From contig JAMLGR010000015.1 in assembly GCA_023957775.1 (NCBI GenBank), positions 1 to 64,000 on the forward strand: a DNA stretch of 64,000 nt, in the 5' to 3' direction. Below, piece after piece: positions 1 through 64,000 of the stretch. Each line of letters starts with the position of its first letter. Within the stretch, counting starts at the first letter, position 1. The notes beneath the pieces are model-generated. The model saw nothing but the letters and a program-made list of their open reading frames with translations, ran no database searches and had not been told where the DNA came from. A program made the position numbers and the translations under genes. Source of the stretch: Fimbriimonadaceae bacterium. GTDB taxonomy: Bacteria > Armatimonadota > Fimbriimonadia > Fimbriimonadales > Fimbriimonadaceae.

Positions 1-13
1 GGGCGTGGCACCC
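1..13. repeat. edge of a GC hairpin repeat (CACGCCCG/CGGGCGTG family)
   Basis: The first 13 bases match the right arm and tail (GGGCGTGGCACCC) of the hairpin repeat found whole at 1938-1958 and 26185-26205. The left arm lies outside the window. It sits just downstream of the stop codon of the DUF2207 gene. Confidence 0.5.
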
Positions 14-22
14 CCAAAGGGG

Positions 23-1921
23 CTACCAGCTACCCCCGCCTCCTCCGCCGCCCCCCCCCCCGGACGATCCACCACCGCTGAATCCCCCGCCACCGCCGCT
101 CCAGCCGCCGCCAAACCCGGAATCGCCCGAGCTGAAGCCGGACCCTGAGCCGTAGGAGGTGACCGGCGCGATGGCCGACGACCACGTATCTTGGAACGTG
201 GTCAAGTCGCTCATCAGCGTCGCCGTCCAGTAGCCGTCGTAGGGGCCGACGTACCAGCCGGGTTGGCGCAGCCCGATTCCGTCGAACGCCCGCGTCCACA
301 CGTCCACGAGACCGAACGCGATCGCGAACGGGAGGAGCTCCTCGAAGAGCGCCTGATCGGGAACACGATCGACCAAGTAGTTCAACTCTTTCTTGTGGGC
401 TCTCGCGATGAACTCCTCCAGCCCGCGGAGGGCGTGTCGGACCTTGGCGCCTTCGGGCGTCAACAGGTCCGTTCGAACCACGGCGATGAACCCGACAACC
501 ACGGCCGCCGCCAGTCCAAGAAGGACGGGCAAGCCCGCAAACAAGAAGCCCGCCGACGCCGCCACGAAGAGGACCAGGCAGAGCACGATGCACCCACAGC
601 CCTCGGTGCGGTTGGCCCGCGCCCATCCTCGCGCTGCCATCTCTCGTCCCGCGCCGTTGTTCAGATCGCGGTACGACTCGGCAAACGCCCCCTCGAGCAG
701 ATCCGCCGTCACGATCGGGCCGAAGGGCTCCAGAGCCTCGAACAGCCGCCGGTCCGAAGGGGTCAGGTTCTTCGCGCCCTCCAAACTGCCCACTTCGAAC
801 TGGATGCCCTCGTCGGCGTGGATCAGCCGTCCGGCGCCCTTCTGGGCGAGTCCCACGATGGCCCCGACGATATCGCCGGGATCCACCTTCCCATCCATCA
901 GGTACCCCGCCTCGATGGGGCCAACCCCCTCCGGCGCTTCGTATCGCACGACGAGAGGTCCCGGGTTGCGCTTGAAGTGGTCCTTGTACAGCCACCAGAA
1001 GAGTCCCGCAGGGATCAAAGGGATCACAAAGCCAAGCGGATTGGAGGGCAATCGCTCGTACGGAAGGGGGTCGGGGGTGGGGATGAACCCGGCGGGGTCC
1101 GAGGTGTCGCCCCCCTGCCCTTCAGGATGGGACGACGGAGGGGGTGGGGCTTCGAAGGCCTCGAGCGGGAGGCCCAGCACGAGCGTCGCGCCCTCGTGCG
1201 GCTGGAGCGTGCGTTTGATGCGGACCCGAAGCGTGGTGGGCGATGGGTAGCTGAGGTCGACCAGCGGTGCGTTGCCGACGAACTTGCCGCCTCGTTCGAG
1301 TTCCCCGCCGTCCCGAGAACCGCGCGCGCCCACAAGGACTCGGGCGCGCACGGAGCCCTCCACCTTGGGAAACCCGACGTCGACGGTCGCTTGGCGAATC
1401 GACGTCGGCCAATCTGTGGGGAGGACGTTCCAGAACAGCTCGTCGTGCGGACCGATGTTCGCGTCGGTTTCGAAGCGGGTGAGGGCACCTTGGACGCGGT
1501 AACGGATGCGGTACGACACGCGCCCGCTTTCCCACCGGTTGGCATCTCCGATCCGAAGGGCCCAGTCCCCGCCCTGATTCGACTGCTGAGCCGGAACCGG
1601 AGCCCAACTCCCTCCGCGTTTCAACTCGGTGGAGAGGAGGTCGTATCGGACCTCGCGCACCCTCCCACCGCCTTGCGTGCGGAAGGGGATGTTTCGAAGC
1701 AACCCGTGCTGCCGCTCGAGGAACCGCACCGATATCGTCTCCTCGATCTCGACCGTCCGGTCGCGAAGGAGCTGGTACGAGGAGTGGAAGCTCTCGGTTT
1801 CGAACTTGGCGCCCAGCGACAAGGCCGCGAGCGAGAGGGCCACAAGCAGGCAAGCGACACGCACCCAGAAGGTACGAAGGCCGGGCCCCGCAGGATGCAC
1901 CCCCCGTATGCCCCCGTTCAT
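23..1921 (-). CDS. DUF2207 family membrane protein with glycine-rich tail
   Basis: Predicted 632-residue membrane protein of the DUF2207 (YciQ-like) family, whose biochemical role is not established. It begins with ATG and has a hydrophobic export signal at about residues 17-38. The DUF2207 beta-rich exported region follows (to about 260), then a single transmembrane helix near 295-315, a cytoplasmic stretch, two more membrane helices near 445-485, and a tail from about 590 made almost only of Gly and Ser and ending in GGSW. Such Gly-rich tails are usual for this family. The tail is encoded partly by an 11-base run of C on the plus strand (51-61). The start lies only a few bases from the hairpin repeat array at 1928, so any promoter must be within or beyond the repeats. 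The nitrilase gene lies upstream on the same strand. Confidence 0.8.
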   Translation of the reverse strand: MNGGIRGVHPAGPGLRTFWVRVACLLVALSLAALSLGAKFETESFHSSYQLLRDRTVEIEETISVRFLERQHGLLRNIPFRTQGGGRVREVRYDLLSTELKRGGSWAPVPAQQSNQGGDWALRIGDANRWESGRVSYRIRYRVQGALTRFETDANIGPHDELFWNVLPTDWPTSIRQATVDVGFPKVEGSVRARVLVGARGSRDGGELERGGKFVGNAPLVDLSYPSPTTLRVRIKRTLQPHEGATLVLGLPLEAFEAPPPPSSHPEGQGGDTSDPAGFIPTPDPLPYERLPSNPLGFVIPLIPAGLFWWLYKDHFKRNPGPLVVRYEAPEGVGPIEAGYLMDGKVDPGDIVGAIVGLAQKGAGRLIHADEGIQFEVGSLEGAKNLTPSDRRLFEALEPFGPIVTADLLEGAFAESYRDLNNGAGREMAARGWARANRTEGCGCIVLCLVLFVAASAGFLFAGLPVLLGLAAAVVVGFIAVVRTDLLTPEGAKVRHALRGLEEFIARAHKKELNYLVDRVPDQALFEELLPFAIAFGLVDVWTRAFDGIGLRQPGWYVGPYDGYWTATLMSDLTTFQDTWSSAIAPVTSYGSGSGFSSGDSGFGGGWSGGGGGFSGGGSSGGGGGGGGGGSW

Positions 1922-1927
1922 TGCGGG

Positions 1928-2186
1928 TGCTCTGCCGCACGCCCGTCAAGCGGGCGTGGCACCCGCCCCCCCTTTTGCGCCCTTAGCGTTCCTTGCGTGT
2001 GCTCTGCCGCACGCCCGTCGAGCGGGCGTGGCACCCGCCCCCCCCTTTTGCGCCCTTAGCGTTCTTTGCGTGTGCTCTGCCGCACGCCCGTCGAGCGGGC
2101 GTGGCACCCGCCCCCCCTTTGCGCCCTTAGCGTTCTTTGCGTGAAACTCTCCCCCTTGCGCCCTTAGCGTTCTTTGCGTGAAACTC
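1928..2186. repeat. tandem array of about 72-73 bp units, each with a perfect GC hairpin
   Basis: Three near-identical units begin at 1928, 2000 and 2073 (periods 72 and 73). Each carries a perfect 8-bp hairpin, CACGCCCG - TCRAG - CGGGCGTG, followed by a C-rich stretch and a copy of the GCGCCCTTAGCGTTCTTTGCGTG motif. A fourth, hairpin-less copy of the last motif ends at about 2180. The array fills the gap between the stop of the nitrilase gene and the start of the DUF2207 gene. The same hairpin occurs singly at 26185 and, modified, at 11071 and 12913. The same GCGTTCTTTGCGTG motif recurs at 3161-3360 and 26237-26301. No protein coding is likely. Confidence 0.9.
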
Positions 2187-2201
2187 CCCCTCCCCCGCGC
2201 C

Positions 2202-3056
2202 TCAGCGTGTGCGTGAAACCTCGACGGCCCACCCATGGCCCCGGTCGTCCCAGTTCGTCACGGTTCCTTCGGACCGCGTGCGCGCCAACGCCTCGAGATC
2301 CAGTTCCGCAAAGGCGATCTCCTCGCGATGGGCGTGCGTGGCCGCCAAGACACCGTCGGCCGGGAACGGAGGGTGGTTCGGCGCGACGATCGCAGCGCTG
2401 CCGTACGTCGAAGGAACCGGCTCGCGGCCAAGCGATCCCACGAGCGCGGCGTGGAGGACGAACACGTGGTTCTCGAGCGCCCTCGCATGCGCGGCTTGCC
2501 GCACGCGGTGGTATCCGTGCTTCGTTTCCGTGAACGAGGGCGCCGCGACAACCCTGGCCCCGTGCTCGGCAAGAGCCCGCACCGAGCCTGGAAACTCGAG
2601 GTCGTAGCAGATCGCGACTCCGAGGCCAAGCTCCGGGTTCGTGCGCAGGATCTGCCCGGGAACCAACCCCCACACGTCCCGCTCGTATCGGGTGAGGAGG
2701 TTCTTGGGGTGGCGTGAGCTGCCGTTCGGCGAGGCGGTCACGCAGACGTTCTCGACGCCGCCCGCCCCTTTCGCAAAGTGCGAGCCGCCCACCAGCGTGA
2801 TTCCGTGGCTCCTGGCGAGCGTTTGAATCCACGCTTCGAGGAGGGGCGCGTACTCGGCCAGCGCGTTCGGGACGTTGCCCTCCGCCACCTCTCCAAGGGC
2901 CCCGAGCAGTTCCAGGACGAACAGCTCCGGCAGGACCACCAGTTGCGTCTCCCCCACGCAGGCGGCCTCCACGCACTCGCGCAAATGGTCGGCGAACTCG
3001 GTCTCCGTCCGTATCCTCCGCAGCCTCCAGGCCACGGCCGCAACCCTCAAACCCAC
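2202..3056 (-). CDS. nitrilase/carbon-nitrogen hydrolase family protein
   Basis: Member of the nitrilase superfamily, which hydrolyses C-N bonds of amides or nitriles with a Glu-Lys-Cys triad. All three residues are visible: Glu in LPELF (about residue 44), Lys in PKNLL (about 118) and Cys in ICYDLEFP (about 150), with family spacing. Length 284 residues is normal. The chosen start is a GTG giving VGLRVAAVAW, the usual first strand; an in-frame start upstream at 3116 would add an unlikely Arg/Pro-rich leader that lies in repeat sequence. Substrate cannot be told. The last residues (VSRTR) and the TGA stop are encoded by a copy of the GCGTGAAACC repeat, so the true ancestral C-terminus was probably altered by repeat insertion. 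Confidence 0.85.
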   Translation of the reverse strand: MGLRVAAVAWRLRRIRTETEFADHLRECVEAACVGETQLVVLPELFVLELLGALGEVAEGNVPNALAEYAPLLEAWIQTLARSHGITLVGGSHFAKGAGGVENVCVTASPNGSSRHPKNLLTRYERDVWGLVPGQILRTNPELGLGVAICYDLEFPGSVRALAEHGARVVAAPSFTETKHGYHRVRQAAHARALENHVFVLHAALVGSLGREPVPSTYGSAAIVAPNHPPFPADGVLAATHAHREEIAFAELDLEALARTRSEGTVTNWDDRGHGWAVEVSRTR

Positions 3057-3160
3057 GAACCGCAGTCTACTGGTCCGGCGAAGGCCCGGCGGGGGAGTGG
3101 CACGCAAGGAACGCAAAGAACGCTAAGTGCCCGCGGCGCAAGCTGCACCCCTGCGCAAAT

Positions 3161-3360
3161 CCCTTGCGCCCTTGGCGTTCCTTGCGTGAAACCTACGATC
3201 CCCTTGCGGTCTTGGCGTTCCTTGCGTGAAACCCGCGAATCCCTTGCGCCCTTGGCGTTCCTTGCGTGAAACCCGCGAATCCCTTGCGCCCTTGGCGTTC
3301 CTTGCGTGAAACCCGCAAATCCCTTGCGCCCTTGGCGTTCCTTGCGTGAAACCCGCGGGC
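3161..3360. repeat. five exact-period 40-bp tandem repeats
   Basis: Five units start at 3161, 3201, 3241, 3281 and 3321, with a period of exactly 40 bp. Each contains CTTGCGCCCTTGGCGTTC then CTTGCGTGAAACCCGC with few substitutions. There are no unique spacers, so this is not a CRISPR array. An inverted relative (ACGCAAGGAACGCAAAGAAC) lies at about 3104-3125. The array precedes the exported-protein gene at 3381 and lies upstream (5') of the nitrilase gene, so it occupies a divergent promoter region. Confidence 0.92.
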
Positions 3361-3380
3361 CCACGAGACGTTTCACTCAC

Positions 3381-3683
3381 ATGAAGTGGGTTCTTGCGAT
3401 CGCAGCGGCGGCCTCGATGACGGCCGCGTCGGGCCAGCAGCTTCCGCGCCGGACACCGGTGCCCGTCCGCCTGCAGATCCTGCACGCCGACCCCTGGTTC
3501 GTGAAGGGCATGCTCGAGGGCCAGCAATTGGTCTCGCCCGAACTCAGCTCGATCTTCGGCTTCATGGGCTTTCCCGAGGGCACCGGCAACGCGATCAACA
3601 GCCTCTTTTCGGGCGGCAAGCTGATCGTGAACCCCACGGACAACAGCCTGTGGTTCTTCCCCGACTGGGATCGACGGAGTTAG
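3381..3683 (+). CDS. small exported protein of unknown function
   Basis: A 100-residue protein starting at ATG 3381. It has a short positively charged N-terminus and a hydrophobic signal ending near AASGQQ (about residue 19), so export is likely. The mature part contains no Cys and no motif I recognise; it includes the sequence NPTDNSLWFFPDW near the C-terminus. It follows the 40-bp repeat array directly and is followed by a heptamer repeat. It may be cotranscribed with the cytochrome lipoprotein gene that starts 66 bp downstream. Function not assigned. Confidence 0.6.
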   Translation: MKWVLAIAAAASMTAASGQQLPRRTPVPVRLQILHADPWFVKGMLEGQQLVSPELSSIFGFMGFPEGTGNAINSLFSGGKLIVNPTDNSLWFFPDWDRRS

Positions 3684-3701
3684 GCCTTGGGCCTTGGGCC
3701 T
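3684..3701. repeat. heptanucleotide repeat (GCCTTGG)2.6
   Basis: Starts on the base after the stop codon of the small exported protein: GCCTTGG, GCCTTGG, GCCT. It has the same 7-bp period as the other border repeats at 4184, 5281, 21944, 25572, 28247, 38769 and 40844, but a different sequence. Confidence 0.7.
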
Positions 3702-3749
3702 GCGGTGTCGGGTCCCTTCTGGGCGGCGCTTTCCAGTATGCTCATCGGC

Positions 3750-4178
3750 ATGGTACGAACCGTCTTTCTGGCGCTGAGCGCTGTGATCTTTCTTGCCGGC
3801 TGTGGATCGGGGTCCGACAACGCCCCTGCTCCCGACACCTCAACGACTCCGAACGAAACGAGCGCGGCGGCTCCGGCCCCCGAGGGCGGGGCCACCATGG
3901 CTTCGTACGCGGAGGTGCAGGCGATCTTCGACAAGAGCTGCGTCCAGTGCCACGGCGCGGGCTCGCCCAAGGAGGGCATCGATCTGCGCTCCTACGAGTC
4001 CGTGATGAAGGGTGGCGATGAGGGCCCGGTCGTTGTGGCCGGGGACCCCTCCGGAAGCCTGCTCGTCAAGGCCTTGCGCGGCAATGGCGCCAAGCAGATG
4101 CCGTTCATGCAGTCCGCGCTCCCCGAAGAGGAGATCGCAAAGGTCGAAGCTTGGATCAAGGACGGAGCGAAGCAGTAA
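3750..4178 (+). CDS. c-type cytochrome domain lipoprotein
   Basis: A 142-residue exported haem protein. The N-terminus has a lipoprotein signal with lipobox LAGC (Cys18), then a Pro/Ala/Thr-rich linker, then a single c-type haem motif CVQCH (residues 64-68). The C-terminal half, with QMPFMQ and WIKDGAKQ, resembles the small cytochrome c domains common in Planctomycetes and Armatimonadota, where a Met after the haem site is the sixth ligand. It would carry electrons at the outer face of a membrane. ATG 3750 is preferred because it gives a compact signal peptide; ATG 3738 is possible. No partner oxidase is nearby, so its redox partner is unknown. Confidence 0.8.
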   Translation: MVRTVFLALSAVIFLAGCGSGSDNAPAPDTSTTPNETSAAAPAPEGGATMASYAEVQAIFDKSCVQCHGAGSPKEGIDLRSYESVMKGGDEGPVVVAGDPSGSLLVKALRGNGAKQMPFMQSALPEEEIAKVEAWIKDGAKQ

Positions 4179-4183
4179 GGGTT

Positions 4184-4211
4184 CGTTTGTCGTTTGTCGT
4201 TTGTCGTTTGT
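4184..4211. repeat. heptanucleotide repeat (CGTTTGT)4
   Basis: Four perfect units of CGTTTGT, beginning 5 bases after the cytochrome stop codon. The same heptamer occurs as two units at 21944-21957, and its complement (ACAAACG phase) at 40878-40898. Confidence 0.9.
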
Positions 4212-4258
4212 CGGGGTCGGGGTGGAACGGGATCCGCCCCGACCCTGTTCTTTGAGGC

Positions 4259-5278
4259 ATGGCCTCCGAAAAGACCGACTCCAAGAATCGGATTCGGCGT
4301 TGGGCGTTGGGAGTGCTGCTCGTTTGCCTCCTTGCCTACGGGCTTGAGACATTCGTTGCCGAAGATGCCTGGGGCTCGATGTGGGTCCTCCACCTCCCCC
4401 AAGTGCTCTTCTTCGTGCCCGCGGGGATCGTCGGTCTCCTCGCTTGGCGTGCCCGAGACCTGTCTGCGGTAGGGATTTCGATCGGCGCGACCACGGTCGC
4501 CCTCCACCTTTGTGCGCCCTGCTGGCGGGGCCTGCTTCCCTGCGACGCGACGCGCGAGCGCTCGGCAGCCGTCAAGGTGGTCACGTTCAACGTCCAGCAC
4601 GATCACGGGGGCGCCGAACGGATCGCAGCCCTACTCCGGAAGGAAGCTCCCGATGTCGTCGCGTTCGAGGAGGCGTCCTTTCTCGGCGACCGCAGCTCCG
4701 AATCGAAGCTCGTCGTCGACGCTTTGCCCGGGTTCCACTGGTACCGCGTGGCCAACCAGGCGATCGCCTCCCGGTGGCCCCTCGGCAGGCGCTGGGTGTC
4801 CGAATTCAAAGTGCCCACCCACACGTGGGCGATCTTCGCCGAAGTCCTTCGGGACGGGCGACCCGATCAGCCTTTGTTGGTGGGGGCGGTCCATCTCAAT
4901 CCGTTGAACTGGGACCGGTTTCTTTCGCCTGAAATCGGCAAACTGCCCGAGCATCTTCGAACCACGGCGCGCATCCGGGAGCGCCAGGCCGAAGAGCTCG
5001 TTCGGGAGCTGGCCAAGGTGGACGCCGACGTGCCCGTCGTCCTTTGCGGAGACTTCAACGGCCCTCCCCGAGGGGTGGTTTACAGCACACTGACCCGGGG
5101 CCTCCGCGACGCGTTCCGACAAGCAGGGGTCGGCATGGGATGGACCATCCCGTCGGTGTGCCCGGTCACGCGTCTCGACTACGTGTACGTCCGCCCGTCC
5201 AGCACGGTCCTAAGCGCCCGCGTCCTTGGCAATGCCGGTTCCGACCACCGCCCCCTGATGGCCGAGCTCATCCCCTAA
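4259..5278 (+). CDS. endonuclease/exonuclease/phosphatase (EEP) family membrane protein
   Basis: A 339-residue protein with hydrophobic helices in the first 85 residues (about 13-30, 45-63 and 70-88), then an EEP-fold catalytic domain. Family motifs are present in order: VVTFNVQH (metal/phosphate site), a Glu in FEEASF, GAVHLNP, GDFNGPP and a final SDHRPL containing the catalytic Asp-His pair. EEP enzymes cleave phosphodiesters or phosphomonoesters with Mg; members with this N-terminal membrane anchor are usually of unknown substrate and face outward. The gene stands alone on the plus strand, with heptamer repeats at both ends. Confidence 0.8.
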   Translation: MASEKTDSKNRIRRWALGVLLVCLLAYGLETFVAEDAWGSMWVLHLPQVLFFVPAGIVGLLAWRARDLSAVGISIGATTVALHLCAPCWRGLLPCDATRERSAAVKVVTFNVQHDHGGAERIAALLRKEAPDVVAFEEASFLGDRSSESKLVVDALPGFHWYRVANQAIASRWPLGRRWVSEFKVPTHTWAIFAEVLRDGRPDQPLLVGAVHLNPLNWDRFLSPEIGKLPEHLRTTARIRERQAEELVRELAKVDADVPVVLCGDFNGPPRGVVYSTLTRGLRDAFRQAGVGMGWTIPSVCPVTRLDYVYVRPSSTVLSARVLGNAGSDHRPLMAELIP

Positions 5279-5297
5279 CCACAAACCACAAACCACG
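5277..5297. repeat. heptanucleotide repeat (ACAAACC) about 2.5 units
   Basis: ACAAACC at 5281-5287 and 5288-5294 with partial flanking units. It fills the 27-bp gap between the convergent EEP-family gene and nrdJ. It is the complement of the GGTTTGT unit seen at 28247 and 40844. Confidence 0.75.
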
Positions 5298-5305
5298 ATT
5301 CCCCC

Positions 5306-8300
5306 CTAGCTGCACCCCGACGTTTCGCCGCACGTGTTGCACTTGAGGCACACGCCGTTGCGCACGAGCGTGAACGCGCCGCAGTTGCCGCACGGGTCGC
5401 CTTCGTAGCCCTTCATCTTCGCCTCGCGGATCTGGTCCGCGAGCAACGAGGGCGGGACGACCGCCCGCGTCGCCGCCACGCCGGCCGGCGATCCGACGCG
5501 CGTGCCGGGCGTGTCGAGCTGGTACGTGGGGCTGCCCACGGCCTTGGAGTTGCCTTCGAACGGAAGCGTGTCCTGGATGGTGCCCACCGCGAAACCCGCG
5601 GCCTCGTGGTCCTCAGTGGCGCTGCCGGGCGCCGTGCCTTCGAACGTGCCTTGGTCCTCCTCCTCCTCGTAGTCGGGGAGTTGGGAAGGCGTGCCCACGG
5701 CGTCGCCTCGAAGGTCCTCGGGCTTGACCTGCACGAGGTCCGTGCGGCCCAGATACGAGAGCGCGAGTTCCCGGAACAGGAAGTCGATCACCGACGTGCT
5801 CATCTTGATGTTGTCGTGGCCCTGCACCGAACCGTTGGGCTCGAACCGGGTGAACACGAACGCGTCGACGAACTCCTCGAGCGGCACGCCGTACTGAAGC
5901 CCCAAGGAGATCGCGATCGCAAAGCAGTTCATCAGCGAGCGGAACGCCGCGCCCTCGCGGTGCATGTCGACGAAGATCTCTCCGAGCGAGCCGTCTTCGA
6001 ACTCGCCGGTGCGCAGGTACACCTTGTGCCCACCCACACGCGCCTTCTGCGTGTACCCGCGCCTTCGGTTCGGCATGAGCCGCCGTTTCGCGATGTAGCG
6101 GTACACCAGCTTCTGCGCGGTCTGCATCACCTCGTTTTCGACCGCCGGCTCCTCATCGCCCAGCGACGCCTCGAGGATGGCCGCCGCCGCCTCGTCGCTC
6201 GACGCGTTGAGGGGCTGGCTCAGCTTGCTGCCGTCCCGGTACAGCGCGTTGGCCTTGAGGCCGAGCTTCCACGAGAGGGTGTAGGCATCGTCGATCGCCT
6301 GGATCGACGCGTCGCCCGGCAGGTTGATCGTCTTGCTGATCGCGCCAGAAAGGAACGGCTGCACCGCGGCCATCATGCGGATGTGCCCCTCGGCCGAGAT
6401 GAAGCGCCGGCCCTTGCTGCCGCACTTGTTCGCACAGTCGAACACCGGCAGGTGCTCGGCCTTGAGGTGCGGCGCGCCTTCGATCGTCATCGTGCCGCAC
6501 ACGTACTCGTTGGCGGCCTCGACCTGCGCCTTGGTGAAACCGAGCCGCCCCAGGAGGTCGAACGACCAGTCGTTCATCTCCGCGTCGGTGATCCCGAGCA
6601 CGTCCCGGCAGAAGGCCTCGCCGATCGTGAACTTGTTGAACACGAATTTGAGCTCGAACGCGTTCTCAAGCCCCTGCTCCAGCCGCTCGATGATCTCCGG
6701 CGTGAAGCCCTTGGCCGCCAACGACTTCTCGTTGATGTGCGGCGCGCCGGCAAAGGTCTTGTGCCCCTTGCAGTACGCCACGATCTCGTCGACCTCCTCC
6801 GAGGCGTAGCCCAGGGTGTTGAGCGCCACGGGAATCGACTGGTTGATGATCTTGAAGTAGCCGCCTCCCGCGAGCTTCTTGAACTTCACAAGCGCGAAGT
6901 CCGGCTCGACGCCGGTGGTGTCGCAATCCATGATCAACCCGATCGTGCCCGTCGGCGCGAGCACGGTGACCTGTGCGTTGCGGAACCCGTGCTGTTCGCC
7001 GAGTTCGACCGCCCGGTCCCACGCCTCGCGCGCGGCTTTGAGCATCTCGGTCGGGCACTCGTCTGGATCGATCCCCACGGGCAGGATCGAGAGGGCCTCG
7101 TACTGATCCTTCTGCGCGTTGTACGCCGCGCGCCGGTGGTTGCGGATCACTCGAAGCATCGACTCGCGGTTCTTCTCGTACTTGGGGAAGGGCCCCAGCT
7201 CGCCGGCCATCTCCGCGCTGGTCGCGTACGACTCGCCGCCGAGCACCGCGGTGAGGGCGCCCGCGATCGCTCGCCCCTGCTCGCTGTCGTAGGGGATCGC
7301 CATCTGCATCAGCAGCGCGCCGAGGTTGGCGTAGCCCAGGCCGAGGGTGCGGAAGTCGTAGCTGAGCTGCGCGATCTCCGGGCTGGGGAACTGCGCCATC
7401 AGCACGCTGATCTCCAGCACCGCCGTCCAAAGCCGGATCGCATGGCGGTACCCGTCGAGGTCGAACGAGCCCGTCTTGGGATCGAGGAACTTGATCAGGT
7501 TGATCGAGGCGAGATTGCACGCCGTGTCGTCGAGGAACATGTACTCGCTGCACGGGTTGCTCGCGTTGATGCGCCCGTCCGCCGGGCACGTGTGCCACTC
7601 GTTGATCGTCGTGTCGTACTGGATCCCGGGGTCGGCGCACGCCCACGCGGCGTTGCAGACGTCGCCCCAAAGCTCGCGGGCGGGCATGGACTTCACAACC
7701 CGCCCGTCGAGGCGCGACGTCAGGTTCCACTCGCCGTCGCTCTCGACCGCGTGGAAGAATTCATTAGGCACCCTAACGGAATTGTTCGAGTTCTGGCCCG
7801 AGACGGTGAGGTAGGCCTCGCTCTCGTATCCGGTGTCGAACGTCGGGAACTCGATCGACGTGATGCCCTGGGTCGCGAGCTGCAGCACGCGCTGGATGTA
7901 GTTCAGGGGGATGTTCGAGGCCTTGGCCTCGGCAATGGCTTTGCGGAGCGCGTCGTTCTTGCGGGGGTCGGCGTTGATCGACCCGCCTTCGGTGCGGCAT
8001 GAGGCAAGAATGGCGTTGAGGTGCTTCTGGTTGAGCTGGCTGCCGGTCACCAGGCTCGCGACCTTCTGCTCCTCGACGACCTTCCAGTTCACGAACTGCT
8101 CGACGTCCGGATGGTCGATGTCGAGGCACACCATCTTCGCAGCGCGGCGGGTGGTTCCCCCGGACTTGATGGCGCCGGCGCTGCGGTCTCCGACGCGCAG
8201 GAACGACATGAGGCCGCTGGACTTGCCGCCGCCCGACAGGCGCTCGTTCTCGCCGCGGATCTTCGAGAAGTTCGTGCCCACGCCGGAGCCGTACTTGAAG

Positions 8301-8887
8301 ATGCGCGCCTCGCGCGTCCACAGGTCCATGATGCCTCCCTCGTTCACGAGGTCGTCCTTCACCGAGAGGATGAAGCACGCGTGCGGCTGGGGACGGCCGT
8401 AGGCGTTCTCGCTTCGCTTGAGCTTGCCCGACTTGGGATCGACGTAGAAGTGGCCCTGAGGCGTTCCGGTGATGTCGTACGCGAAGTTCAGGCCCGTGTT
8501 GAACCACTGCGGGCTGTTGGGGGCCGCGACCTGTTGGGCGAGCATGTGGCACAGCTCGTCGTAGAAGGCCTGGGCGTCCTTGGCTGTGTCGAAGTACCCG
8601 TGCTGTTCGCCCCATTGGCGCCAGCAGCCGGCGAGCCGGTGGAACACCTGCCGCGCGTCGGATTCGGAGCCGTCCGTCCCATCGGCCTGTTTGACGCCGG
8701 CCTTGCGGAAATACTTCTGGGCGAGGATGTCCGTGGCGACCTGCGACCAGTGCGCGGGCACCATCACGTTCTCCATCAGAAAAACCGTGGACCCATCGGG
8801 GTTGCGGATCTCGCTGCGTCGCGGTTCAAAGGGGATTCCGGCGTACGGATCCTTTCCTTCGGCGGTGTAGTACCGGCTGATCTTCAT
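5306..8887 (-). CDS. nrdJ: adenosylcobalamin-dependent (class II) ribonucleoside-diphosphate reductase
   Basis: A 1193-residue class II ribonucleotide reductase, which makes deoxyribonucleotides by a B12-generated thiyl radical. The N-terminus carries conserved blocks ([22 protein letters not shown]), the central barrel has the active-site stretch NPCSEYMF, and the C-terminus ends in a Cys-rich zinc-ribbon-like module with CGNCG and [10 protein letters not shown], typical of long NrdJ proteins. Start ATG is preceded by a strong GGAGGGAGG about 14 bases upstream. The 253-bp leader between nrdJ and nrdR holds no NrdR box and no cobalamin riboswitch that I can recognise; it has a small hairpin (CACGG-CTTGA-CCGTG) about 60 bases before the gene. 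Cotranscription from the nrdR promoter is plausible. Confidence 0.96.
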
Positions 8888-9140
8888 CCTTGTTGTTTCC
8901 TCCCTCCGAGGTTAAAAATCGATAGCTTCGCCCGACTCGGCACGGTCAAGCCGTGGGGGCGGGTGCTTGGGGCGGACGGCGGCTCGCACCGCTCGGGTCC
9001 GCCTGGCCGCGCGAACGCGACCGGCTCCCATACAGACCCTCGAGGGCCCATGAAAGACTCAGAAAAATGCGGCGATCGCGCGCCCCGAATCTGCGGTTTG
9101 TTTGAAACGGCAGCCGGGCGCCCTCGCCATCGCTTGCGTG

Positions 9141-9617
9141 TCATCGACGACCCTCCGCAGCGGTCCCGATCGCGTTCACGGACTCGACGATTTCCCGGAA
9201 ATCGCTGAGCGAGGCGAATTCCCGGTACACGCTTGCAAACCGCACGTAGGCGACGGTGTCGATGCCCATCAGCGCCTGCATCACGCGCTCCCCGACTTCG
9301 GTCGAAGGCACCTCGTCCTCGAACTCCGTGAACAGATCGCGCTCGATGCGCTCGGCGGCCGCGCGAACGGTCTCGATGGGAACGGGGCGCTTGCCGCACG
9401 CGACCAGCATGCTGCCCAGCACCTTCTCGCGGCTGAACTCCTCGCGCGCGCCCCCGCGCTTCACTACGAACAACCGCGGCCTTTCGGGCGCCTCGAACGT
9501 CGTGAATCTACGACCGCACGCGTCGCACTCGCGACGGCGCCGAATCGCCTCGCCTTCTCGGGCGGGGCGGGAGTCGAGCACCTTCTGCTCGCAACTTCCG
9601 CAATAGGGGCATTTCAT
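9141..9617 (-). CDS. nrdR: transcriptional repressor NrdR
   Basis: A 158-residue NrdR. It starts with the canonical zinc ribbon MKCPYCGS, followed by the second Cys pair in CDACGRRF, then an ATP-cone domain beginning at RPRLFVVKRGG. NrdR binds ATP/dATP and represses ribonucleotide reductase genes at NrdR boxes. ATG 9617 is chosen because the family always begins with MKCP; an upstream GTG would add four residues. It lies immediately upstream of nrdJ on the same strand, and its own promoter carries a double NrdR box (9626-9673), so it is probably autoregulated. Confidence 0.95.
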   Translation of the reverse strand: MKCPYCGSCEQKVLDSRPAREGEAIRRRRECDACGRRFTTFEAPERPRLFVVKRGGAREEFSREKVLGSMLVACGKRPVPIETVRAAAERIERDLFTEFEDEVPSTEVGERVMQALMGIDTVAYVRFASVYREFASLSDFREIVESVNAIGTAAEGRR

Positions 9618-9625
9618 GGCAAGAA

Positions 9626-9678
9626 GCACAAGATGTTGTGCTTATGTTCAGTATACACCACGACATGTTGTGATGCAA
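9626..9678 (-). promoter_or_regulatory. nrdR promoter with tandem NrdR boxes
   Basis: Two near-palindromes occur: GCACAAGATGTTGTGC at 9626-9641 and CACGACATGTTGTG at 9659-9672. Their centres are 32 bp apart, three helical turns, as is typical for NrdR box pairs. On the minus strand a candidate promoter overlaps them: -35 TTGCAT (9673-9678), a 17-bp spacer, and -10 TATACT (9650-9655). The upstream box fills the spacer and the downstream box covers the predicted transcription start, a classic repression layout. Confidence 0.75.
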
Positions 9679-9709
9679 CCCACAAGGTTTGCACACCTTT
9701 TCCCCGCCC

Positions 9710-9887
9710 CTCTGGGAGTGCGCAAGCTTGCTCGCCGCCCCTCTGGGAGTGCGCGAGCTTGCTCGTCGCCCTGACCCCGAGCGGCTTGCCGCGAGCACGG
9801 GCCGGACAAACTCAAGGCAGCACGCGAGCAGGGCCGGACAAGTCCGGCGTCACACAAGGCGGCGCGCAAGCGCGCGCACTCCCAGAG
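9710..9887. repeat. REPIN-like element, copy 1
   Basis: Bounded by a perfect 14-bp inverted repeat CTCTGGGAGTGCGC (9710-9723, repeated at 9741-9754) and its complement (9874-9887). Each end continues into a small hairpin (CGAGC-TT-GCTCG on the left; GCGC-AA-GCGC on the right). The left end is duplicated with a 30-bp spacing. The element ends 1 bp from the stop codon of the McsB-like gene. No ORF of its own is evident. Confidence 0.8.
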
Positions 9888-9888
9888 A

Positions 9889-10902
9889 TCAGCCCTCCAC
9901 TCGGTTGCGGAGGAACGCCGCCCTGTCCCGGGCGGCCACCTCGGTGTTCGAGTTGCCGCGCACCTCGAGCATCGTGAGCCAGCGATCCACCTCGCGCGGG
10001 CTTGTGGGAAAGCCCTCCAACTGCGCGCTCGCCGCCCAGCGCACCCAGCCGAGCACCCGCAGCGCGTCCGCGAGCCCGATCGAGCGCGAGCCGATCGCGA
10101 ACTCCGCGGCCTGGCGCGCCCGCTCCTCGAGGACCGCGCGCCCGATCTCCGAACGCGCGTCCCGCTCTTCCCGCAGCAGGTACTCGCACGCACCGACGAA
10201 CTCCACCCGGGTGCCGCTGGAGATCGACACCTGGACGAATGCGCCCACCGCGCGGCTCGACTCTCCGAAGAGCCCTCTTGCAGCCAGCCCGCGGGCTCCC
10301 AGCGCCTTCAGCACCGACGGCAGACGCTTGCCCTGCGCCAACCCGATGAGGTGGAACATCGCCGACAGCCGTCGCCCCTCGCCCGCGTTGAACGGGCTCG
10401 CCGAGAGGTAACCGAACGCCGGCGTCCAAGCGAAGTCGAGCGTTTGGGACAACCCGTCGAGGGTCTCTCGCACCCGCGCATCCGCCGCATCGATGGACCA
10501 GCCCGGGCTCAGGCACTGGACCCGAAGGTGATCCTCCTCGTTGACCATCACGCAGCGCGAGCGCTCCTGGTCGAGCAGGAGCGCGCGGCCCGGCTCGTTC
10601 CACCGAAAGTCGTGCGAGGCCAAGCGGCTACCCACCAGGTAGTCGCGCTCGGCCTGCGTCGCGTGCCGCTGCACGTCGAATCCTCCGCCGGCCGCGGCCA
10701 CGACCCGCTCGAGGATCTCGCGAAGCTCCGCCTCGGATGCGTGGTGCGGGAAGCGATGGCCCTTCAGGTTCCGCATGACCCGCGCGCGCGAGCTCAGCAC
10801 CACATCGCCGTGGGGAGCATCGGAGTCCAGCCAAGCCGGGGGCGGCATGGAACGAAGCACCATCTCGCGCCAGGATTCGGAGGCACTGCTGGCGCGGGGC
10901 AT
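9889..10902 (-). CDS. McsB-like protein-arginine kinase homologue lacking the catalytic Cys
   Basis: A 337-residue ATP:guanido phosphotransferase-fold protein, closest in pattern to McsB, which phosphorylates arginines on proteins to mark them for ClpCP. McsB hallmarks are clear: VVLSSRARVMRNL (35-47), VNEEDHLRVQ (120-129) and RGLFGESSRAVG. The loop that in McsB reads GYLTxCPTNVG is GYLSASPFNAG here, so the conserved Cys (B. subtilis Cys167 as I recall) is Ser169. No ctsR, mcsA or clpC gene is adjacent, unlike in Firmicutes. It could be a regulatory pseudokinase or a variant enzyme. ATG start 16 bp from REPIN copy 2; the stop abuts REPIN copy 1. Confidence 0.85.
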   Translation of the reverse strand: MPRASSASESWREMVLRSMPPPAWLDSDAPHGDVVLSSRARVMRNLKGHRFPHHASEAELREILERVVAAAGGGFDVQRHATQAERDYLVGSRLASHDFRWNEPGRALLLDQERSRCVMVNEEDHLRVQCLSPGWSIDAADARVRETLDGLSQTLDFAWTPAFGYLSASPFNAGEGRRLSAMFHLIGLAQGKRLPSVLKALGARGLAARGLFGESSRAVGAFVQVSISSGTRVEFVGACEYLLREERDARSEIGRAVLEERARQAAEFAIGSRSIGLADALRVLGWVRWAASAQLEGFPTSPREVDRWLTMLEVRGNSNTEVAARDRAAFLRNRVEG

Positions 10903-10917
10903 AACCGATTCTAGCCC

Positions 10918-11134
10918 CTCTGGGAGTGCGCGGACTTTATCCGCGCTTTCACTTCTCCAGCCGGCCAGGCAAAGCGCCGATCAAGAGTCTGTCGCAAACT
11001 GCAGTGAAGGGCTCCGGGTGCCACGCCCGCTGGACGGGAGTGAGTTCAAGGTTGTAGCTGAAAGCCCCCGCACGCCCGCCAAGCGGGCGTGGCACCCAGG
11101 GTTTTGCGACAGTCTCTTCATCGGCGCACTCCCA
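10918..11134. repeat. REPIN-like element, copy 2, with nested composite inverted repeat
   Basis: Left end CTCTGGGAGTGCGC (10918-10931) leading into hairpin GCGCGGA-CTTTA-TCCGCGC; right end GCGCACTCCCA (11124-11134). Inside are a second inverted pair (CTGTCGCAAA at 10989-10998 against TTTGCGACAG at 11103-11112) and two opposed copies of the CACGCCCG hairpin repeat, giving a 130-bp imperfect palindrome (about 10985-11116). It lies between the start of the McsB-like gene and the stop of metH. Confidence 0.8.
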
Positions 11135-11139
11135 CAATG

Positions 11140-12798
11140 CTAGCGAACGTTGAAGTACTTCGCCTCGGGGTGGTGGACGATGATCGCCGATGTGGACTGT
11201 TCGGGCATAAGCATGAACTCCTCGCTCAGCTCCACCCCGATGTCCTCCGGCTCCAGCAACTCGAAGAGCTTCGCCTGGTCCTCAAGATTCGGGCACGCGG
11301 GGTAGCCGAACGAGTAGCGGGAGCCGTGGTACTTCGCGCCGAACAGACCCTTGACCGTCTCAGGCTCCGTGTCCGCGATGCCCATCTCCCGGCGAATCTG
11401 CAGGTGCCAGTACTCGGCTAGCGCCTCGGCAGTCTCGACGCCCATGCCGTGCACGTAGAGATAGTCCTGGAACTCGCCCTTGGCGAACAGCTCGCGCTCC
11501 AAGACCGACACGTCCGGCCCGACGGTCACCAAATGGAAGCCCACGGTGTCCACGGTCTCCGAGCCCAGCGGCTGGAAGAAGTCGGCCAGGCACTGCCGTC
11601 GGCCGTCGCGCTGGCGGGGGAACGTGAACCGTACGCGTTCGGTGCGCGCGTCCTCGTGGAACACGACCAGGTCGTTCCCTTCCGACGCGCACGGGAAATA
11701 GCCCCACTTCACCTTGGGTTTGAGCACCGACGCGAGTTCGCGCTGCATCCGCTCGAACACGGGCCGCGCGTGCTCCTCGAGCCACGCGTCGAAGGCGGGG
11801 TTATCCATGCCGTCGGGCCGCTTGAACTGCCATTGACCGCGCCACAGCGCCACGGGGTTGATGTACTTGTACACCTCGAAGAGATCGAACTTGGTGTGGC
11901 GGCGCGCTCCGTAAAACGGAAGCGGCGGCGGCGCGACGGGCTGCACTTCGCTGCGCGTACCGTCAAACACGTAGAGCGTCGGGTCCAGATCGGGAAGCCG
12001 GTGCGAGGCCACGCGTCCCTCGCCGACCTCGACCTCCGGCGTCGGAGCCTCCGACCCGCCGCACAACTCGCCCATGAGCTTCAGGCCCTCGAACGCGTCC
12101 TGCGCGTAAAACACCTTCCCCTCGTACTGCGCGCGCAGATCCTGCTCGACGTAGCCGCGCGTCAACGCCGCGCCACCCAGCACCACGGGAAAGCCGGACA
12201 GGCCGCGCTGGTTCATCTCCAGCAGGTTCTCGCGCATGATCACCGTGCTTTTGACCAGAAGGCCCGACATGCCGATGACCTGGACGCGGTGCTCGGCCGC
12301 CTTGTCGAGGATGTTCTGGATCGGCTGTTTGATGCCGATGTTCACCACCCGGTAGCCGTTGTTGCTCAGGATGATGTCCACCAGGTTCTTGCCGATGTCG
12401 TGGACGTCGCCAGCGACGGTCGCGAGCAAGATCGAGCCCTTCTCGCTCCCCTCGACCCGCTCCATGAGCGGCTCGAGTTGCCGCACGGCGGCCTTCATCA
12501 CCTCGGCGCTTTGAAGCACGAACGGAAGCTGCATCTTCCCCGCCCCGAACAGCTCGCCCACGGTCTTCATGCCGTCCAGCAGGATGTCGTTGATGATCGC
12601 AAGCGGCTCGTAGGTCTCCAGCGCCTTCTCGAGACGGCCTTCCAGCCCCTTCTTCACCCCGTCGACGATGTGCTTCTTGAGGGCGTCTTCGATCCCGAGC
12701 CCCTCGAACGGGTCGCCGGTGGTCGCCGCCGCCCGCACGTTCTCGAACCGCGCCATCAGTTCGTGCAGCGGGTCGTAGGTGCAAACGCGATCAGCCAT
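11140..12798 (-). CDS. metH: split methionine synthase: cobalamin-binding and AdoMet-activation modules
   Basis: A 552-residue protein equivalent to the C-terminal half of cobalamin-dependent methionine synthase. It has a helical cap domain (about 45-115), a Rossmann B12-binding domain with the ligand motif DVHDIG (131-136, His133 the lower axial ligand), and from about 300 the reactivation domain with RYSFGYPACP near 505. The homocysteine-binding and methyl-tetrahydrofolate-binding domains are absent, and ATG 12798 is followed by normal cap sequence, so this looks like a natural domain split and not a recent truncation. Partner subunits must be encoded elsewhere. Both ends of the gene abut REPIN-like elements. 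No SAM or B12 riboswitch is seen upstream. Confidence 0.9.
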   Translation of the reverse strand: MADRVCTYDPLHELMARFENVRAAATTGDPFEGLGIEDALKKHIVDGVKKGLEGRLEKALETYEPLAIINDILLDGMKTVGELFGAGKMQLPFVLQSAEVMKAAVRQLEPLMERVEGSEKGSILLATVAGDVHDIGKNLVDIILSNNGYRVVNIGIKQPIQNILDKAAEHRVQVIGMSGLLVKSTVIMRENLLEMNQRGLSGFPVVLGGAALTRGYVEQDLRAQYEGKVFYAQDAFEGLKLMGELCGGSEAPTPEVEVGEGRVASHRLPDLDPTLYVFDGTRSEVQPVAPPPLPFYGARRHTKFDLFEVYKYINPVALWRGQWQFKRPDGMDNPAFDAWLEEHARPVFERMQRELASVLKPKVKWGYFPCASEGNDLVVFHEDARTERVRFTFPRQRDGRRQCLADFFQPLGSETVDTVGFHLVTVGPDVSVLERELFAKGEFQDYLYVHGMGVETAEALAEYWHLQIRREMGIADTEPETVKGLFGAKYHGSRYSFGYPACPNLEDQAKLFELLEPEDIGVELSEEFMLMPEQSTSAIIVHHPEAKYFNVR

Positions 12799-12810
12799 GC
12801 AAGTCCATTA

Positions 12811-12964
12811 TGGGAGTGCGCGGATTCAACCGCGCTTTCAACGGGCGCAAGACCCTTGATGTCCACGCCGACTTGGCGGGCGTGCGGAGGCTTTCTGCGA
12901 CCGCGTCACAAGGCACGCCCGTCCAGCGGGCGTGGCACCCAGACTCTCCGAAACCGCGCTCCCA
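12811..12964. repeat. REPIN-like element, copy 3
   Basis: Left end TGGGAGTGCGCGG (12811-12823) forms hairpin GCGCGG-ATTCAA-CCGCGC. The right end CCGCGCTCCCA (12954-12964) is a slightly shorter inverted copy. Inside are two hairpin-repeat units (about 12863-12887 and 12913-12940), matching the interior of copy 2 in opposite orientation, so metH is bracketed by inverted relatives. The element ends 2 bp before the rpmA stop codon. Confidence 0.75.
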
Positions 12965-12966
12965 AA

Positions 12967-13227
12967 CTAGCTGGCCTGGTAGGGGTAGACGCTGATGCGG
13001 CGCCGCTTGTCGGGGCCCTCGAACTTGACCTGGCCGTCGGCCATGGCGTACAGCGTGAAATCGCGGCCCAAGCCCACGTTCGTGCCGGGGTGGAACTTCG
13101 TGCCGCACTGGCGCACGAGGATGTTGCCGGCCTTCACGACCTCGCCGCCGTACCGCTTGATCCCGCGCATCTTCGGCTTGGAATCCCGACCGTTGCGCGA
13201 TGAGCCTTGACCTTTCTTATGTGCCAT
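12967..13227 (-). CDS. rpmA: 50S ribosomal protein L27
   Basis: An 86-residue L27, starting [19 protein letters not shown], with the conserved basic N-terminus that reaches the peptidyl transferase centre, and [18 protein letters not shown] in the core. Normal length; no N-terminal cleavage extension of the Firmicutes type. It lies 5 bp after rplU in the usual rplU-rpmA order. Confidence 0.98.
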
Positions 13228-13233
13228 TTCGTG

Positions 13234-13548
13234 TTACCCGCCGACGATGTCGGTCACGCGAAGGTGCGTCTGCGGCTGGCGGTGTCCCCAGCGCTTGCGC
13301 TCGTTCTTCTTCGCTTTGTAGTTGAAGCCCTCGATCTTCGGGCCCTTGCCCTGCCGCACGATCTCGACCTTGACCTTCGCGCCTTTGACGAAGGGGGCGC
13401 CGACGGTGACCTTGTCGCCGTCGCAAACCATGAGCACCTCGGCCAAATCGAGCTTGGTGCCCGCTTCGCCCTCGAGCTTTTCGACGATCAGGGTCTCGCC
13501 CTTGGCCGCCTTGAACTGCTTACCACCGGTCTTGACAATCGCGTACAT
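13234..13548 (-). CDS. rplU: 50S ribosomal protein L21
   Basis: A 104-residue L21 beginning MYAIVKTGGKQ, which fixes ATG 13548 as the start. The conserved C-terminal block KKNERKRWGHRQPQTHLRV is present. It binds 23S rRNA with L20. It is the first gene of the rplU-rpmA operon; its upstream region is shared with the divergent GGDEF/HD-GYP gene and contains a pair of 26-bp direct repeats. Confidence 0.98.
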   Translation of the reverse strand: MYAIVKTGGKQFKAAKGETLIVEKLEGEAGTKLDLAEVLMVCDGDKVTVGAPFVKGAKVKVEIVRQGKGPKIEGFNYKAKKNERKRWGHRQPQTHLRVTDIVGG

Positions 13549-13623
13549 GAGATTCACTCGCGCAAGAGAGCGCGCGACTTGCAATGATGACATAACTTCG
13601 AAGCTCCGGTCAATGGCACGCAT

Positions 13624-13686
13624 GGCCTCAGCTAAGATCGCACCGAACGGTGGATCGTAGCCTCATATAAGAATCGCACCGAAGGG
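13624..13686. repeat. imperfect direct repeat pair in a divergent intergenic region
   Basis: Two related stretches of about 26 bp, 13624-13650 and 13660-13686, share GCCTCA, then TAAGATCGCACCGAA (with one insertion), at a 36-bp period. They lie between rplU (minus) and the GGDEF/HD-GYP gene (plus). They could be operator sites or a duplicated promoter segment; no matching regulator can be named. Confidence 0.55.
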
Positions 13687-13750
13687 TATGCGTGGCAGCA
13701 CCGGTCCCTTTACGGGTCCGTGCGGCCCGCCAAGATGGAATCTGGAAACC

Positions 13751-16396
13751 ATGGGTGTGGGGCGCACGATGGCGGGTCGCTTTTGGACCAGGTCGCTCTG
13801 GATCGCCGCAGGGTTCGCCGCGTCGATCCAAATCGCAATCATTCTCGTTTTCTTCGCCCTTCCCGCCATCCCGTGGGGCAATCTCGCCCTGAAGGTTTCG
13901 GCGGCGGCCGTGGCGGTCTTCCTCGCCTGGATGGCCGGTTTGCGCGCGCGCGATTGCCGCTGCAACGCCCTCCACGGCCAGATGTGGGCGATGCTGGCGG
14001 TCGCGGCCGGGCTCTGGGCCCTGGGGCAGGCGCTGCTGGCCTGGGACCAGTGGTCGCCGATCCCCGCCTCGCTGTCCGACGCGGCCCATCTCGCATGCGT
14101 GGCGGCCTTCGTCCCACGGGCGGCGGCCGCTCTGATGCTGCTGTTCTCCGCGCCGATCACGGGTCGGATTCGGCGCATGCTCGACAGCGCGATCCTGGCG
14201 ACGGGCACCACCGTCTTGACGTGGCACTACGTCCTCGGCCCCGCCCTCGCGATTCCCAAGGGCACCTGGGTCAAGACCACGATCTTCGTGGGCTACCCCC
14301 TGGGAGCCGCTCTGACGCTCGGGCTCGTCGCCATCGCCGTCTTCAGCCTCGCCCCGATCCGCCGCTGGTCGCTGCCGTTGACGCTCTTCGGCTTGGGGGT
14401 GGCGGCGGGATCGATCGGGGCGCTTCTCCGCAGCGCCGCCTGGCAGCAGCTCGCCTCGGCCAAGGTGCCTTGGATGGAGGTGTTGTGGCCGATCGGCGCC
14501 CTGTTGCTCGTCGCGTCCGCGCTCGTTTGGCCGGAGGAGACGTTCGAGGCGGAGAGCCCGACCGAAGCGCTTCGAAGAAGGACGAGCGGCTCGCGGACCC
14601 TGCTCTCGTTGGCCGCGCCACATGCAATCGCCCTGACCGCCTTCGCGATCGTCGCCGGAGCGGAACTGGCATCCCGAGGGTCGGTCAGCCCCACGGTCTT
14701 CTACTTCGGCACGGGAATCACGACGCTCGTGGTCCTGCGGCAGATCCTCACCCTTTTGGAGAACTCCCAACTGAGCCAACGCGTGGCGAGTTTCAACGCC
14801 GACCTCGAGACCGTGATCGAGAACCGGACGTCGCAGCTTCACGCCCTCTACGCGCTCTCCCGCTCGGTGGGCAACTCGCTCCAATTGGAGGACGTGCTGG
14901 GGAGCACGTGCCACCACGCCCGGGAAGCCCTCCAAGGCGACGCGATCGTGATCAACCTCACGCCTTTCGCCCTGACTCCGCACGCCAACGTGGGCTGCCT
15001 GGTCCTTCAGGAGGGCCTCGACGGCATGGAGTGGACCCTCGACCACCTGGACATTCTCGATACGCCCTGGCACGGGCGCGTGGGGACGTTTCACGACAAG
15101 GGCCTTCTCAGCCACGTCCGGTACGTCATCGCGCCGATCGTGTGCAAGCAACAACCCCTGGGGTGGATCGCCATCCTCCGCCGCGAACTTCCCTTCGAGG
15201 AGACCGATGTCGACGTCCTCGGAGGCATCGGCGTCGAGGTCGGCACGGCCCTTGAGAACGCCAGGCTGTACGCGATCGCGCGCATGATGGCCGATGTGGA
15301 TTCCGTCACGGGGCTCCTGAACCATCGGGCCGCCCAACAACGGTTCGAGGCCGCCTTCGAAGCCGCTCGGCGCCAAAGCGAGCCCCTGAGCGTCCTCATG
15401 CTCGACGTCAACAACTTCAAGCACTTCAACGACACCTACGGACACATGGCGGGCGACCAGGTGCTCAAGCAGATCGCCTTCCAGATCCGAGAAACGTCGC
15501 GGCCGCACGACGTGGTCGCGCGCTATGGAGGGGACGAGTTCCTCGTGCTGCTTCCCAACACCGATCCCGCGGAGGCGACGCGCTTCGTCGAGGAACTGCG
15601 CGGACGCGTCGCGGGCGTCGGTTTCGCCGTGCCCGGGTCGGACCAGGTCATCCCGTACACGATCAGCGTCGGCCAAGCCAGCTACCCCCATGACACCGAA
15701 CGAAGGCAGTCCCTCATCGAGGCCGCCGACCGACAGATGTACGCCTCCAAGCGGGCGGGGCGCGGGTCGAAACCCGCGCTTGGACGAAGCGCCCGGCCCA
15801 CGGAGCGGACCGAGAGCTACGACCTCCTCGAGGCCATGGTGATCGCGATCGACAACAAGGACCTTTACACCCGGGCGCACTCCGAGGAGGTCGCCGAATA
15901 CGCGCTTTGGATCGCGAAGGAGCTGGCGCTCTCCGAAGACGCCTGCAAAACGATTCGAAAGGCCGCGCTGCTCCACGACGTCGGCAAGATCGGCATTCCC
16001 GATTCCATCCTCAGCAAACCGGGGCCGCTCCTCGAAGACGAGATTGAGATCATGCGCCAACACCCCGTCGTCGGCGCCCTGATCGTCGGTGCGATCCCCG
16101 AAGCGCGGGACATCATTCCCGGCGTGCGCCACCATCACGAACGATGGGACGGCGAGGGCTATCCCGACCAGTTGCGGGGGGAGTCCATCCCGCTGCTCGG
16201 GCGCATTCTCGCCGTCGCCGACGGGTTCAGCGCGGTGACGACCGATCGCCCCTACCGCAAGGGCCGGCCGTGGCACGAGGCCCTCGAGCGCATCCGGGTC
16301 GAGTCCGGCCGCCAGTACGACCCAATGGTTGTGGAGGCGTTCGCCAGAGCGGTCCACCAGCGCATGGACGAGGACCGCGCCGGCCAGGCGGCCTAG
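13751..16396 (+). CDS. membrane-bound GAF-GGDEF-HD-GYP protein (c-di-GMP turnover)
   Basis: An 881-residue protein. About eight transmembrane helices occupy residues 10-330, a GAF-like sensor spans about 370-510, then comes a GGDEF diguanylate cyclase domain with an intact GGDEF (593-597), and a C-terminal HD-GYP phosphodiesterase with HD (742-743) and GYP (803-805), including HHERWDGEGYP. It therefore has the residues both to make and to break c-di-GMP. The ATG at 13751 gives a normal N-terminus; in-frame starts at 13688 and 13769 are possible. Its stop codon overlaps that of the convergent GGDEF gene by 4 nt. Confidence 0.92.
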   Translation: MGVGRTMAGRFWTRSLWIAAGFAASIQIAIILVFFALPAIPWGNLALKVSAAAVAVFLAWMAGLRARDCRCNALHGQMWAMLAVAAGLWALGQALLAWDQWSPIPASLSDAAHLACVAAFVPRAAAALMLLFSAPITGRIRRMLDSAILATGTTVLTWHYVLGPALAIPKGTWVKTTIFVGYPLGAALTLGLVAIAVFSLAPIRRWSLPLTLFGLGVAAGSIGALLRSAAWQQLASAKVPWMEVLWPIGALLLVASALVWPEETFEAESPTEALRRRTSGSRTLLSLAAPHAIALTAFAIVAGAELASRGSVSPTVFYFGTGITTLVVLRQILTLLENSQLSQRVASFNADLETVIENRTSQLHALYALSRSVGNSLQLEDVLGSTCHHAREALQGDAIVINLTPFALTPHANVGCLVLQEGLDGMEWTLDHLDILDTPWHGRVGTFHDKGLLSHVRYVIAPIVCKQQPLGWIAILRRELPFEETDVDVLGGIGVEVGTALENARLYAIARMMADVDSVTGLLNHRAAQQRFEAAFEAARRQSEPLSVLMLDVNNFKHFNDTYGHMAGDQVLKQIAFQIRETSRPHDVVARYGGDEFLVLLPNTDPAEATRFVEELRGRVAGVGFAVPGSDQVIPYTISVGQASYPHDTERRQSLIEAADRQMYASKRAGRGSKPALGRSARPTERTESYDLLEAMVIAIDNKDLYTRAHSEEVAEYALWIAKELALSEDACKTIRKAALLHDVGKIGIPDSILSKPGPLLEDEIEIMRQHPVVGALIVGAIPEARDIIPGVRHHHERWDGEGYPDQLRGESIPLLGRILAVADGFSAVTTDRPYRKGRPWHEALERIRVESGRQYDPMVVEAFARAVHQRMDEDRAGQAA

Positions 16397-18375
16397 GCGG
16401 CCTGGTCGAGCTCGAGGGCTGCGGCGACGATTTCCGGGTCGAAACGGCCCGGGTCCTTGGCGAGGGCCTCCGGTTCGGACCGCAGCGCCGCGGCGACGGC
16501 CATCACCCGGGCCAGCAGCGGGATCTTTGGACCGTCCACCTGGTTCGGCCCCGTTCCGTCGAAGCGTTCGCGCAGCCCTTGCAGCGCCGGCTCGAGCAGC
16601 CGGAACGACTCGATCGACTCCATCTTTCCCAGAGCCCCGGCGTCCTCGCCGTCCATGGCCCTGGCGTACGGCTCGGCCAAACACGCGAGGCCGCGAAGCA
16701 GTTGGTGCTGGGCTTCGGAGAGCTGCAGACGTTCGGAAAGCGATTTGAGCAGCGGCTCCAGTGCGCGAAGAGTCGTGCGCGCCTTCTCCTCGGCGGGTTT
16801 CGGCACGCATCGCAACACCCCTTCGACGTCGAACTCGCTGGGCCGATCGGCGGCCTTGAAACTCCCTTCGAACGCGCGGCACTGGTTGCGGCCCGCGCGC
16901 TTGGCCTCGTACATCGCCGCGTCGGCCGCCTTGAGCAGCTCCGCGGATTCGCTGGCCGTCTCGGGCAACGACGCGCATCCGAGGCTGGCGCTGACCCCGC
17001 GCATGCGTCCGGAGGCCGTTTCGTACGAGAGACCCTCGATCGCCACCCGGATGCGCTCGGCCATCTGTAGGGTCGCGTCGATCGTGCAGCCCGGCATGAC
17101 CACCACGAACTCCTCTCCGCCGTAGCGCGCGGCCAAGTCGTAGGGCCGAATCGAGTGGCGAATCGTGTCGGCGACCATGCGCAGCACGCGGTCTCCGGCG
17201 TCGTGGCCCTCCTCCTCGTTGAAACTGCGGAAGTGATCGACGTCGATCATGATCACGCCCAGCGGCTGGTCCGTGCGTCGCGCCTCGAGCACGCGCCGGT
17301 GAAGGAACTCCTGCATGCTGCGGTGATTGGCGATCCCGGTCAACGCGTCGTTCGTCGCCAACCGCTCGACCCCTTCGAACAGCACCGCGCTGTTGAGGGC
17401 AAGGGACAAATGCTCGGCGATGGTCTGGAACAAGCCGAGGTTGTCGAGGAACATCGGATCGCCCTCGCGCCCGATCAGTTCGAGCACGCCGAGCAGGCGG
17501 TTCCCGATGACGAGCGGATGAATGCTGACGCCGCCGGACTTGAGGTAGCAGATCTTGGCCTCGAGCTCCGAAGCCATGAGGTTGTCGGTGGCGTTGGCCA
17601 GGTGAAACGGCTGCTGGCTCTCCGCGACCAGTTCGGCCAGACACGCGCTGCCGCCGTGGGGAGAGATCACCTCCAGCGCTTGGGTGGCATGGCGGTTCGC
17701 ACCGGTGTGCGCGACCAGCGTCAACGCGTCCTCCTCCGACTCGCGGACCCACAGCAGCACGGCCGCCAACTCCGCGGCGCTGGCGATCTCGTGGGTGGCC
17801 GCAATGCAAAGGGGCCGCACCCGCTGGTCCATCGTGAGCGACTTGCCGATCCGGGTCAGGGCCGACGCCGCGCGCGTGCTGCGAGACTCGTTTCGACGCG
17901 CCTCGCGCTCCTCGAAGGCGTTGATGACGAGCACGAACACGCAGGTGGCAAGGCCGATGTGCAGCCCGTTCGCATAGTAACGCAGCCCGTCCAGATACAT
18001 GGAGCCGCCCACGCCGTCGAACGCGGACGCGATCAACGGTCCGACCTCCGAGGTCAGGCAGTTCTCGCGCTTCTGGAACGGGGGAACGCGGGACGCCAAG
18101 CCCCAGAGGCGGGAGAGATGGCCGTTCGGACCTACGATCGCAACCCCGACCTGTTCGGGATCGAGCGAACCCAGCGCGCCGGGCGTGGGCAGATCGAGGA
18201 CGATCTCCTCGCCGTTGGCAAGGCTCAAAGTCAGCGGAAAGCCCGACGGACTGTCCGTCGGTTCTGCCAAGGTCGGCACCCCCAACTGGTTGAGAAGGGA
18301 CGCCAGGGTTCGGATCGAAGCTTCAGAATCGCTCACTCCCCACTCATTGTTGGTTGGTCCCGAGTCCAACGCCAC
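16393..18375 (-). CDS. GAF-GGDEF protein with a decayed C-terminal HD-GYP domain
   Basis: A 660-residue signalling protein. An N-terminal region of about 130 residues is followed by one membrane helix (about 135-152), a GAF domain (about 165-330) and a GGDEF domain with active-site GGEEF (419-423). The last 150 residues keep the tail of an HD-GYP domain: the segment at about 605-630 reads FDGTGP...IPLLARVMAVA, matching the GYP region of the neighbouring protein, but Tyr is Pro-shifted and no HD pair is present. So it probably makes c-di-GMP and cannot hydrolyse it. GTG 18375 used; GTG 18336 is an alternative. Confidence 0.88.
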   Translation of the reverse strand: MALDSGPTNNEWGVSDSEASIRTLASLLNQLGVPTLAEPTDSPSGFPLTLSLANGEEIVLDLPTPGALGSLDPEQVGVAIVGPNGHLSRLWGLASRVPPFQKRENCLTSEVGPLIASAFDGVGGSMYLDGLRYYANGLHIGLATCVFVLVINAFEEREARRNESRSTRAASALTRIGKSLTMDQRVRPLCIAATHEIASAAELAAVLLWVRESEEDALTLVAHTGANRHATQALEVISPHGGSACLAELVAESQQPFHLANATDNLMASELEAKICYLKSGGVSIHPLVIGNRLLGVLELIGREGDPMFLDNLGLFQTIAEHLSLALNSAVLFEGVERLATNDALTGIANHRSMQEFLHRRVLEARRTDQPLGVIMIDVDHFRSFNEEEGHDAGDRVLRMVADTIRHSIRPYDLAARYGGEEFVVVMPGCTIDATLQMAERIRVAIEGLSYETASGRMRGVSASLGCASLPETASESAELLKAADAAMYEAKRAGRNQCRAFEGSFKAADRPSEFDVEGVLRCVPKPAEEKARTTLRALEPLLKSLSERLQLSEAQHQLLRGLACLAEPYARAMDGEDAGALGKMESIESFRLLEPALQGLRERFDGTGPNQVDGPKIPLLARVMAVAAALRSEPEALAKDPGRFDPEIVAAALELDQAA

Positions 18376-18446
18376 CTACCCAAGTCCCATTCTTAGGAGA
18401 ATTGAACAGGAGCGCCCAGGCGCACGTCTATGATGGGAAGCTCGTG

Positions 18447-20243
18447 ATGAACGCCCTCCGCATTCGAACCCCGCTGATCCTGACCTTCGCAGCCCTCCTC
18501 GTCGGCCTGTTCGCCCTCGTTCCAGCGGGCTGCGGCGGCGGTGGCGGCGGAGCCAAGGCCGCACTCGTCTACTCGACGGACTGGACGAACCGCACCCAGC
18601 CCGGCGGGGGCCTTTCGCAGCGCGTGCAGGTGTTCGATCTCGAAGGACGGCTGCTCCTCTCGATCGTCATCAACCAAGACGCGGACGGGGTGCAGCAGAC
18701 CACGCTGACCGGGATCGGGAAGGGCACGTACCGCCTGTTCGCCGAGCTGTTCTCGCAACGCGACCTGGGCGGCGTCAAGACCGGCGAACTGCAGGCGCTC
18801 GTGACCGTCAACGGCAACACGGTGTTCGAGAGCGGCGTCGGCGATGCCGTCACTTCCGTGGGCGTGTCGCCCCCGAGCGCGTCGATCACGGTGCAGCAGA
18901 GCAAACAGTTCTTCGCGACGGCGTACTCCCTGCCCGGCAAGGCCACGTTCGTGGTCGAAGACGGGTTCTCGTGGACCGCGTTCGGCGGGGTGGCGACGGT
19001 GGACGACAACGGGCTGGCGCTCGGAACAGCCGCCGGCAACGGCTCGATTCGAGCGACCCACCAAGGCACCGGCCTCCAGGGCGGGGCGACCCTGACGGTG
19101 ACCCCGTTCAACACGACCAACACGAAGTGGACCGTGCTCGTCTACATGAACGCGGCCAACGATCTTTATAGCTTTAGCACGTTGAACATGAACCAAATGG
19201 AGCAGGTGGCGGACAACCCCGACGTGCGGTTCGTCGTCCAGTGGAAACAATCCACCGACCTGTTCTCCTCGTCGAGCTTCAACGGCACGCGGCGGTACCT
19301 CGTCAAACCCGACACCACCCCCTCGATCGCCAGCGAGCTGATCCAGGACATGGGCACGAACGTGGACATGGGCGATCCGCAGACGCTCAACCAGTTCATC
19401 CAGTGGGGCAAGACGTACTACCCGTCCACCCGCACGGTGCTGGTGGTCTGGAACCACGGGAACGGCTGGATCAACCGGGCGCCGAGCGCGGGGCTGCCGA
19501 CCCGGGGCGTGAGCTACGACGACCAGACGGGCAACTACATCCGCACCGACGAGTTGGGCGCGGCCTTGGGGAACAACGTGTTCGACATCGTCGCATGGGA
19601 CGCGAGCCTGATGCAGATGCTCGAGGTCGCGTACGAGATCAAGGATCAGGCGCACTACGTGGCGGGCAGCGAGGAGAGCCCCCCGGGCGAGGGTTACCCC
19701 TACGAGCGGATCTTCGGCGTCTTCCGCGACACGCCCGACGCCTCCACGCTGACGCTGAGCAAGGCGTTCGTCGACGGGATGCTGGCGGTGCCCCAGTACG
19801 CGAACCGAAAGATCACCCAGAGCGTGATCGACACGGCCCAACTGCCGTCGCTCGCCACCGCGCTCGACGGCCTCGCGGGCCAGCTGATTGCGAACGCGGG
19901 TGCGATCGCCGGGGGCGTTCCCACGGTGCGTGCGCAATCGAAGAGCTACAGCCCGAACATCAATCCCCCGCGCTACTTCTACGATCTCGTGGACCTGTGC
20001 CTGAAGATGGAGTCCATCCTCAACGTGCCGAACGTTTCCGCCGCGGCCTCGGCCGTGCGCACGGCGGTCGGCAACGCGGTCGTGTGGGAGGGCCACAACG
20101 CGAATTCGCCCGGCAGCAACGGCGTCTCGATCGACTTCTCGCCCTCCTCCTCGTTCAACGCCAGCGGCTACGCGTTGGACTACAGCCAGTTGAGATTGGG
20201 ACAGGCGACGCGATGGGACGAGTGGCTCGGCATCGCGCCGTAG
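18447..20243 (+). CDS. clostripain-family (C11) lipoprotein with catalytic Cys replaced by Ser
   Basis: A 598-residue exported protein. A lipobox (PAGC, Cys29) is followed by a Gly run, a beta-rich domain, a Big2-like Ig domain (about 130-215) and a clostripain-type peptidase domain from about 225. C11 peptidases cleave after Arg/Lys with a His-Cys dyad. The His is present in VWNHGNGW (His337). The matching DACLM motif reads DASLM, so Ser387 replaces the nucleophile, while the following EVAYEI and SEESPPGEGYPY are conserved. It may be an inactive binding protein or a rare Ser-variant peptidase. ATG 18447 gives the lipoprotein signal. Confidence 0.85.
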   Translation: MNALRIRTPLILTFAALLVGLFALVPAGCGGGGGGAKAALVYSTDWTNRTQPGGGLSQRVQVFDLEGRLLLSIVINQDADGVQQTTLTGIGKGTYRLFAELFSQRDLGGVKTGELQALVTVNGNTVFESGVGDAVTSVGVSPPSASITVQQSKQFFATAYSLPGKATFVVEDGFSWTAFGGVATVDDNGLALGTAAGNGSIRATHQGTGLQGGATLTVTPFNTTNTKWTVLVYMNAANDLYSFSTLNMNQMEQVADNPDVRFVVQWKQSTDLFSSSSFNGTRRYLVKPDTTPSIASELIQDMGTNVDMGDPQTLNQFIQWGKTYYPSTRTVLVVWNHGNGWINRAPSAGLPTRGVSYDDQTGNYIRTDELGAALGNNVFDIVAWDASLMQMLEVAYEIKDQAHYVAGSEESPPGEGYPYERIFGVFRDTPDASTLTLSKAFVDGMLAVPQYANRKITQSVIDTAQLPSLATALDGLAGQLIANAGAIAGGVPTVRAQSKSYSPNINPPRYFYDLVDLCLKMESILNVPNVSAAASAVRTAVGNAVVWEGHNANSPGSNGVSIDFSPSSSFNASGYALDYSQLRLGQATRWDEWLGIAP

Positions 20244-20247
20244 GCTC

Positions 20248-21672
20248 TCAGACCTCCTTGGTTTTCCAAGCGCCCTTCTTGAAGGCCGCCATGGCCAACA
20301 GGCCCTGCACGGCTTGGCTGATGCTCATCGCGAGCCACGCGCCGAAGGAGCCGATCCCCAGAGGGATCGCCAGGACGTAGGCCAAGGGCACACGCAGTCC
20401 CCACAGCGCCCAGATCGTGATCCACATCGGGCTCTTGGTGTCGCCCGCGCCCTGCATCGCGCCGATCAGCACCATCGCGTAACCGAAGAACACCTCGGTC
20501 ACGCACAGGGTCCGGATGAGCAGCGAGGCCTCCGAGGCCATGGCCTCTTTGCCTCCCACGATCACGTGCGCGATCCCCGGCGCCAGGAAGAACAGCGGCA
20601 CCACGAGGATGCCGATCACCAGCGCGGCGTGGTGGCTTGCGGTCCAACCCAACCGCTCGGCGCGCCGGGGCTTGCGCATGCCGAGGCTCTGGCCCACCAG
20701 CGCCGACGCCGAGACGGAGAGGCCGAACGCGGGCATGAACATGATCGACTCGATCGCAAACCCGATGCTCATCGCCGCGATCGCCGTCGATCCGTTGGGC
20801 ACCCCCTTCAGAACGAGGGTGAAGGCGGTCAATGAGCCGACCCGCAGCACCGCCATCGTTGCGGCGGGCAGCGCGATGCGCAGGATGCGGACCACCCACT
20901 CCTTCTCCGGAACCGTGAAGCGCCACGCATCGCCAAGCGGCGTGCTCCGGACGTGCGCCATGTAGGCCAGCGCTGCCAGCCACGCGCTGGTGGCCAACGC
21001 CGCCGCCGCGCCCACAAGGCCGAGGCCGAGGCCGGGGATCACGAATCCCGAGGCCATCGCGCGCGGCGGAAAGATGAACAAGAAGTTCAGCGTCATGTGC
21101 AGCAAGATCTGCATGCCCGAGATCACCATCGGACTCTTCGTGTCTCCCACTCCGCGCAGCGACCCCGCCAGGGATTGGATGACGAAGAATGCCGGCAATC
21201 CGATCGCGAAGACCGTGAGGAACCGCGTGGCCTGCCCGATCGACTCGAGATCGCCGGGCGGAAGCAGCGCGCGGGACGCTGCGGGGGCAGCCGCCGCCGT
21301 CAGCACCGCCAACACGACGCCCGCGATGATCGAGACGCTGAGCGATTTGCGGCTGGCGACCTGAACCTCCTCGTGGCGTTCGGCGCCGTAGGCGCGGCTG
21401 ACCAACGCGGTGGCGCTGGTGGCGAGGGTCATGGAAAGCGACACCGTGAGGAACACGACGTTGAGCGACGCCCCGTGGCCCGTGAGGGCGGCCGCCGCGA
21501 GATGTCCGATGAAACCGCGATCCAGCAGGCTGTTGACCACCTGGAGGGAGTTCAGCGCGACCGCGGGCCACGCAAGATTCCACACGATCTTCGAGGGGTT
21601 CTCGTCGGGGGAATCGAACGCGCCGGGATCGTCGTTCTCAAGAGTGGAGGGGGCCGCCAATTCGGGCTTCAT
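20248..21672 (-). CDS. MATE family efflux transporter
   Basis: A 474-residue polytopic protein with about twelve membrane helices in two halves. It has MATE/NorM-type signatures: WPAVALNSLQ near the start, GHGASLNVVF, GVGDTKSPM and, in the second half, GAGDTKSPM. These transporters export cationic drugs or metabolites using H+ or Na+. ATG 21672 is chosen because the acidic leader then runs straight into helix 1; a longer in-frame start lies at 21816, inside the structured intergenic region. The gene ends 4 bp after the convergent clostripain-like gene. Confidence 0.93.
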   Translation of the reverse strand: MKPELAAPSTLENDDPGAFDSPDENPSKIVWNLAWPAVALNSLQVVNSLLDRGFIGHLAAAALTGHGASLNVVFLTVSLSMTLATSATALVSRAYGAERHEEVQVASRKSLSVSIIAGVVLAVLTAAAAPAASRALLPPGDLESIGQATRFLTVFAIGLPAFFVIQSLAGSLRGVGDTKSPMVISGMQILLHMTLNFLFIFPPRAMASGFVIPGLGLGLVGAAAALATSAWLAALAYMAHVRSTPLGDAWRFTVPEKEWVVRILRIALPAATMAVLRVGSLTAFTLVLKGVPNGSTAIAAMSIGFAIESIMFMPAFGLSVSASALVGQSLGMRKPRRAERLGWTASHHAALVIGILVVPLFFLAPGIAHVIVGGKEAMASEASLLIRTLCVTEVFFGYAMVLIGAMQGAGDTKSPMWITIWALWGLRVPLAYVLAIPLGIGSFGAWLAMSISQAVQGLLAMAAFKKGAWKTKEV

Positions 21673-21777
21673 CGTACCGCGCCGCCCGTGCGATTGCGGG
21701 GCTGTCCGCACAGTTCCCGTATTCTCACGCGCGCAATAGGACGCGGTTTTAGGCTCGTCGGCCGCAGCCTGGTAGAA

Positions 21778-21925
21778 ATGGAGAGTGTTCCCCGACCCGG
21801 TGCGGGAAGAACCCACTCGACAGCTACAGCGGAAGGGACGCTCCAGCCAGGAAGCGAAGAGACGTCCTCTCCATCCTCCACACCCTCCAGCCCAGGGCCG
21901 GCCCGCCAGCCGGCCCCCTTTTCTT
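21778..21925 (+). ncRNA. candidate structured small RNA with intrinsic terminator
   Basis: In the 252-bp gap between folP and the MATE gene (both minus strand). An 8-bp stem ATGGAGAG (21778-21785) / CTCTCCAT (21867-21874) closes an 81-nt insert that contains an inner CCCG-GTG-CGGG hairpin. Twenty nt further on the plus strand lies a terminator-like hairpin and T-rich tail. No ORF fits. It does not match SRP RNA, 6S, glycine, cobalamin or c-di-GMP consensus patterns as I know them. On the minus strand the same structure would form the 5' leader of the MATE gene. Confidence 0.4.
21895..21925 (+). terminator. intrinsic terminator, plus strand
   Basis: Perfect 8-bp stem GGGCCGGC (21895-21902), loop CCGCCA, GCCGGCCC (21909-21916), then CCTTTTCTTT. 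No annotated plus-strand gene ends here, which supports a transcript starting within the gap. Confidence 0.65.
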
Positions 21926-22782
21926 TATCCGTGGGTCGTTGATCGTTTGTCGTTTGTCGTGGGGGCACCCAGGATGGCTGCGGCGACCGTGAGGGCTCGA
22001 TGCGCCTGTAGGACGTCGTGGACCCGGAGGACCTTGGCTCCGTTCACTTGGGCGATGGTGTGCGCGGCCAGGGTGCCCTCGATGCGCTCCTCCACCGACA
22101 GTGGATCGTCCTCCGTTCCCAACACCTTCCCGAGGAACGACTTGCGGCTCGCGCCCACCAACACCGGGTAACCCGTCGCCACCAGTTCGGGCAGGCGACG
22201 CAACAGTTCGAGATTCTGAGCCACGTTCTTCGAAAACCCGATGCCGGGGTCGATCCAGATGCGCTCTCGCGCTATGCCGTCCCGACCGCACCGCTCGACG
22301 GAGGCCATCAGCTCGGCCTTCACCTCCGCCACCACGTCCGCGTACACCGTGTGGGATTGCATGGTGCGCGGATCGCCGCGCATGTGCATCGCGCACACCG
22401 TGCAGCTCGAATCCGCGGCCACCGCCCGCATCGCGGGATCCCGCAGGCCGGTCACGTCGTTGAGGACCACGGCGCCCGCCCCCAGCGCCTGGCGGGCGAT
22501 CTCCGCTTTCGACGTATCGATCGAGACCGAAACCCCCCGCGCGACCAGCGCCTCGACGACGGGCAAGACCCGCCTGCCCTCTTCCTCGGCCCGCACCTCG
22601 GCGGCACCGGGGCGGGTGCTCTCTCCGCCGACGTCCACGAGGTCCGCACCCTCCTCCACCATCTGGAGCGCGTGCTCCACCGCGTGTTGGCGGTCCAGGT
22701 ACCGCCCGCCGTCGCTGAACGAATCGGGAGTGACGTTGAGCACGCCCATCAGTGCCGGCCGACCCTCGGGGAGAACGAACAT
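21925..22782 (-). CDS. folP: dihydropteroate synthase
   Basis: A 285-residue DHPS, the folate-pathway enzyme that joins 4-aminobenzoate to the pterin pyrophosphate. Hallmarks: MGVLNVTPDSFSDGG (pterin loop), DVGGESTRPGA, SIDTSKAE, NDVTGLRD, WIDPGIGFSKN and GASRKSFLG. ATG 22782 starts 5 bp after the lysC stop, so the two are in one operon. The last dozen residues (after AAILGAP) and the TAA stop are encoded by the complement of the CGTTTGT heptamer repeat, so the native C-terminus has been replaced or extended by repeat sequence. Confidence 0.96.
   Translation of the reverse strand: MFVLPEGRPALMGVLNVTPDSFSDGGRYLDRQHAVEHALQMVEEGADLVDVGGESTRPGAAEVRAEEEGRRVLPVVEALVARGVSVSIDTSKAEIARQALGAGAVVLNDVTGLRDPAMRAVAADSSCTVCAMHMRGDPRTMQSHTVYADVVAEVKAELMASVERCGRDGIARERIWIDPGIGFSKNVAQNLELLRRLPELVATGYPVLVGASRKSFLGKVLGTEDDPLSVEERIEGTLAAHTIAQVNGAKVLRVHDVLQAHRALTVAAAILGAPTTNDKRSTTHG
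21944..21960. repeat. heptanucleotide repeat (CGTTTGT)2.4 inside the folP 3' end
   Basis: CGTTTGT at 21944-21950 and 21951-21957, then CGT. Same unit as 4184-4211. It lies within the folP reading frame and codes for part of its last residues (TTNDKR). Confidence 0.75.
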
Positions 22783-22787
22783 CGCGC

Positions 22788-24140
22788 CTAGGCTTCGGCC
22801 TCCCGGACCAAGAACCGTTCGTGAAGCAAACGAACGGCTCGCTCCGTTTCCGCCTCTGGAATGAGACACGAGAGCGAGATGTCGCTGTCGCTGGTCTGGA
22901 GAACGGACACCTGCGCGTCGTAGAGCGCGGAGAGCACGCCGTAGAAGACTCCGGAGCTCTGCATGTGCTCTTGGCCGATGAGCGAGACCATCGTGCAACC
23001 CTCGGTCAGGTCGGCGACGATGCGGCGGACCTCGCCCAGAGAGTCCAAGACGCTCGCCTGCGTCTCCACCTCGCGTGAGGGGGTCTGCCCCACCTGGAAG
23101 AGGTAGAGCGCGTTCTCGGTCCCCTGGAGGGGGAGCACCAGGCCGTCGAGAAGGTCCATAACGAGCGGGTACTGGGAGCGCGGCACGCCGAATCCGGCGC
23201 CGGCGGGGCTGACGTTCATCATGAACAGGTTCACGCCGTTGCGCTCCATGGTCTCGAACACCTTCTCCTGGAGCGCCGACCGATGGTCTTCGGGGGCCGA
23301 TTCGAAATTGAACTGAAGGTAGACCAGCTTCCCCGTGTGGGTGACACCGGTGACCCGCCGTCCGGGGAAGCTCTCTCTCGGCACAATTTCCGTCCCGGGA
23401 TCCTCGGAGAACGTGCTGAGCACCCGCAGCGGGATGCCGTACTTCATCGCGATCTCCGCGGCGCGCGGGTGCAACACCTTCGCGCCCAGGTGCGCGATCT
23501 CGGCGACCTCGTCGTAGGTCACCTGCCTCAGGGTCGGCGCGCCCGGCACGTAGTCCGGGTCGGCGGTCTTCACGCCCTCGACGTCGGTGAAGATCTCCAC
23601 GGCGTCGGCGCCCAATGCGGCGCCCAGCGCCGAAGCGGTCGTGTCCGAACCTCCGCGCCCCAACGTGGTCAGCTCGGCGCCCGGTTCGCCGGGGATGGCG
23701 AAGACGCCTTGGAAGCCGCAAACGATGGCGATGTCGCCCGCCTCGAGCGCATGGTGCAGGCTCACGGGCTTGATGCTGACGATGCGCGCGTTGCCGTACA
23801 CCCCGTCGGTGCGGATGCCGGCTTGCCCGCCGCGAAACGCATGGGCGGGGTGCCCGAGGATGCGCAGGGTGTGGGCGAACACCACGGCGGAGAAAATCTC
23901 GCCGCACGCGATCATCATGTCGAGCTCGCGCGGGTGGGGATCGACGGCCGCATCCATGTCGCGCAGCAGGCTCACCAGGGTGTCGGTGGCGTAGGGCTGA
24001 CCCTTTCTTCCCATCGCGCTGACCACGACCACCGGCGCAAACCCCTGCTCCTTGGCCGACACCACCCGCAGCGCCGAGATCATGCGCGACTCGGGCGTGG
24101 CGAGGCTGGTCCCGCCGAACTTCATCACCTTGATCTTCAA
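22788..24140 (-). CDS. lysC: aspartate kinase
   Basis: A 450-residue aspartokinase, which phosphorylates aspartate as the first step to lysine, threonine and methionine. It has KFGGTS at the N-terminus, the GRGGSDTTA and FTDVEGV nucleotide/substrate motifs, and two C-terminal ACT domains from about 300 that usually bind feedback amino acids. TTG 24140 (MKIKVMKFGG) overlaps the stop of the upstream ACT gene by 4 nt (TTGA); ATG 24125 (MKFGG) is an alternative. Downstream folP follows after 5 bp. No internal homoserine dehydrogenase fusion. Confidence 0.95.
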   Translation of the reverse strand: MKIKVMKFGGTSLATPESRMISALRVVSAKEQGFAPVVVVSAMGRKGQPYATDTLVSLLRDMDAAVDPHPRELDMMIACGEIFSAVVFAHTLRILGHPAHAFRGGQAGIRTDGVYGNARIVSIKPVSLHHALEAGDIAIVCGFQGVFAIPGEPGAELTTLGRGGSDTTASALGAALGADAVEIFTDVEGVKTADPDYVPGAPTLRQVTYDEVAEIAHLGAKVLHPRAAEIAMKYGIPLRVLSTFSEDPGTEIVPRESFPGRRVTGVTHTGKLVYLQFNFESAPEDHRSALQEKVFETMERNGVNLFMMNVSPAGAGFGVPRSQYPLVMDLLDGLVLPLQGTENALYLFQVGQTPSREVETQASVLDSLGEVRRIVADLTEGCTMVSLIGQEHMQSSGVFYGVLSALYDAQVSVLQTSDSDISLSCLIPEAETERAVRLLHERFLVREAEA

Positions 24141-24613
24141 GTCGCCACCTCGACGTGGCCTTCTCGGAACGACTCGAGGGTCTGTGGCACATCCGCGGCG
24201 TCCATGACGAGGAGCACGCGGTCGTGCATGTCCCCCAGGTGGTCCACGCGCACGCCGCTCGCGATGACCTTGCGCACGATTCCCGCGATGAGGCCCTCCT
24301 CGTCGCGCATGTTCACCGCGTGCACGATGACTACGGCCCGGTCGCGGCCGAGCGTGTACTTGGCGCCGATCAGGCGCAACGCCTCCTCGGCCTGGGGCGC
24401 GCGATCTTCGGCCACGAGAAACGAGACGCCCCCGTGGGTGAGCTTGACGAAGTCGATGCTCACCGAAGACTCCGCGATCGAGCGGAGCACCTTCAGGCGC
24501 TCTGCGGCGAGGTCGGCGGCGAGGCCGCCCACGTGGACCATCGCGAACCCGCGGCGCACCTCGACGCGGCTGATGCCGCGCGGCTTCTCAAAGTCAGTTC
24601 CCGGTGTCGCCAA
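24137..24613 (-). CDS. stand-alone tandem ACT-domain protein
   Basis: A small protein of about 158 residues made of two ACT-like units (beta-alpha-beta-beta-alpha-beta): one around VEVRRGFAMVHVGGL, the other around AVVIVHAVNMRDEEGLIAG. It resembles the regulatory half of aspartokinases with no kinase domain. Its stop overlaps the lysC start by 4 nt, so it may bind an amino acid and regulate LysC or associate with it. Start is uncertain: TTG 24613 gives a full first strand and overlaps the end of the aldo/keto reductase gene by 20 nt; ATG 24541 would cut the first strand. Confidence 0.65.
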   Translation of the reverse strand: MATPGTDFEKPRGISRVEVRRGFAMVHVGGLAADLAAERLKVLRSIAESSVSIDFVKLTHGGVSFLVAEDRAPQAEEALRLIGAKYTLGRDRAVVIVHAVNMRDEEGLIAGIVRKVIASGVRVDHLGDMHDRVLLVMDAADVPQTLESFREGHVEVAT

Positions 24614-25553
24614 GGATCGTTTCCGCCTCCGCCCAGACCTCTTCGGGCAGTTCCAGCCCGCTTGCCTTCGCGTTCTCTTCGATCTGCTCGGGCCGCGTCG
24701 CACCGATGATCACCGAACTCACGATGGCCTTGCGCAGGCACCATGCGAGGGCGAACTGGGCGGTCGTCGCGCCGTGCTTCTCCGCGAGGAGCTTGAGCTT
24801 CTGCACGCGGCCGAGCACGTCGTCGGTCAGGTTGTCGGCCATGAACATGTTCGACTTCTCGTCGGCCCCGCGGCTTCCCGCAGGAACCGGTGCGCCGGGG
24901 GCGTACTTGCCGGTCAGGACGCCCTGTGCGAGCGGCGAGAACACGACCAGCCCCATCCCCAGCTCCTCGCACGCAGGCATCACTTCGTTCTCGACGCCGC
25001 GGTTCAAGGCGTTGTACACGGGCTGGTTGCTCGACGGAGGATTGGCGTTCAGCTCGCGGGCGACCGAGGCCGCCTCGCGGATCCTCTCGGCGGGCCATTG
25101 GCTCACGCCCCAGTAGAGCACCTTGCCCTGCTTGATCAGCTCGTCGATCGCGCGCACGGTCTCGTCGACGGGCGTCTCCGGATCCATCCGGTGGAACTGG
25201 AAGAGGTCGATGTAGTCCGTTCCGAGCCGGGCGAGCGAGTTGTGCACCGATTCGACGATGTGCTTCTTGCTCAAACCCTGGTCGTTCGGGCGTTCGCTCA
25301 TCGGGAAGAAGCACTTGGTGGCGAGGAACAGGTCGTCGCGCCGGAAGTCGCCGATGACGCGGCCCAGCGCCTTCTCCGCCTCCCCCTTGTTGTAGACATC
25401 GGCGGTGTCGAAGAAGTTGATGCCGAGGTCGAACGCCTTGTGGACGAGGGTGCGGCCAGTGGTTTCGGCCACCGTGCGCCCGATCGTCAGCCAGCTTCCG
25501 AGCGCCACCTCGCTCACCTTGACGCCGCTGCGCCCCAACCGCCTGTAGTTCAT
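24594..25553 (-). CDS. aldo/keto reductase, K+-channel beta-subunit-like subfamily
   Basis: A 319-residue NADPH-dependent aldo/keto reductase. The catalytic tetrad is visible: Asp and Tyr in FDTADVYNKG, Lys in LATKCFF and His in FQFHRMDP. The C-terminal part has a cofactor-binding pattern (SSVIIGATRPEQIEEN) as in the Kv-beta/YghZ-type subfamily. These enzymes reduce aldehydes in the cytosol; the substrate is unknown. ATG 25553 is a clear start (MNYRRLGRSGVKVSEVALG). First gene of the likely operon AKR-ACT-lysC-folP. Confidence 0.92.
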   Translation of the reverse strand: MNYRRLGRSGVKVSEVALGSWLTIGRTVAETTGRTLVHKAFDLGINFFDTADVYNKGEAEKALGRVIGDFRRDDLFLATKCFFPMSERPNDQGLSKKHIVESVHNSLARLGTDYIDLFQFHRMDPETPVDETVRAIDELIKQGKVLYWGVSQWPAERIREAASVARELNANPPSSNQPVYNALNRGVENEVMPACEELGMGLVVFSPLAQGVLTGKYAPGAPVPAGSRGADEKSNMFMADNLTDDVLGRVQKLKLLAEKHGATTAQFALAWCLRKAIVSSVIIGATRPEQIEENAKASGLELPEEVWAEAETILGDTGN

Positions 25554-25571
25554 GGGCGAAGGTTACCTAGC

Positions 25572-25599
25572 GGGAATCGGGAATCGGGAATCGGGAGTC
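25572..25599. repeat. heptanucleotide repeat (GGGAATC)3 GGGAGTC
   Basis: Three GGGAATC units and one GGGAGTC variant in the 65-bp gap between the divergent aldo/keto reductase and cytochrome P460 genes, so it sits in the promoter region of both. The same two unit types occur at 38769-38796. Confidence 0.9.
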
Positions 25600-25618
25600 G
25601 GGGGTGTTAGTATGAGAC

Positions 25619-26179
25619 ATGGTGCACAGGCCGTTTGTGGCTCTCCTTGGCATGGGCGGGGTGTTGGCTTCTGTTTCAGCCCTCGCCCTGTTCCGTGGCC
25701 AGAACCCCTCGCCCCCAGACCGCCTTGGCGAGGTGAGGATGTTTCACACGTGGACCCGGGTGAACCCCGAGCCCGTGGAGATCGGCTACAGGGCGGACGC
25801 CTTGTGCGTCAACCCGAGCCCCGAACTCAGACACAAAGCAGAGTCCAACCCGCACCGCTTCAAGACCATCACGGTTTGGGTGAACGCCCAGGGCAAGCGC
25901 ACGATGATGCGGGGCGGGACGTTTCCCGTTGGCAGCGTGATCGTGAAGGAGAAGCGCCAAGAGAAGACCGGACCGGTCGAACTCTCCACGGTCATGATCA
26001 AACGCCCGAGGGGTTTCAACCCCTCTTGCGGAGATTGGGAGTTCGCCGTGCTGGACCGCTCGGGGGAGAAGGTGCAGGCCCGGGGAAAGCTCTCCACGTG
26101 CCAGGCTTGCCATGTGGAACAGGTCAAGACCGACTACGTGTTCCGTGGGTACGTGCCGAAGAACCCCGATCCGAGATGA
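25619..26179 (+). CDS. cytochrome P460 family protein
   Basis: A 186-residue exported haem protein. A signal peptide covers about residues 1-26. The rest matches the cytochrome P460 fold: FPVGSVIVKEK, GDWEFAVLD, and the c-type haem site CQACH (about residues 161-165) followed by KTDYVFRGY. Known P460 enzymes oxidise hydroxylamine or act on NO, using a Lys cross-linked haem; the cross-linking Lys cannot be proven from sequence. No hydroxylamine-pathway genes are nearby, so the physiological role is open. ATG 25619 lies just after the heptamer repeat. Confidence 0.85.
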   Translation: MVHRPFVALLGMGGVLASVSALALFRGQNPSPPDRLGEVRMFHTWTRVNPEPVEIGYRADALCVNPSPELRHKAESNPHRFKTITVWVNAQGKRTMMRGGTFPVGSVIVKEKRQEKTGPVELSTVMIKRPRGFNPSCGDWEFAVLDRSGEKVQARGKLSTCQACHVEQVKTDYVFRGYVPKNPDPR

Positions 26180-26184
26180 GCCGG

Positions 26185-26301
26185 CACGCCCGTCAAGCGG
26201 GCGTGGCACCCAACCCTCCCCCCCCCTTCGCCCCCCCATAGCGTTCTTTGCGTTCCTTGCGTGAAACCCTCCCCCCATAGCGTTCTTTGCGTTCCTTGCG
26301 T
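26185..26301. repeat. GC hairpin repeat followed by two 39-bp GCGTTCTTTGCG repeats
   Basis: A perfect hairpin CACGCCCG-TCAAG-CGGGCGTG (26185-26205) begins 6 bp after the P460 stop. After a C-rich run come two units starting CATAGCGTTCTTTGCG (26237 and 26276, period 39). The block separates the convergent P460 and GT-C genes and has the same two components, in the same order, as the array at 1928-2186. Confidence 0.88.
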
Positions 26302-26315
26302 GCCCCCCTCCCCCC

Positions 26316-28235
26316 TCAACGCACTTCGAAGAGCAGGCCCGACCGGAACTGCGCGACGAGTTGCAGGTCTCCCGCCCGAACCGCATCGGCCAGGAGCACT
26401 TTCCAACGGGTCTGGAACTGGTTCAGGAGCGCCTGCCGCTGCTCCTCCGGGAACGCGTTCCCTTCGGCGAGGCCCATCGACGCGAGCCACGGGCCCACGA
26501 AGCCGGGATCGGCCACCACCGGGCTCAGGCTCACGTACACGTGGGTGAAACCCTGCCGCTTGAGCGCGGCGGCGTACTCCCCACCCGTGTCCAGTGCCGC
26601 GTAAGGGATCTCGCTCGAGTGGCCGGGATTGGCCCAGAAGTAGGGCACGTCGAGGAAGTAGCCGAACACCTCGTCGTACAGCGCCACCTTGCCGCCCTTC
26701 ACCTGCTCGTTCAACGCTTGGCTCGGGGCGTAGAACGGCACGCGTCGCGTCAGGAACTCCTCGCGCGTGACCCGGCCCAAAGCCACGGGCAGACGGTCGT
26801 CGATCAGCAGGGTCTTGATCATCCATAACGAGTACGCCGCCTGGAGAGCGACGACGCCCGCCAAAACCGGCCCGGCGCGCAAGCGCACCGCCGCCCCGCC
26901 GGCGAGGATCGAGAGCGGTACGGCGAGGGTGAGGATGTACCGGCTCTGCTGGCTGAGCACGAACCAGAGCGCGAGGCTCAGCAACACCGAGGCGAGAACC
27001 GCGGCCTCCAAACGACGCCCCCGCCTCAGCCCCGCAAACGCCCACAAGAAACCGCCCGCCAACACCGCGACGCCCAGCGTGCCCAGCGGGTACTGCCCGC
27101 GGTTGATGAACGGCTCCGAGGCGGCGGCCAGCCCCACCACGGCCTCGCCAAAGGCGGTCAGATCGCGGCCGGATTCGGTCCTGCCGACACCGAACGACTG
27201 CTGTTCGTCTCGGTACACGTCGGCCTGGGGCTGGGACCAGTTGCGCCCCCCAAAGCGTTCGAAGAAGAACGGATAGACCGGGTTCCCCGTCCACGCGACG
27301 TTCTTCGCGTACCAAGGCGCGGCAAGGACGACCGCCAGGACGCCCATGAGCGCGGCCGCGCGCACGCCTTCGCGGAACCGCCCCAGCACGACCGCTCCGG
27401 CGCCCAGGACGGCAAGCCCGACGGCCAGCGACTGGAGGCCCGTGTACTTGGAGCCCATCGCTAGCCCGAGGCCGAGCCCCGCCAACACGGGCGGCGTACG
27501 GTCCTCCGATTGGTCCAGCCACGCTGCCACGAACCAAAGGCCCAACCCCGCGAACAACCCGTGGCCGATGTCGATGTAGGCGGTTCCGCTCTCCCAAAGC
27601 ACTGCGGGTATCCCGGCGAAGCAGAGGGCCGCCCACCACCCCGCCCGGGCGCCCCAACGACCCCGCGCCAACCCGAACAACGTCGCGAGGCCGAGCCCGA
27701 AGATCGCCACGGAGAACGCCTTCGCTCCGGACTCGCCGCCCCACTGCAGACCCCACGCGTACAGCAGGTCGATCGCGAGCGGGAAGTTCGAGTGATGGAT
27801 GAAGCTCACATAAGAGATCTGGCCCGCCGCGATCCACATCTTCGGCACGGCCAGGTGGTACGCCAGGGAGTCCCAATCCGACATGTCGCTGGGGGTGATC
27901 GCCCCCACCAGCGCGAAGAGCAGAGCGAGCGCGAGCGCCGCGACAAACGCCCACTCGCCCCCCTCGGGTTTGGCACCTCTCAGTTCGCCCTTCCGCCGCC
28001 ATCCGACCGCAAAGCCCCACAGCGAGAGCGCGAGGGGGAGCCCGAGGCCCCACTTCAGCCCCCCTGGAACCAAACCCACCAGCAACGAGGCGGTTCCGAG
28101 CAAGCCCAAGCCGAACAGGCCGCCCACGCCCCACGCCGCCGCCGGGTCCAACTCGTCGAGCCAGCGACTCAACATCGAGCGCCCCCATGCGGCCACTCCC
28201 GCGCACACCGCGAACGTGATCAGGGCACCCAGCAT
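26316..28235 (-). CDS. polytopic GT-C/ArnT-like membrane glycosyltransferase
   Basis: A 639-residue protein with about eleven to twelve membrane helices and a soluble C-terminal region (about 500-639). A first-loop acidic motif (DMSDWDSLAYHLAVPKMW, near residue 115) and a later YPFFFERFGG loop resemble the GT-C fold used by glycosyltransferase family 39/DUF1420-type proteins that take polyprenyl-phosphate sugars at the outer face. Donor and acceptor are unknown. ATG 28235 is the start. Single gene between repeat blocks; it could serve glycoprotein or LPS decoration. Confidence 0.7.
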   Translation of the reverse strand: MLGALITFAVCAGVAAWGRSMLSRWLDELDPAAAWGVGGLFGLGLLGTASLLVGLVPGGLKWGLGLPLALSLWGFAVGWRRKGELRGAKPEGGEWAFVAALALALLFALVGAITPSDMSDWDSLAYHLAVPKMWIAAGQISYVSFIHHSNFPLAIDLLYAWGLQWGGESGAKAFSVAIFGLGLATLFGLARGRWGARAGWWAALCFAGIPAVLWESGTAYIDIGHGLFAGLGLWFVAAWLDQSEDRTPPVLAGLGLGLAMGSKYTGLQSLAVGLAVLGAGAVVLGRFREGVRAAALMGVLAVVLAAPWYAKNVAWTGNPVYPFFFERFGGRNWSQPQADVYRDEQQSFGVGRTESGRDLTAFGEAVVGLAAASEPFINRGQYPLGTLGVAVLAGGFLWAFAGLRRGRRLEAAVLASVLLSLALWFVLSQQSRYILTLAVPLSILAGGAAVRLRAGPVLAGVVALQAAYSLWMIKTLLIDDRLPVALGRVTREEFLTRRVPFYAPSQALNEQVKGGKVALYDEVFGYFLDVPYFWANPGHSSEIPYAALDTGGEYAAALKRQGFTHVYVSLSPVVADPGFVGPWLASMGLAEGNAFPEEQRQALLNQFQTRWKVLLADAVRAGDLQLVAQFRSGLLFEVR

Positions 28236-28246
28236 GGGCTTAGTAT

Positions 28247-28267
28247 GGTTTGTGGTTTGTGGTTTGT
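28247..28267. repeat. heptanucleotide repeat (GGTTTGT)3
   Basis: Three GGTTTGT units at 28247, 28254 and 28261, followed by GGTTCCTTGCGTG, the end of the other repeat family. It lies in the 73-bp gap between the divergent GT-C gene and the ABC-2 permease gene. Confidence 0.88.
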
Positions 28268-28308
28268 GGTTCCTTGCGTGCCACCATGGCTTTGGGTAAC
28301 GTCCCCTC

Positions 28309-29094
28309 GTGGGGCGGTATCGACGGGTCTATCGCGCGTTCTTCAGCAGCTCTCTCGCAAGGGAGCTGGAGTTTCGTGCAAATTTCTTCGCCAAAGTTGG
28401 TGAAAACCTGGTGTGGACGGGGTTCTTCGTCCTCATCGTCCTCGTGATCTACCGGAACACGGACAGCGTCGCGGGCTGGTCCCGCGGAGACGCGTTTGTG
28501 CTCATCGCAAGCTGTTTCCTGTTGGAATCTCTTCACTCGGCGTTCTGTTTTTCGCTCCTCGAAATCCCCGAGCAGGTGCGCAAGGGCACGCTGGATTTCG
28601 TGCTGGTGAAGCCGGTCGATCCCCAGTTCTGGGTTTCGCTCCGTCGCTTCAACTTCAGCCAGGGCGGAACGATGCTGGCGGGCGTGGGCCTGCTGATCGC
28701 CGGGATGGTCATGACCGGGCAGCATCCCTCGCCGGCACAGTGGATCGCCTACGTCTCCCTGCTTCTCAGCGGGCTGATCCTCTTCTACTCGTTCAACCTC
28801 GCCCTGATGACGCTCGGGATCTGGTTGGTTCGTGTGGACAATCTCTGGGTGCTCAGCGAATCGGTGCTCCAGGTGTCCCGCTTCCCGCTCGACATCTTCG
28901 GCGTCTCGCTGCGGCGGTTGCTGACCTACGCCCTCCCCCTCGCCTTCATCGCGACTATCCCGACGCGCCAGCTCATCCAGGGGTTGGACGTGCCGATGCT
29001 GACCCTTGGATTGGTGTGGTCCCTGGGTGCCTTGGCCGCCGCCAGAGCGTTTTGGAAGTTCGCGCTCACGCGCTACCAGAGCGCGTCGAGTTAG
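28309..29094 (+). CDS. ABC-2 family transporter permease
   Basis: A 261-residue inner-membrane protein with six predicted helices and a cytoplasmic N-terminus, matching the DUF990/ABC-2 permease family that pairs with an ATPase to export lipids, polysaccharides or drugs. Diagnostic text: LEIPEQVRKGTLDFVLVKPV, the coupling region after helix 2. The start is GTG 28309 (MGRYRRVYRAFF). No ATPase gene is adjacent in this window, and the usual second permease is also missing, so the rest of the transporter is encoded elsewhere. The stop overlaps the lptD stop by 4 nt, tail to tail. Confidence 0.8.
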   Translation: MGRYRRVYRAFFSSSLARELEFRANFFAKVGENLVWTGFFVLIVLVIYRNTDSVAGWSRGDAFVLIASCFLLESLHSAFCFSLLEIPEQVRKGTLDFVLVKPVDPQFWVSLRRFNFSQGGTMLAGVGLLIAGMVMTGQHPSPAQWIAYVSLLLSGLILFYSFNLALMTLGIWLVRVDNLWVLSESVLQVSRFPLDIFGVSLRRLLTYALPLAFIATIPTRQLIQGLDVPMLTLGLVWSLGALAAARAFWKFALTRYQSASS

Positions 29095-31409
29095 AAATCG
29101 CGGCCGGTGCCGCCGCCGATCGCCTGGCCCCGCTGGCCGGTGCCGTAGCCCGTATTGAACGGGAACGCCTTCAGGCGGAAGAAGAAGTTGATCTCCCGCC
29201 CGCTGCGGAAGCCGAGCGGGTTGTCGATGATCTGCAGGACCGCTTCGGCGCAGTGCAGATCGTAACGGAAGTCGAAGTGGCGGGCCTCGAACTGCTTGAG
29301 GTAGCCGTTGTACACGAGGTCGGTGCTGGCCTGGAACCGGCCCCACTTGAGGTTCAGCACCGAAACAGCGACCTGGCCCCACTGCTTCCGGATGCCGTCG
29401 TACCGGGCGCTGGCCCGCACCAGGGTGGCCCCGGGCTTGTACGCCACGTCCAAGCGCAGGTTGCTCCACCCCTTCTGGTACGGGTCGTAGGTCGAGTTCG
29501 CCCGGAAGAGCAGCCACTTCGCCGGCTCGTACTCCACCCGAACGCCCACGGTCTGCCAGTTGGTGCTCGAGAGGTTCTTGCCCAACAGGTCGTAGCCGGT
29601 CTGCACCGCCAGAAGCACCGTGGGCACGGGACGGATGTTGATGTCGGCGAACACCTGGTGGTACTCGCCGCTGCGGTCGAGTTGGAGCGGGGAGAAGCCG
29701 AACGGGCGCAGGTAGTTGTAACGCACGTTCACGCCCGTGTCCTTGCCCAACTTGTAGCGGGCGTTCGCTCCCATCCCCACGACGTACTGCGCGGTGTCGT
29801 CGCTGTAGACGCCTTGCCGGAACTTTCCGTCCCAGTTGAACGTGAACTTCTTGCCGCTCGTGTCCGGGCGCTGAAAGGCAAAGTCGAAATAGCCTCTCGA
29901 GATGCGGCTGCGGGATCTCGAGTCCACGAACTCTCCCAACGAAAGCTGCGTTTGGAAGGGCATTCCGAGGCCTGCCCGCTCGCTTCCGAACATCTGCTGC
30001 GAACTGGACCGGAGGGTGAAGACTGGCGTCCGGTCCGAAGCGCTGAAGAAGTTCGTCGTTTCGCCCACCGGAATGCTCCGGATGTACTCCAACTCCGCGG
30101 TGGCGCGCTGGAGGTCCTGCTGGCCCCGAAAGCGCACGTCGAGCTGTTGGCGTTCGATCGGCGTGCCCGACGAGAACTCGCTCTTGTTCGCCACCAGGTT
30201 GAGATCCAGCGTCGTGCGCAGGGCCTTCGACCACGTGCGCTGGTCGGAGAGCGTCGTCGTCTGCTGCTCGAACGAGAAACCCGGGCTGTTGTTCCCCGTG
30301 CGCATGAAGCTCAGCCGCGTGTTCGAGGCCCCTTGTCGGTACATGAGGTTGCCCCTGGTGCTGAGCAAGGTGCTTTGGGGGGCCGTCAGGTAGTTGTTGC
30401 GCTGATACTCGTTGGACACGTCGATCGTGAACGCGCCGAAGGTCTGCGAGTGGCGGTTCGACGCCTGCAGACTTCCTGGGCCGCCCGTCAGGCCGAACAC
30501 TTGGATCTGGCCGCTCGATTTCGCGTGCTCGTACCGATAGTCCGCGCCCAGCCCGCCCCCGAGCTTGGTGTAGTAGTCCACGCGCGCGTCGAGCGAGGTC
30601 CTCGGCGACGGCAGCGGCACCCCGGTCCGCGTGCGCACGTAGTAGCCCTCGTCGCGGCTCTGGCCCACGTCGGGGAGATACCGGTCCGAGTAATCCTCGA
30701 GCGGAATCGACACGTAAGGCAGCCGCAGGATGCGATGGTCGAGAATGCGGATCTCCACATCGCGAAGGATCAGTCGCCGGCCTGGACGGACGGTGGCGAA
30801 CCGCGAATCCAGCACGTAGTGCGGGTGGTCGAGATTGCAGGTGGTGAAGTACGACTGCGACGCGAACGCTTCGCGCTCGGAACCGTACGTCAGCTTCCCT
30901 CCCAAATACACGTCGTCGAGGGTCCTGCCCTTGAGGAAGCTGGGACGGAGCTGCGCTTCGCCGTCGGTGGCGCGAAACGACCGCTCCTTGAACATGACCT
31001 GGACCGCCCCGCCGGTCACCACCGAGTCGATCCCGATGAGCTTGACTTGGCCCGTGAGGAAGAACACCTGCGTGTCGAGGTCTCCCTCCACGCGGTTCGC
31101 GAATATGTCGTACCCTTCGTACTGCACATGCACCCCGCCATCGAGCACGATCTGCTGCCCGACTCGCTCCACCGTGCCGGTTTGGAGGATCTGGAGCGTT
31201 CGGTCTTGGCTCTGCGGAGGGGGAAGGGCGCCCGATTTGGGAGGCAGTCCGGGAAAGCCGGACGGCTCCTGGGGATCCAGACGGGGCGGCGGTTTGATCA
31301 GTCCTCGATCGGTCAGAACCCGAAATCCCGCGCTGATCGGGGTCGTCGGTAACTGGGCAAGGGCCAGGCCGGCGAGCCCGAGGCAAGGCGTGATCGCCAG
31401 GGCTCTCAC
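29091..31409 (-). CDS. lptD: LPS-assembly outer-membrane protein LptD
   Basis: A 772-residue outer-membrane protein. A GTG start gives a signal peptide (VRALAITPCLGLAGLALAQ). An OstA/LptA-like beta-jellyroll lies at about 60-200 (GQQIVLDGGVHVQYEGYDIFA) and a long C-terminal beta-barrel follows from about 220, with LRLPYVSIPLEDYSDRYLPD at its entrance, as in LptD. It inserts lipopolysaccharide into the outer leaflet. The GTGA at 31406-31409 overlaps the LptF/G stop. No LptE gene is present. Its presence indicates a diderm envelope with LPS. Confidence 0.88.
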   Translation of the reverse strand: MRALAITPCLGLAGLALAQLPTTPISAGFRVLTDRGLIKPPPRLDPQEPSGFPGLPPKSGALPPPQSQDRTLQILQTGTVERVGQQIVLDGGVHVQYEGYDIFANRVEGDLDTQVFFLTGQVKLIGIDSVVTGGAVQVMFKERSFRATDGEAQLRPSFLKGRTLDDVYLGGKLTYGSEREAFASQSYFTTCNLDHPHYVLDSRFATVRPGRRLILRDVEIRILDHRILRLPYVSIPLEDYSDRYLPDVGQSRDEGYYVRTRTGVPLPSPRTSLDARVDYYTKLGGGLGADYRYEHAKSSGQIQVFGLTGGPGSLQASNRHSQTFGAFTIDVSNEYQRNNYLTAPQSTLLSTRGNLMYRQGASNTRLSFMRTGNNSPGFSFEQQTTTLSDQRTWSKALRTTLDLNLVANKSEFSSGTPIERQQLDVRFRGQQDLQRATAELEYIRSIPVGETTNFFSASDRTPVFTLRSSSQQMFGSERAGLGMPFQTQLSLGEFVDSRSRSRISRGYFDFAFQRPDTSGKKFTFNWDGKFRQGVYSDDTAQYVVGMGANARYKLGKDTGVNVRYNYLRPFGFSPLQLDRSGEYHQVFADINIRPVPTVLLAVQTGYDLLGKNLSSTNWQTVGVRVEYEPAKWLLFRANSTYDPYQKGWSNLRLDVAYKPGATLVRASARYDGIRKQWGQVAVSVLNLKWGRFQASTDLVYNGYLKQFEARHFDFRYDLHCAEAVLQIIDNPLGFRSGREINFFFRLKAFPFNTGYGTGQRGQAIGGGTGRDF

Positions 31410-32473
31410 TCCAACCTCCGAAGGCCGATCAGACCCAAGACCGCAAACAACACGTTGGGCAGCCAAGCCGCCACCACCGGACTCAGCCACCCTTCCTTTC
31501 CGAAGATCTCCGTCGACACGACGTGCACGTTGTAGTAGAGAAAAACGAGCACGATGCTGAGGAGCACCCCCACGAACCCGCTCCGCGAGAGCCAGATCGC
31601 AAACACCGGCCCGACGATGGCGAACACGAGGCACGCGGCCGGCACGCTGTAGCGCACGTAATACGCGACCCGCAGGGATCGCGTGTCCCGACCGAAGCGC
31701 TCGCCCTCGTCGATGGCCTTCTGCAACTGGGCCGCGGTCTGCTCTTCGGGCGCGGGATCGAGGAAGAGCTGATCGACCGTGATGGGCTCTTCAATGCGGA
31801 AATCGCGCACCTGGAAGTGCTGCACCCGCTCGCCCTTGAACGTCCAGATGCGGGCCTTGGGAAGGCTCCAGTTGCCCTTCTGGTAATCCCCGAAGTCCGC
31901 GAGGTAGAAGACGATTTCGCCGACCCGGGGACGCTCGACGAGCATGACGTTGGAAAGCAGGATCGAACCGTCGGGCGCGCGGTTCACCGTCCCGATAAAC
32001 GCCGTGAACGCGCGCAGCCGCACCGTCACGTTGGACTGGAACTCCGGCCCCGCGCTGAGCAGGGCGACCTGCTGTTCCACCTTGCGCGCCTCGCGTTGAG
32101 CCACGGGCACCACGCGCTCCACCAGGTAGAAGTTGGCGAGGGAGACGACGAGGCCAAAGGCCGCCACGGGCAGGATCACGCGAAGCAGCCGCACCCCGGC
32201 GCCGCGGATCGCCGTCAGCTCCGATTCGCGCGCGAGGCGCGACATCGCCAGCGAGGACGCGAGCGCCATGCCCACCGGGAGCGTCATCACCAGATAGCTG
32301 GGTGTGCGGAACATCAGGCTTTGGAGGATGGCGGACGCCGGCACGGACTGCAGCGAGAAGGCCTTGAACTGCGCGATGAGCTGGTTTGCCTGGAACATCA
32401 GCACCACGGCGATCGTGCCGATCAGAAATGGCACCACCAGCTCGCGCAGGACGTAGCGGTCGAGGTGTTTCAC
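31406..32473 (-). CDS. LptF/LptG family LPS export permease
   Basis: A 355-residue protein of the YjgP/YjgQ family: three N-terminal helices, a periplasmic beta-domain (about 120-260) and three C-terminal helices. Conserved text includes DRYVLRELVVPFLIG at the N-terminus and ESELTAIRGAGVRLLR, the cytoplasmic coupling segment that contacts LptB. LptF and LptG normally form a heterodimer; only one homologue is here, so the partner is elsewhere or the protein is a homodimer. GTG 32473 overlaps the stop of the zinc-ribbon gene (GTGA), and its own stop overlaps lptD. Confidence 0.9.
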   Translation of the reverse strand: MKHLDRYVLRELVVPFLIGTIAVVLMFQANQLIAQFKAFSLQSVPASAILQSLMFRTPSYLVMTLPVGMALASSLAMSRLARESELTAIRGAGVRLLRVILPVAAFGLVVSLANFYLVERVVPVAQREARKVEQQVALLSAGPEFQSNVTVRLRAFTAFIGTVNRAPDGSILLSNVMLVERPRVGEIVFYLADFGDYQKGNWSLPKARIWTFKGERVQHFQVRDFRIEEPITVDQLFLDPAPEEQTAAQLQKAIDEGERFGRDTRSLRVAYYVRYSVPAACLVFAIVGPVFAIWLSRSGFVGVLLSIVLVFLYYNVHVVSTEIFGKEGWLSPVVAAWLPNVLFAVLGLIGLRRLE

Positions 32474-33273
32474 AGCACGACCTGCCGCCTCTCCGGCCGA
32501 AACGCAAGCCACAGCACGCCGCCCACCAGTGCGAACAAGACGACGATCGCCAAAACCGCCACGACCGGCGGAAGCGCCGCGGCCGCCGAAGGAATGCCGA
32601 CCATCGCCAAGATCGCAGAGATCCACACCGCGACGAGCTTGCGGGCGGTCCGATCGCCGCTCCACCGCCCCTGCGCCCAGTCCAACAGGAAAGGCGCCCG
32701 GCACCGGCTGCAGTACAGGTCTCCGGGACCGTTCGACTCGCCGCACGCCGCGCAGACGATCGGGCGGGACGCGTCGGGGTAGGCGCCTTGAGCCTTCCAC
32801 TTCGCCGCTTCCCGCAACTCGGCGGTGAAGTGGGCTTCGGGCAATCCGTGCAACGCCGCATAGGCGATTGCGGCCGCGTGGCCCGGAAGGCCCTTCTGCG
32901 CGATCACCCGCGCGATGCGGAGGCGCGCGCCGACGTTGTCCGGCTTCTCCTTGAGCGCGTCGTGCGCGCTGGCCAACGACTCGTCGTCGATCCGGGCGAG
33001 CGCGCGTCGGTCCAGGGCGGCGCGCAAGCTCGGAAACAGCACCACACCGAGGACGGCGACCATCAGGAAGACCGGCGACAAGGCGGGGGTGGGAGGGTTC
33101 AGGGTGAACCCGCCGAGCACGAAGGCCGCGATGACGCCGGGGATTCCGAACACCACGTCGATGTCGCCCTGGATCATCCAGTGCACGAGGGAGATCACCC
33201 AGATCGCGACGGGAATCCAGACGACGCAGCCTCCGAAGAAGACCAAAGGGTGCTCGGTGATGCGCTCGAGCAT
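32470..33273 (-). CDS. zinc-ribbon membrane protein of unknown function
   Basis: A 267-residue protein I do not recognise. Two helix pairs flank a soluble part: helices at about 10-31 and 40-58, one at 67-82, then a helical segment (90-160) that looks like one or two TPR-type repeats, then a four-Cys zinc ribbon (Cys174, 177, 188, 191), and two helices at 212-256. It starts at ATG 33273, 2 bp after plsY, and overlaps the LptF/G start by 4 nt, so it is translated with envelope genes. A role in membrane lipid or LPS traffic is guilt by association only. Confidence 0.75.
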   Translation of the reverse strand: MLERITEHPLVFFGGCVVWIPVAIWVISLVHWMIQGDIDVVFGIPGVIAAFVLGGFTLNPPTPALSPVFLMVAVLGVVLFPSLRAALDRRALARIDDESLASAHDALKEKPDNVGARLRIARVIAQKGLPGHAAAIAYAALHGLPEAHFTAELREAAKWKAQGAYPDASRPIVCAACGESNGPGDLYCSRCRAPFLLDWAQGRWSGDRTARKLVAVWISAILAMVGIPSAAAALPPVVAVLAIVVLFALVGGVLWLAFRPERRQVVL

Positions 33274-33275
33274 GG

Positions 33276-33947
33276 CTACTTCTCGGACGCGCCTCCCGGG
33301 TCTTCCGGTGCGTCTGCCAATGGACCTCCCCGTTGCGAGGCCGCCTTCTCCTTCGAATCGCTCAGCGAGAACTTCGCTTCGGTCCCGGCGAGGAGGCGCC
33401 GGATGTTGGGAAGGTGCCGGACCGTCACCCACACCCCCAGCGCCCCAAAAACCCCCATCAGCGTGGCCGATCGTCCGTACAGCAGGCCGAAGCCGATCAT
33501 CGCCACGGCAGAGACGACCGAGGACAAACTCACGTAGCCGCTGAGTCCGAACGAGATCAGGAACGCGCCGAAGGCCGAGAGCGCGACCGCGGGGCTGCTT
33601 CCGAGAAGGGCGCCCAGGCCCGTGCTGATGCCCTTGCCACCCTTGAAATTGAGGAATGGGGAGAGCGAGTGCCCAAGTACCGCGAACAAGCCCACGGCCA
33701 GCGCCCACTCCTCAGAACCCGTGCGGGCCCGGACGATCATCGCCGGCACCAAACCCTTCAGCACGTCGAGGACAAACACCAAGAGAGCCGGCTTCTTGCC
33801 AAGCGCGCGGTAGACGTTGGTGGCCCCCACGTTGCCGCTTCCGACCTGGAACAGGTCGACGCCGTACCGGCGCGCGGTCAGGACCCCGAAAGGAACCGCA
33901 CCCAGAAAGTAGGCGAACACGAACCAGATAGCCAACTCGAATGTCAT
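33276..33947 (-). CDS. plsY: acyl-phosphate:glycerol-3-phosphate acyltransferase PlsY
   Basis: A 223-residue inner-membrane acyltransferase making lysophosphatidate from glycerol-3-phosphate. PlsY signatures are intact: GSGNVGATNVYRALG, GHSLSPFLNFKGGKGIST, and a third loop near VRHLPNIRRLLAGTE. The C-terminal tail of about 25 residues after AKFSLSD is longer than usual and charged. Its ATG overlaps the glnE stop (ATGA, 33944-33947). Confidence 0.96.
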   Translation of the reverse strand: MTFELAIWFVFAYFLGAVPFGVLTARRYGVDLFQVGSGNVGATNVYRALGKKPALLVFVLDVLKGLVPAMIVRARTGSEEWALAVGLFAVLGHSLSPFLNFKGGKGISTGLGALLGSSPAVALSAFGAFLISFGLSGYVSLSSVVSAVAMIGFGLLYGRSATLMGVFGALGVWVTVRHLPNIRRLLAGTEAKFSLSDSKEKAASQRGGPLADAPEDPGGASEK

Positions 33948-36589
33948 GCGTTCAGCCGCTCCAACCCCTCTTCGTAGATGGTCCGCACCGTTCCCGTGAC
34001 CTGCCCGTGGAATGCAAGAAACGCGTTGCCGGTCTCGAATCCCATTCCGTGGGCGAGACGATCGAGTTTATCAGGATTCTCGGGGACAAGATCGCCGGCG
34101 TAGTCGAGCAGCGCCAACCGATTCCGAACGTCGAGCAAGTGGGCGCGGCCCTCGACCAGTTCTGAAAACTCCACCGCGTTGATGAGGTGCGCCCTGCTGA
34201 GCGCACGGAGTCGGTCGAGCATCGTCGTCGCCTCACCCGCCGCGGTCGCGGTCGGATAGCGCATCTCGTAAAGGTGGACGAACCACTCGATATCGCTTAG
34301 CCCGCCGTGACCCAGCTTTACGTGCCGATGCACGTGTTGGGGCATGACCCGCTCGCTCTCGATGCGCTTCTTCATGGCGACGAGCTCCTTCATGCGCGGG
34401 GGCGAAAGCGGCATGGCGTACGCGGCCCGGAGGAGCTCGGCGGCGGCGCGGGAGGCGGCATGGACGGGTCGCGAGAAGCCCAACGCGAAGCGCTCCCACA
34501 TCTCCATCCGCTCGAGTTCGTACGCCCGAAGCCCCTCGTAGGTCCTCACGAGAAGCCCCTGCCGGCCCTCGGGTCGGAGCCTGAGATCCACGCCGGGCAC
34601 GGCGCCGAGGCGGCGGAGTCGAGCCAGCATCGCGATGAACTGCTGGGCCTGCAGCTCGGCCTCATTCTGCAGCCGGGGGTCCTCGACGAGAAACACCATG
34701 TCGAGGTCGGACCCGAAGCTTGAGTCGGTCAGCGCGTAGCTGCCCAGGGCAACGAGATCGAACGTCGCGTAGAGGCGCGCGTGGCAGTGGCGCAACGCCG
34801 CATCCCAAAGCCGGCACAGCTCGACCCCCAGTTGCTCGTCCGATCCGAGGAGCCAGCGGGTGGCCAACGTCGCCTTGGCCGACACGAGCGCGTCGGCGAC
34901 CTGGTCCAGCGGGGTGTCGGGCGGGAGCTGCGCGATGCGCGCGGCGACGTCCTCCAGCTCTTCGATCTCGCCGCTGAGGATGCGCTCGGTCAGCGCGGTC
35001 GATTGCTGGAACGTCGGAACGAGCACTGGGGCCTCTTCCAACAGCCGTTTCACGCGTCCCAGGCTGCCCTCGTTCTCGGAAAGGCCACGGTAGAACGCCT
35101 CGCTTGCCGGCAGCGCATCGAACCAGGTGCCCGCCGCGGGGGCCAGCGCACCCAGCCATCCGAGCACCGAGTCCCGCGGGGGCCCGCCCGAGTCCAACGG
35201 CATGAGGATGCGGCGGAACAGCTCGCGCACGGCCCGCCGGTGGCGCGACAGGGTTGCCTCGAGTTCAGCCCAGTCCGCCATGCCCGTGATGCGGGCGAGG
35301 TGCTCCCGGGCCTCGGGCTGACTGGGGATGCGGTGCGTCTGCTGGTCCCCGACGAGCTGGCAGCGGTGCTCGACCTGGCGAAGGAACCGGTAGGCGTCGA
35401 TAAGCGCCTCGCCATCCGAATCGGGGATTCGGCCCGCCTTGACCAGCGCGCGCAGGGCGTCGCACGTGGCTGGCTCCCGCACGGAGGCGTCCGCATGCCC
35501 ATAGACCATCTGCAGCACCTGGGTGAGGAACTCGATGTCCCGGATGCCGCCCGAACCCCGCTTGAGATCGTCTTCCGGCGCGTGCTCTTCGATGCGCCGT
35601 CTCGTCGCGAGAATCTCCTGGAGGGCAAACTCGCTGAGTTTGTGGCCGAAGGTCGTGCGCTCGACCATCGTGTTCCATCGTTCCGGCAGTCCCTCCGGGC
35701 CCATCAGGGGGCGCGACCGGATGAGGGCTTGGCTCTCCCAAAGCTCGGCGTGCAGATCGTAGTAAGCCTCGACGGAACGCATCGAACGCACGATCGGTCC
35801 CGCGCCCCCAAAGGGGCGCAAGCGCAGGTCCACCCGGTACAGGGAACCCCGACCCATGCGCTCGCTGAGAGCGCGCCCCAACAACTCGCAGAACCGCTGG
35901 AGGTGCTTCTCCAACGCATCGTCGATATCGTCGACGTGCACGTACACGAGATCGACGTCGGAGCTGTAGTTCACCTCGCGGCCACCCAGCTTGCCGACCG
36001 CGACCACCATCATCGGACACAGCTCGGGCACCTCCTTGCCTTGGGCGAAGTTGGCCCACGTGGACTCCACGGCGAGGACCAACAGCGCATCCGCGACGTC
36101 CGACAGCGCGCGCCACACCGTTTCGGGCTCCCACAAGCCGGCGAGATCGCAAACCGCGATGGGAACGGTCCATCGCTGCTTCAGGAACCGAAGCCGATCT
36201 CGACGGTACGCGTGCGACTCGGCGGCTTGGAGCAACGCCCTGCCCTCGCGCTCGATGGAGGCGCGTTGCGGGACGACCGTAAGCTCCGAGGGGTCGAGCA
36301 CGAGCGATGCCAACTCCGGGTTCTGGATCAGGGCATCGGCCAGGGGCTGGCTGGCGCCCAAGAGGAGCGCCAGCGGTGGGGCCAGGCGGGGGTGCTGGGC
36401 CACGTGTTCGAGCGTGGTGCCGGGGCTTGAGCTGGCCATGATCCAGCGATCGAAGTTCGTGAGGGCCGCGTCGGGAGCCGGGCATTCGGCGAACGCTCCG
36501 GTCCAAAGGGGACCCAGATCCAGATCGGTGAGCGCCTGCAGCCGCTCGATCGACTTTCCCGCGCGTTCTGGATCGGCGAACCCCTTCAT
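33944..36589 (-). CDS. glnE: glutamine-synthetase adenylyltransferase/deadenylase
   Basis: An 881-residue bifunctional GlnE with two nucleotidyltransferase domains, each followed by a helical domain. The N-terminal (deadenylase) site shows SSDVDLVYVH and the C-terminal (adenylylase) site GSDLDMVFLV, both with the paired Asp residues. It modifies glutamine synthetase in response to PII. ATG 36589 overlaps the nth stop by 4 nt. Finding glnE between a DNA glycosylase gene and plsY is an unusual neighbourhood; no glnA or glnB is in the window. Confidence 0.95.
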   Translation of the reverse strand: MKGFADPERAGKSIERLQALTDLDLGPLWTGAFAECPAPDAALTNFDRWIMASSSPGTTLEHVAQHPRLAPPLALLLGASQPLADALIQNPELASLVLDPSELTVVPQRASIEREGRALLQAAESHAYRRDRLRFLKQRWTVPIAVCDLAGLWEPETVWRALSDVADALLVLAVESTWANFAQGKEVPELCPMMVVAVGKLGGREVNYSSDVDLVYVHVDDIDDALEKHLQRFCELLGRALSERMGRGSLYRVDLRLRPFGGAGPIVRSMRSVEAYYDLHAELWESQALIRSRPLMGPEGLPERWNTMVERTTFGHKLSEFALQEILATRRRIEEHAPEDDLKRGSGGIRDIEFLTQVLQMVYGHADASVREPATCDALRALVKAGRIPDSDGEALIDAYRFLRQVEHRCQLVGDQQTHRIPSQPEAREHLARITGMADWAELEATLSRHRRAVRELFRRILMPLDSGGPPRDSVLGWLGALAPAAGTWFDALPASEAFYRGLSENEGSLGRVKRLLEEAPVLVPTFQQSTALTERILSGEIEELEDVAARIAQLPPDTPLDQVADALVSAKATLATRWLLGSDEQLGVELCRLWDAALRHCHARLYATFDLVALGSYALTDSSFGSDLDMVFLVEDPRLQNEAELQAQQFIAMLARLRRLGAVPGVDLRLRPEGRQGLLVRTYEGLRAYELERMEMWERFALGFSRPVHAASRAAAELLRAAYAMPLSPPRMKELVAMKKRIESERVMPQHVHRHVKLGHGGLSDIEWFVHLYEMRYPTATAAGEATTMLDRLRALSRAHLINAVEFSELVEGRAHLLDVRNRLALLDYAGDLVPENPDKLDRLAHGMGFETGNAFLAFHGQVTGTVRTIYEEGLERLNA

Positions 36590-37305
36590 GAACGCTTCTT
36601 GCCCCTCCGACGCTGTTGCAGCTCCTTGCGGCGCTTCTCCGGACCGCCCTTCTGTTTCCAGCGGCAGAGGTCGGGCACGGCGCACTCCTCGCACAGGGGA
36701 AGCGGGGCCCGGCACGTGAGCCGCCCGTGTTGGATCAGGGAGGTGTGGAACCGGAAGGCGAGATCGGGAGCGACCAGCCGAAGGAGCGCGTCGTGGGCCT
36801 TGGCCTCTCCCAGGGTCTCCGGGATCATCCCAAGTCGCCACGCGACGCGGTACACGTGGGTGTCCACCGGGATGGCGCCCATCCCGAACGAGAAGCAGAG
36901 CACGATCGAGGCGGTCTTCGGACCGACGCCGGGCAACGACTGGAGCCAGGCGCGGGCGTCGAGCATGGGCATGCCGCGCAGCGGCTCCAGCGTGTACGCG
37001 CCGTTCCGTTGGTGGATCTCCTGAAGGCAGCGCACGATGTTGCGCGCCTTCTGATTGGCCAGCCCGGCCGTCCGCACGGTGTCCGCAACGCGCTCAGGCC
37101 CGGCGTCGACCACGTCTTGCCACGTCTCGAACGTGGCCCTCAAGCGCGTGAACGCCGGGAAGCTCTTGGCGTCGGTGGTGTGCTGGCTGAGGATGCAGCT
37201 CACCAGCTCCTCCAGCGGGTCGAACCGGCTGATGAACCGGGGGCGTCCGTAGACGGCCTCGAGTCTCGAGACCAAGCCTTCGATGTCGGACGACCGCCAG
37301 CGCAT
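36586..37305 (-). CDS. nth: endonuclease III-like DNA glycosylase/AP lyase
   Basis: A 239-residue HhH-GPD protein of base-excision repair. The helix-hairpin-helix LPGVGPKTAS carries the catalytic Lys130; the catalytic Asp is Asp148 in PVDTHVYR. The [4Fe-4S] motif is complete: Cys198, 205, 208, 214 (C-X6-C-X2-C-X5-C). A basic tail of about 20 residues (KKRS end) follows the cluster. ATG 37305 starts the six-gene run nth-glnE-plsY-ZnR-lptF/G-lptD. Confidence 0.93.
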   Translation of the reverse strand: MRWRSSDIEGLVSRLEAVYGRPRFISRFDPLEELVSCILSQHTTDAKSFPAFTRLRATFETWQDVVDAGPERVADTVRTAGLANQKARNIVRCLQEIHQRNGAYTLEPLRGMPMLDARAWLQSLPGVGPKTASIVLCFSFGMGAIPVDTHVYRVAWRLGMIPETLGEAKAHDALLRLVAPDLAFRFHTSLIQHGRLTCRAPLPLCEECAVPDLCRWKQKGGPEKRRKELQQRRRGKKRS

Positions 37306-37343
37306 GGGGAGTTAGCTTACACGGGTTCAAAGGAGCGAGGGCC

Positions 37344-37383
37344 CAAAAACAAAGCCGCGGTCTCGAAGGCTCGAGACCGCGGC
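37344..37383 (-). terminator. intrinsic terminator of the PEP-CTERM gene
   Basis: Perfect 13-bp stem (37354-37366 and 37371-37383, GCCGCGGTCTCGA and complement) with a 4-base loop. On the minus strand it is followed by TTTGTTTTTGGG. It sits 22 bp after the stop of the PEP-CTERM gene and 40 bp upstream of nth, insulating the two units. Confidence 0.88.
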
Positions 37384-37405
37384 GTGGTGCGCCAACGAAC
37401 GGACG

Positions 37406-38173
37406 TTACGCCTTTTTGCGTCGGCGAAGGAGCGCCGCCGCGCCGAGGCCGAGAGCCATCATCGTGGCAGGCTCCGGAACGGGCTGGCCGTCGATCCAGA
37501 ACGGCACGTCCTGGGCTTCGCCCGAACCGTTGTCGATGCCAGGCACCCAACCGGGAACGCTCGGGTCGAACTGCTGCGAGTTGGTGCTGCCGGACGGTTT
37601 CAGTTGTCCGGCGGCCGTCAGCGGAGGAGCCCAGGGGCCCGACGCACCCGTGCCCGTCGCCTCGATCGTCAGCCAGTAGGTACCCGGATCCAGGTGCACG
37701 TTGGCAAAGGTCGAGACGACCTTCTGGACCTGGCGAGTGTCATCGTTGGCGGCGGGAGCCGTGCGGTAGATGTTCGTGTACACCGCGCTCTGGAACGTCC
37801 CCGAGAACAGGAGCGAGCCCACGGCGCCACCGTTGTTCGCGTGAATTTCAACGGTCGTTCCGTTCACGGATCCCGTGGCCCCGGCGGTGCCGGTGCTGCC
37901 TGTCATATAAAGGAAGTTCGTGACGCTGGTCACGTTCCAGCCACCGGCGCCGACGGTGAAGTCGTCGGCCATGATGAAGTCGAGCGCCGTCCCGAATCCG
38001 TAGAGGATGCCGGGGTCCGTGATCCGGCTGTAGAACCCACCCGCCGCTCGGGTTTCCGTAGCGAGCCCCTCGGGGCCCATGAGCCCACGGCCATCCGCGT
38101 TGTTGAACAACGACTGGGCGCCGACCACCGACACGGTGGCCATAGCGGCCAAGACAAACAAAGACTTATTCAA
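37406..38173 (-). CDS. PEP-CTERM sorting-domain exported protein
   Basis: A 255-residue secreted protein. TTG 38173 gives a signal peptide (LNKSLFVLAAMATVSVVGA) and is preceded by a purine-rich GGAGAGGTGAGAG. The mature region is rich in Gly, Thr, Ala and Asn, with beta-strand character and almost no Cys. The last 24 residues form a PEP-CTERM signal: VPEPAT, a hydrophobic helix, then RRRKKA. Exosortase cuts at PEP and the protein is thought to be released or linked to surface polymer. This is the only such substrate in the window, about 15 kb from the exosortase gene. Function of the mature part unknown. Confidence 0.88.
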   Translation of the reverse strand: MNKSLFVLAAMATVSVVGAQSLFNNADGRGLMGPEGLATETRAAGGFYSRITDPGILYGFGTALDFIMADDFTVGAGGWNVTSVTNFLYMTGSTGTAGATGSVNGTTVEIHANNGGAVGSLLFSGTFQSAVYTNIYRTAPAANDDTRQVQKVVSTFANVHLDPGTYWLTIEATGTGASGPWAPPLTAAGQLKPSGSTNSQQFDPSVPGWVPGIDNGSGEAQDVPFWIDGQPVPEPATMMALGLGAAALLRRRKKA

Positions 38174-38363
38174 ACTTCTCTCACCTCTCCTACCAGCCGG
38201 CTGAGAGGACCGGCCGGGAAATGGAAGCACACAATCGCTGCGCACCTGCACCTAGAGTATAGGCCAAGAGAGCGAGATTTGGAAGTGTCAATCGCCCAAT
38301 TCGGCAAGGCTGGCATAATTGCCGGTCCCAAGGGTCCTCAGGCAACTGTGCCAGACTATGCGC
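38174..38363. promoter_or_regulatory. divergent promoter region
   Basis: 190-bp gap between the minus-strand PEP-CTERM gene and the plus-strand lipoprotein gene. On the plus strand an extended -10 (TGGCATAAT) lies about 45 bp before the lipoprotein ATG. On the minus strand TTGACA and TATACT occur but 24 bp apart, so they may not act together. No operator can be named. Confidence 0.3.
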
Positions 38364-38762
38364 ATGAAGATCCTCCACTTGCTGGCGTGGACCGTGCTCG
38401 CCGCTCTGCTCGTCGGCTGCTCGAAGAACCCCATCGTCGGTACGTGGGAGGGATCGGACCCGACGATGCCCACCACCGCCGCCGCCACGTTCCAGTTCGA
38501 CGGGGACGGGACGTACACCACCTCCGTCACGATTCAAGGAATGTCCCTCGCGGTCAAGGGCAAGTACACGTTGGTCGAGAAGACCCTGACGATGACCCCG
38601 GAGACGCTGGAAGCCTCCGGCAACGCGCTCGCCGAGATGGCCAAGGACGCCTTCGCCAAGAGCGAGAAGAAGCCGATGACGAGCACGGTCGAGTTCAAGG
38701 ACAACGACCAGATGACGCTCACCGTCAACGGCGCCACGACGACGCTGAAGCGGAAGAGTTAG
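38364..38762 (+). CDS. small lipoprotein with lipocalin-like pattern
   Basis: A 132-residue protein starting at ATG 38364 (ATG 38358 is possible). It has a lipoprotein signal with lipobox LVGC (Cys at about 19), then IVGTWEG, repeated beta strands ([42 protein letters not shown]). The GTW motif and strand pattern resemble small lipocalin-like or DUF4923-type lipoproteins, whose function is unclear. Its stop overlaps the stop of the UXS-type epimerase gene by 4 nt (TTAG). Confidence 0.7.
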
Positions 38763-39718
38763 GGGGACGGGAATCGGGAATCGGGAGTCGGGAGTCGGTC
38801 TTTCACCGATGCGATGGTCTTTGCCAGGCCTACTTCCAAAGTTGTCTCCGCCTCCCATTTGAGAACGTTTCGGGCGCGCGTCAGGTCGGGGCGACGTTGC
38901 CTGGGATCGTCCTCGGCTGCGGGTGCGAACACGATCTTGCTGGACGAACCCGTCACCCGCTTCACCGCCTCGGCGAACGCCAAGATGGTCATCTCGTCGT
39001 CGTTTCCTAGGTTGACGGGGTCGTTGAAGCGGGCGTGCGCCAGTTTCCACACCCCGTCGATGATGTCGTCCACATAGGCGAACGAGCGCGTCTGGAGCCC
39101 GTCGCCGTAGACGGTCAGCGGTTCGCCCGTCATCGCCTGGCTCACGAAGGAGGGCACGGCGCGCCCGTCGTCCAGGCGCATCCTGGGTCCGTAGGTGTTG
39201 AAGAACCGCGCGATCCGGGTGTCCAGGCCGTGGAAGTTGTGGTACGCCATCGTCATCGCCTCCGCGTACCGCTTCGCCTCGTCGTAGACTCCTCTCGGCC
39301 CGATCGGGTTCACGTTGCCCCAGTACGTCTCCGGCTGGGGGGTGACGAGCGGATCCCCGTAGACCTCGCTGGTGGACGCGAGCATGAAGGAGGCGCCCTT
39401 GTGCTTGGCCAGGCCCAGCGCCTTGTGGGTGCCCAGCGCCCCGACCTTCAACACGGGAATGGGATAGCGCACAAAGTCGATCGGGGATGCCGGGCTGGCG
39501 AAGTGGAACACCCAGTCCACGTCCCCTTCCACGTACACGTACTCCGTCACGTCCTGCTTGACGAAGTGGAAGTTCGGATGGCCGAACAGGTGCCCGACGT
39601 TCTCTAGGTTGCCGGTGATCAGGTTGTCGATCACGATGACCGACCAGTCTGCCGCGATCATTCGGTCCACCAGATGGGAACCGAGGAACCCCGCTCCCCC
39701 CGTCACAACAGCTCGCAT
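38759..39718 (-). CDS. NAD-dependent epimerase/dehydratase, UDP-glucuronate decarboxylase (UDP-xylose synthase) type
   Basis: A 319-residue extended SDR. The NAD site is [10 protein letters not shown] (6-15) and the catalytic Ser-Tyr-Lys are in STSEVYG (Ser115-117 region), Tyr145 and Lys149 (YDEAK). [13 protein letters not shown] and the ASPASP motif fit UDP-xylose synthase, which decarboxylates UDP-glucuronate. It would supply a nucleotide sugar to the polysaccharide locus. The last 11 residues ([13 protein letters not shown] end) and the stop are encoded by the complement of the GGGAATC heptamer repeat. Confidence 0.88.
38769..38796. repeat. heptanucleotide repeat (GGGAATC)2(GGGAGTC)2
   Basis: Units at 38769, 38776, 38783 and 38790. 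It is the same pair of unit variants as at 25572, here inside the 3' end of the UXS-type gene and coding for part of its C-terminal residues. Confidence 0.9.
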
Positions 39719-39760
39719 GGGTGGTTCGATTATGACCAAGCCGATTGCGCTTTCCCCATA

Positions 39761-40843
39761 ATGGCGACCGTGGATACGATTGCGTTCATCATGGCCGGCG
39801 GTGTGGGAGAGCGGTTCTGGCCCCTCTCGCGGGCCCGGCGCCCGAAGCAGCTCCTTCGACTCGGCAGCCGCGACGCCACGCTGCTCGAAGAAGCCGTGGC
39901 GCGGATCGAGCCGTTGGTCGGGCGCGACCAGATCTTCGTCGCCACGGGGCGCCTTCTCGCGACGCCCGTCGCGGAGGCCCGTTGCGTGCCCGAGGGGAAC
40001 GTGCTGGCCGAACCGGCGAAGCGCAACACGCTGGGGTGCCTCTGCTGGGTCGCCGCCAACGAGTTGGCGCGGGGCCGGGAGGATGCGGCCCACGCGGTGC
40101 TCACGGCCGACCACAAGATCGGCGACCCCGAGGCGTTCCGCACGTCCGTGGCCGCTGCTGTCGAGACCGCGCGCGCGACGGGAGGGCTCGTGACGCTAGG
40201 GATTCGGCCGACGCGTCCGGAAACGGGCTACGGCTACATCGAAGTCGACCACGGAACGACCCTGCCGACCGGGGCCTTCCGCGTCGCGCAGTTTCGCGAA
40301 AAACCCAATGCCGAGGCGGCACGGGAGTATGTGGATTCCGGGCGTTTCCTGTGGAACAGCGGCATGTTCTTCTGGACCCTGCGCGGGTTTCTCGCCGAAC
40401 TCGAACGCGCCCAGCCCGAGGCGTTCGCCACCACGCTTCGGATCGCCGAGCGGCTGCGGGCCGGGGATGCGTCGGGAGCCGAATCGGCGTTCGAGGATCT
40501 CCCGTCGATCTCGATCGACTACGCCCTGATGGAGCGCGCGGAACAGGTGTGGGTGCACGAGGCGGGATTCGCGTGGGACGACCTCGGGGCCTGGGACTCA
40601 CTCGGCCGAAGCCTCGGCTCGGACGAGGGGGGAAACACGCAGGTCGGCGACGTGCTGGCCGTCGACTGCCGCAACACCACCCTCCTCAACGAGCAGAAGG
40701 GCCAACTCCTCGCGGCGATCGGCGTCGAGGATCTGGCGATCGTCTGCACGGCCGACGCCATCCTCGTCGTGCCGAACAAGGACGCCCAGCGCGTGCGCGA
40801 GATCGTGGAGCGGCTGAGGGCCGAGCGGCCCGAACTGATTTAG
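39761..40843 (+). CDS. manC: mannose-1-phosphate guanylyltransferase
   Basis: A 360-residue nucleotidyltransferase making GDP-mannose from GTP and mannose-1-phosphate. The signature [18 protein letters not shown] (13-30) is diagnostic, with TADHKI and FREKP later. It ends without the phosphomannose-isomerase domain that fused ManC/AlgA proteins carry, so isomerase activity must come from another gene. ATG 39761 is 42 bp from the divergent UXS-type gene. A stop followed directly by GTTTGTG heptamers ends the gene. Confidence 0.93.
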
Positions 40844-40898
40844 GTTTGTGGTTTGTGGTTTGTGGTTTGTGGGCCCCAACGACAAACGACAAACGACA
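40844..40898. repeat. opposed heptanucleotide repeats (GTTTGTG)4 and (AACGACA)3
   Basis: Four GTTTGTG units (40844-40871) start on the base after the manC stop; after GGCCCC come three AACGACA units (40878-40898) ending 5 bp before the convergent epimerase stop. The two tracts are near-complementary (six of seven positions per unit), so the RNA could fold into an imperfect hairpin of about 20 bp between the two convergent genes. Confidence 0.88.
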
Positions 40899-40903
40899 AG
40901 CGA

Positions 40904-41944
40904 TCACCGATAGTAGTCCCGGTACCAGTCGATGAACCGTTGAATCCCCACTTCGATCGGGGTGTCCGGATGGAAGCCCACGTCTCTCGTGAGATCGTCC
41001 ACGTTGGCGCTGGTGGCGGGGACGTCCCCGGGTTGCAGCGGCAGCAAGTTCTTCTCCGCCTTCATCCCCAGCGCGTCCTCGATCGCCTCGATGAACCGCA
41101 TCAGCTCGACGGGGTTGTTGTTGCCGATGTTGTAGATCTTGTACGGGGCGCGGCTGGTCCCGGGATCGGGCGCGTCTCCCGACCATTCGGGGTTGCCCCG
41201 CGCAGGCCGGTCCGTGACGCGCACGACGCCTTCGACGATGTCGTCAATGTACGTAAAGTCGCGCTGCATCTTCCCGAAGTTGTACACATCGATCGGTCGA
41301 CCTTCGAGGATCGCCTTGGTGAAGAGGAAGAGCGCCATGTCCGGACGGCCCCACGGGCCGTAGACGGTGAAGAAGCGAAGGCCCGTGGTCGGCACCCCGA
41401 AAAGGTGGCTGTACGTGTGGGCCATCAGCTCGTTCGCCTTCTTGGTGGCGGCGTAGAGGCTGACCGGGTGATCGACATTGTCGTGGACCGAAAAGGGTTG
41501 CTGGGTGTTCGAGCCGTACACCGAGGAAGAGGATGCGTACACCAGGTGGCGGACCCCGTGGTGGCGCACCGCCTCCAGCACGTTGACGAATCCGACGAGG
41601 TTGGCGCTGACGTACGCCTGCGGATGGAGGAGCGAGTAGCGCACCCCGGCCTGCGCCGCGAGGTTGACCACCGCGTCGAACCGTCCCTGCGCGACGATCT
41701 CGTTGACGGTCTCCGCGTCCTCGAGCCGCTCCCGGTGGAACACCCAACCGGGTCTTCCCTCGAGTTGCGCGAGCCGGGCTTCCTTCAGCGCGGGGTCGTA
41801 GTAGTCGTTCACGCAGTCGAACCCCGCGACCGCGCGCCCTTCGTCGAGCAACCGTTTGCACACGTGGAACCCGATGAAGCCTGCAGCTCCCGTGACCAGC
41901 ACCCGTTCGGCGCGTTGAGACGTCGATTCGCTTGCCATGCTCAT
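40904..41944 (-). CDS. NAD-dependent epimerase, UDP-glucuronate 4-epimerase type
   Basis: A 346-residue extended [20 protein letters not shown] is the NAD site; [25 protein letters not shown] and [15 protein letters not shown] hold the catalytic Ser, Tyr and Lys; [18 protein letters not shown] is typical of UDP-glucuronate epimerases, which give UDP-galacturonate. ATG 41944 forms an ATGA overlap with the upstream glycosyltransferase stop, so the two are coupled. Works with the neighbouring sugar-nucleotide genes. Confidence 0.9.
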
Positions 41945-43224
41945 CCTCCTGTGGACATCCTCTCTTGTTGGGCGTGCTCGATCACCTCGGTGAGAATCGC
42001 CTCGGTTCGATCGAGGATCCGTTCGATGGTGTAGTTCTCTAGGATCACTTGCACACCTCGGGCCGCAAGGCGCCATCCAAATGGCGGATCGTCGAGGACT
42101 CGCTCGATGCAATGGGCGAGTTCATCGCTGTCTTCCTTGTCAAAGACCAGCGCCGATTCCTCGTGGACAACAACTTCGCGCGAGGAACCGTCGGCGCTCA
42201 CGATGAGCGGTGTGCCGCTGCCGAGCGCTTCGATAATCGTGTTCGCGAAGGGCTCGCCAAAGGTCGACGCACTGATGAAAGCGGTGGACGATGCCATCGC
42301 CTCCAAGAGCTCCGCTCGGGACAGTCTCCCAAGGAACGTCACCCGATCCTCCATTCCTTCGTTCTGGATTTGCCGGTGCAGGTCCCGAAGGTAGGCGTCG
42401 CCCGACTGGGCGACAAGGTCCAAATTGTCGGCCCCCCCGGCAATGGCAAGCGACCAAGGAAGTTCCGGGCGCCTCCGAGCCAACTTGCCCAAAGCTTCGA
42501 TTGCTCGGTGGAAGCCTTTGATCGGCGAGATCCTGCCTGCCATGAGTAACCGAGGAGGGACCACCCTTTGCCGCTCAACGTCGGTTCGGGGGGCGAACTC
42601 GATCCCCCTCGGAATAATCGCTCGCACACCGGTTCCCCGATTCGGCGCCTCGAAGAATCCCGCCGCCTCCCCTTGTTCGATCAGAAAGCGACTCACGTAG
42701 CCCAGGTAGCGGAGGTCCACCTGCTCCTCCATCTTAAGAAGAGCGCGGCGGGCGCGCAAGAACACCGACTCCTTTGGCGCGCGGACGTAGCGGGCTTCGA
42801 GGTAGCCGCCTCCTTGGTGGAAGAACGCGGGGATGCCCCGCCTCGTGAACGGCAGGGTCGTCGCGGGGCCGATCAGGCTCATGCCAAAGCAGTACGCGAT
42901 GTCGAACTCGCGACCTGTCAGCCAGCGGTCCGTGGCCCTGACGTTGTGACGCAGCGCCGACACCTCTCCGATCAGCGCCTTCAACAGCTTGGGCTTGCCT
43001 GCGAGGCCGGTCCACTCGCTGCTCCACGGCGGAGCCAGCCTCAGGACGCGGTGCACCCATTCGGGAGGCGGTTCGTTGGGCACGAACCCGGGACGGTACC
43101 GACTGGTGAGAACTTCGACCTGATGTCCGCGCCCCCGAAGCCCGTTGGCGACCTTGAGCGCGTTGACTTCCAGCCCGCCATCCGAGTCTGGAGGAAACAT
43201 GTTGCTGATCAGGGCGATGCGCAT
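41941..43224 (-). CDS. glycosyltransferase family 4
   Basis: A 427-residue GT-B fold glycosyltransferase. The N-terminal domain starts [20 protein letters not shown], with the glycine loop that binds acceptor; the C-terminal GT1 domain has [17 protein letters not shown] and the EX7E region [15 protein letters not shown] that binds the nucleotide sugar. Sugar specificity is unknown. ATG 43224 fixed by the conserved start. Coupled by 4-nt overlap to the downstream epimerase gene. Confidence 0.9.
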
Positions 43225-43368
43225 GGCGGCGGGCCTCATTGTATCTGGGGAACCCAAGGGAGTACTCAAACCATGGACCGTGCCAAAGGCCCTCGCCGCA
43301 GCAGGAATCCCATCGATTCAGGCATCCCTACCGGCTGGTGGTTCTTCCGGATACGGAACGACTCCACC

Positions 43369-45489
43369 ATGGCACGCACGGAGTTGTTGGGAGGGGTGGT
43401 GTTCACCTTGGGCCTGCTGGCGGCAGGCGCGAGCGCCCAGTTGGTTTCGGAATCGAAGGTGCTGGATCCAAACCAGCTCTTCAACAACGGGTACCTCACG
43501 ACGTTTCAAGCGTCGGTGAGCCGGGATACCTCGCACGGAGACCAAGCGGGTCTCAACGTGTCGTTTCCCAACCAATGGGCTTTGGTCGGTCAACGCTGGA
43601 GCTCGGCGAGGGATTGGTCGACGGCCAACGCGTTCGGCATCAAGATCGAGAATCTTGAGAACTCGCCTGCGCGCCTTGTGCTTCGGTTCGAGAAGAGCGC
43701 CGACTACTCTCAGGCGGAACAGCAACTCGTGGTGGTCCCCGCGCTGCAGACGGTGCAGATCGTGTACGACCTCGATACCTCCGACGTGCGCGCCTTGGGT
43801 CTCAAATCGCTTCCATCGGCCTACATCACTCCACACGTGCACCTTGCCCCGACCTCCAACGTCAACCTTCGCCAGATGTTCGGGTGGCAGATCTACAACA
43901 GGGGAACCAACCCGGTCCGCCTCAAGGTGTGGGACGCCAAACTCCTCCAAGTCGAAACTCATCCGGTCGGACTGATCGACCGGTACGGGCAGCCCGCTTT
44001 CGGATCGTGGGCCCGAAAGGTGGGCAGCAACTCGGACCTGGCTTCCCAGCGCTCCGCGGAAGACGCCGACTTGGCCGCCAACCCCGGCCCTGGGGGGCTC
44101 CAGGGATCGAACACGCTTCCCACCCAGGCGCCCTCGAACAAGTGGCGGACCCTTCGCCTTCCGTCGGGTCGTTGGTATCTGGTGCACCCTTCCGGGAAGC
44201 TGTTTTGGAGCATGGGCATCACGACCGTGCGCCATGAAGAGGGCACGCCGTTGACCGGCCGGGAGCAGCTCTTCACCCAATTGCCGCTCCGAACTCCGGA
44301 GAACCCGCACTACGGAACGATCCTGCGCAACGGGCAGTCGATCGAGACGGTCAACTTCTACACGGCCAACCTCGAGGCGAAGTACGGCTCGAACTGGCGC
44401 ACGGCGTTCGCTTCCCGGGCCTTGCAACGCGTGAAATCATGGGGCTTCAACACCCTTGGCGATTGGGCGGACCCGAGCATCCTTCCCCAGTCGGACGTCC
44501 CCTACCTCTTGGGAATCACCACCAACGAGTTCCCGACGCGGCTTCCGACGACCATCAACTCCCGCACGCTGCCGGATCCGTTCGACCCTTCGTTCCAGGG
44601 CTTCGTCACCAACCGCCTCGCGACGGCCATTGCCGGCCACAACGGCCGCCCCGAGTTCATGGGCGTGTACGTCGACGGCGAGCTTCCCTGGGGAGCGATG
44701 GACACGAATCGCAACCGGGACCTCGTCGCGTTCATGGCGATGAACGCGCCGGATTCCCAACCGGCCAAGCGGGTGCTGATCTCGATGCTTCGGAACAAGT
44801 ATCGATCCATCAGCAGGCTGAACCGCTCGTGGGGCACGTCGTTCTCGAGTTGGTCCACCATCACCGATCCAGGCCTTGACATCCGTCCGATCGCGCACTC
44901 CGATTGCCGCGAGTTCGCCGCCGCCTACGCGCTGCAGTACTTCCGGGCGGTCTCCAACGCATTTGACGCAACGGGGTGCACGGGGCTCTATTTCGGATCC
45001 CGAGAGGGGTGGCAATCCACGCCGGAGGTCACGAAGGCCGCCGCCCGTTACGTGGACGTCTTCTCCATGGGCATCTACCAGCGTTCTGAGCTTGTGGATT
45101 GGAACTTCGGCGAGATCGACAAGCCCGTCATCGTCAGCGAGTTCAGCTTCGGTGCCACGGACCGCGGGAGCTGGAATCCCGGCCCGGTCTCGGCCACGTC
45201 GCAGCTCGACCGCGCGAACATGATGCGCGACTTCTATCTGACGGCGCTGCAATCGAACAAGGTCGTCGGCGCGCACTGGTTCCAGTACGTGGACCAGCAC
45301 GCGACAGGGCGGTTCGACGAGGAGAACTACAACATGGGGTTCCTCTCGATCACCGACACGCCCCAACCCGAGATGATCGACGTGGCCCGCTCGATCGGCG
45401 GGTCGCTCTACTCGATCCGCGGGATCGGCGGAACGCCCCCGCTGGGGAGACCCGTGGGTCCCCTGCTTGGTCGCCCCGGAGGACGCTAG
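43369..45489 (+). CDS. exported agarase-like glycoside hydrolase (GH50/GH-A clan type)
   Basis: A 706-residue secreted hydrolase. Signal peptide MARTELLGGVVFTLGLLAAG...ASA, then an N-terminal beta-sandwich (about 25-250) and a TIM-barrel domain. Barrel text such as LFWSMGITTVRHEEGTP and RVKSWGFNTLGDWAD resembles GH50-type beta-agarases. Likely acid/base Glu438 in VDGELPWG and nucleophile Glu591 in VSEFSFGA, 153 residues apart as in that family. An agarase-like enzyme inside an exopolysaccharide locus may trim or release the cell's own polymer. ATG 43369 preferred; ATG 43273 is less likely. Confidence 0.78.
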   Translation: MARTELLGGVVFTLGLLAAGASAQLVSESKVLDPNQLFNNGYLTTFQASVSRDTSHGDQAGLNVSFPNQWALVGQRWSSARDWSTANAFGIKIENLENSPARLVLRFEKSADYSQAEQQLVVVPALQTVQIVYDLDTSDVRALGLKSLPSAYITPHVHLAPTSNVNLRQMFGWQIYNRGTNPVRLKVWDAKLLQVETHPVGLIDRYGQPAFGSWARKVGSNSDLASQRSAEDADLAANPGPGGLQGSNTLPTQAPSNKWRTLRLPSGRWYLVHPSGKLFWSMGITTVRHEEGTPLTGREQLFTQLPLRTPENPHYGTILRNGQSIETVNFYTANLEAKYGSNWRTAFASRALQRVKSWGFNTLGDWADPSILPQSDVPYLLGITTNEFPTRLPTTINSRTLPDPFDPSFQGFVTNRLATAIAGHNGRPEFMGVYVDGELPWGAMDTNRNRDLVAFMAMNAPDSQPAKRVLISMLRNKYRSISRLNRSWGTSFSSWSTITDPGLDIRPIAHSDCREFAAAYALQYFRAVSNAFDATGCTGLYFGSREGWQSTPEVTKAAARYVDVFSMGIYQRSELVDWNFGEIDKPVIVSEFSFGATDRGSWNPGPVSATSQLDRANMMRDFYLTALQSNKVVGAHWFQYVDQHATGRFDEENYNMGFLSITDTPQPEMIDVARSIGGSLYSIRGIGGTPPLGRPVGPLLGRPGGR

Positions 45490-45506
45490 ACGCGTGGCGG
45501 TGGAAT

Positions 45507-46418
45507 TCAGCGCGCTCGGAATGGGCGGGCGAGCTGGTTCCACCCAAAGCGCAGGGCCCAAAGCAAGAAGTAGGGGATCGAAGCCGGACGTTTGCGGGCG
45601 AACTCGAACATCACGGCCCACCGCCGGGCGCCCCGCTCCTCGAGACGGACCCGGTTCATCATCATCAGCAGGTTGTTGAAGAGGGCGTGCCTCGAGTCGA
45701 TCCAGTAGGTCCAGCCATCGTCGGCGATGGCCCGGTTCTTTCTCATAACGGCGACCGCCATGTCCCACATCGTCGTATGGCCGCGCGACATCGAGCCCGG
45801 CGCCTCGCGAACGTCGGCACCGGGGATGGGGTCGTACACGAGCCGATACCGTTTCGAGATCCGGATCTGAGAGTCCCAATCCTCGCACGCCCGCAGGAAC
45901 GGATCGTAGAGGCCGCACCGCTCCAGGGCCGAACGCCTGAGAATCGTTCCGCACGTCGCCCCCCAATTGCCCCTCACGAAGTTGCGGAACTGCGGATCCG
46001 GGGGCGAGTCCCGTCGCATGCCCTCGCGTCCGGTGTCCCGCAGCGCTGGATCGACGAAGCGCACGTTGCCCGTGATCATGCCGGACTTGGGATCGGCGAG
46101 GAGCAACGCGACCCGCCGCTCCAGACAGTCGGGGTGAAGCCGATCGTCCGAGTCGAGGATGGCGACCAACTCCCCGCGACCCGCGAGGATGCCGGCGTTC
46201 CGCGCACCTGAAAGGCCCGTGTTCGGCTGCTCGAGGAGCCGGACCCTCTCGCCATACGAGCGCGCTACCGCGCTCGTGTCGTCCGGGCTCCCGTCGTTGA
46301 CGACGACCACTTCCACGTTGGGATACGTCTGGGCGAGCGCGCTCTCGATGGCGTCGGGCAACCAGTGGGCCTGCTTGTAGCACGGAATCACGACGGTCAC
46401 GAGCGGTTGGTCAGCCAT
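45507..46418 (-). CDS. glycosyltransferase family 2
   Basis: A 303-residue GT-A transferase. Motifs: VTVVIPCYKQAHWL, VVVNDGSPDDT, the DXD-type LDSDDRLHPD, and ACEDWDSQIRISKRY near the catalytic base (ED). The C-terminal part ends in a basic amphipathic tail. ATG 46418 overlaps the upstream GT2 gene by 8 nt. The two GT2 proteins are clear paralogues (shared FLRACEDWD and GSMSR-H blocks) and probably arose by tandem duplication. Confidence 0.92.
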   Translation of the reverse strand: MADQPLVTVVIPCYKQAHWLPDAIESALAQTYPNVEVVVVNDGSPDDTSAVARSYGERVRLLEQPNTGLSGARNAGILAGRGELVAILDSDDRLHPDCLERRVALLLADPKSGMITGNVRFVDPALRDTGREGMRRDSPPDPQFRNFVRGNWGATCGTILRRSALERCGLYDPFLRACEDWDSQIRISKRYRLVYDPIPGADVREAPGSMSRGHTTMWDMAVAVMRKNRAIADDGWTYWIDSRHALFNNLLMMMNRVRLEERGARRWAVMFEFARKRPASIPYFLLWALRFGWNQLARPFRAR

Positions 46419-47397
46419 GCCGAACCTCCCGAACCCGGAGGGGTCCCGTCCCGAAAACCCACAAGACGCGATTCCAGACGTAACGGACCGCCCAGACGAC
46501 GAACAAGGGCGCAACGCAAGGGCGCTTCACAAGCAGGCGTCCGAACGCCCGCGCCTTTCCAACCCCGCGCGTCTCCTTCAGGATGTTGCCGAACACGCTG
46601 CCCGCCACCTGGTTGAACCACCCCGCAAACGCATCGATCCGGTACCGGAAGTCGTTCGAAGCGTAGGCGCGGTTCTTCCGCAAGACCTGCAGCAGCGAAT
46701 CGACCATGACGAGATGGTCGCGCGACATCGACCCGGGAAGTTGACGGTAGTTCGCACGCATCGCGGGCTCGTACACGTGTCGAAACCGCCGGGTGACCCG
46801 CATCTGCATGTCCCAATCCTCGCACGCGCGCAGGAACGGATCGAACATGCCGCACACCTCCAAGGCGCGGCGGGAGAGCAGAAGGCCGCAGGTGGGCGAC
46901 CACGCTTCGCGGATGTAGAGGGAGGGCGAACCCACCTTCGGGGTCCGCCAGCGCTGCTGATCGTCCGGGTAGGGGTTCAGGTGCTCGTCCACGAGGCGGA
47001 ACCCCCCAGCAACGATGCCCACCGACGGGTCCTCGAGGAAGAAGCGCACCCGTTGCTCCACGCAATCGGGATCGATCGTGTCGTCGGCGTCCAGCACCAT
47101 TACGTAGGGAGCGGAGGAGGCGCGAATGCCGGCGTTGCGGGCCGCCGCCAGGCCGGCGTTTTCTTGGGTGACGACGCGGATGCGGTCGCCAAACGCGGCT
47201 GCCACAACCGCCGTTTCGTCGGTCGAGCCATCGTTCACCACGATGGCTTCGACGTGGGGGTAGGTCTGGCAAAGCACGCTCTCCACGGCGTCGCGCAGAT
47301 AGCGACCCTGGTTGTAGCAAGGTATAACGACCGAGACCGCGGGGGCCTCTGCGGGCGTTGCCGCCGATCCCTCTTCTTCGCTCATCCGCCCAGCCAT
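46411..47397 (-). CDS. glycosyltransferase family 2 (paralogue)
   Basis: A 328-residue GT-A transferase with SVVIPCYNQGRYLRDAVES, VVNDGSTDET, VLDADDTIDPD (DXD) and FLRACEDWDMQMRVTRRF. It is a close relative of the downstream GT2. ATG 47397 (MAGRMSEEEG) or ATG 47385 (MSEEEG) are both possible; the N-terminal 20 residues are a low-complexity acidic/Ala leader not seen in the paralogue. The pair likely adds two residues of the repeat unit; donor sugars unknown. Confidence 0.92.
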   Translation of the reverse strand: MAGRMSEEEGSAATPAEAPAVSVVIPCYNQGRYLRDAVESVLCQTYPHVEAIVVNDGSTDETAVVAAAFGDRIRVVTQENAGLAAARNAGIRASSAPYVMVLDADDTIDPDCVEQRVRFFLEDPSVGIVAGGFRLVDEHLNPYPDDQQRWRTPKVGSPSLYIREAWSPTCGLLLSRRALEVCGMFDPFLRACEDWDMQMRVTRRFRHVYEPAMRANYRQLPGSMSRDHLVMVDSLLQVLRKNRAYASNDFRYRIDAFAGWFNQVAGSVFGNILKETRGVGKARAFGRLLVKRPCVAPLFVVWAVRYVWNRVLWVFGTGPLRVREVRHG

Positions 47398-47517
47398 GGT
47401 GCAAACATCGGTCCAAACCGTCCCGTGCCCGTGTCGAGGGGCAGGAGACCCCATTATGGGGGACCGCGTTCGCACCGATCTTAGGTTGATGGCACGCGCC
47501 GGGAGAGGAAGCACGCC

Positions 47518-48957
47518 GTGAACCGGAGCGAGGCGGCGTCCGGACTCGCTTGGAACACGTTGTTGGCGCTTGCCGCCAAGGTGGTCCTGCCGATCGTCGG
47601 CATCCTGATCGCCCGTTTCGTCGGCCCGACGGAGATGGGGATCTTCGCGATCATCGCCGCGGTGGCGGCGGTGGTGGATATCTTCCGCGATGCGGGTTTG
47701 GCTCAGAGTTTCATCTCCGAGCGGGATCCCACGGAACAGCGCGACCGCGCCTATGCGAGCCTTGCGCTGGTCACCGGGGTCGCCCTGGCCGCGATCACGT
47801 TTTTGGCTCGCGGCTTCCTCGCCCACGTGCTGCGCCAGCCGGAGTTGACGTGGGGTCTATCGATGATCAGCGCGACGTTCGTCGTGAGCGGCCTCAGCAC
47901 CATTCCGTTCGCCAAACTCCAGCGCGAGGCGCGGTTCAAGGCGGCGAGCTTGCTTGAGATCGCCACCTTGGTGGTCTCCTACGGCGTGGCGGCCGTCCTC
48001 GCGTTTTCCGGCTACGGCTACAAAGCTCTGGTGGTGCAGATGCTCACGCGCGTCGCCCTGCTCACGTGCGCGGCCTACGTGCTGGCGCCGGTGGGCTTCG
48101 GCGCGTTGCGCAAGGAGTTCGTGTTGCCGATCTGGCGGCGCTCCATGACGATCCTCGTGGGCAGCTTCGTCTCCAGCGTTTACACGATCCTCGACAACTT
48201 GCTGATCGCGCGGCTCTTTGGCTCCAAGGCGACCGGCTACTATGCGATCGCGTTCAACGTGGCGATGAAGCCGGTCGAGTTGATCAGTTGGCCGCTGTCC
48301 CGCACGATGTTCGTCGCCTTCTCGCGCGCGCAGACCGACCACGAACGTCTGCGCCACGTGTTCTACAAATCCATCACCGCCGCAGCGTTTCTCACGCTTC
48401 CCCTCTACGCGTTCATGCTCACCCACGGGCGGGAGATCATCCTCGCGCTGTACGGGACGAAGTACGAGCCGAGCGGCCCGTTGCTGTCGGTGCTGGCGAT
48501 CTACCTCGGCACGCGCTCGATCGGGACCCAGTGTGGGGGCCTGCTCGTCGCGATCGGCCGGACGAGTCTGGGCAACGCCACCTGGATCTTCGCGTATGCC
48601 ATCGGGGGTGGGGGGATTGCCTTGACCTGGGGCTCGCTCACGCTCGAGAGCACGGTGATGTGGCTCACCGCCGGCGCCTCGACGGCGTACGTGCTCGGCA
48701 CGATCTTCGCGATGCGTTGCGTGCCGCCGGACGCGAAGAACCGGGCGAACCTCTACCGGGTCGCGGCCATCACCTTGGCCCTGGCGGGTTTCTGCGTTGC
48801 GACGCACTGGGTTCCAATGAGCGAGTTGGCCCGGGTCGTTGGCACGGGCCTCTTGTTGCCGGTCGTGGGCTTGGTGCTTGCGGGTGCGCTGTACGAGGGC
48901 TCGCCCTTCGGCTGCCTCACCCGAGCGGGAATCAAGCGTGTTTGGGAGAAGCTTTAG
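47518..48957 (+). CDS. Wzx-type polysaccharide flippase (MOP superfamily)
   Basis: A 479-residue protein with about fourteen membrane helices. The N-terminus (SGLAWNTLLALAAKVVLPIVG) and the region GPTEMGIFAI are typical of Wzx/RfbX flippases that turn undecaprenyl-linked repeat units to the outer leaflet. GTG 47518 is the start, 120 bp from the divergent GT2 gene. It ends tail-to-tail with the polymerase/ligase gene, sharing TTAG. Together with the Wzy-like and Wzz-like genes it indicates a Wzx/Wzy-dependent export route. Confidence 0.92.
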   Translation: MNRSEAASGLAWNTLLALAAKVVLPIVGILIARFVGPTEMGIFAIIAAVAAVVDIFRDAGLAQSFISERDPTEQRDRAYASLALVTGVALAAITFLARGFLAHVLRQPELTWGLSMISATFVVSGLSTIPFAKLQREARFKAASLLEIATLVVSYGVAAVLAFSGYGYKALVVQMLTRVALLTCAAYVLAPVGFGALRKEFVLPIWRRSMTILVGSFVSSVYTILDNLLIARLFGSKATGYYAIAFNVAMKPVELISWPLSRTMFVAFSRAQTDHERLRHVFYKSITAAAFLTLPLYAFMLTHGREIILALYGTKYEPSGPLLSVLAIYLGTRSIGTQCGGLLVAIGRTSLGNATWIFAYAIGGGGIALTWGSLTLESTVMWLTAGASTAYVLGTIFAMRCVPPDAKNRANLYRVAAITLALAGFCVATHWVPMSELARVVGTGLLLPVVGLVLAGALYEGSPFGCLTRAGIKRVWEKL

Positions 48958-50384
48958 GCTTCCAGGGGCGCCGCAGGCACGGGCAGCTTCTGCCGGATGT
49001 CCTGCTTCCGCAGCGCGGGCAGCGCGAACATCGCGATGAAGACGTTGGCAAAGGACATCAGCGACGTGCTGAAACTGCTGTTCTCGGCAGCGGCCGCAAC
49101 CGCGATGGCGGCCGCAAGCATCGTGAATGAGAGCGCGTAGGCGGCATGGATGCGCTTCGACAGCCCCACGTACCCCAGGACGATCACCTGCCCCATCACA
49201 AACAGAAGACCCGCAATTCCGTAGGAGACCCAGGCGAAGGTGTAAGAGTTGGTGGTCAGCGCACGATAGCTGTAAGAGTTGCTGGTGATCATGTCCAACC
49301 GGTTGATGCCCGCACCGGTGGCGCCCACCCCTGACATGGGGTAGTCCAATGCCTTGTCGATGGCCGCCTTGTTGGCGTCCTGACGGAGGTACCAGCCACC
49401 AATCTCATCCGCCTTGGCCCTCGCTACGGTCCCTTCCCCTTCGATGAAGATCTTGAACCGCTGGATATCGAAGACGTAGATCGAGGCAACGAAGGCAAAG
49501 CCCAGCAGGATCGCTCCACAAAGAGCGGCGGCTGCCTGGATCGTACGCTTCTTGAGCAAAAGGAAGACAATAACCGAACCGAACACAGCGGCCGCACTCA
49601 CGATGCCAATGCGTGAGTAGGTACCAAAGGTCGCCGCGCCTAACAGCAGCAGAAGGGGGATCGCCAAGGGCTTGAGCTTCGGAAACCGGAAGCAGGCGGG
49701 CACCAGCGCGAAACTGAACACCATCATGACCGCGAGACCGTTGGCATGTTGGAAGGGGCCGCGCCCCTGGTAGACCTCGGACGGGCCCTGCAACATCCGG
49801 TCGTTGTACGCCCAATTGAAGAAGATCGCGGATCTTTCCCGCATGCCGGCGATATCGAGTGCCTGCACAAGACCTAGCGCGCCTGCCAAGGCTGCCGTTC
49901 CAACCAACCAACCCAACAGAATGTCCGGCCGGTACCCTTTGCGCAACGATGCTTCCTGCACCACGATGAAGAAGAGGAGGGGCGTCGAGAAGACGGCAAT
50001 CCAGTCGACAAAGACCGCTCCTCCCGACAACCGCATCATCGCAAGGTCCGCAAAGATGAATGAGAGACCATAGGCGACGAGGAGCATCCCATAGAGAGCG
50101 TCCCACGCCGTCAGTCGATAGCGCCCCACTCGCCCAAATCGGTCCAAAAACAACCAAACCGCCACGAAACGGATGGGTATATCAGTCGGTGAGGTAAACC
50201 ACTCGTCCCGCAAGCGAGCAAAGATCTCTGCCCCCGCGCCCGTCTTTAAGAGCAACTGACCGAAGATCGCAAAGAAGACGGCGAAGCCGATCAGGTGCGC
50301 GAGAATAGCGCCCTTGTGCCGAAGAACCGTCCGGTCCGCCAGCTTCTGGATGCCCGAATGCCGCGCCGGAGCGACCAAACTCAC
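48954..50384 (-). CDS. O-antigen ligase/polymerase (Wzy-like)
   Basis: A 476-residue polytopic protein with about ten to twelve helices and one large outer loop (about 290-370) containing YPMSGVGATGAGINR, matching the O-antigen ligase/Wzy family region where a Gly-rich motif and an Arg or His are required. The family either polymerises repeat units or ligates polymer to a lipid or protein. GTG 50384 overlaps the Wzz-like stop by GTGA. Polymerase is the more likely role, since the gene sits between flippase and chain-length genes. Confidence 0.82.
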   Translation of the reverse strand: MSLVAPARHSGIQKLADRTVLRHKGAILAHLIGFAVFFAIFGQLLLKTGAGAEIFARLRDEWFTSPTDIPIRFVAVWLFLDRFGRVGRYRLTAWDALYGMLLVAYGLSFIFADLAMMRLSGGAVFVDWIAVFSTPLLFFIVVQEASLRKGYRPDILLGWLVGTAALAGALGLVQALDIAGMRERSAIFFNWAYNDRMLQGPSEVYQGRGPFQHANGLAVMMVFSFALVPACFRFPKLKPLAIPLLLLLGAATFGTYSRIGIVSAAAVFGSVIVFLLLKKRTIQAAAALCGAILLGFAFVASIYVFDIQRFKIFIEGEGTVARAKADEIGGWYLRQDANKAAIDKALDYPMSGVGATGAGINRLDMITSNSYSYRALTTNSYTFAWVSYGIAGLLFVMGQVIVLGYVGLSKRIHAAYALSFTMLAAAIAVAAAAENSSFSTSLMSFANVFIAMFALPALRKQDIRQKLPVPAAPLEA

Positions 50385-52366
50385 GATGGCAGCGCGCGGA
50401 ACTCCGCGGGATCAGAGGCGTCGGCGATGGCGTCGCTTTCCGACCCACGGGCCAACATGATGGTGATGTGCTGAACTCCCGAGTCCTTGAGGGCTTGCTG
50501 CACGGCAAGAAAGTCCACACTATTCACGCGATTCGCGCGCACCAGCAAGACCACCTCATCGAGTTCAGACGCGACGAACGCGTAATCGGCGGCGTCCGTC
50601 GAGGCTTCGAAGTCGAACACGGTGACGTCGCGCTCCAAGGCGGCCAAACTCTCGTTGATGCTGGTCTTTCCGCCGGAGCCGACGACCACGTCCACGCCGG
50701 TCATCTCGATGAACGAGAGGTGATCGTTCACGCGCTGAACGCCGGCACCGGTCATCCCGAGACGGCGGGCATTGGGTGAACGCGGATCGAGCGATACCAG
50801 GAGGGCGTTCAGGCCTCGGCGCGAGGCGGAGACGGCATAGTTCAGCGCGCCAGTCGAGGATCCTGAATCCCGCACGATGCCAACGAATCCCACCCGATAC
50901 GGTCTCTTGTCTGCGCGCAACGCCGTCGCGACGAGGGCATCGAACGTCTCGGGAGGCGTCCGGTCCAAACCTCGGAACGGGCTGCTCATGTTCGGCAACG
51001 CGCGGAACACGGGTTCATCCGAGAGGAGGTTGAGCTGCATGATCGACCGAATTGGCTGTCTCGAGGACTCCGTGCGCAACATCGACATGATGCCGAGAAT
51101 GAGACCAAGAACCATTCCGACCAGCATGTTGATGATGGGTTTGGGACTCACCGGATCGGGGTTCACGCTCACACCCGCCAAACGTGTCGGTGCCGATCGA
51201 CCTTGTTCTGCCAACTTCAACGGTTCCAAAAGGTCGGCGTACTGGGCGTACACCCGCTCAAGGCTGGCCTGTTGGCGGCCGAGGGCGACCAACTGGGTTT
51301 GAGCCTCCGGGTACTGCTCCAACTGCGTTTCCGAGACCGACAGTTCCTCTTCCGCTTGGTTCAGGCGCTGCCGAAGGGCGTTGACGGTGGCCTGGGCGTC
51401 GCTGAGTTGGCCCTCCATGCTTTGATAAAGCGGATTCGGGGCGACCGTGCTGCCCGCCTGGATGTTGGACAACTGGCTCGCACGCTCCTGCTCGATCTTC
51501 TGGATGCGGGCCCGCGTCGCCTTGACCTGCTCGTGGTCCGGTGTGAAGCGCTCCTCCAAGGCCACCAGGTCTGAGCGCAACGTTGCAAGTTGCTGGTCCA
51601 GCGCGTAAAGGTTCTGGTTGAACGCCTCCGACTTCGATGCAAGGATGGTCTTGGGAACGTCCTTGATGTTCCGCTCGAGAATCCGCAAACGCCCCTCCGC
51701 AGATGCCAGATCGATGGCGGCGAGGTCTCGCTGATCCTTCACATGGGCGATGTTGCCAATGTCCGCTTGGACCTGGGCGTCGAGGTTCGGGGCGTTCAGC
51801 TTCTCACGGAGGTTCTTGGCACGGGTATCCAAATCGACCAATCGGGTGTTCACACCCTTCATCTGCTCTTCCAAGGACAAGATCGCCTGTCCCGCGAGTT
51901 CGCGGGTCGTCCTGATATTGAAGTCCTGGAATGCGGCATAGAGATTACTCGCCATCGTCTCGGCGTACTTCTGAGTGCTCATACGTACTTGCAACGAGAC
52001 GATGTCCGAACCCACCTCGGCATCGATGGAGATGTTCTTGACTAGCTCATAGACGTCGAACTCTTCCGTTGGCGGGCCACCGGGACCCACCTGCTCCCAG
52101 GTCGCCTGTGCAGCAGTACTAATGACACCAAAACTGGTGAGCTGCTTGACCTGCGTCGTGATGCCGCGTGATCGTGCAAAGTCGGTGAGGTCGCTGACAG
52201 AGGCGGCCACAGAATTCACCGGGATGTTGGGAATGACTGCCTTCTGGTCGATCAGGATCTGCACCTGGCCCTCGTACTTCTTCGGCACGACCAGCGACAC
52301 GCCAAGGGCGATCGCTCCTCCCACCACCATGAATACCAACAACCGAACCCAATAGGACTTGATCAC
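50381..52366 (-). CDS. Wzz/Wzc-like polysaccharide co-polymerase with degenerate ATPase domain
   Basis: A 661-residue protein: Wzz domain with TM1 at about 8-27, a periplasmic coiled-coil region (about 130-370), TM2 at about 409-430 preceded by PVSPKPIINM, and a cytoplasmic BY-kinase-like fold (about 475-640). In true Wzc/CpsD the Walker A is GEGKS/T; here the equivalent loop is VRDSGSSTGA, with no Lys, the Walker A-prime Asp (LLVSLDP) is displaced, and there is no Tyr-rich tail. It probably sets chain length without tyrosine-kinase cycling. GTG 52366 start (MIKSYWVRLL). Confidence 0.85.
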   Translation of the reverse strand: MIKSYWVRLLVFMVVGGAIALGVSLVVPKKYEGQVQILIDQKAVIPNIPVNSVAASVSDLTDFARSRGITTQVKQLTSFGVISTAAQATWEQVGPGGPPTEEFDVYELVKNISIDAEVGSDIVSLQVRMSTQKYAETMASNLYAAFQDFNIRTTRELAGQAILSLEEQMKGVNTRLVDLDTRAKNLREKLNAPNLDAQVQADIGNIAHVKDQRDLAAIDLASAEGRLRILERNIKDVPKTILASKSEAFNQNLYALDQQLATLRSDLVALEERFTPDHEQVKATRARIQKIEQERASQLSNIQAGSTVAPNPLYQSMEGQLSDAQATVNALRQRLNQAEEELSVSETQLEQYPEAQTQLVALGRQQASLERVYAQYADLLEPLKLAEQGRSAPTRLAGVSVNPDPVSPKPIINMLVGMVLGLILGIMSMLRTESSRQPIRSIMQLNLLSDEPVFRALPNMSSPFRGLDRTPPETFDALVATALRADKRPYRVGFVGIVRDSGSSTGALNYAVSASRRGLNALLVSLDPRSPNARRLGMTGAGVQRVNDHLSFIEMTGVDVVVGSGGKTSINESLAALERDVTVFDFEASTDAADYAFVASELDEVVLLVRANRVNSVDFLAVQQALKDSGVQHITIMLARGSESDAIADASDPAEFRALPS

Positions 52367-52476
52367 GCGCTGCTCCTCACTCCGCCCGGGCGCACCTGGG
52401 CACCCAGAACCCTCTCTTACCCACCATTATGCAGGAACTCGACTCAAGGGACCAGTCGTCCCGATCGAACGCCTCC

Positions 52477-53136
52477 CTAGAAATAGCCGTTGCTGGTCTT
52501 CCCGGCCGCCTCCAAATACTGCTTGATGAACTCGACAAGCTCGTCCTCGGTCGCGCCGCCGTAGGTGGGAATGAACCGGTAGAACACCCCCTCCAAGTCG
52601 ATCGAGCCCTTGAGCTGGCGGAGGAGGTTGTCGAAGGCGAAGCGCTGCGCGGTCGCGTAATACCCATTGTTGCCCCGATAGAAAAACGCCGTGATCATGG
52701 GTTCGCCCTGCAGCGATTTCATCTTCGCGAACGTGATCGGAATCGGGCCCCGCGAGGTCTCGACGTCCTTCTGCACCTCTTCCAGCAGCGTGTAGCCCTG
52801 GGACGTGAAGCAGAGGCGCGGATCGTGGAAGCTCTCCTTCCGGTTGCTCGCGATCAGCACGACGTCGAACGAGCGAGTCCCGTTCTGGAACACGCGCGAC
52901 ACGATGCCGAACGGCTTCAGCTCGTCGTACGTCATCTGGTTCATCTTGTAGGACTGCCCCGGGTCGTCCTGGCCCGGAATCATCTTGTAGTCGTCCACCT
53001 GCATCGGAGCCAACTTCTCGAGCTGGTCCTCGGTCTTCCCCGCCGCGAGCGAAATGCGGGGGGTGAGCTGGATCGCCAGGCCCGCGATGATGAGCAGGCC
53101 GGCCAACACGTACGTTCTCTTCTTCAGTCTTTCCAT
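52477..53136 (-). CDS. exosortase-associated EpsI family protein
   Basis: A 219-residue protein with one N-terminal membrane helix (about 8-28) and an exported domain of the EpsI family (formerly DUF3485). Family text: CFTSQGYTLLE (single Cys near residue 110) and GYYATAQRFAFDNLLRQLKGS. EpsI is found with exosortase in polysaccharide loci and is sometimes fused to it; its exact function is unknown. ATG 53136 overlaps the exosortase 3' end by 13 nt, so the pair is translated together. Confidence 0.9.
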   Translation of the reverse strand: MERLKKRTYVLAGLLIIAGLAIQLTPRISLAAGKTEDQLEKLAPMQVDDYKMIPGQDDPGQSYKMNQMTYDELKPFGIVSRVFQNGTRSFDVVLIASNRKESFHDPRLCFTSQGYTLLEEVQKDVETSRGPIPITFAKMKSLQGEPMITAFFYRGNNGYYATAQRFAFDNLLRQLKGSIDLEGVFYRFIPTYGGATEDELVEFIKQYLEAAGKTSNGYF

Positions 53137-54038
53137 CCAAGTAGCCTCGCAAATTTGAAGAGCAGGAAGAAACACACCAGCAACGTGATGTACCCGCTGT
53201 AATCGTGGAAATCATGTCCCGCTTGAGGCCCGTAGGCGTTCCCCACCACCCCGATCAGCGCGATGCGGAGCCCGTTGACGAACACGGTCAGGGGAAGCAG
53301 GATCGCCACCATGGCCATGTTGCCCCACCACTTCAGGTTGGCGATCAACATGAAAAGGATCGTGAACGCGCTCAGGGCGAGCACGAGCTTCAAGCCGCTG
53401 CAAGGCACCCCGACGTCGAGCGTGAAGTGCGGAAGGTAGATCGTGGTCGCATCGCCCAGATAGGGGTCGAGCTGAAAGGCTGCGAGCATCTTGAACGCCG
53501 CCTTCGTCGAGACGACCTGCAGCGGGTTGGTGTACGTCTGGATGAACGTCGACCAGAGGGGCATCGCGAAACCCAAGTACAGGATCGGCAACGAAAGGTT
53601 GGCGGCCCAGCGCCCGCCCGCCAGCAGCCACACCGAGGCGATCAGCGTGAACATGAGCGTGATCGACATGAGCGAGTAGATCTGCGTGACGTGCGTGACC
53701 CGGGCAAACCAAAGGAGGGCCAACAGCAACACGCCCGCCGGCAGGAAGGGCCGTACCGGGATCTTCTGCAAACGCGGCCACCAGCGGTAGACCACGTAGA
53801 CCGAGATCAGCGGTACGAGAAATCCGTGCGAGTAGTAGCCGTCGTCGCCGGTCCACAAAGGCAGCAGTTGGGGCCACAGCGAACCGAATACCAACGCGAT
53901 GCCGACCGCCAACAGCAAACCTGGTAGGAATGCCGGCGATCGAACGATGGCGCCTAGGTCGAATCCCCCGCCCTTGATCGGCTCCGGAGTCTCGGCAGCC
54001 GCCTCTTTCTTGTCTTCGGTGTCGATCATCGTTCTCAT
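53124..54038 (-). CDS. exosortase
   Basis: A 304-residue polytopic membrane peptidase/transpeptidase that recognises PEP-CTERM signals. Eight or so helices are predicted. The catalytic triad is present: Cys213 in VPCSGLK, Arg258 in NGLRI and His278 in HDFHDYSGY. The N-terminal 30 residues form an acidic cytoplasmic leader (EDKKEAAAETPEP). ATG 54038 or ATG 54029. It forms an operon with EpsI downstream. The PEP-CTERM protein at 37406-38173 is a candidate substrate. Confidence 0.94.
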   Translation of the reverse strand: MRTMIDTEDKKEAAAETPEPIKGGGFDLGAIVRSPAFLPGLLLAVGIALVFGSLWPQLLPLWTGDDGYYSHGFLVPLISVYVVYRWWPRLQKIPVRPFLPAGVLLLALLWFARVTHVTQIYSLMSITLMFTLIASVWLLAGGRWAANLSLPILYLGFAMPLWSTFIQTYTNPLQVVSTKAAFKMLAAFQLDPYLGDATTIYLPHFTLDVGVPCSGLKLVLALSAFTILFMLIANLKWWGNMAMVAILLPLTVFVNGLRIALIGVVGNAYGPQAGHDFHDYSGYITLLVCFFLLFKFARLLGWKD

Positions 54039-54115
54039 CCAGAAACGAACCGCGAACGCGCGGCGTTCCCTGCTTCTCGTGCGGCAAGGCGCGTGCCATC
54101 CGCCGATGGCGCTCG

Positions 54116-55246
54116 TTACAACCTACACGAAAACGCCTCGAGCGTCGTTTCCGCAGTACGTTTCCACGTAAATACGCGGGCGCGTTCCAAACCGTCGCGC
54201 ACCATCCGCCCGCGAAGGGCTTCGTCCTCCAAGACCGTCTCCATGGCCGCCGCCATCGAGGCCGTGTCGGTCGGGTCGAACGTCCGCACCGCCTCGCCCC
54301 CGACTTCCGGCAAAGAGCTTGTCGCGCTGCACACCACGGGGGCCCCCAACGCCATCGCTTCGAGCACCGGCAGTCCAAACCCCTCGTACAGGCTCGGAAA
54401 GGCGAAGAGGCGCGCCTTCGCGAAGAGAGCGGGCAACGATCCATCCGGCACGTACCCGAGCAGATCCACCCGATCGGCCAACCCCAGCTCCTCGATCCGC
54501 TTCAACAGCGGCGCGTGCTGGTCTCCCCGATTCGCCCCGACGACCACCAGCCCCAACGTGTCGTCCCGCAGCATGGCGAAAGCCTCGACCAAGCGAGCCA
54601 GGTTCTTTCGGTAGTCGAGATTGCACAGGGTGAGCACGTAGGACTCGCGCCGCACCCCCAGCGCGGCCAGTTGCTCGTACGCCACGCTTTCGGGGGTGAC
54701 GGGTTCCACACGATTGCCGGGCCCCAAGGGTGTGACGACGATCTTGGCAGGATCGGCGCCTAAATGCTGCACCAAATCGTTCTTGGTCGCCTCGCTGTTC
54801 GCGAACACGACTCTTGCGTTTCGGCACGAGTGCCGGAGAGCCCAGCGATAATAAAGCACCGTTCGCCTCGGGTGGAACTCCGGGAACAGCAACGGGATCA
54901 TGTCGTGGATCATCACGGCACGGGGCACCGCTCCCGAGAAGGGGATGGCCTGAGCCGCGCTGAACCACCAGTCGGCCCGTATCGAGCGCGCCAGGCGGCC
55001 CGCCGTCACATGTTCCCAGAACACGCGGGCGGGCAACGAACGAATGCGAACGGGATGGTGAGCGAAGCCCCGGTGTCGAAGCCACGGTTCGGGCGCCTCG
55101 AAATCGTCCGGCGTGAACAAGTCGAACGCATCCTCGGGGGCGAGGGGGAGCATCGCGTCCAGGAGCGCGGCCGCATAGCGCGAGAGCCCGGAGTTCTTCG
55201 CCCCCATCGCCGAACTCAACCACATGCCGCTGATCCCGATCCTCAC
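54116..55246 (-). CDS. glycosyltransferase family 4
   Basis: A 376-residue GT-B enzyme. N-terminal MRIGISGMWLSSAMGAKNSGLSRYAAALL with the acceptor loop; C-terminal LCNLDYRKNLARLVEAF and FPSLYEGFGLPVLEAMALG, the EX7E donor-binding region. The pattern resembles mannosyl/rhamnosyl-type GT4 enzymes, but specificity cannot be read. GTG 55246 overlaps the upstream GT4 stop by 4 nt. A 77-bp gap separates it from the exosortase gene. Confidence 0.9.
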   Translation of the reverse strand: MRIGISGMWLSSAMGAKNSGLSRYAAALLDAMLPLAPEDAFDLFTPDDFEAPEPWLRHRGFAHHPVRIRSLPARVFWEHVTAGRLARSIRADWWFSAAQAIPFSGAVPRAVMIHDMIPLLFPEFHPRRTVLYYRWALRHSCRNARVVFANSEATKNDLVQHLGADPAKIVVTPLGPGNRVEPVTPESVAYEQLAALGVRRESYVLTLCNLDYRKNLARLVEAFAMLRDDTLGLVVVGANRGDQHAPLLKRIEELGLADRVDLLGYVPDGSLPALFAKARLFAFPSLYEGFGLPVLEAMALGAPVVCSATSSLPEVGGEAVRTFDPTDTASMAAAMETVLEDEALRGRMVRDGLERARVFTWKRTAETTLEAFSCRL

Positions 55247-56448
55247 GCTTCGAGCAGCTCCTTGTAGACCTTGAGAAGACCGTCGACGTGCCGCTCCATG
55301 GTCGGAGGATCCGCCCAGAAGCGGCGGTGGGCTTCTGCTCCCATGGGGGCAGCCGCTTCGGGAGTCATCGCAAGCAGCGCGTCGGCCAGAGCGCGAGTGT
55401 CTCCCGAGCGGAACACCAGCCCGTTCACACCCGGTTCAATCGAACCCGACGCCGCCGCCGCATCGGAAACGATCGCGGGCACCCCCATCGCGGCGGCTTC
55501 GAGAACGGCCATCCCCAACGTCTCGAAGAGCCGCGACGGAAAGACGAGCGCCCGGGCCCCGCGCAGCGCGCGCTGCGCCCCGTCGGCGGGAAGCCACCCG
55601 GCGAACTCGCAAGAGGGGTAGGCGGCCGCCAGTCGCGCCCTCTCCTCTCCGTCCCCCACGAACTTCGCTCGAACGCCCGCCCGCTCGGCCGCGGCCGCGA
55701 ACACCTCCGCGCCCTTCTCTTCGGTGAGGCGTCCGAGATAGACGAACTCCTCGGACTTGGCGACTTGCGCCGGACCGCGATCCTCGACCTCGATCGGATT
55801 GGGCAACAGCTCGACGCGGGCCCGCTCGGGAAGGTAGGGACGAAGAAGGTCGCGGCTGAACTCCGAGACGCATAGGTAGGCCGCGTCCGCCCGGGGCGCC
55901 CCGCCGCGCGCCTTCTGCAGGCTGAGCCGAACCGCGCGCCAAACCTTGCGGGGATAAGGCGCCGTGGAACACGCCGTGGCCCAGCACTTGACGGAGAGCC
56001 CCCGCCGGCCGCAGGGCGCCTGGGTTCGGTAGTTGTAGAAACCGCCGTAGGGACACGCCAACCCGTACTCGTGAAGGGTGAACACCGCCCTCGATCCCGG
56101 CGGATGGGGCACGGCCGTGACGCTTCCGGTCAGGACGTCGGCGAAAGAGTGGAAATGCACGATCGGGCGGGGACCGCACGCCTCGAGACAGCGCTCCAGC
56201 GCGGCCGCGGACTCGCGGTCCCAGAGTCCCCTGACCAGGCCGCCTTGCTCGCGGTTCGACGCCCCTCGTTCCAGGCAAACCACCTTGTGTAGGGCGGCTC
56301 GCGCCTCGTCGTCGACGGGGCCTCTGCCCGCAAACAGGGTCACGCGCACGTCGCGGGCGGCCAGTGCTTTGGCCGACGCGAGCGCCACCGCCGACGCGCC
56401 CCCGGAAGCGCGGGCATCGTCGCTCACGATCACGACGTGCAGATCCAT
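55243..56448 (-). CDS. glycosyltransferase family 4
   Basis: A 401-residue GT-B enzyme: MDLHVVIVSDDARASGGASAVALASAKAL at the N-terminus (glycine loop), LHEYGLACPYGGFYNY in the middle, and FVYLGRLTEEKGAEVFAAA plus SRLFETLGMAVLEAAAMG at the donor site. It is a paralogue of the divergent gene at 56502 (shared Gly-Ala-rich start, LH-YG-ACP block and WADPPT end). ATG 56448; divergent spacing of 53 bp. Confidence 0.9.
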   Translation of the reverse strand: MDLHVVIVSDDARASGGASAVALASAKALAARDVRVTLFAGRGPVDDEARAALHKVVCLERGASNREQGGLVRGLWDRESAAALERCLEACGPRPIVHFHSFADVLTGSVTAVPHPPGSRAVFTLHEYGLACPYGGFYNYRTQAPCGRRGLSVKCWATACSTAPYPRKVWRAVRLSLQKARGGAPRADAAYLCVSEFSRDLLRPYLPERARVELLPNPIEVEDRGPAQVAKSEEFVYLGRLTEEKGAEVFAAAAERAGVRAKFVGDGEERARLAAAYPSCEFAGWLPADGAQRALRGARALVFPSRLFETLGMAVLEAAAMGVPAIVSDAAAASGSIEPGVNGLVFRSGDTRALADALLAMTPEAAAPMGAEAHRRFWADPPTMERHVDGLLKVYKELLEA

Positions 56449-56501
56449 GGGCCTTCCAGTATAGATCGGTGTGGGCCCTGGCCCGGGTAAAAGAGGAGCC
56501 C

Positions 56502-57737
56502 ATGGTCGCTCCACGCAACGTGGTGATCCTGTCGGACTTCGCCCACGTCGCCGGAGGGGCCGAAAAGGTCGCGCTCGTCTCAGCCCGGGCACTGGCCCGA
56601 CGGGGTCACGAGGTCGTCCTTTTCTCCGCGATCGGACCCATCGCCGAAGAGCTGAAAGGTGTTCCCGGATTGACGGTGCACTGTCTGGAGCAGCAGCCGT
56701 TTTTCAAGAGCTCGGGGCGGCTTCGAGCGGCGGCAAAGGTCTTCTGGAACGCCGAGGCTCGGGCCGCGCTCGGCGCCGTTCTCGAAACCCTGGATCCCGC
56801 CCAATCCCTCGTCCACGCGCACAGCTACCTGAAGCTCCTGAGTTCGTCCACGCTCGACCTCGCGCTGAAACGCGGGTTTCGGTGCGCCCTGACACTCCAC
56901 GACTATGGGATCGCGTGTCCCCAACAGAACTTTTACGACCACTCATCGGGAACCATCTGCCATCGCAAACCGCTGGGATGGGCGTGTACGACGACCCAGT
57001 GCACGCCGCGCTCGTATCCGGTGAAGGCGGGCCTTCTGCTCCGCGGCTGGATCCAGCAGCGGTTGGCGCGGCTCCCCGCAAGACTCGACGCCTACCTCTC
57101 GGTGTCGGAGTTCAGCCACGACGTACTGCGCCCCTACCTCCCTGCCTCCACGCCGGTGATCCCCGTGCGCAACCCAGTGGAGCTGGAGCGGGGCGAGCGT
57201 GTGGCCGCCGAAGCGAACGCGCGTTTCACCTTCGTGGGACGCCTCACGACCGAGAAGTCGCCGGAGCTGCTGGCCAAGGCCGCGACCTTGGCCGGCGCCT
57301 CGGCGCTCTTCGTGGGCGACGGAGAACAGAGGGCTGCGATCGAAACGGCATGCCCGGGCGCCGAGATCACCGGGTGGATCCCCTCCGAAGACGTCGCGGG
57401 GCACACGCGCTCGGCGAGGGCGGTGTGCGTGACGTCGAAGTGGTACGAGGCGGCCCCCCTCGTCGTGTTCGACGCCCTCTCGCAGGGGATTCCGCTCGTG
57501 GTCTCCGACGCGTGCGCGGCGCAGGAGTTCGTCGAGGAAGGGGTCACCGGCCTGCTCTTCAGGAGCGGGGACGCGGAGCACTTGGCCGACCGCCTTCGAA
57601 CCCTGCAGGACGATAGCCTCGTGGAGCGCATGAGCCGCGCCGCCTACGACCGGTTCTGGGCCGATCCGCCGACCGTGGACGCGCACATCGACGAGCTGCT
57701 CGCGGCGTACGCGCAGATCATGGCCCGCGCAAAATGA
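56502..57737 (+). CDS. glycosyltransferase family 4
   Basis: A 411-residue GT-B enzyme starting MVAPRNVVILSDFAHVAGGAEKVAL, with a good ribosome site (AGAGGAG, 5 bases upstream). Middle LHDYGIACPQQNFYDH, donor site FVGRLTTEKSPELLAKA and KWYEAAPLVVFDALSQGIP; the last Glu of EX7E is Asp (VVFDALS), a conservative change. Paralogue of the divergent neighbour. Last gene of the polysaccharide locus before a 568-bp non-coding stretch. Confidence 0.9.
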   Translation: MVAPRNVVILSDFAHVAGGAEKVALVSARALARRGHEVVLFSAIGPIAEELKGVPGLTVHCLEQQPFFKSSGRLRAAAKVFWNAEARAALGAVLETLDPAQSLVHAHSYLKLLSSSTLDLALKRGFRCALTLHDYGIACPQQNFYDHSSGTICHRKPLGWACTTTQCTPRSYPVKAGLLLRGWIQQRLARLPARLDAYLSVSEFSHDVLRPYLPASTPVIPVRNPVELERGERVAAEANARFTFVGRLTTEKSPELLAKAATLAGASALFVGDGEQRAAIETACPGAEITGWIPSEDVAGHTRSARAVCVTSKWYEAAPLVVFDALSQGIPLVVSDACAAQEFVEEGVTGLLFRSGDAEHLADRLRTLQDDSLVERMSRAAYDRFWADPPTVDAHIDELLAAYAQIMARAK

Positions 57738-58305
57738 AACCGCGCCGGAGGAGGGACGAGCCTTCCTCGCGGCGCGAGTTCGTTTTGGTCTCCTGGGGGG
57801 CTCGGGGATGTACACCTTCCGAACCCTTTCTCATCGCACGGTCGTCACAGGGCGACAAGAGAGCAGGGGACCGTCCTCTCGATGCTGACCCGAAGATGCA
57901 CTTGGTCTCCGGCGCTACGCTGACGGCACTCGATTCCAAGAAGGCGCCGCCTGGTTGCGAAAGGCTTTTGCGCGCTTCGGGCGTTCTTGATACGGCCCTC
58001 CGAACCCTTGCGGGTCAGCGCGGACGTCCTCCGCGCTCACACGTTTTGTACACTTTCCTCTGAAGGGAGTAACGACTTCAGAGCCCGTCGCCCCGTTTCC
58101 GGGGTCCCGGAGTGGCGACTCTCCGTCGCCCCTCGTGTAGAAACACTTTACGACAGGGCGGGGCGCGGGCCAAGGGCGAAGTTCTCCACTTTTCCACCCA
58201 TCCGGTGGGGGAAACAAAGGTGTCTCGCTCGGGAACGGTCGGGTTTCAACCCACAATGCGATCATTGGCGCGGTTTCGCGCGTCTAAGAAATCAACGCCG
58301 GCCCG
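57738..58305. other. 568-bp intergenic region with a cluster of hairpins, no gene seen
   Basis: No convincing protein gene, tRNA, RNase P RNA or tmRNA pattern on either strand. The 3' half holds several perfect hairpins: AGCGCGGA-CGTCC-TCCGCGCT (58017-58037), CTCTGAAG-10 nt-CTTCAGAG (58058-58083), CCCCG-TTTC-CGGGG (58091-58104) and GGCGAC-TCTCC-GTCGCC (58114-58130). The first resembles the hairpin ends of the REPIN-like elements. The region leads into the kinase gene and may contain its promoter and a long leader. Confidence 0.55.
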
Positions 58306-60024
58306 ATGAGCAGCACGCCTCCCCAAACCCTGGGCAAGTACCAGATCATCCGCGAAATCGCGCGTTCGAACGACATCGTTTACGAAGCGTACGATCCGCT
58401 GATGAACCGTCGTGTTGCCCTCAAGGAGCTGGCGATGCCGGGCGGCAGCACCAACCCTCAGCGCGAGGAACGGGTGAAGCGTTTTCTTCGAGAGGCGCGC
58501 GCGGCCGGTTCGCTCACGCACCCCAACATCATGACGGTGTTCGAGGTGGGCGAGGAGAACGGCCGCTACTTCATCGCGATGGAGTACCTCGACGGGCACA
58601 CGCTCCGCAACGAACTCGATACCCACGGGTTCCTGCCCGTGGACCGTGCCGTGGAGATCGCGCGCGACGTGCTCGACGGGCTCGTCTACATGCACCAGTC
58701 CGGCGTCATTCACCGGGACATCAAGCCCGAGAACATCCAACTGCTGTCCGACGGACGGGTGAAGCTGACCGACTTCGGCATCGCGCGCCTGACGTTCGAG
58801 CCGAACCTCACGATGGACGGCCAGGTCTTCGGCACGCCGAGCTACATGTCGCCCGAACAGGTGGTCGGCCGCGAGATCGACGCGCGCAGCGACCTGTTCA
58901 GCCTCGGGGTCGTGCTGTACGAGATGATCGCCGGCCAGAAGCCGTTCCCCGGGGACTCCGTCGTCGCCATCACCTACGCGATCACGAACAAGCAGCCGGA
59001 GGCGCCCGCGCAGGCGCCTTACGCCTTGTGGCAGGTGATCGAACGCGCCCTCGATAAGAGCCCCGCGATGCGGCCCGGCTCGGCCAAGGCGATGCTGGAC
59101 TCTCTCGACGAGGCCATGCGCTCGCTGCAGAGCGGACAAATGGGGATGGCCCCCACGGTCATGCCGAACCCGACCTATCCGCCCCAAGGCAACCCCTACC
59201 CGATGTTCCAAACGCCGTCCGGCATGCCGGTGCCTCCTCCGTTGCCGCAGGGCTACAACCCTTACGCTCCTCCATCCCAGGGGCAGACCACCGTCCACGG
59301 CCAGATCCCGGTGTACTACCCGCCGCCCCCGCGCCGGCCGCTGTTCAAACCCGAAACGAAGGCGTTCTTCGCACGGTTGGTGGCGACCCTCTCGATTCTC
59401 GGAACCCTGTTCGCTTTGATCGTCGTGGGCATCAACGCGATCAGCACCGTCCTCGATCGCCAACGGCAGCAGGAGCAGGACCGATCCATCCGCGGTCAGC
59501 TCCGCAACGTCGACCCCTCCCTACCCTTGGACCAGCAGATCCGGGCCCGCGAGGATCGTATCCAAAGCCTTCAAAGCCCCGTTGCGGTCCAGGACGAAAA
59601 CAAGGCTTTGGCGGTCCTCTACGAGCAGCAGGGCAAGAAGGAGTTGGACGCGCGGGACCTCACTGCGGCACTCGCCTCGTTCCAGCGGGCGAGCGAGCTG
59701 GACCCCGAGAACCCGCTCTTCTACGACGACATGGGCGCGCTCTACGCCCAGGCCGCGCAGACCCTGCCCACGGCCGACCAGCGGATGGAGAGCTGGCAGA
59801 GCGCCGCCCAGGAGTGGATGACCGCCCACCGCCTCGACGCGGGACCGCGCAAGCCTATGTTCGGCGAACGCGCGGCCACCGCCCTTTACAACGCGGCCGC
59901 GGCCCTCGCCCCCACGGACTCCATGCAGGCCCGCAACCTGCTCTACGATGCGCGCCGATACGCCCCCACGGGCTCCGAAGTGGCGGCGGCCGTCGAGCAG
60001 CTGCTGCAACGCCTGAGCGGCTGA
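58306..60024 (+). CDS. membrane Ser/Thr protein kinase with C-terminal TPR-like region
   Basis: A 572-residue Hanks-type kinase. Kinase domain 11-275 with Lys40 (VALKEL), HRDIKPEN (136-143), DFG (156-158) and GTPSYMSPEQ. The glycine-rich loop is replaced by REIARSNDIVYEAYD, which has none of the three usual glycines. A Pro/Gln/Tyr-rich linker (about 285-350) leads to one membrane helix (about 355-385) and an exported region with TPR-like helices (ALASFQRASELDPENP). Catalytic residues remain, so activity is possible. ATG 58306. Confidence 0.9.
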   Translation: MSSTPPQTLGKYQIIREIARSNDIVYEAYDPLMNRRVALKELAMPGGSTNPQREERVKRFLREARAAGSLTHPNIMTVFEVGEENGRYFIAMEYLDGHTLRNELDTHGFLPVDRAVEIARDVLDGLVYMHQSGVIHRDIKPENIQLLSDGRVKLTDFGIARLTFEPNLTMDGQVFGTPSYMSPEQVVGREIDARSDLFSLGVVLYEMIAGQKPFPGDSVVAITYAITNKQPEAPAQAPYALWQVIERALDKSPAMRPGSAKAMLDSLDEAMRSLQSGQMGMAPTVMPNPTYPPQGNPYPMFQTPSGMPVPPPLPQGYNPYAPPSQGQTTVHGQIPVYYPPPPRRPLFKPETKAFFARLVATLSILGTLFALIVVGINAISTVLDRQRQQEQDRSIRGQLRNVDPSLPLDQQIRAREDRIQSLQSPVAVQDENKALAVLYEQQGKKELDARDLTAALASFQRASELDPENPLFYDDMGALYAQAAQTLPTADQRMESWQSAAQEWMTAHRLDAGPRKPMFGERAATALYNAAAALAPTDSMQARNLLYDARRYAPTGSEVAAAVEQLLQRLSG

Positions 60025-60038
60025 CCGATGACCAACCC

Positions 60039-60818
60039 CTACCCTGGCGCGTGCGTTGCGCCTCCGTCGACGAGCAGGCTGACGCCCGTGATGTAGGAGG
60101 CCCGCTCCGAGCAGAGGAAGGCGATCGCGTCGGCGATCTCGCGGGGATCGGCGATGCGGCGCATGGGGATGCTCTCCGCCTGCCGCGCCAGGGCCTCGTC
60201 CTCCGTCCCTCCCTCCCGCTCGGCCCGAAGCTGCGCCAGGTGCCGTTGCCGATCGGTCAGCGTATGCCCGGGCAGCACCGCGTTGACCGTCACGCCGCGG
60301 GGCGCCAGCTCCGATGCTTGGAGCCGGGTGAGATTCTGCAGGCCCATGCGAAGGGTCGAGGAGATGGGCAGGACGCTCGACGGCTCCCGCGCCACCAGGG
60401 AGGAGACGTGCACGATGCGGCCCCACCCGCGTTCGGCCATTCCAGGCCCCACGAGCCGCACGAGGCGGACGACGTTGAGCAAGGTGCTCTCGAACCCCTC
60501 TTGCCACCGGCTGTCGTCCATCGCATCCAAGGTTCCCGCTGGCGGCCCCCCGGTGTTGGTCACCAAGATGTCGGGGGCGCCCAGTTCGCTGCTGGTGTGG
60601 GCCACCCAGCGCTCCAGGTCCTCGCGGGAACGCACGTCGGCGACATAGCCGCGCACCGTGCCCCCGATCCGTTCGCAGGCTTCCCCCAGGGTGGACTCCG
60701 TGCGGCCGCAGATCGACACGCGACACCCCTCGCCCGCCAGCGCGCGCGCCGTCGCCAAACCGATGCCCTTGCTTGCCGCGGCCACCATAGCCACCCGTCC
60801 TTCGATTTTCAGATCCAC
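60039..60818 (-). CDS. SDR family oxidoreductase lacking the Tyr-x-x-x-Lys motif
   Basis: A 259-residue Rossmann protein. The cofactor motif ASKGIGLA (15-22), the TNTGGPP loop (87-93) and the C-terminal FLCSERASYITGVSLLVDGG are those of classical 3-oxoacyl-reductase-like SDRs, but where Tyr152 and Lys156 are expected the chain reads ISSTL. This matches a known atypical SDR subgroup without the active-site Tyr; its reaction is not known. GTG 60818 is the start. Confidence 0.88.
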   Translation of the reverse strand: MDLKIEGRVAMVAAASKGIGLATARALAGEGCRVSICGRTESTLGEACERIGGTVRGYVADVRSREDLERWVAHTSSELGAPDILVTNTGGPPAGTLDAMDDSRWQEGFESTLLNVVRLVRLVGPGMAERGWGRIVHVSSLVAREPSSVLPISSTLRMGLQNLTRLQASELAPRGVTVNAVLPGHTLTDRQRHLAQLRAEREGGTEDEALARQAESIPMRRIADPREIADAIAFLCSERASYITGVSLLVDGGATHAPG

Positions 60819-60896
60819 TCTGCAATCTTGGCAGGACCTTCAGGAACCACGGGACCCACGAGCCTCGCATAATGGTTGAATCCTCACGGAAACCTC

Positions 60897-62372
60897 ATGC
60901 AAGAGGTTCAGGGTGAAGACGCAGTGAACGAAACACCTTCAGCACCTGATCGGACAGTCCTTGCGGCCATCCTCTTTACGGACGCCGTCGGCTTCAGCGC
61001 GTTCGCCCGCGAAGACGAGGCGGGTGCGCTCGAAGCGATCGCGGCCGACCACCGCGCGATGCGCACGCTGTGCGGCCAACACGACGGCAAGGTCGTCAAG
61101 TCCACCGGGGACGGGCTGATGATGATGTTCGACTCCGCGGTGTCGGCGTTCCAGTGCGCGTTGGCGATCCTGCGCGACGTTCCCCACTCCCGCATCAAAC
61201 ACCGGCTCGGACTTCACTTGGGCGATGTGACCGTATCCGAAGACGACGTGATGGGCGACGGCGTGAACGTCGCTTCCCGCCTTCAGGAGCTGGCCCAACC
61301 CGGCGAGATCTGCGCGTCTCAGACCGTCGTCGACGTCGTCCAGAGCCGCCTGAAGTTCGCGATGCGACCGATGGGCGTCCAGACGCTCAAGAACATTCCG
61401 CAACCGTTGCGGGTGTATGCCGTGGACCCCTTTGGTTCGGAAACCAGGAAGCCCCACCCGCCGCGCTTGAACGCCCGAGTGGTGGGCTTCGTGTTCGGCG
61501 CCATCGCCCTGCTCGCAATCGGCATCCCGCTTTGGATGCTCGCCCTGCGTCCACCTCCCCAGACCGTGGCGCAAAACGAGAGTGGCCCTGTGACCTTGAG
61601 CCCGGAGCTCGCCCGCTACCTCGAGAACGGCAAACCGGTCGACGGGACCACGGAAGCCCCCGCGGCACAAACGCCGGAAGAGAAGGCGCTCGCCAAGAAG
61701 GTCTCGGATCTCGAGAGCATGCAGAAGTGGTTCGACGAACAGATGAAGGCCTATCCCAAGGAGAAACCACTCACCTTGCCCGCGACAAACGGATCGAAAC
61801 CCACGCAGGTCTGGAAGGACGAAACGTCGGGAGTGGTTGCCAAATCGTCCGACGACTCGCGCCCCGACGGCGTCAAGGCCGGCACGTTCGTCGAGGCGAC
61901 GCGCAAGCTCATCGGTCGGATGCCGGAGGGCCCTCAGAAGGAATCGATGCTTCGCAAGCTCGAATCGCTCGCGGTCCCCCGCAAACCTCCGACCTCGACG
62001 CCCGGCGACTCGGCCCCACCGGCGCCGATGAGGCCGGGGTTTGTGCGGAACGTTCCGCTTCCCAAGGAAGTTCAGGCGCGTATCGAGGAGCTGGACAACC
62101 TGAACGTGGTGCTCGGCGACGCGCTGAAAGGGTTCAGCCCCACGCGTCCGTTTTCATTGGAGTCTCCGGGGCGGCAACCGCTCTCGCTCTGGATCGACGC
62201 CGACGGCGACCTCGTGGGCGACACCGGAGACGGCTCCGCCGCGCCCGTCGAGATGGCGACCTATATCCGGGTCGCGCGCGAGCTCTCCAAATCCCTCCCC
62301 GACGGTCCGGAGAAGGAAGCGCTCAAGGCCGCGCTGGAGAAATTCGGGCACCGGGACGGCCCGGGAAACTAG
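60897..62372 (+). CDS. class III adenylate/guanylate cyclase with C-terminal exported domain
   Basis: A 491-residue protein. The cyclase domain (about 20-185) has both metal Asp residues (Asp29 in LFTDAVGFS, Asp72 in TGDGLMMMF), Lys68, and GDGVNVASRL with Asn124 and Arg128, so it looks active. A membrane helix follows (about 195-217), then an exported region with two related units (about 262-358 and 389-485), each ending in a helical PEGPQKESMLRKLESL-like block. This order, cyclase first and outer domain last, is reversed from most receptors. ATG 60897 used; GTG 60924, with AGGGTGA upstream, is possible. Confidence 0.87.
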   Translation: MQEVQGEDAVNETPSAPDRTVLAAILFTDAVGFSAFAREDEAGALEAIAADHRAMRTLCGQHDGKVVKSTGDGLMMMFDSAVSAFQCALAILRDVPHSRIKHRLGLHLGDVTVSEDDVMGDGVNVASRLQELAQPGEICASQTVVDVVQSRLKFAMRPMGVQTLKNIPQPLRVYAVDPFGSETRKPHPPRLNARVVGFVFGAIALLAIGIPLWMLALRPPPQTVAQNESGPVTLSPELARYLENGKPVDGTTEAPAAQTPEEKALAKKVSDLESMQKWFDEQMKAYPKEKPLTLPATNGSKPTQVWKDETSGVVAKSSDDSRPDGVKAGTFVEATRKLIGRMPEGPQKESMLRKLESLAVPRKPPTSTPGDSAPPAPMRPGFVRNVPLPKEVQARIEELDNLNVVLGDALKGFSPTRPFSLESPGRQPLSLWIDADGDLVGDTGDGSAAPVEMATYIRVARELSKSLPDGPEKEALKAALEKFGHRDGPGN

Positions 62373-62518
62373 TCTGGGAGTGCGCGAGCTTGCTCGTCGC
62401 CTTGTTCCCGAGCGGCTCGCCGCGAGGACGGGGAGCCGAACAAGTTCGGCCGATTCAGGGCGTCGCGCAAGCGCGCGCACTCCCAGGTGAGGGCGTCGCG
62501 CAAGCGCGCGCACTCCCA
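62373..62518. repeat. REPIN-like element, copy 4, between two convergent stops
   Basis: Left end TCTGGGAGTGCGCG (62373-62386) with hairpin CGAGC-TT-GCTCG. The right end CGCGCACTCCCA occurs twice (62474-62485 and 62507-62518), each after GGCGTCGCGCAAGCG, a 33-bp duplication mirroring the left-end duplication in copy 1. It begins on the base after the cyclase stop and ends 2 bp before the dehydrogenase stop. Confidence 0.82.
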
Positions 62519-62520
62519 CG

Positions 62521-64000
62521 CTAGATCCTTCGGTTGTCTTCCAGCCTCGAAATCCCCAAGGGGTTTCCGTCTTGCAACTCCGGTGGCAGGAGCGCGTCGG
62601 GGACGCCCTGGTACGCGACGGGCCTCACGAACCGCTCGATCGCGGCCGTGCCGACCGAGGTGAAACGGGGGTCCGTCGTCGCGGGATACGGGCCTCCGTG
62701 CTGCATCGAGGGGCACACCTCCACCCCTGTGGGGAAGCCGCCCCAGAGCACCCTTCCCACCTTATTCATAAGGATGCCTAATAATTCGGCACCCTGAGGA
62801 TCGGTCGCGGCGCAGTGGATCGTGGCCGTAAGCTGCCCCTCCAGCGATCGGGCGACGTCCCGCACCTCCTCCGTGTCCCGGCACGCAACGGCCAGCCCTG
62901 CGGGACCGAACACCTCGTGCGCGAGGTCGGGGTTGGCGAGGAACGTTTCCCCATCGACTTCGAACAGCGCGCCGGTCGCCCGCGTCGCCTCTTGGACCCC
63001 GCCGGAAGCGGTCCGACGCACCACGGCCTCGAACTCGGACATGCGCTCGAGGCCCCGAGCGTAGTTCGTGCAGATGCCCTCGGTCAACATCGTCCCTTCG
63101 GGGGCTTGGTCGAGCCGCGCCGCCACGGCCGCCAGCAAGGACTCGAAACGGGGCCCGGCGCAGCCGATCAAAATGCCCGGATTCGTGCAGAACTGTCCGA
63201 CTCCCAGCGTCAGCGATTGCGCGTATCCGGTCGCCAGCGCCTCGACGCCGTCCTCCATCGCCGACTCGAGGACGAACAACGGATTCACGCTCCCCATCTC
63301 GGCGAAGACCGGGATCGGGCGCGGGCGCGCCGCGGCCGCGTCGAAGAGGGCGCGACCCGCCGCCGCCGAGCCGGTGAAGGCGACCGCCTCGAGGAGCGGG
63401 TGCTGCACGAGGTGGCGCCCCGTGGCCGCCCCGCCGTGCACCATCGAGAACACGCCGTCGTGCAAGCCGCACGCGTTTGCCGCCCGCAGGATCGCCCTGG
63501 CGGCCAGCTCCGACGTGCCGGGATGCGCCGGATGGGCCTTCACGACCACGGGGCAACCCGCGGCCAGCGCCGAGGCCGTGTCCCCACCCGCCACCGAAAA
63601 GGCGAGCGGAAAGTTGCTCGCTCCGAACACCGCGACGGGACCCAGCGCCACGCGCATGCGCCTCACATCCGGCTTGGGCACCGGCTGACGATCGGGCTGC
63701 GCCCGGTCGATGCGCGCATCGACCCAAGATCCCTCGCGCAACAGCCCGGCGAACATCCGCAACTGGCCGCACGTGCGTCCGCGCTCGCCTGCCAACCGCG
63801 CCGCGGGGAGCGCCGTCTCCTTCTGGGCCCGCTCGAGCAACGAGTCGCCAAGCGCCTCCAACTCGTCGGCGATCGCCTCCAAGAAGCGCGCCCGCTCGGC
63901 ACCCGACGTCCGGCGGAACGAATCGAACGCTTCGGCTGCCAGAGCCACCGCCTGGTCCACCGCCTGCGGCTCGGATGCGCGAAAGATCGGGTCCAACTTC
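62521..64000 (-). CDS. aldehyde dehydrogenase, 2-oxoglutarate semialdehyde dehydrogenase type (5' end outside window)
   Basis: At least 491 residues of an NAD(P)-dependent aldehyde dehydrogenase. The catalytic Cys is in GQFCTNPG and the general-base Glu in FAEMGSVNP; FGASNFPLAFSVAGGDTASALAAGCPVVVKAHP and FPTGVEVCPSMQHGGPYPATTD are typical of the 2,5-dioxovalerate/KGSADH group that ends pentose or hydroxyproline breakdown by forming 2-oxoglutarate. The first possible start in view is a TTG at 63996 inside conserved sequence, so the true start is probably beyond the window. Confidence 0.92.
   Translation of the reverse strand, partial: KLDPIFRASEPQAVDQAVALAAEAFDSFRRTSGAERARFLEAIADELEALGDSLLERAQKETALPAARLAGERGRTCGQLRMFAGLLREGSWVDARIDRAQPDRQPVPKPDVRRMRVALGPVAVFGASNFPLAFSVAGGDTASALAAGCPVVVKAHPAHPGTSELAARAILRAANACGLHDGVFSMVHGGAATGRHLVQHPLLEAVAFTGSAAAGRALFDAAAARPRPIPVFAEMGSVNPLFVLESAMEDGVEALATGYAQSLTLGVGQFCTNPGILIGCAGPRFESLLAAVAARLDQAPEGTMLTEGICTNYARGLERMSEFEAVVRRTASGGVQEATRATGALFEVDGETFLANPDLAHEVFGPAGLAVACRDTEEVRDVARSLEGQLTATIHCAATDPQGAELLGILMNKVGRVLWGGFPTGVEVCPSMQHGGPYPATTDPRFTSVGTAAIERFVRPVAYQGVPDALLPPELQDGNPLGISRLEDNRRI

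Follow-up and report, generated by a model that had tools for sequence, protein, structure and literature searches.

REPIN-like mobile repeats in a Fimbriimonadales (Armatimonadota) genome and the REP transposase that probably copies them

The window, a 64,000-nucleotide stretch of DNA from a 3.5-Mb MAG of Fimbriimonadales (Armatimonadota), contains repeats with inverted ends and hairpins, which raises the question of what these elements are and which enzyme moves them. A sequence-only reading had recognized four copies laid out like REP doublets mobilised by a RAYT transposase, with no RAYT gene in sight. All four copies were present, at 9710-9887, 10918-11134, 12811-12964 and 62373-62518. 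Exact TGGGAGTGCGC ends started at 9713 and 9744 in copy 1, with the reverse at 9874-9884, and occurred at 10921 and 11124-11134 in copy 2 and at 62375, 62475-62485 and 62508-62518 in copy 4. In copy 3, the end at 12811 was exact, and the right end (GCGCTCCCA at 12963) carried a mismatch. No fifth copy was found in the window at up to one mismatch, and the remaining matches looked like chance. The duplicated ends were real, although the unit in copy 1 was 31 bp rather than 30 bp as first given; that in copy 4 was 33 bp. Every window copy had at least one gene end at a distance of 2-18 bp, in line with the proposed placement at start and stop codons. The coordinates of the features are given in Table 1; positions outside the window are given by contig (e.g., C5 is contig 5).

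Table 1. Repeat features in the window (positions are those of the window).
Feature	Start	End	Strand
Extra tandem REP end of copy 1, 31-bp unit TGGGAGTGCGCAAGCTTGCTCGCCGCCCCTC	9713	9743	+
REPIN copy 1, 141 bp; ends TGGGAGTGCGC and GCGCACTCCCA	9744	9884	+
Composite copy 2, 214 bp; older-type REP (GCGCGGACTTTATCCGCGCTTTC) plus second REP with foldback in its loop	10921	11134	+
Inner part of copy 2; REP stem arms GCGCCGAT / ATCGGCGC enclosing a ~140-bp foldback	10974	11127	
Composite copy 3; right end degraded (GCGCTCCCA)	12811	12963	+
REPIN copy 4, canonical 111-bp four-hairpin element	62375	62485	+
Hairpin H1 of copy 4, GCGCGAGCTTGCTCGtCGC, one bulged base	62382	62400	+
Hairpin H2 of copy 4, CGAGCGGCTCGCCGCGAG	62409	62426	+
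Hairpin H3 of copy 4, GCCGAACAAGTTCGGC	62435	62450	+
Hairpin H4 of copy 4, inverted counterpart of H1	62460	62478	+
Extra tandem REP end of copy 4, 33-bp unit	62486	62518	-

The four copies had been taken as one element, which held for copies 1 and 4 but not for copies 2 and 3. Copy 1, whose interior was longer than in the usual ~112-bp form, had an nrdR-like gene and an mcsB-like gene as neighbours, and lay 4 bp after the stop codon of the latter. Copy 4 was located between two convergent genes, starting 2 bp past the stop at 62372, and its extra end stopped 2 bp short of the stop of the next gene. Among the copies, H3 was the stem richest in compensatory change. Copies 2 and 3 did not have the 112-bp form; they were a different element with older-type REP ends (GCGCTTTC after the stem) and carried a foldback from a second, genome-specific repeat family. 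In copy 2, which lay 5 bp past a metH-like stop, this foldback consisted of GGGTGCCACGCCCGC in inverted pairs. Full-length relatives of copy 2 (86-90% identical) were found at C2:53476-53686 and C17:72786-73003, and a 95% copy of its inner part was found at C10:16465-16618. Copy 3 was of the same kind with its interior reversed in orientation, and was flanked by the metH-like start on one side and the rpmA stop on the other. The metH-rpmA gene order was not conserved in the relatives examined.

The ends were not confined to the window. The 12-mer end TGGGAGTGCGCG had 185 exact occurrences genome-wide, compared with 4 for the reversed word used as control, and inverted doublets with their ends spaced 65-95 bp apart numbered 38, against 0 in the control. 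A full doublet was typically ~112 bp long and had four hairpins. An inverted pair was present in 30 of the 55 clusters; the exact inverted partner was absent in the other 25, indicating that part of the population consists of remnants. Gene context was evaluated in the stretches around the repeats, which took in 159 ends. The expected intergenic enrichment was borne out, since 155 of these ends lay outside predicted genes (11% expected), mostly directly 3' of genes. Moreover, the gene gaps hosting clusters were convergent in 28 cases and divergent in 4, whereas the overall numbers were 63 and 69 (p=4e-5). Near-identical elements (95-96%) occurred at separate sites, such as C8:24135 and C17:29605, where the flanks were at background similarity. 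Related genomes, 150 in all and many of them RAYT-bearing, had at most 31 twelve-mer ends. The Rfam search gave sub-threshold chance matches only.

The hairpins next to the ends had been described as compensating, and the genome-wide comparison bore this out. In 26 genome copies, 98.6% of cells were paired, compared with 90.5% after shuffling, and 49 double changes were counted in the stems against 13.9 in the shuffled sets; 0 of 500 shuffles reached the observed values. Whole elements folded as DNA into a single long hairpin, with z values of -6.74 and -6.19 (-3.22 for copy 1). As in canonical REPs, a palindrome of variable sequence was located downstream of the tag; however, the canonical GT[AG]G tetranucleotide was not kept, and GTGG was found in about a third of the ends. 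The base preceding TGGG was C in 75, G in 52, T in 17 and A in 15 ends. At position -2 of the outer ends, a pyrimidine was found in 85 of 86 cases. As a separate observation, the hairpin types at the two ends of an element appeared anti-correlated: the same type occurred at both ends in 5 of 25 loci, with 9.8 expected (p 0.03), which is suggestive only, as the copies are related.

The RAYT missing from the window was located on contig 5 (C5:75.1 kb), which supported the RAYT reading. It was found by a protein search with the RAYT of a relative (G031) as the query; Pfam PF01797 gave no match on this genome and would have overlooked the gene. The gene was bracketed by near-identical REPINs at C5:74946-75051 and C5:75675-75780. 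Its 172-aa product scored 88.6 bits against the NCBIfam REP-transposase model NF047646 (cut-off 80) and was 54% identical to the RAYT of a relative. The invariant residues were the HYH histidines H64 and H66 and Tyr125. The predicted structure (pLDDT 88.4) had its best fold match in 4er8 (TM 0.67, E 4e-9), the E. coli REP transposase on its REP hairpin. An in-frame TAA removed the conserved DDF tail, where relatives read x-D-D-F-stop, and the frame was otherwise intact with all catalytic residues present; the enzyme may therefore be altered or inactive, or the stop may be an assembly error. A second REP-transposase match (C14:4132-4500) was discarded as a rival mobiliser, being degenerate and without HxH. 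In one relative, a Y1/HUH RAYT sat inside the same ends, and the others were similar: their related RAYTs had inverted ends on both sides, in which the GGAGTGC foot was kept and the stems were different but compensating. These flanking ends were 98.1% paired (76.2% shuffled), with compensatory changes, and their constant part, in ends picked with up to 2 mismatches, was the GGAG-TGC foot.

Hence, the repeats are very probably REPINs, a non-autonomous mobile family most likely copied by the single intact HUH/Y1 RAYT (TnpA-REP) at this locus. By analogy with the E. coli, Marinomonas and IS608 enzymes, a route for cutting and mobilisation may be proposed. Once the DNA is single-stranded, two inverted REP ends would form a hairpin, and each end would itself fold, leaving GGAG unpaired as a foot on the 5' side of its stem. 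Recognition by the RAYT would depend on the foot and the shape of the hairpin rather than the sequence of the stem; the predicted substrates of the enzyme are TGGGAGTGC-hairpin single strands. Tyr125 would cleave at the pyrimidine-N dinucleotide immediately outside TGGGAG, and the element would be rejoined at a new place without target duplication. The surviving insertions would be mainly those between genes, downstream of stop codons.

Inverted ends, a lack of internal genes and a high copy number would also fit a MITE family that has terminal inverted repeats and depends on an ordinary DDE transposase for its movement. This origin is hardly credible, and it was rejected because target duplications were absent: no flanking repeats of 3 bp or more were found at 30 bounded clusters (0/30). 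Furthermore, the ends are a hairpin plus a foot rather than plain TIRs, their stems change yet stay paired, and the gene enclosed by the same ends in a relative encodes a Y1/HUH transposase. The convergent-gap bias, the positions a few bases from stop codons and the compensatory changes could instead reflect elements acting mainly at the RNA level, as bidirectional terminators or 3'-end stabilisers with hairpins under selection, for which the RAYT is irrelevant today. REPs in other bacteria influence termination and mRNA half-life (PMC8049555). As a full account this is unlikely, because the fixed GGAGTGC foot, the conserved -2 pyrimidine, the fixed-spacing inverted end pairs and the REPIN-bracketed RAYT are left unexplained; an RNA-level role and the mobile REPIN reading are compatible and not exclusive.

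The in-frame TAA and the many singlet ends bear on whether the family is extinct, that is, spread by a RAYT in the past and now reduced to remnants because the present RAYT was inactivated by the loss of its C-terminal tail. This has a small but real chance of being right. Against it, the reading frame and catalytic residues are preserved, the 95-96% identity between elements at separate loci points to rather recent activity, and deleting the last 13 residues of the E. coli TnpA-REP raised its activity (PMC8266576). The opposite effect, in which one stop codon freed the RAYT from self-restraint by removing the xDDF tail and thus caused the unusually large REPIN population, is quite unlikely. 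If true, the tail loss would be nature's counterpart of the C-terminal deletion that rendered the E. coli enzyme hyperactive. The role in regulation suggested for the tail can be tested directly here, as a tail-less RAYT and a large REPIN population occur together.

The preferred reading, REPINs copied by the RAYT, adds Armatimonadota to the groups with REPIN/RAYT systems, for which gammaproteobacteria are the best-studied source. This type of system is already known, its recognition tag here is unusual, and no paper linking Armatimonadota with REP repeats emerged when the available open literature was searched in full text. The GGAG tag breaks the GT[AG]G rule and, together with stems that vary within and between genomes, offers naturally occurring data on the features that a RAYT recognises, pointing to foot and shape over stem sequence. 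The REPIN/RAYT systems of Pseudomonas fluorescens SBW25 were described by Bertels and Rainey in 2011. They likewise comprise intergenic, inverted REP doublets that form hairpins, with ordered tandem arrays and REPIN clusters beside the RAYT (PMC3116915), whereas the present family belongs to another phylum, has two additional inner hairpins and does not conserve GTGG. High-copy, intergenic, tagged palindromes are likewise known from several phyla with GTAG or CGTC tags (PMC3733652, whose main text does not name Armatimonadota); the tag here is neither.

The consensus, which had been called unfamiliar, in fact resembled Pseudomonas REP class PF8, GTGGGAGCGAGCTTGCTCGCGAT (PMC3686654), with TGGGAG and the CGAGCTTGCTCG hairpin core common to both; it remained distinct in not keeping the GT[AG]G tag required of REPs. 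Compared with Pseudomonas REPs, an extra TGCG was located between foot and core, and the 3' stem arm had a bulge. TnpA-REP subclass 2.8 has the motifs NHYH, W[YH] and YIHYNP and comprises 8 members from Cyanobacteria, and subclasses 2.4-2.7 have WQ and no HYH (PMC6006769, Table 1). The motifs of the RAYT were NHYH, VWF and YVHNNP, with VWY or VWH in relatives; these are close but not identical to those of the rare subclass 2.8, which they appear to suit better than 2.4-2.7, a placement made by motif alone. In contrast to subclass 2.8, no proline-rich N-terminal domain was found in the RAYT, whose N-terminus was MKTWPHAPSKAVGEPG only, and the foot was GGAG rather than GT[AG]G. The E. coli TnpA-REP (4er8) shares 18% identity with the RAYT and acts on another foot, and the E. 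coli BIMEs are without such extra inner hairpins; nevertheless, the same fold was predicted with the HUH and Tyr arrangement, and BIMEs likewise have an irregular bulged stem and REPs in inverted pairs.

The window is positions 1-64000 of contig 15 (C15) in a 3.51-Mb genome of 27 contigs that is 96.6% complete. Its metH-like protein was nearest to those of Fimbriimonadales MAGs (68–69% identical), which places the organism in the order Fimbriimonadales of Armatimonadota. The four repeat copies described by the sequence-only reading were all present in the window, and the ends extended genome-wide beyond it. The exact 12-mer end TGGGAGTGCGCG occurred 185 times in the genome, whereas the reversed word occurred 4 times. 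Moreover, TGGGAGTGCGC and GCGCACTCCCA spaced by 65–95 bp formed 38 pairs (control, 0). The 426 kb around the repeats held 159 exact ends, grouped as 55 clusters. Genes were predicted with a purpose-made hexamer model, which called 88% of the 426 kb coding; 155 of the 159 ends lay outside genes against 11% expected, and the supposed intergenic enrichment was thus borne out. Convergent gaps held 28 clusters and divergent gaps 4, compared with 63 and 69 for all adjacent gene pairs (Fisher p 4e-5), and many ends were 2–15 bp from a gene end.

The usual element was 106–116 bp long (mode 112 bp) and was ordered as TGGGAGTGC, four hairpins (H1, H2, H3 and H4) and GCACTCCCA. H4 was the inverse of H1, the loops were CTTG/CAAG-like in the majority, and the whole element as single-stranded DNA was computed to fold into a single long hairpin. 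The hairpins had been proposed to stay paired while differing between copies, which was upheld over 26 copies: pairing of the four stems was 98.6% (90.5% shuffled), with 10 pairs changed on both sides (4.8 shuffled) and 49 doubly changed cells (13.9 shuffled). The real values were reached by 0 of 500 shuffles, and the covariation signal was lost when the partner was shifted by 1–3 columns. H1 and H4 had three main sequence types (GAG-CTTG-CTC, GCG-CTTG-CGC and GAC-CTTG-GTC). A shared type at the two ends of one REPIN was rarer than expected (5 of 25 loci against 9.8, p 0.03); instability of long, perfect palindromes may be the reason. Arrays were chiefly formed by added tandem ends or added whole elements. 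At C4:32954-33649 (L226:7836-8531), about ten 62-bp half-elements (H1+H2) in tandem preceded a full REPIN and reversed ends.

A RAYT transposase flanked by the same ends was absent from the window and was found on contig C5. Pfam PF01797 had many matches in the relatives and none in this genome. In a relative (G031:C1:1193266-1193942), the two inverted ends enclosed a 192-aa protein; against the NCBIfam model REP_Tyr_transpos, for which the cut-off is 80 bits, it scored 75.5. A protein search with it as the query revealed one close homologue here (C5:75096-75626, E 1e-64). This open reading frame lay between one REPIN (C5:74946-75051) and a near-identical one (75675-75780), with more tandem ends on the outer sides of both. 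Its protein scored 88.6 bits, above the cut-off, and its HYH histidines and Tyr125 were invariant in 15 aligned proteins. The best match of its structure model (pLDDT 88) among all solved structures was 4er8 (E 4e-9, TM 0.67), the REP transposase on a REP hairpin, followed by the IS608 and ISDra2 transposases. A RAYT-like protein at C14:4132-4500 (L263), close to hslV-like and dnaK-like genes, was degenerate and lacked the HUH histidines. The REP-transposase model gave single weak matches in many relatives; these suggest a conserved, catalytically dead cousin.

The 12-mer end was also enriched in several relatives (e.g., 31 in G012, 30 in G016, 26 in G061 and 20 in G054). In most genomes inspected, the RAYT genes of the clade were flanked, on one side or on both, by ends built as GGAGTGC-stem-loop-stem-GCTTT, the stems of which varied by genome and at times between both ends of a single gene. 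For 23 such ends of relatives, picked at ≤2 mismatches to TGGGAGTGCGC, stem pairing was 98.1% and 31 cells were doubly changed, compared with 76.2% and 7.1 after shuffling. This choice accounts in part for the conserved foot (the unpaired GGAG stretch 5' of the end hairpin) and lower 5' arm, whereas the 3' arm is free of this effect. Nearly all RAYTs of the relatives ended in x-D-D-F (YDDF in two). In the C5 gene, an in-frame TAA stood immediately before the position of DDF (C5:75606-75629; L193:2011-2034), and the bases past it would translate D-G-F-stop. Deletion of the last 13 residues made the E. coli enzyme more active (PMC8266576). The 12-mer ends here were about six times those of any relative searched, the relatives' counts being lower bounds as their ends are variable. 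Tail loss and high end count coincide in this genome, a single case that provides a lead.

The four copies had been regarded as one element; their presence was upheld, but copies 2 and 3 were different. They had GCGCTTTC, an end type seen in relatives, after the stem instead of GTCGCCCTG, and the loop of a second REP in them contained a roughly 140-bp foldback, which ran from AAGAGACTGTCGC to GCGACAGTCTCTT and included GGGTGCCACGCCCGC palindromes. The inner part of this 214-bp composite recurred on C10, C9, C3 and C14. The arms around the insert were GCGCCGAT/ATCGGCGC in the C15 and C2 copies and GCGCGGAT/ATCCGCGC in the C17 copy, the latter compensated relative to the former. The 14-mer GGTGCCACGCCCGC had 153 exact occurrences in this genome, one in each of 4 relatives and 0 in the other 80, and no RAYT or transposase belonging to it was seen. 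Hence, it marks a second, separate palindromic repeat family, present almost only in this genome among 85 of the taxonomic family. The foldback, which is made of this second repeat, lay inside REP hairpin loops at 10974-11127 of the window and in L303, L304, L305, L306 and L309 (other stretches around repeats), and complementarity of the surrounding REP stems was kept at several loci. It looks like an insertion targeted to REP loops. Some IS elements in other bacteria target REP loops.

Positions of the composite and of the second-family hairpin
Feature	Position	Match
Full-length copy of 214-bp composite	C2:53476-53686	90%
Full-length copy of 214-bp composite	C17:72786-73003	86%
Second-family GGTGCCACGCCCGC hairpin in window	11016-11097 and 12863-12943	

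Of the 86 outermost ends, 85 had a pyrimidine at position -2 from TGGGAG (p 2e-24 for a null of one half), and T was rare at both of the next two positions outward. No target duplication of at least 3 bp flanked the 30 bounded clusters. TnpA-REP cleavage sites are dinucleotides, e.g., CT, CA or CC, selected by the foot (PMC8266576). The conserved YN at the element border agrees with a foot-chosen dinucleotide and may be the cleavage site. A REPIN/RAYT system is the best reading of these repeats, whose copy number, pairing into doublets, stem covariation, location, clean borders and position beside a RAYT were all observed. By analogy with characterised relatives (PMC8266576, PMC3116915), the RAYT would recognise the foot and hairpin, its Tyr125 would cut beside the YN step, and the inverted pair would be copied or moved to another site, with insertions between genes being those that survive.

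This kind of system is already known. No paper treating Armatimonadota and REP repeats together was found in the open literature, most subscription papers being outside the search. The canonical REP foot is GT[AG]G (PMC3686654), whereas the present one is GGAG, and the present element has two extra inner hairpins. TnpA-REP subclass 2.8, the smallest (PMC6006769), is closest to the motifs of this clade (NHYH / VW[FYH] / YVHNNP) but has a proline-rich N-terminus, which the C5 protein lacks. The REP core of Pseudomonas class PF8 (GTGGGAGCGAGCTTGCTCGCGAT) is similar to that of the present repeats, which may reflect either descent or convergence.
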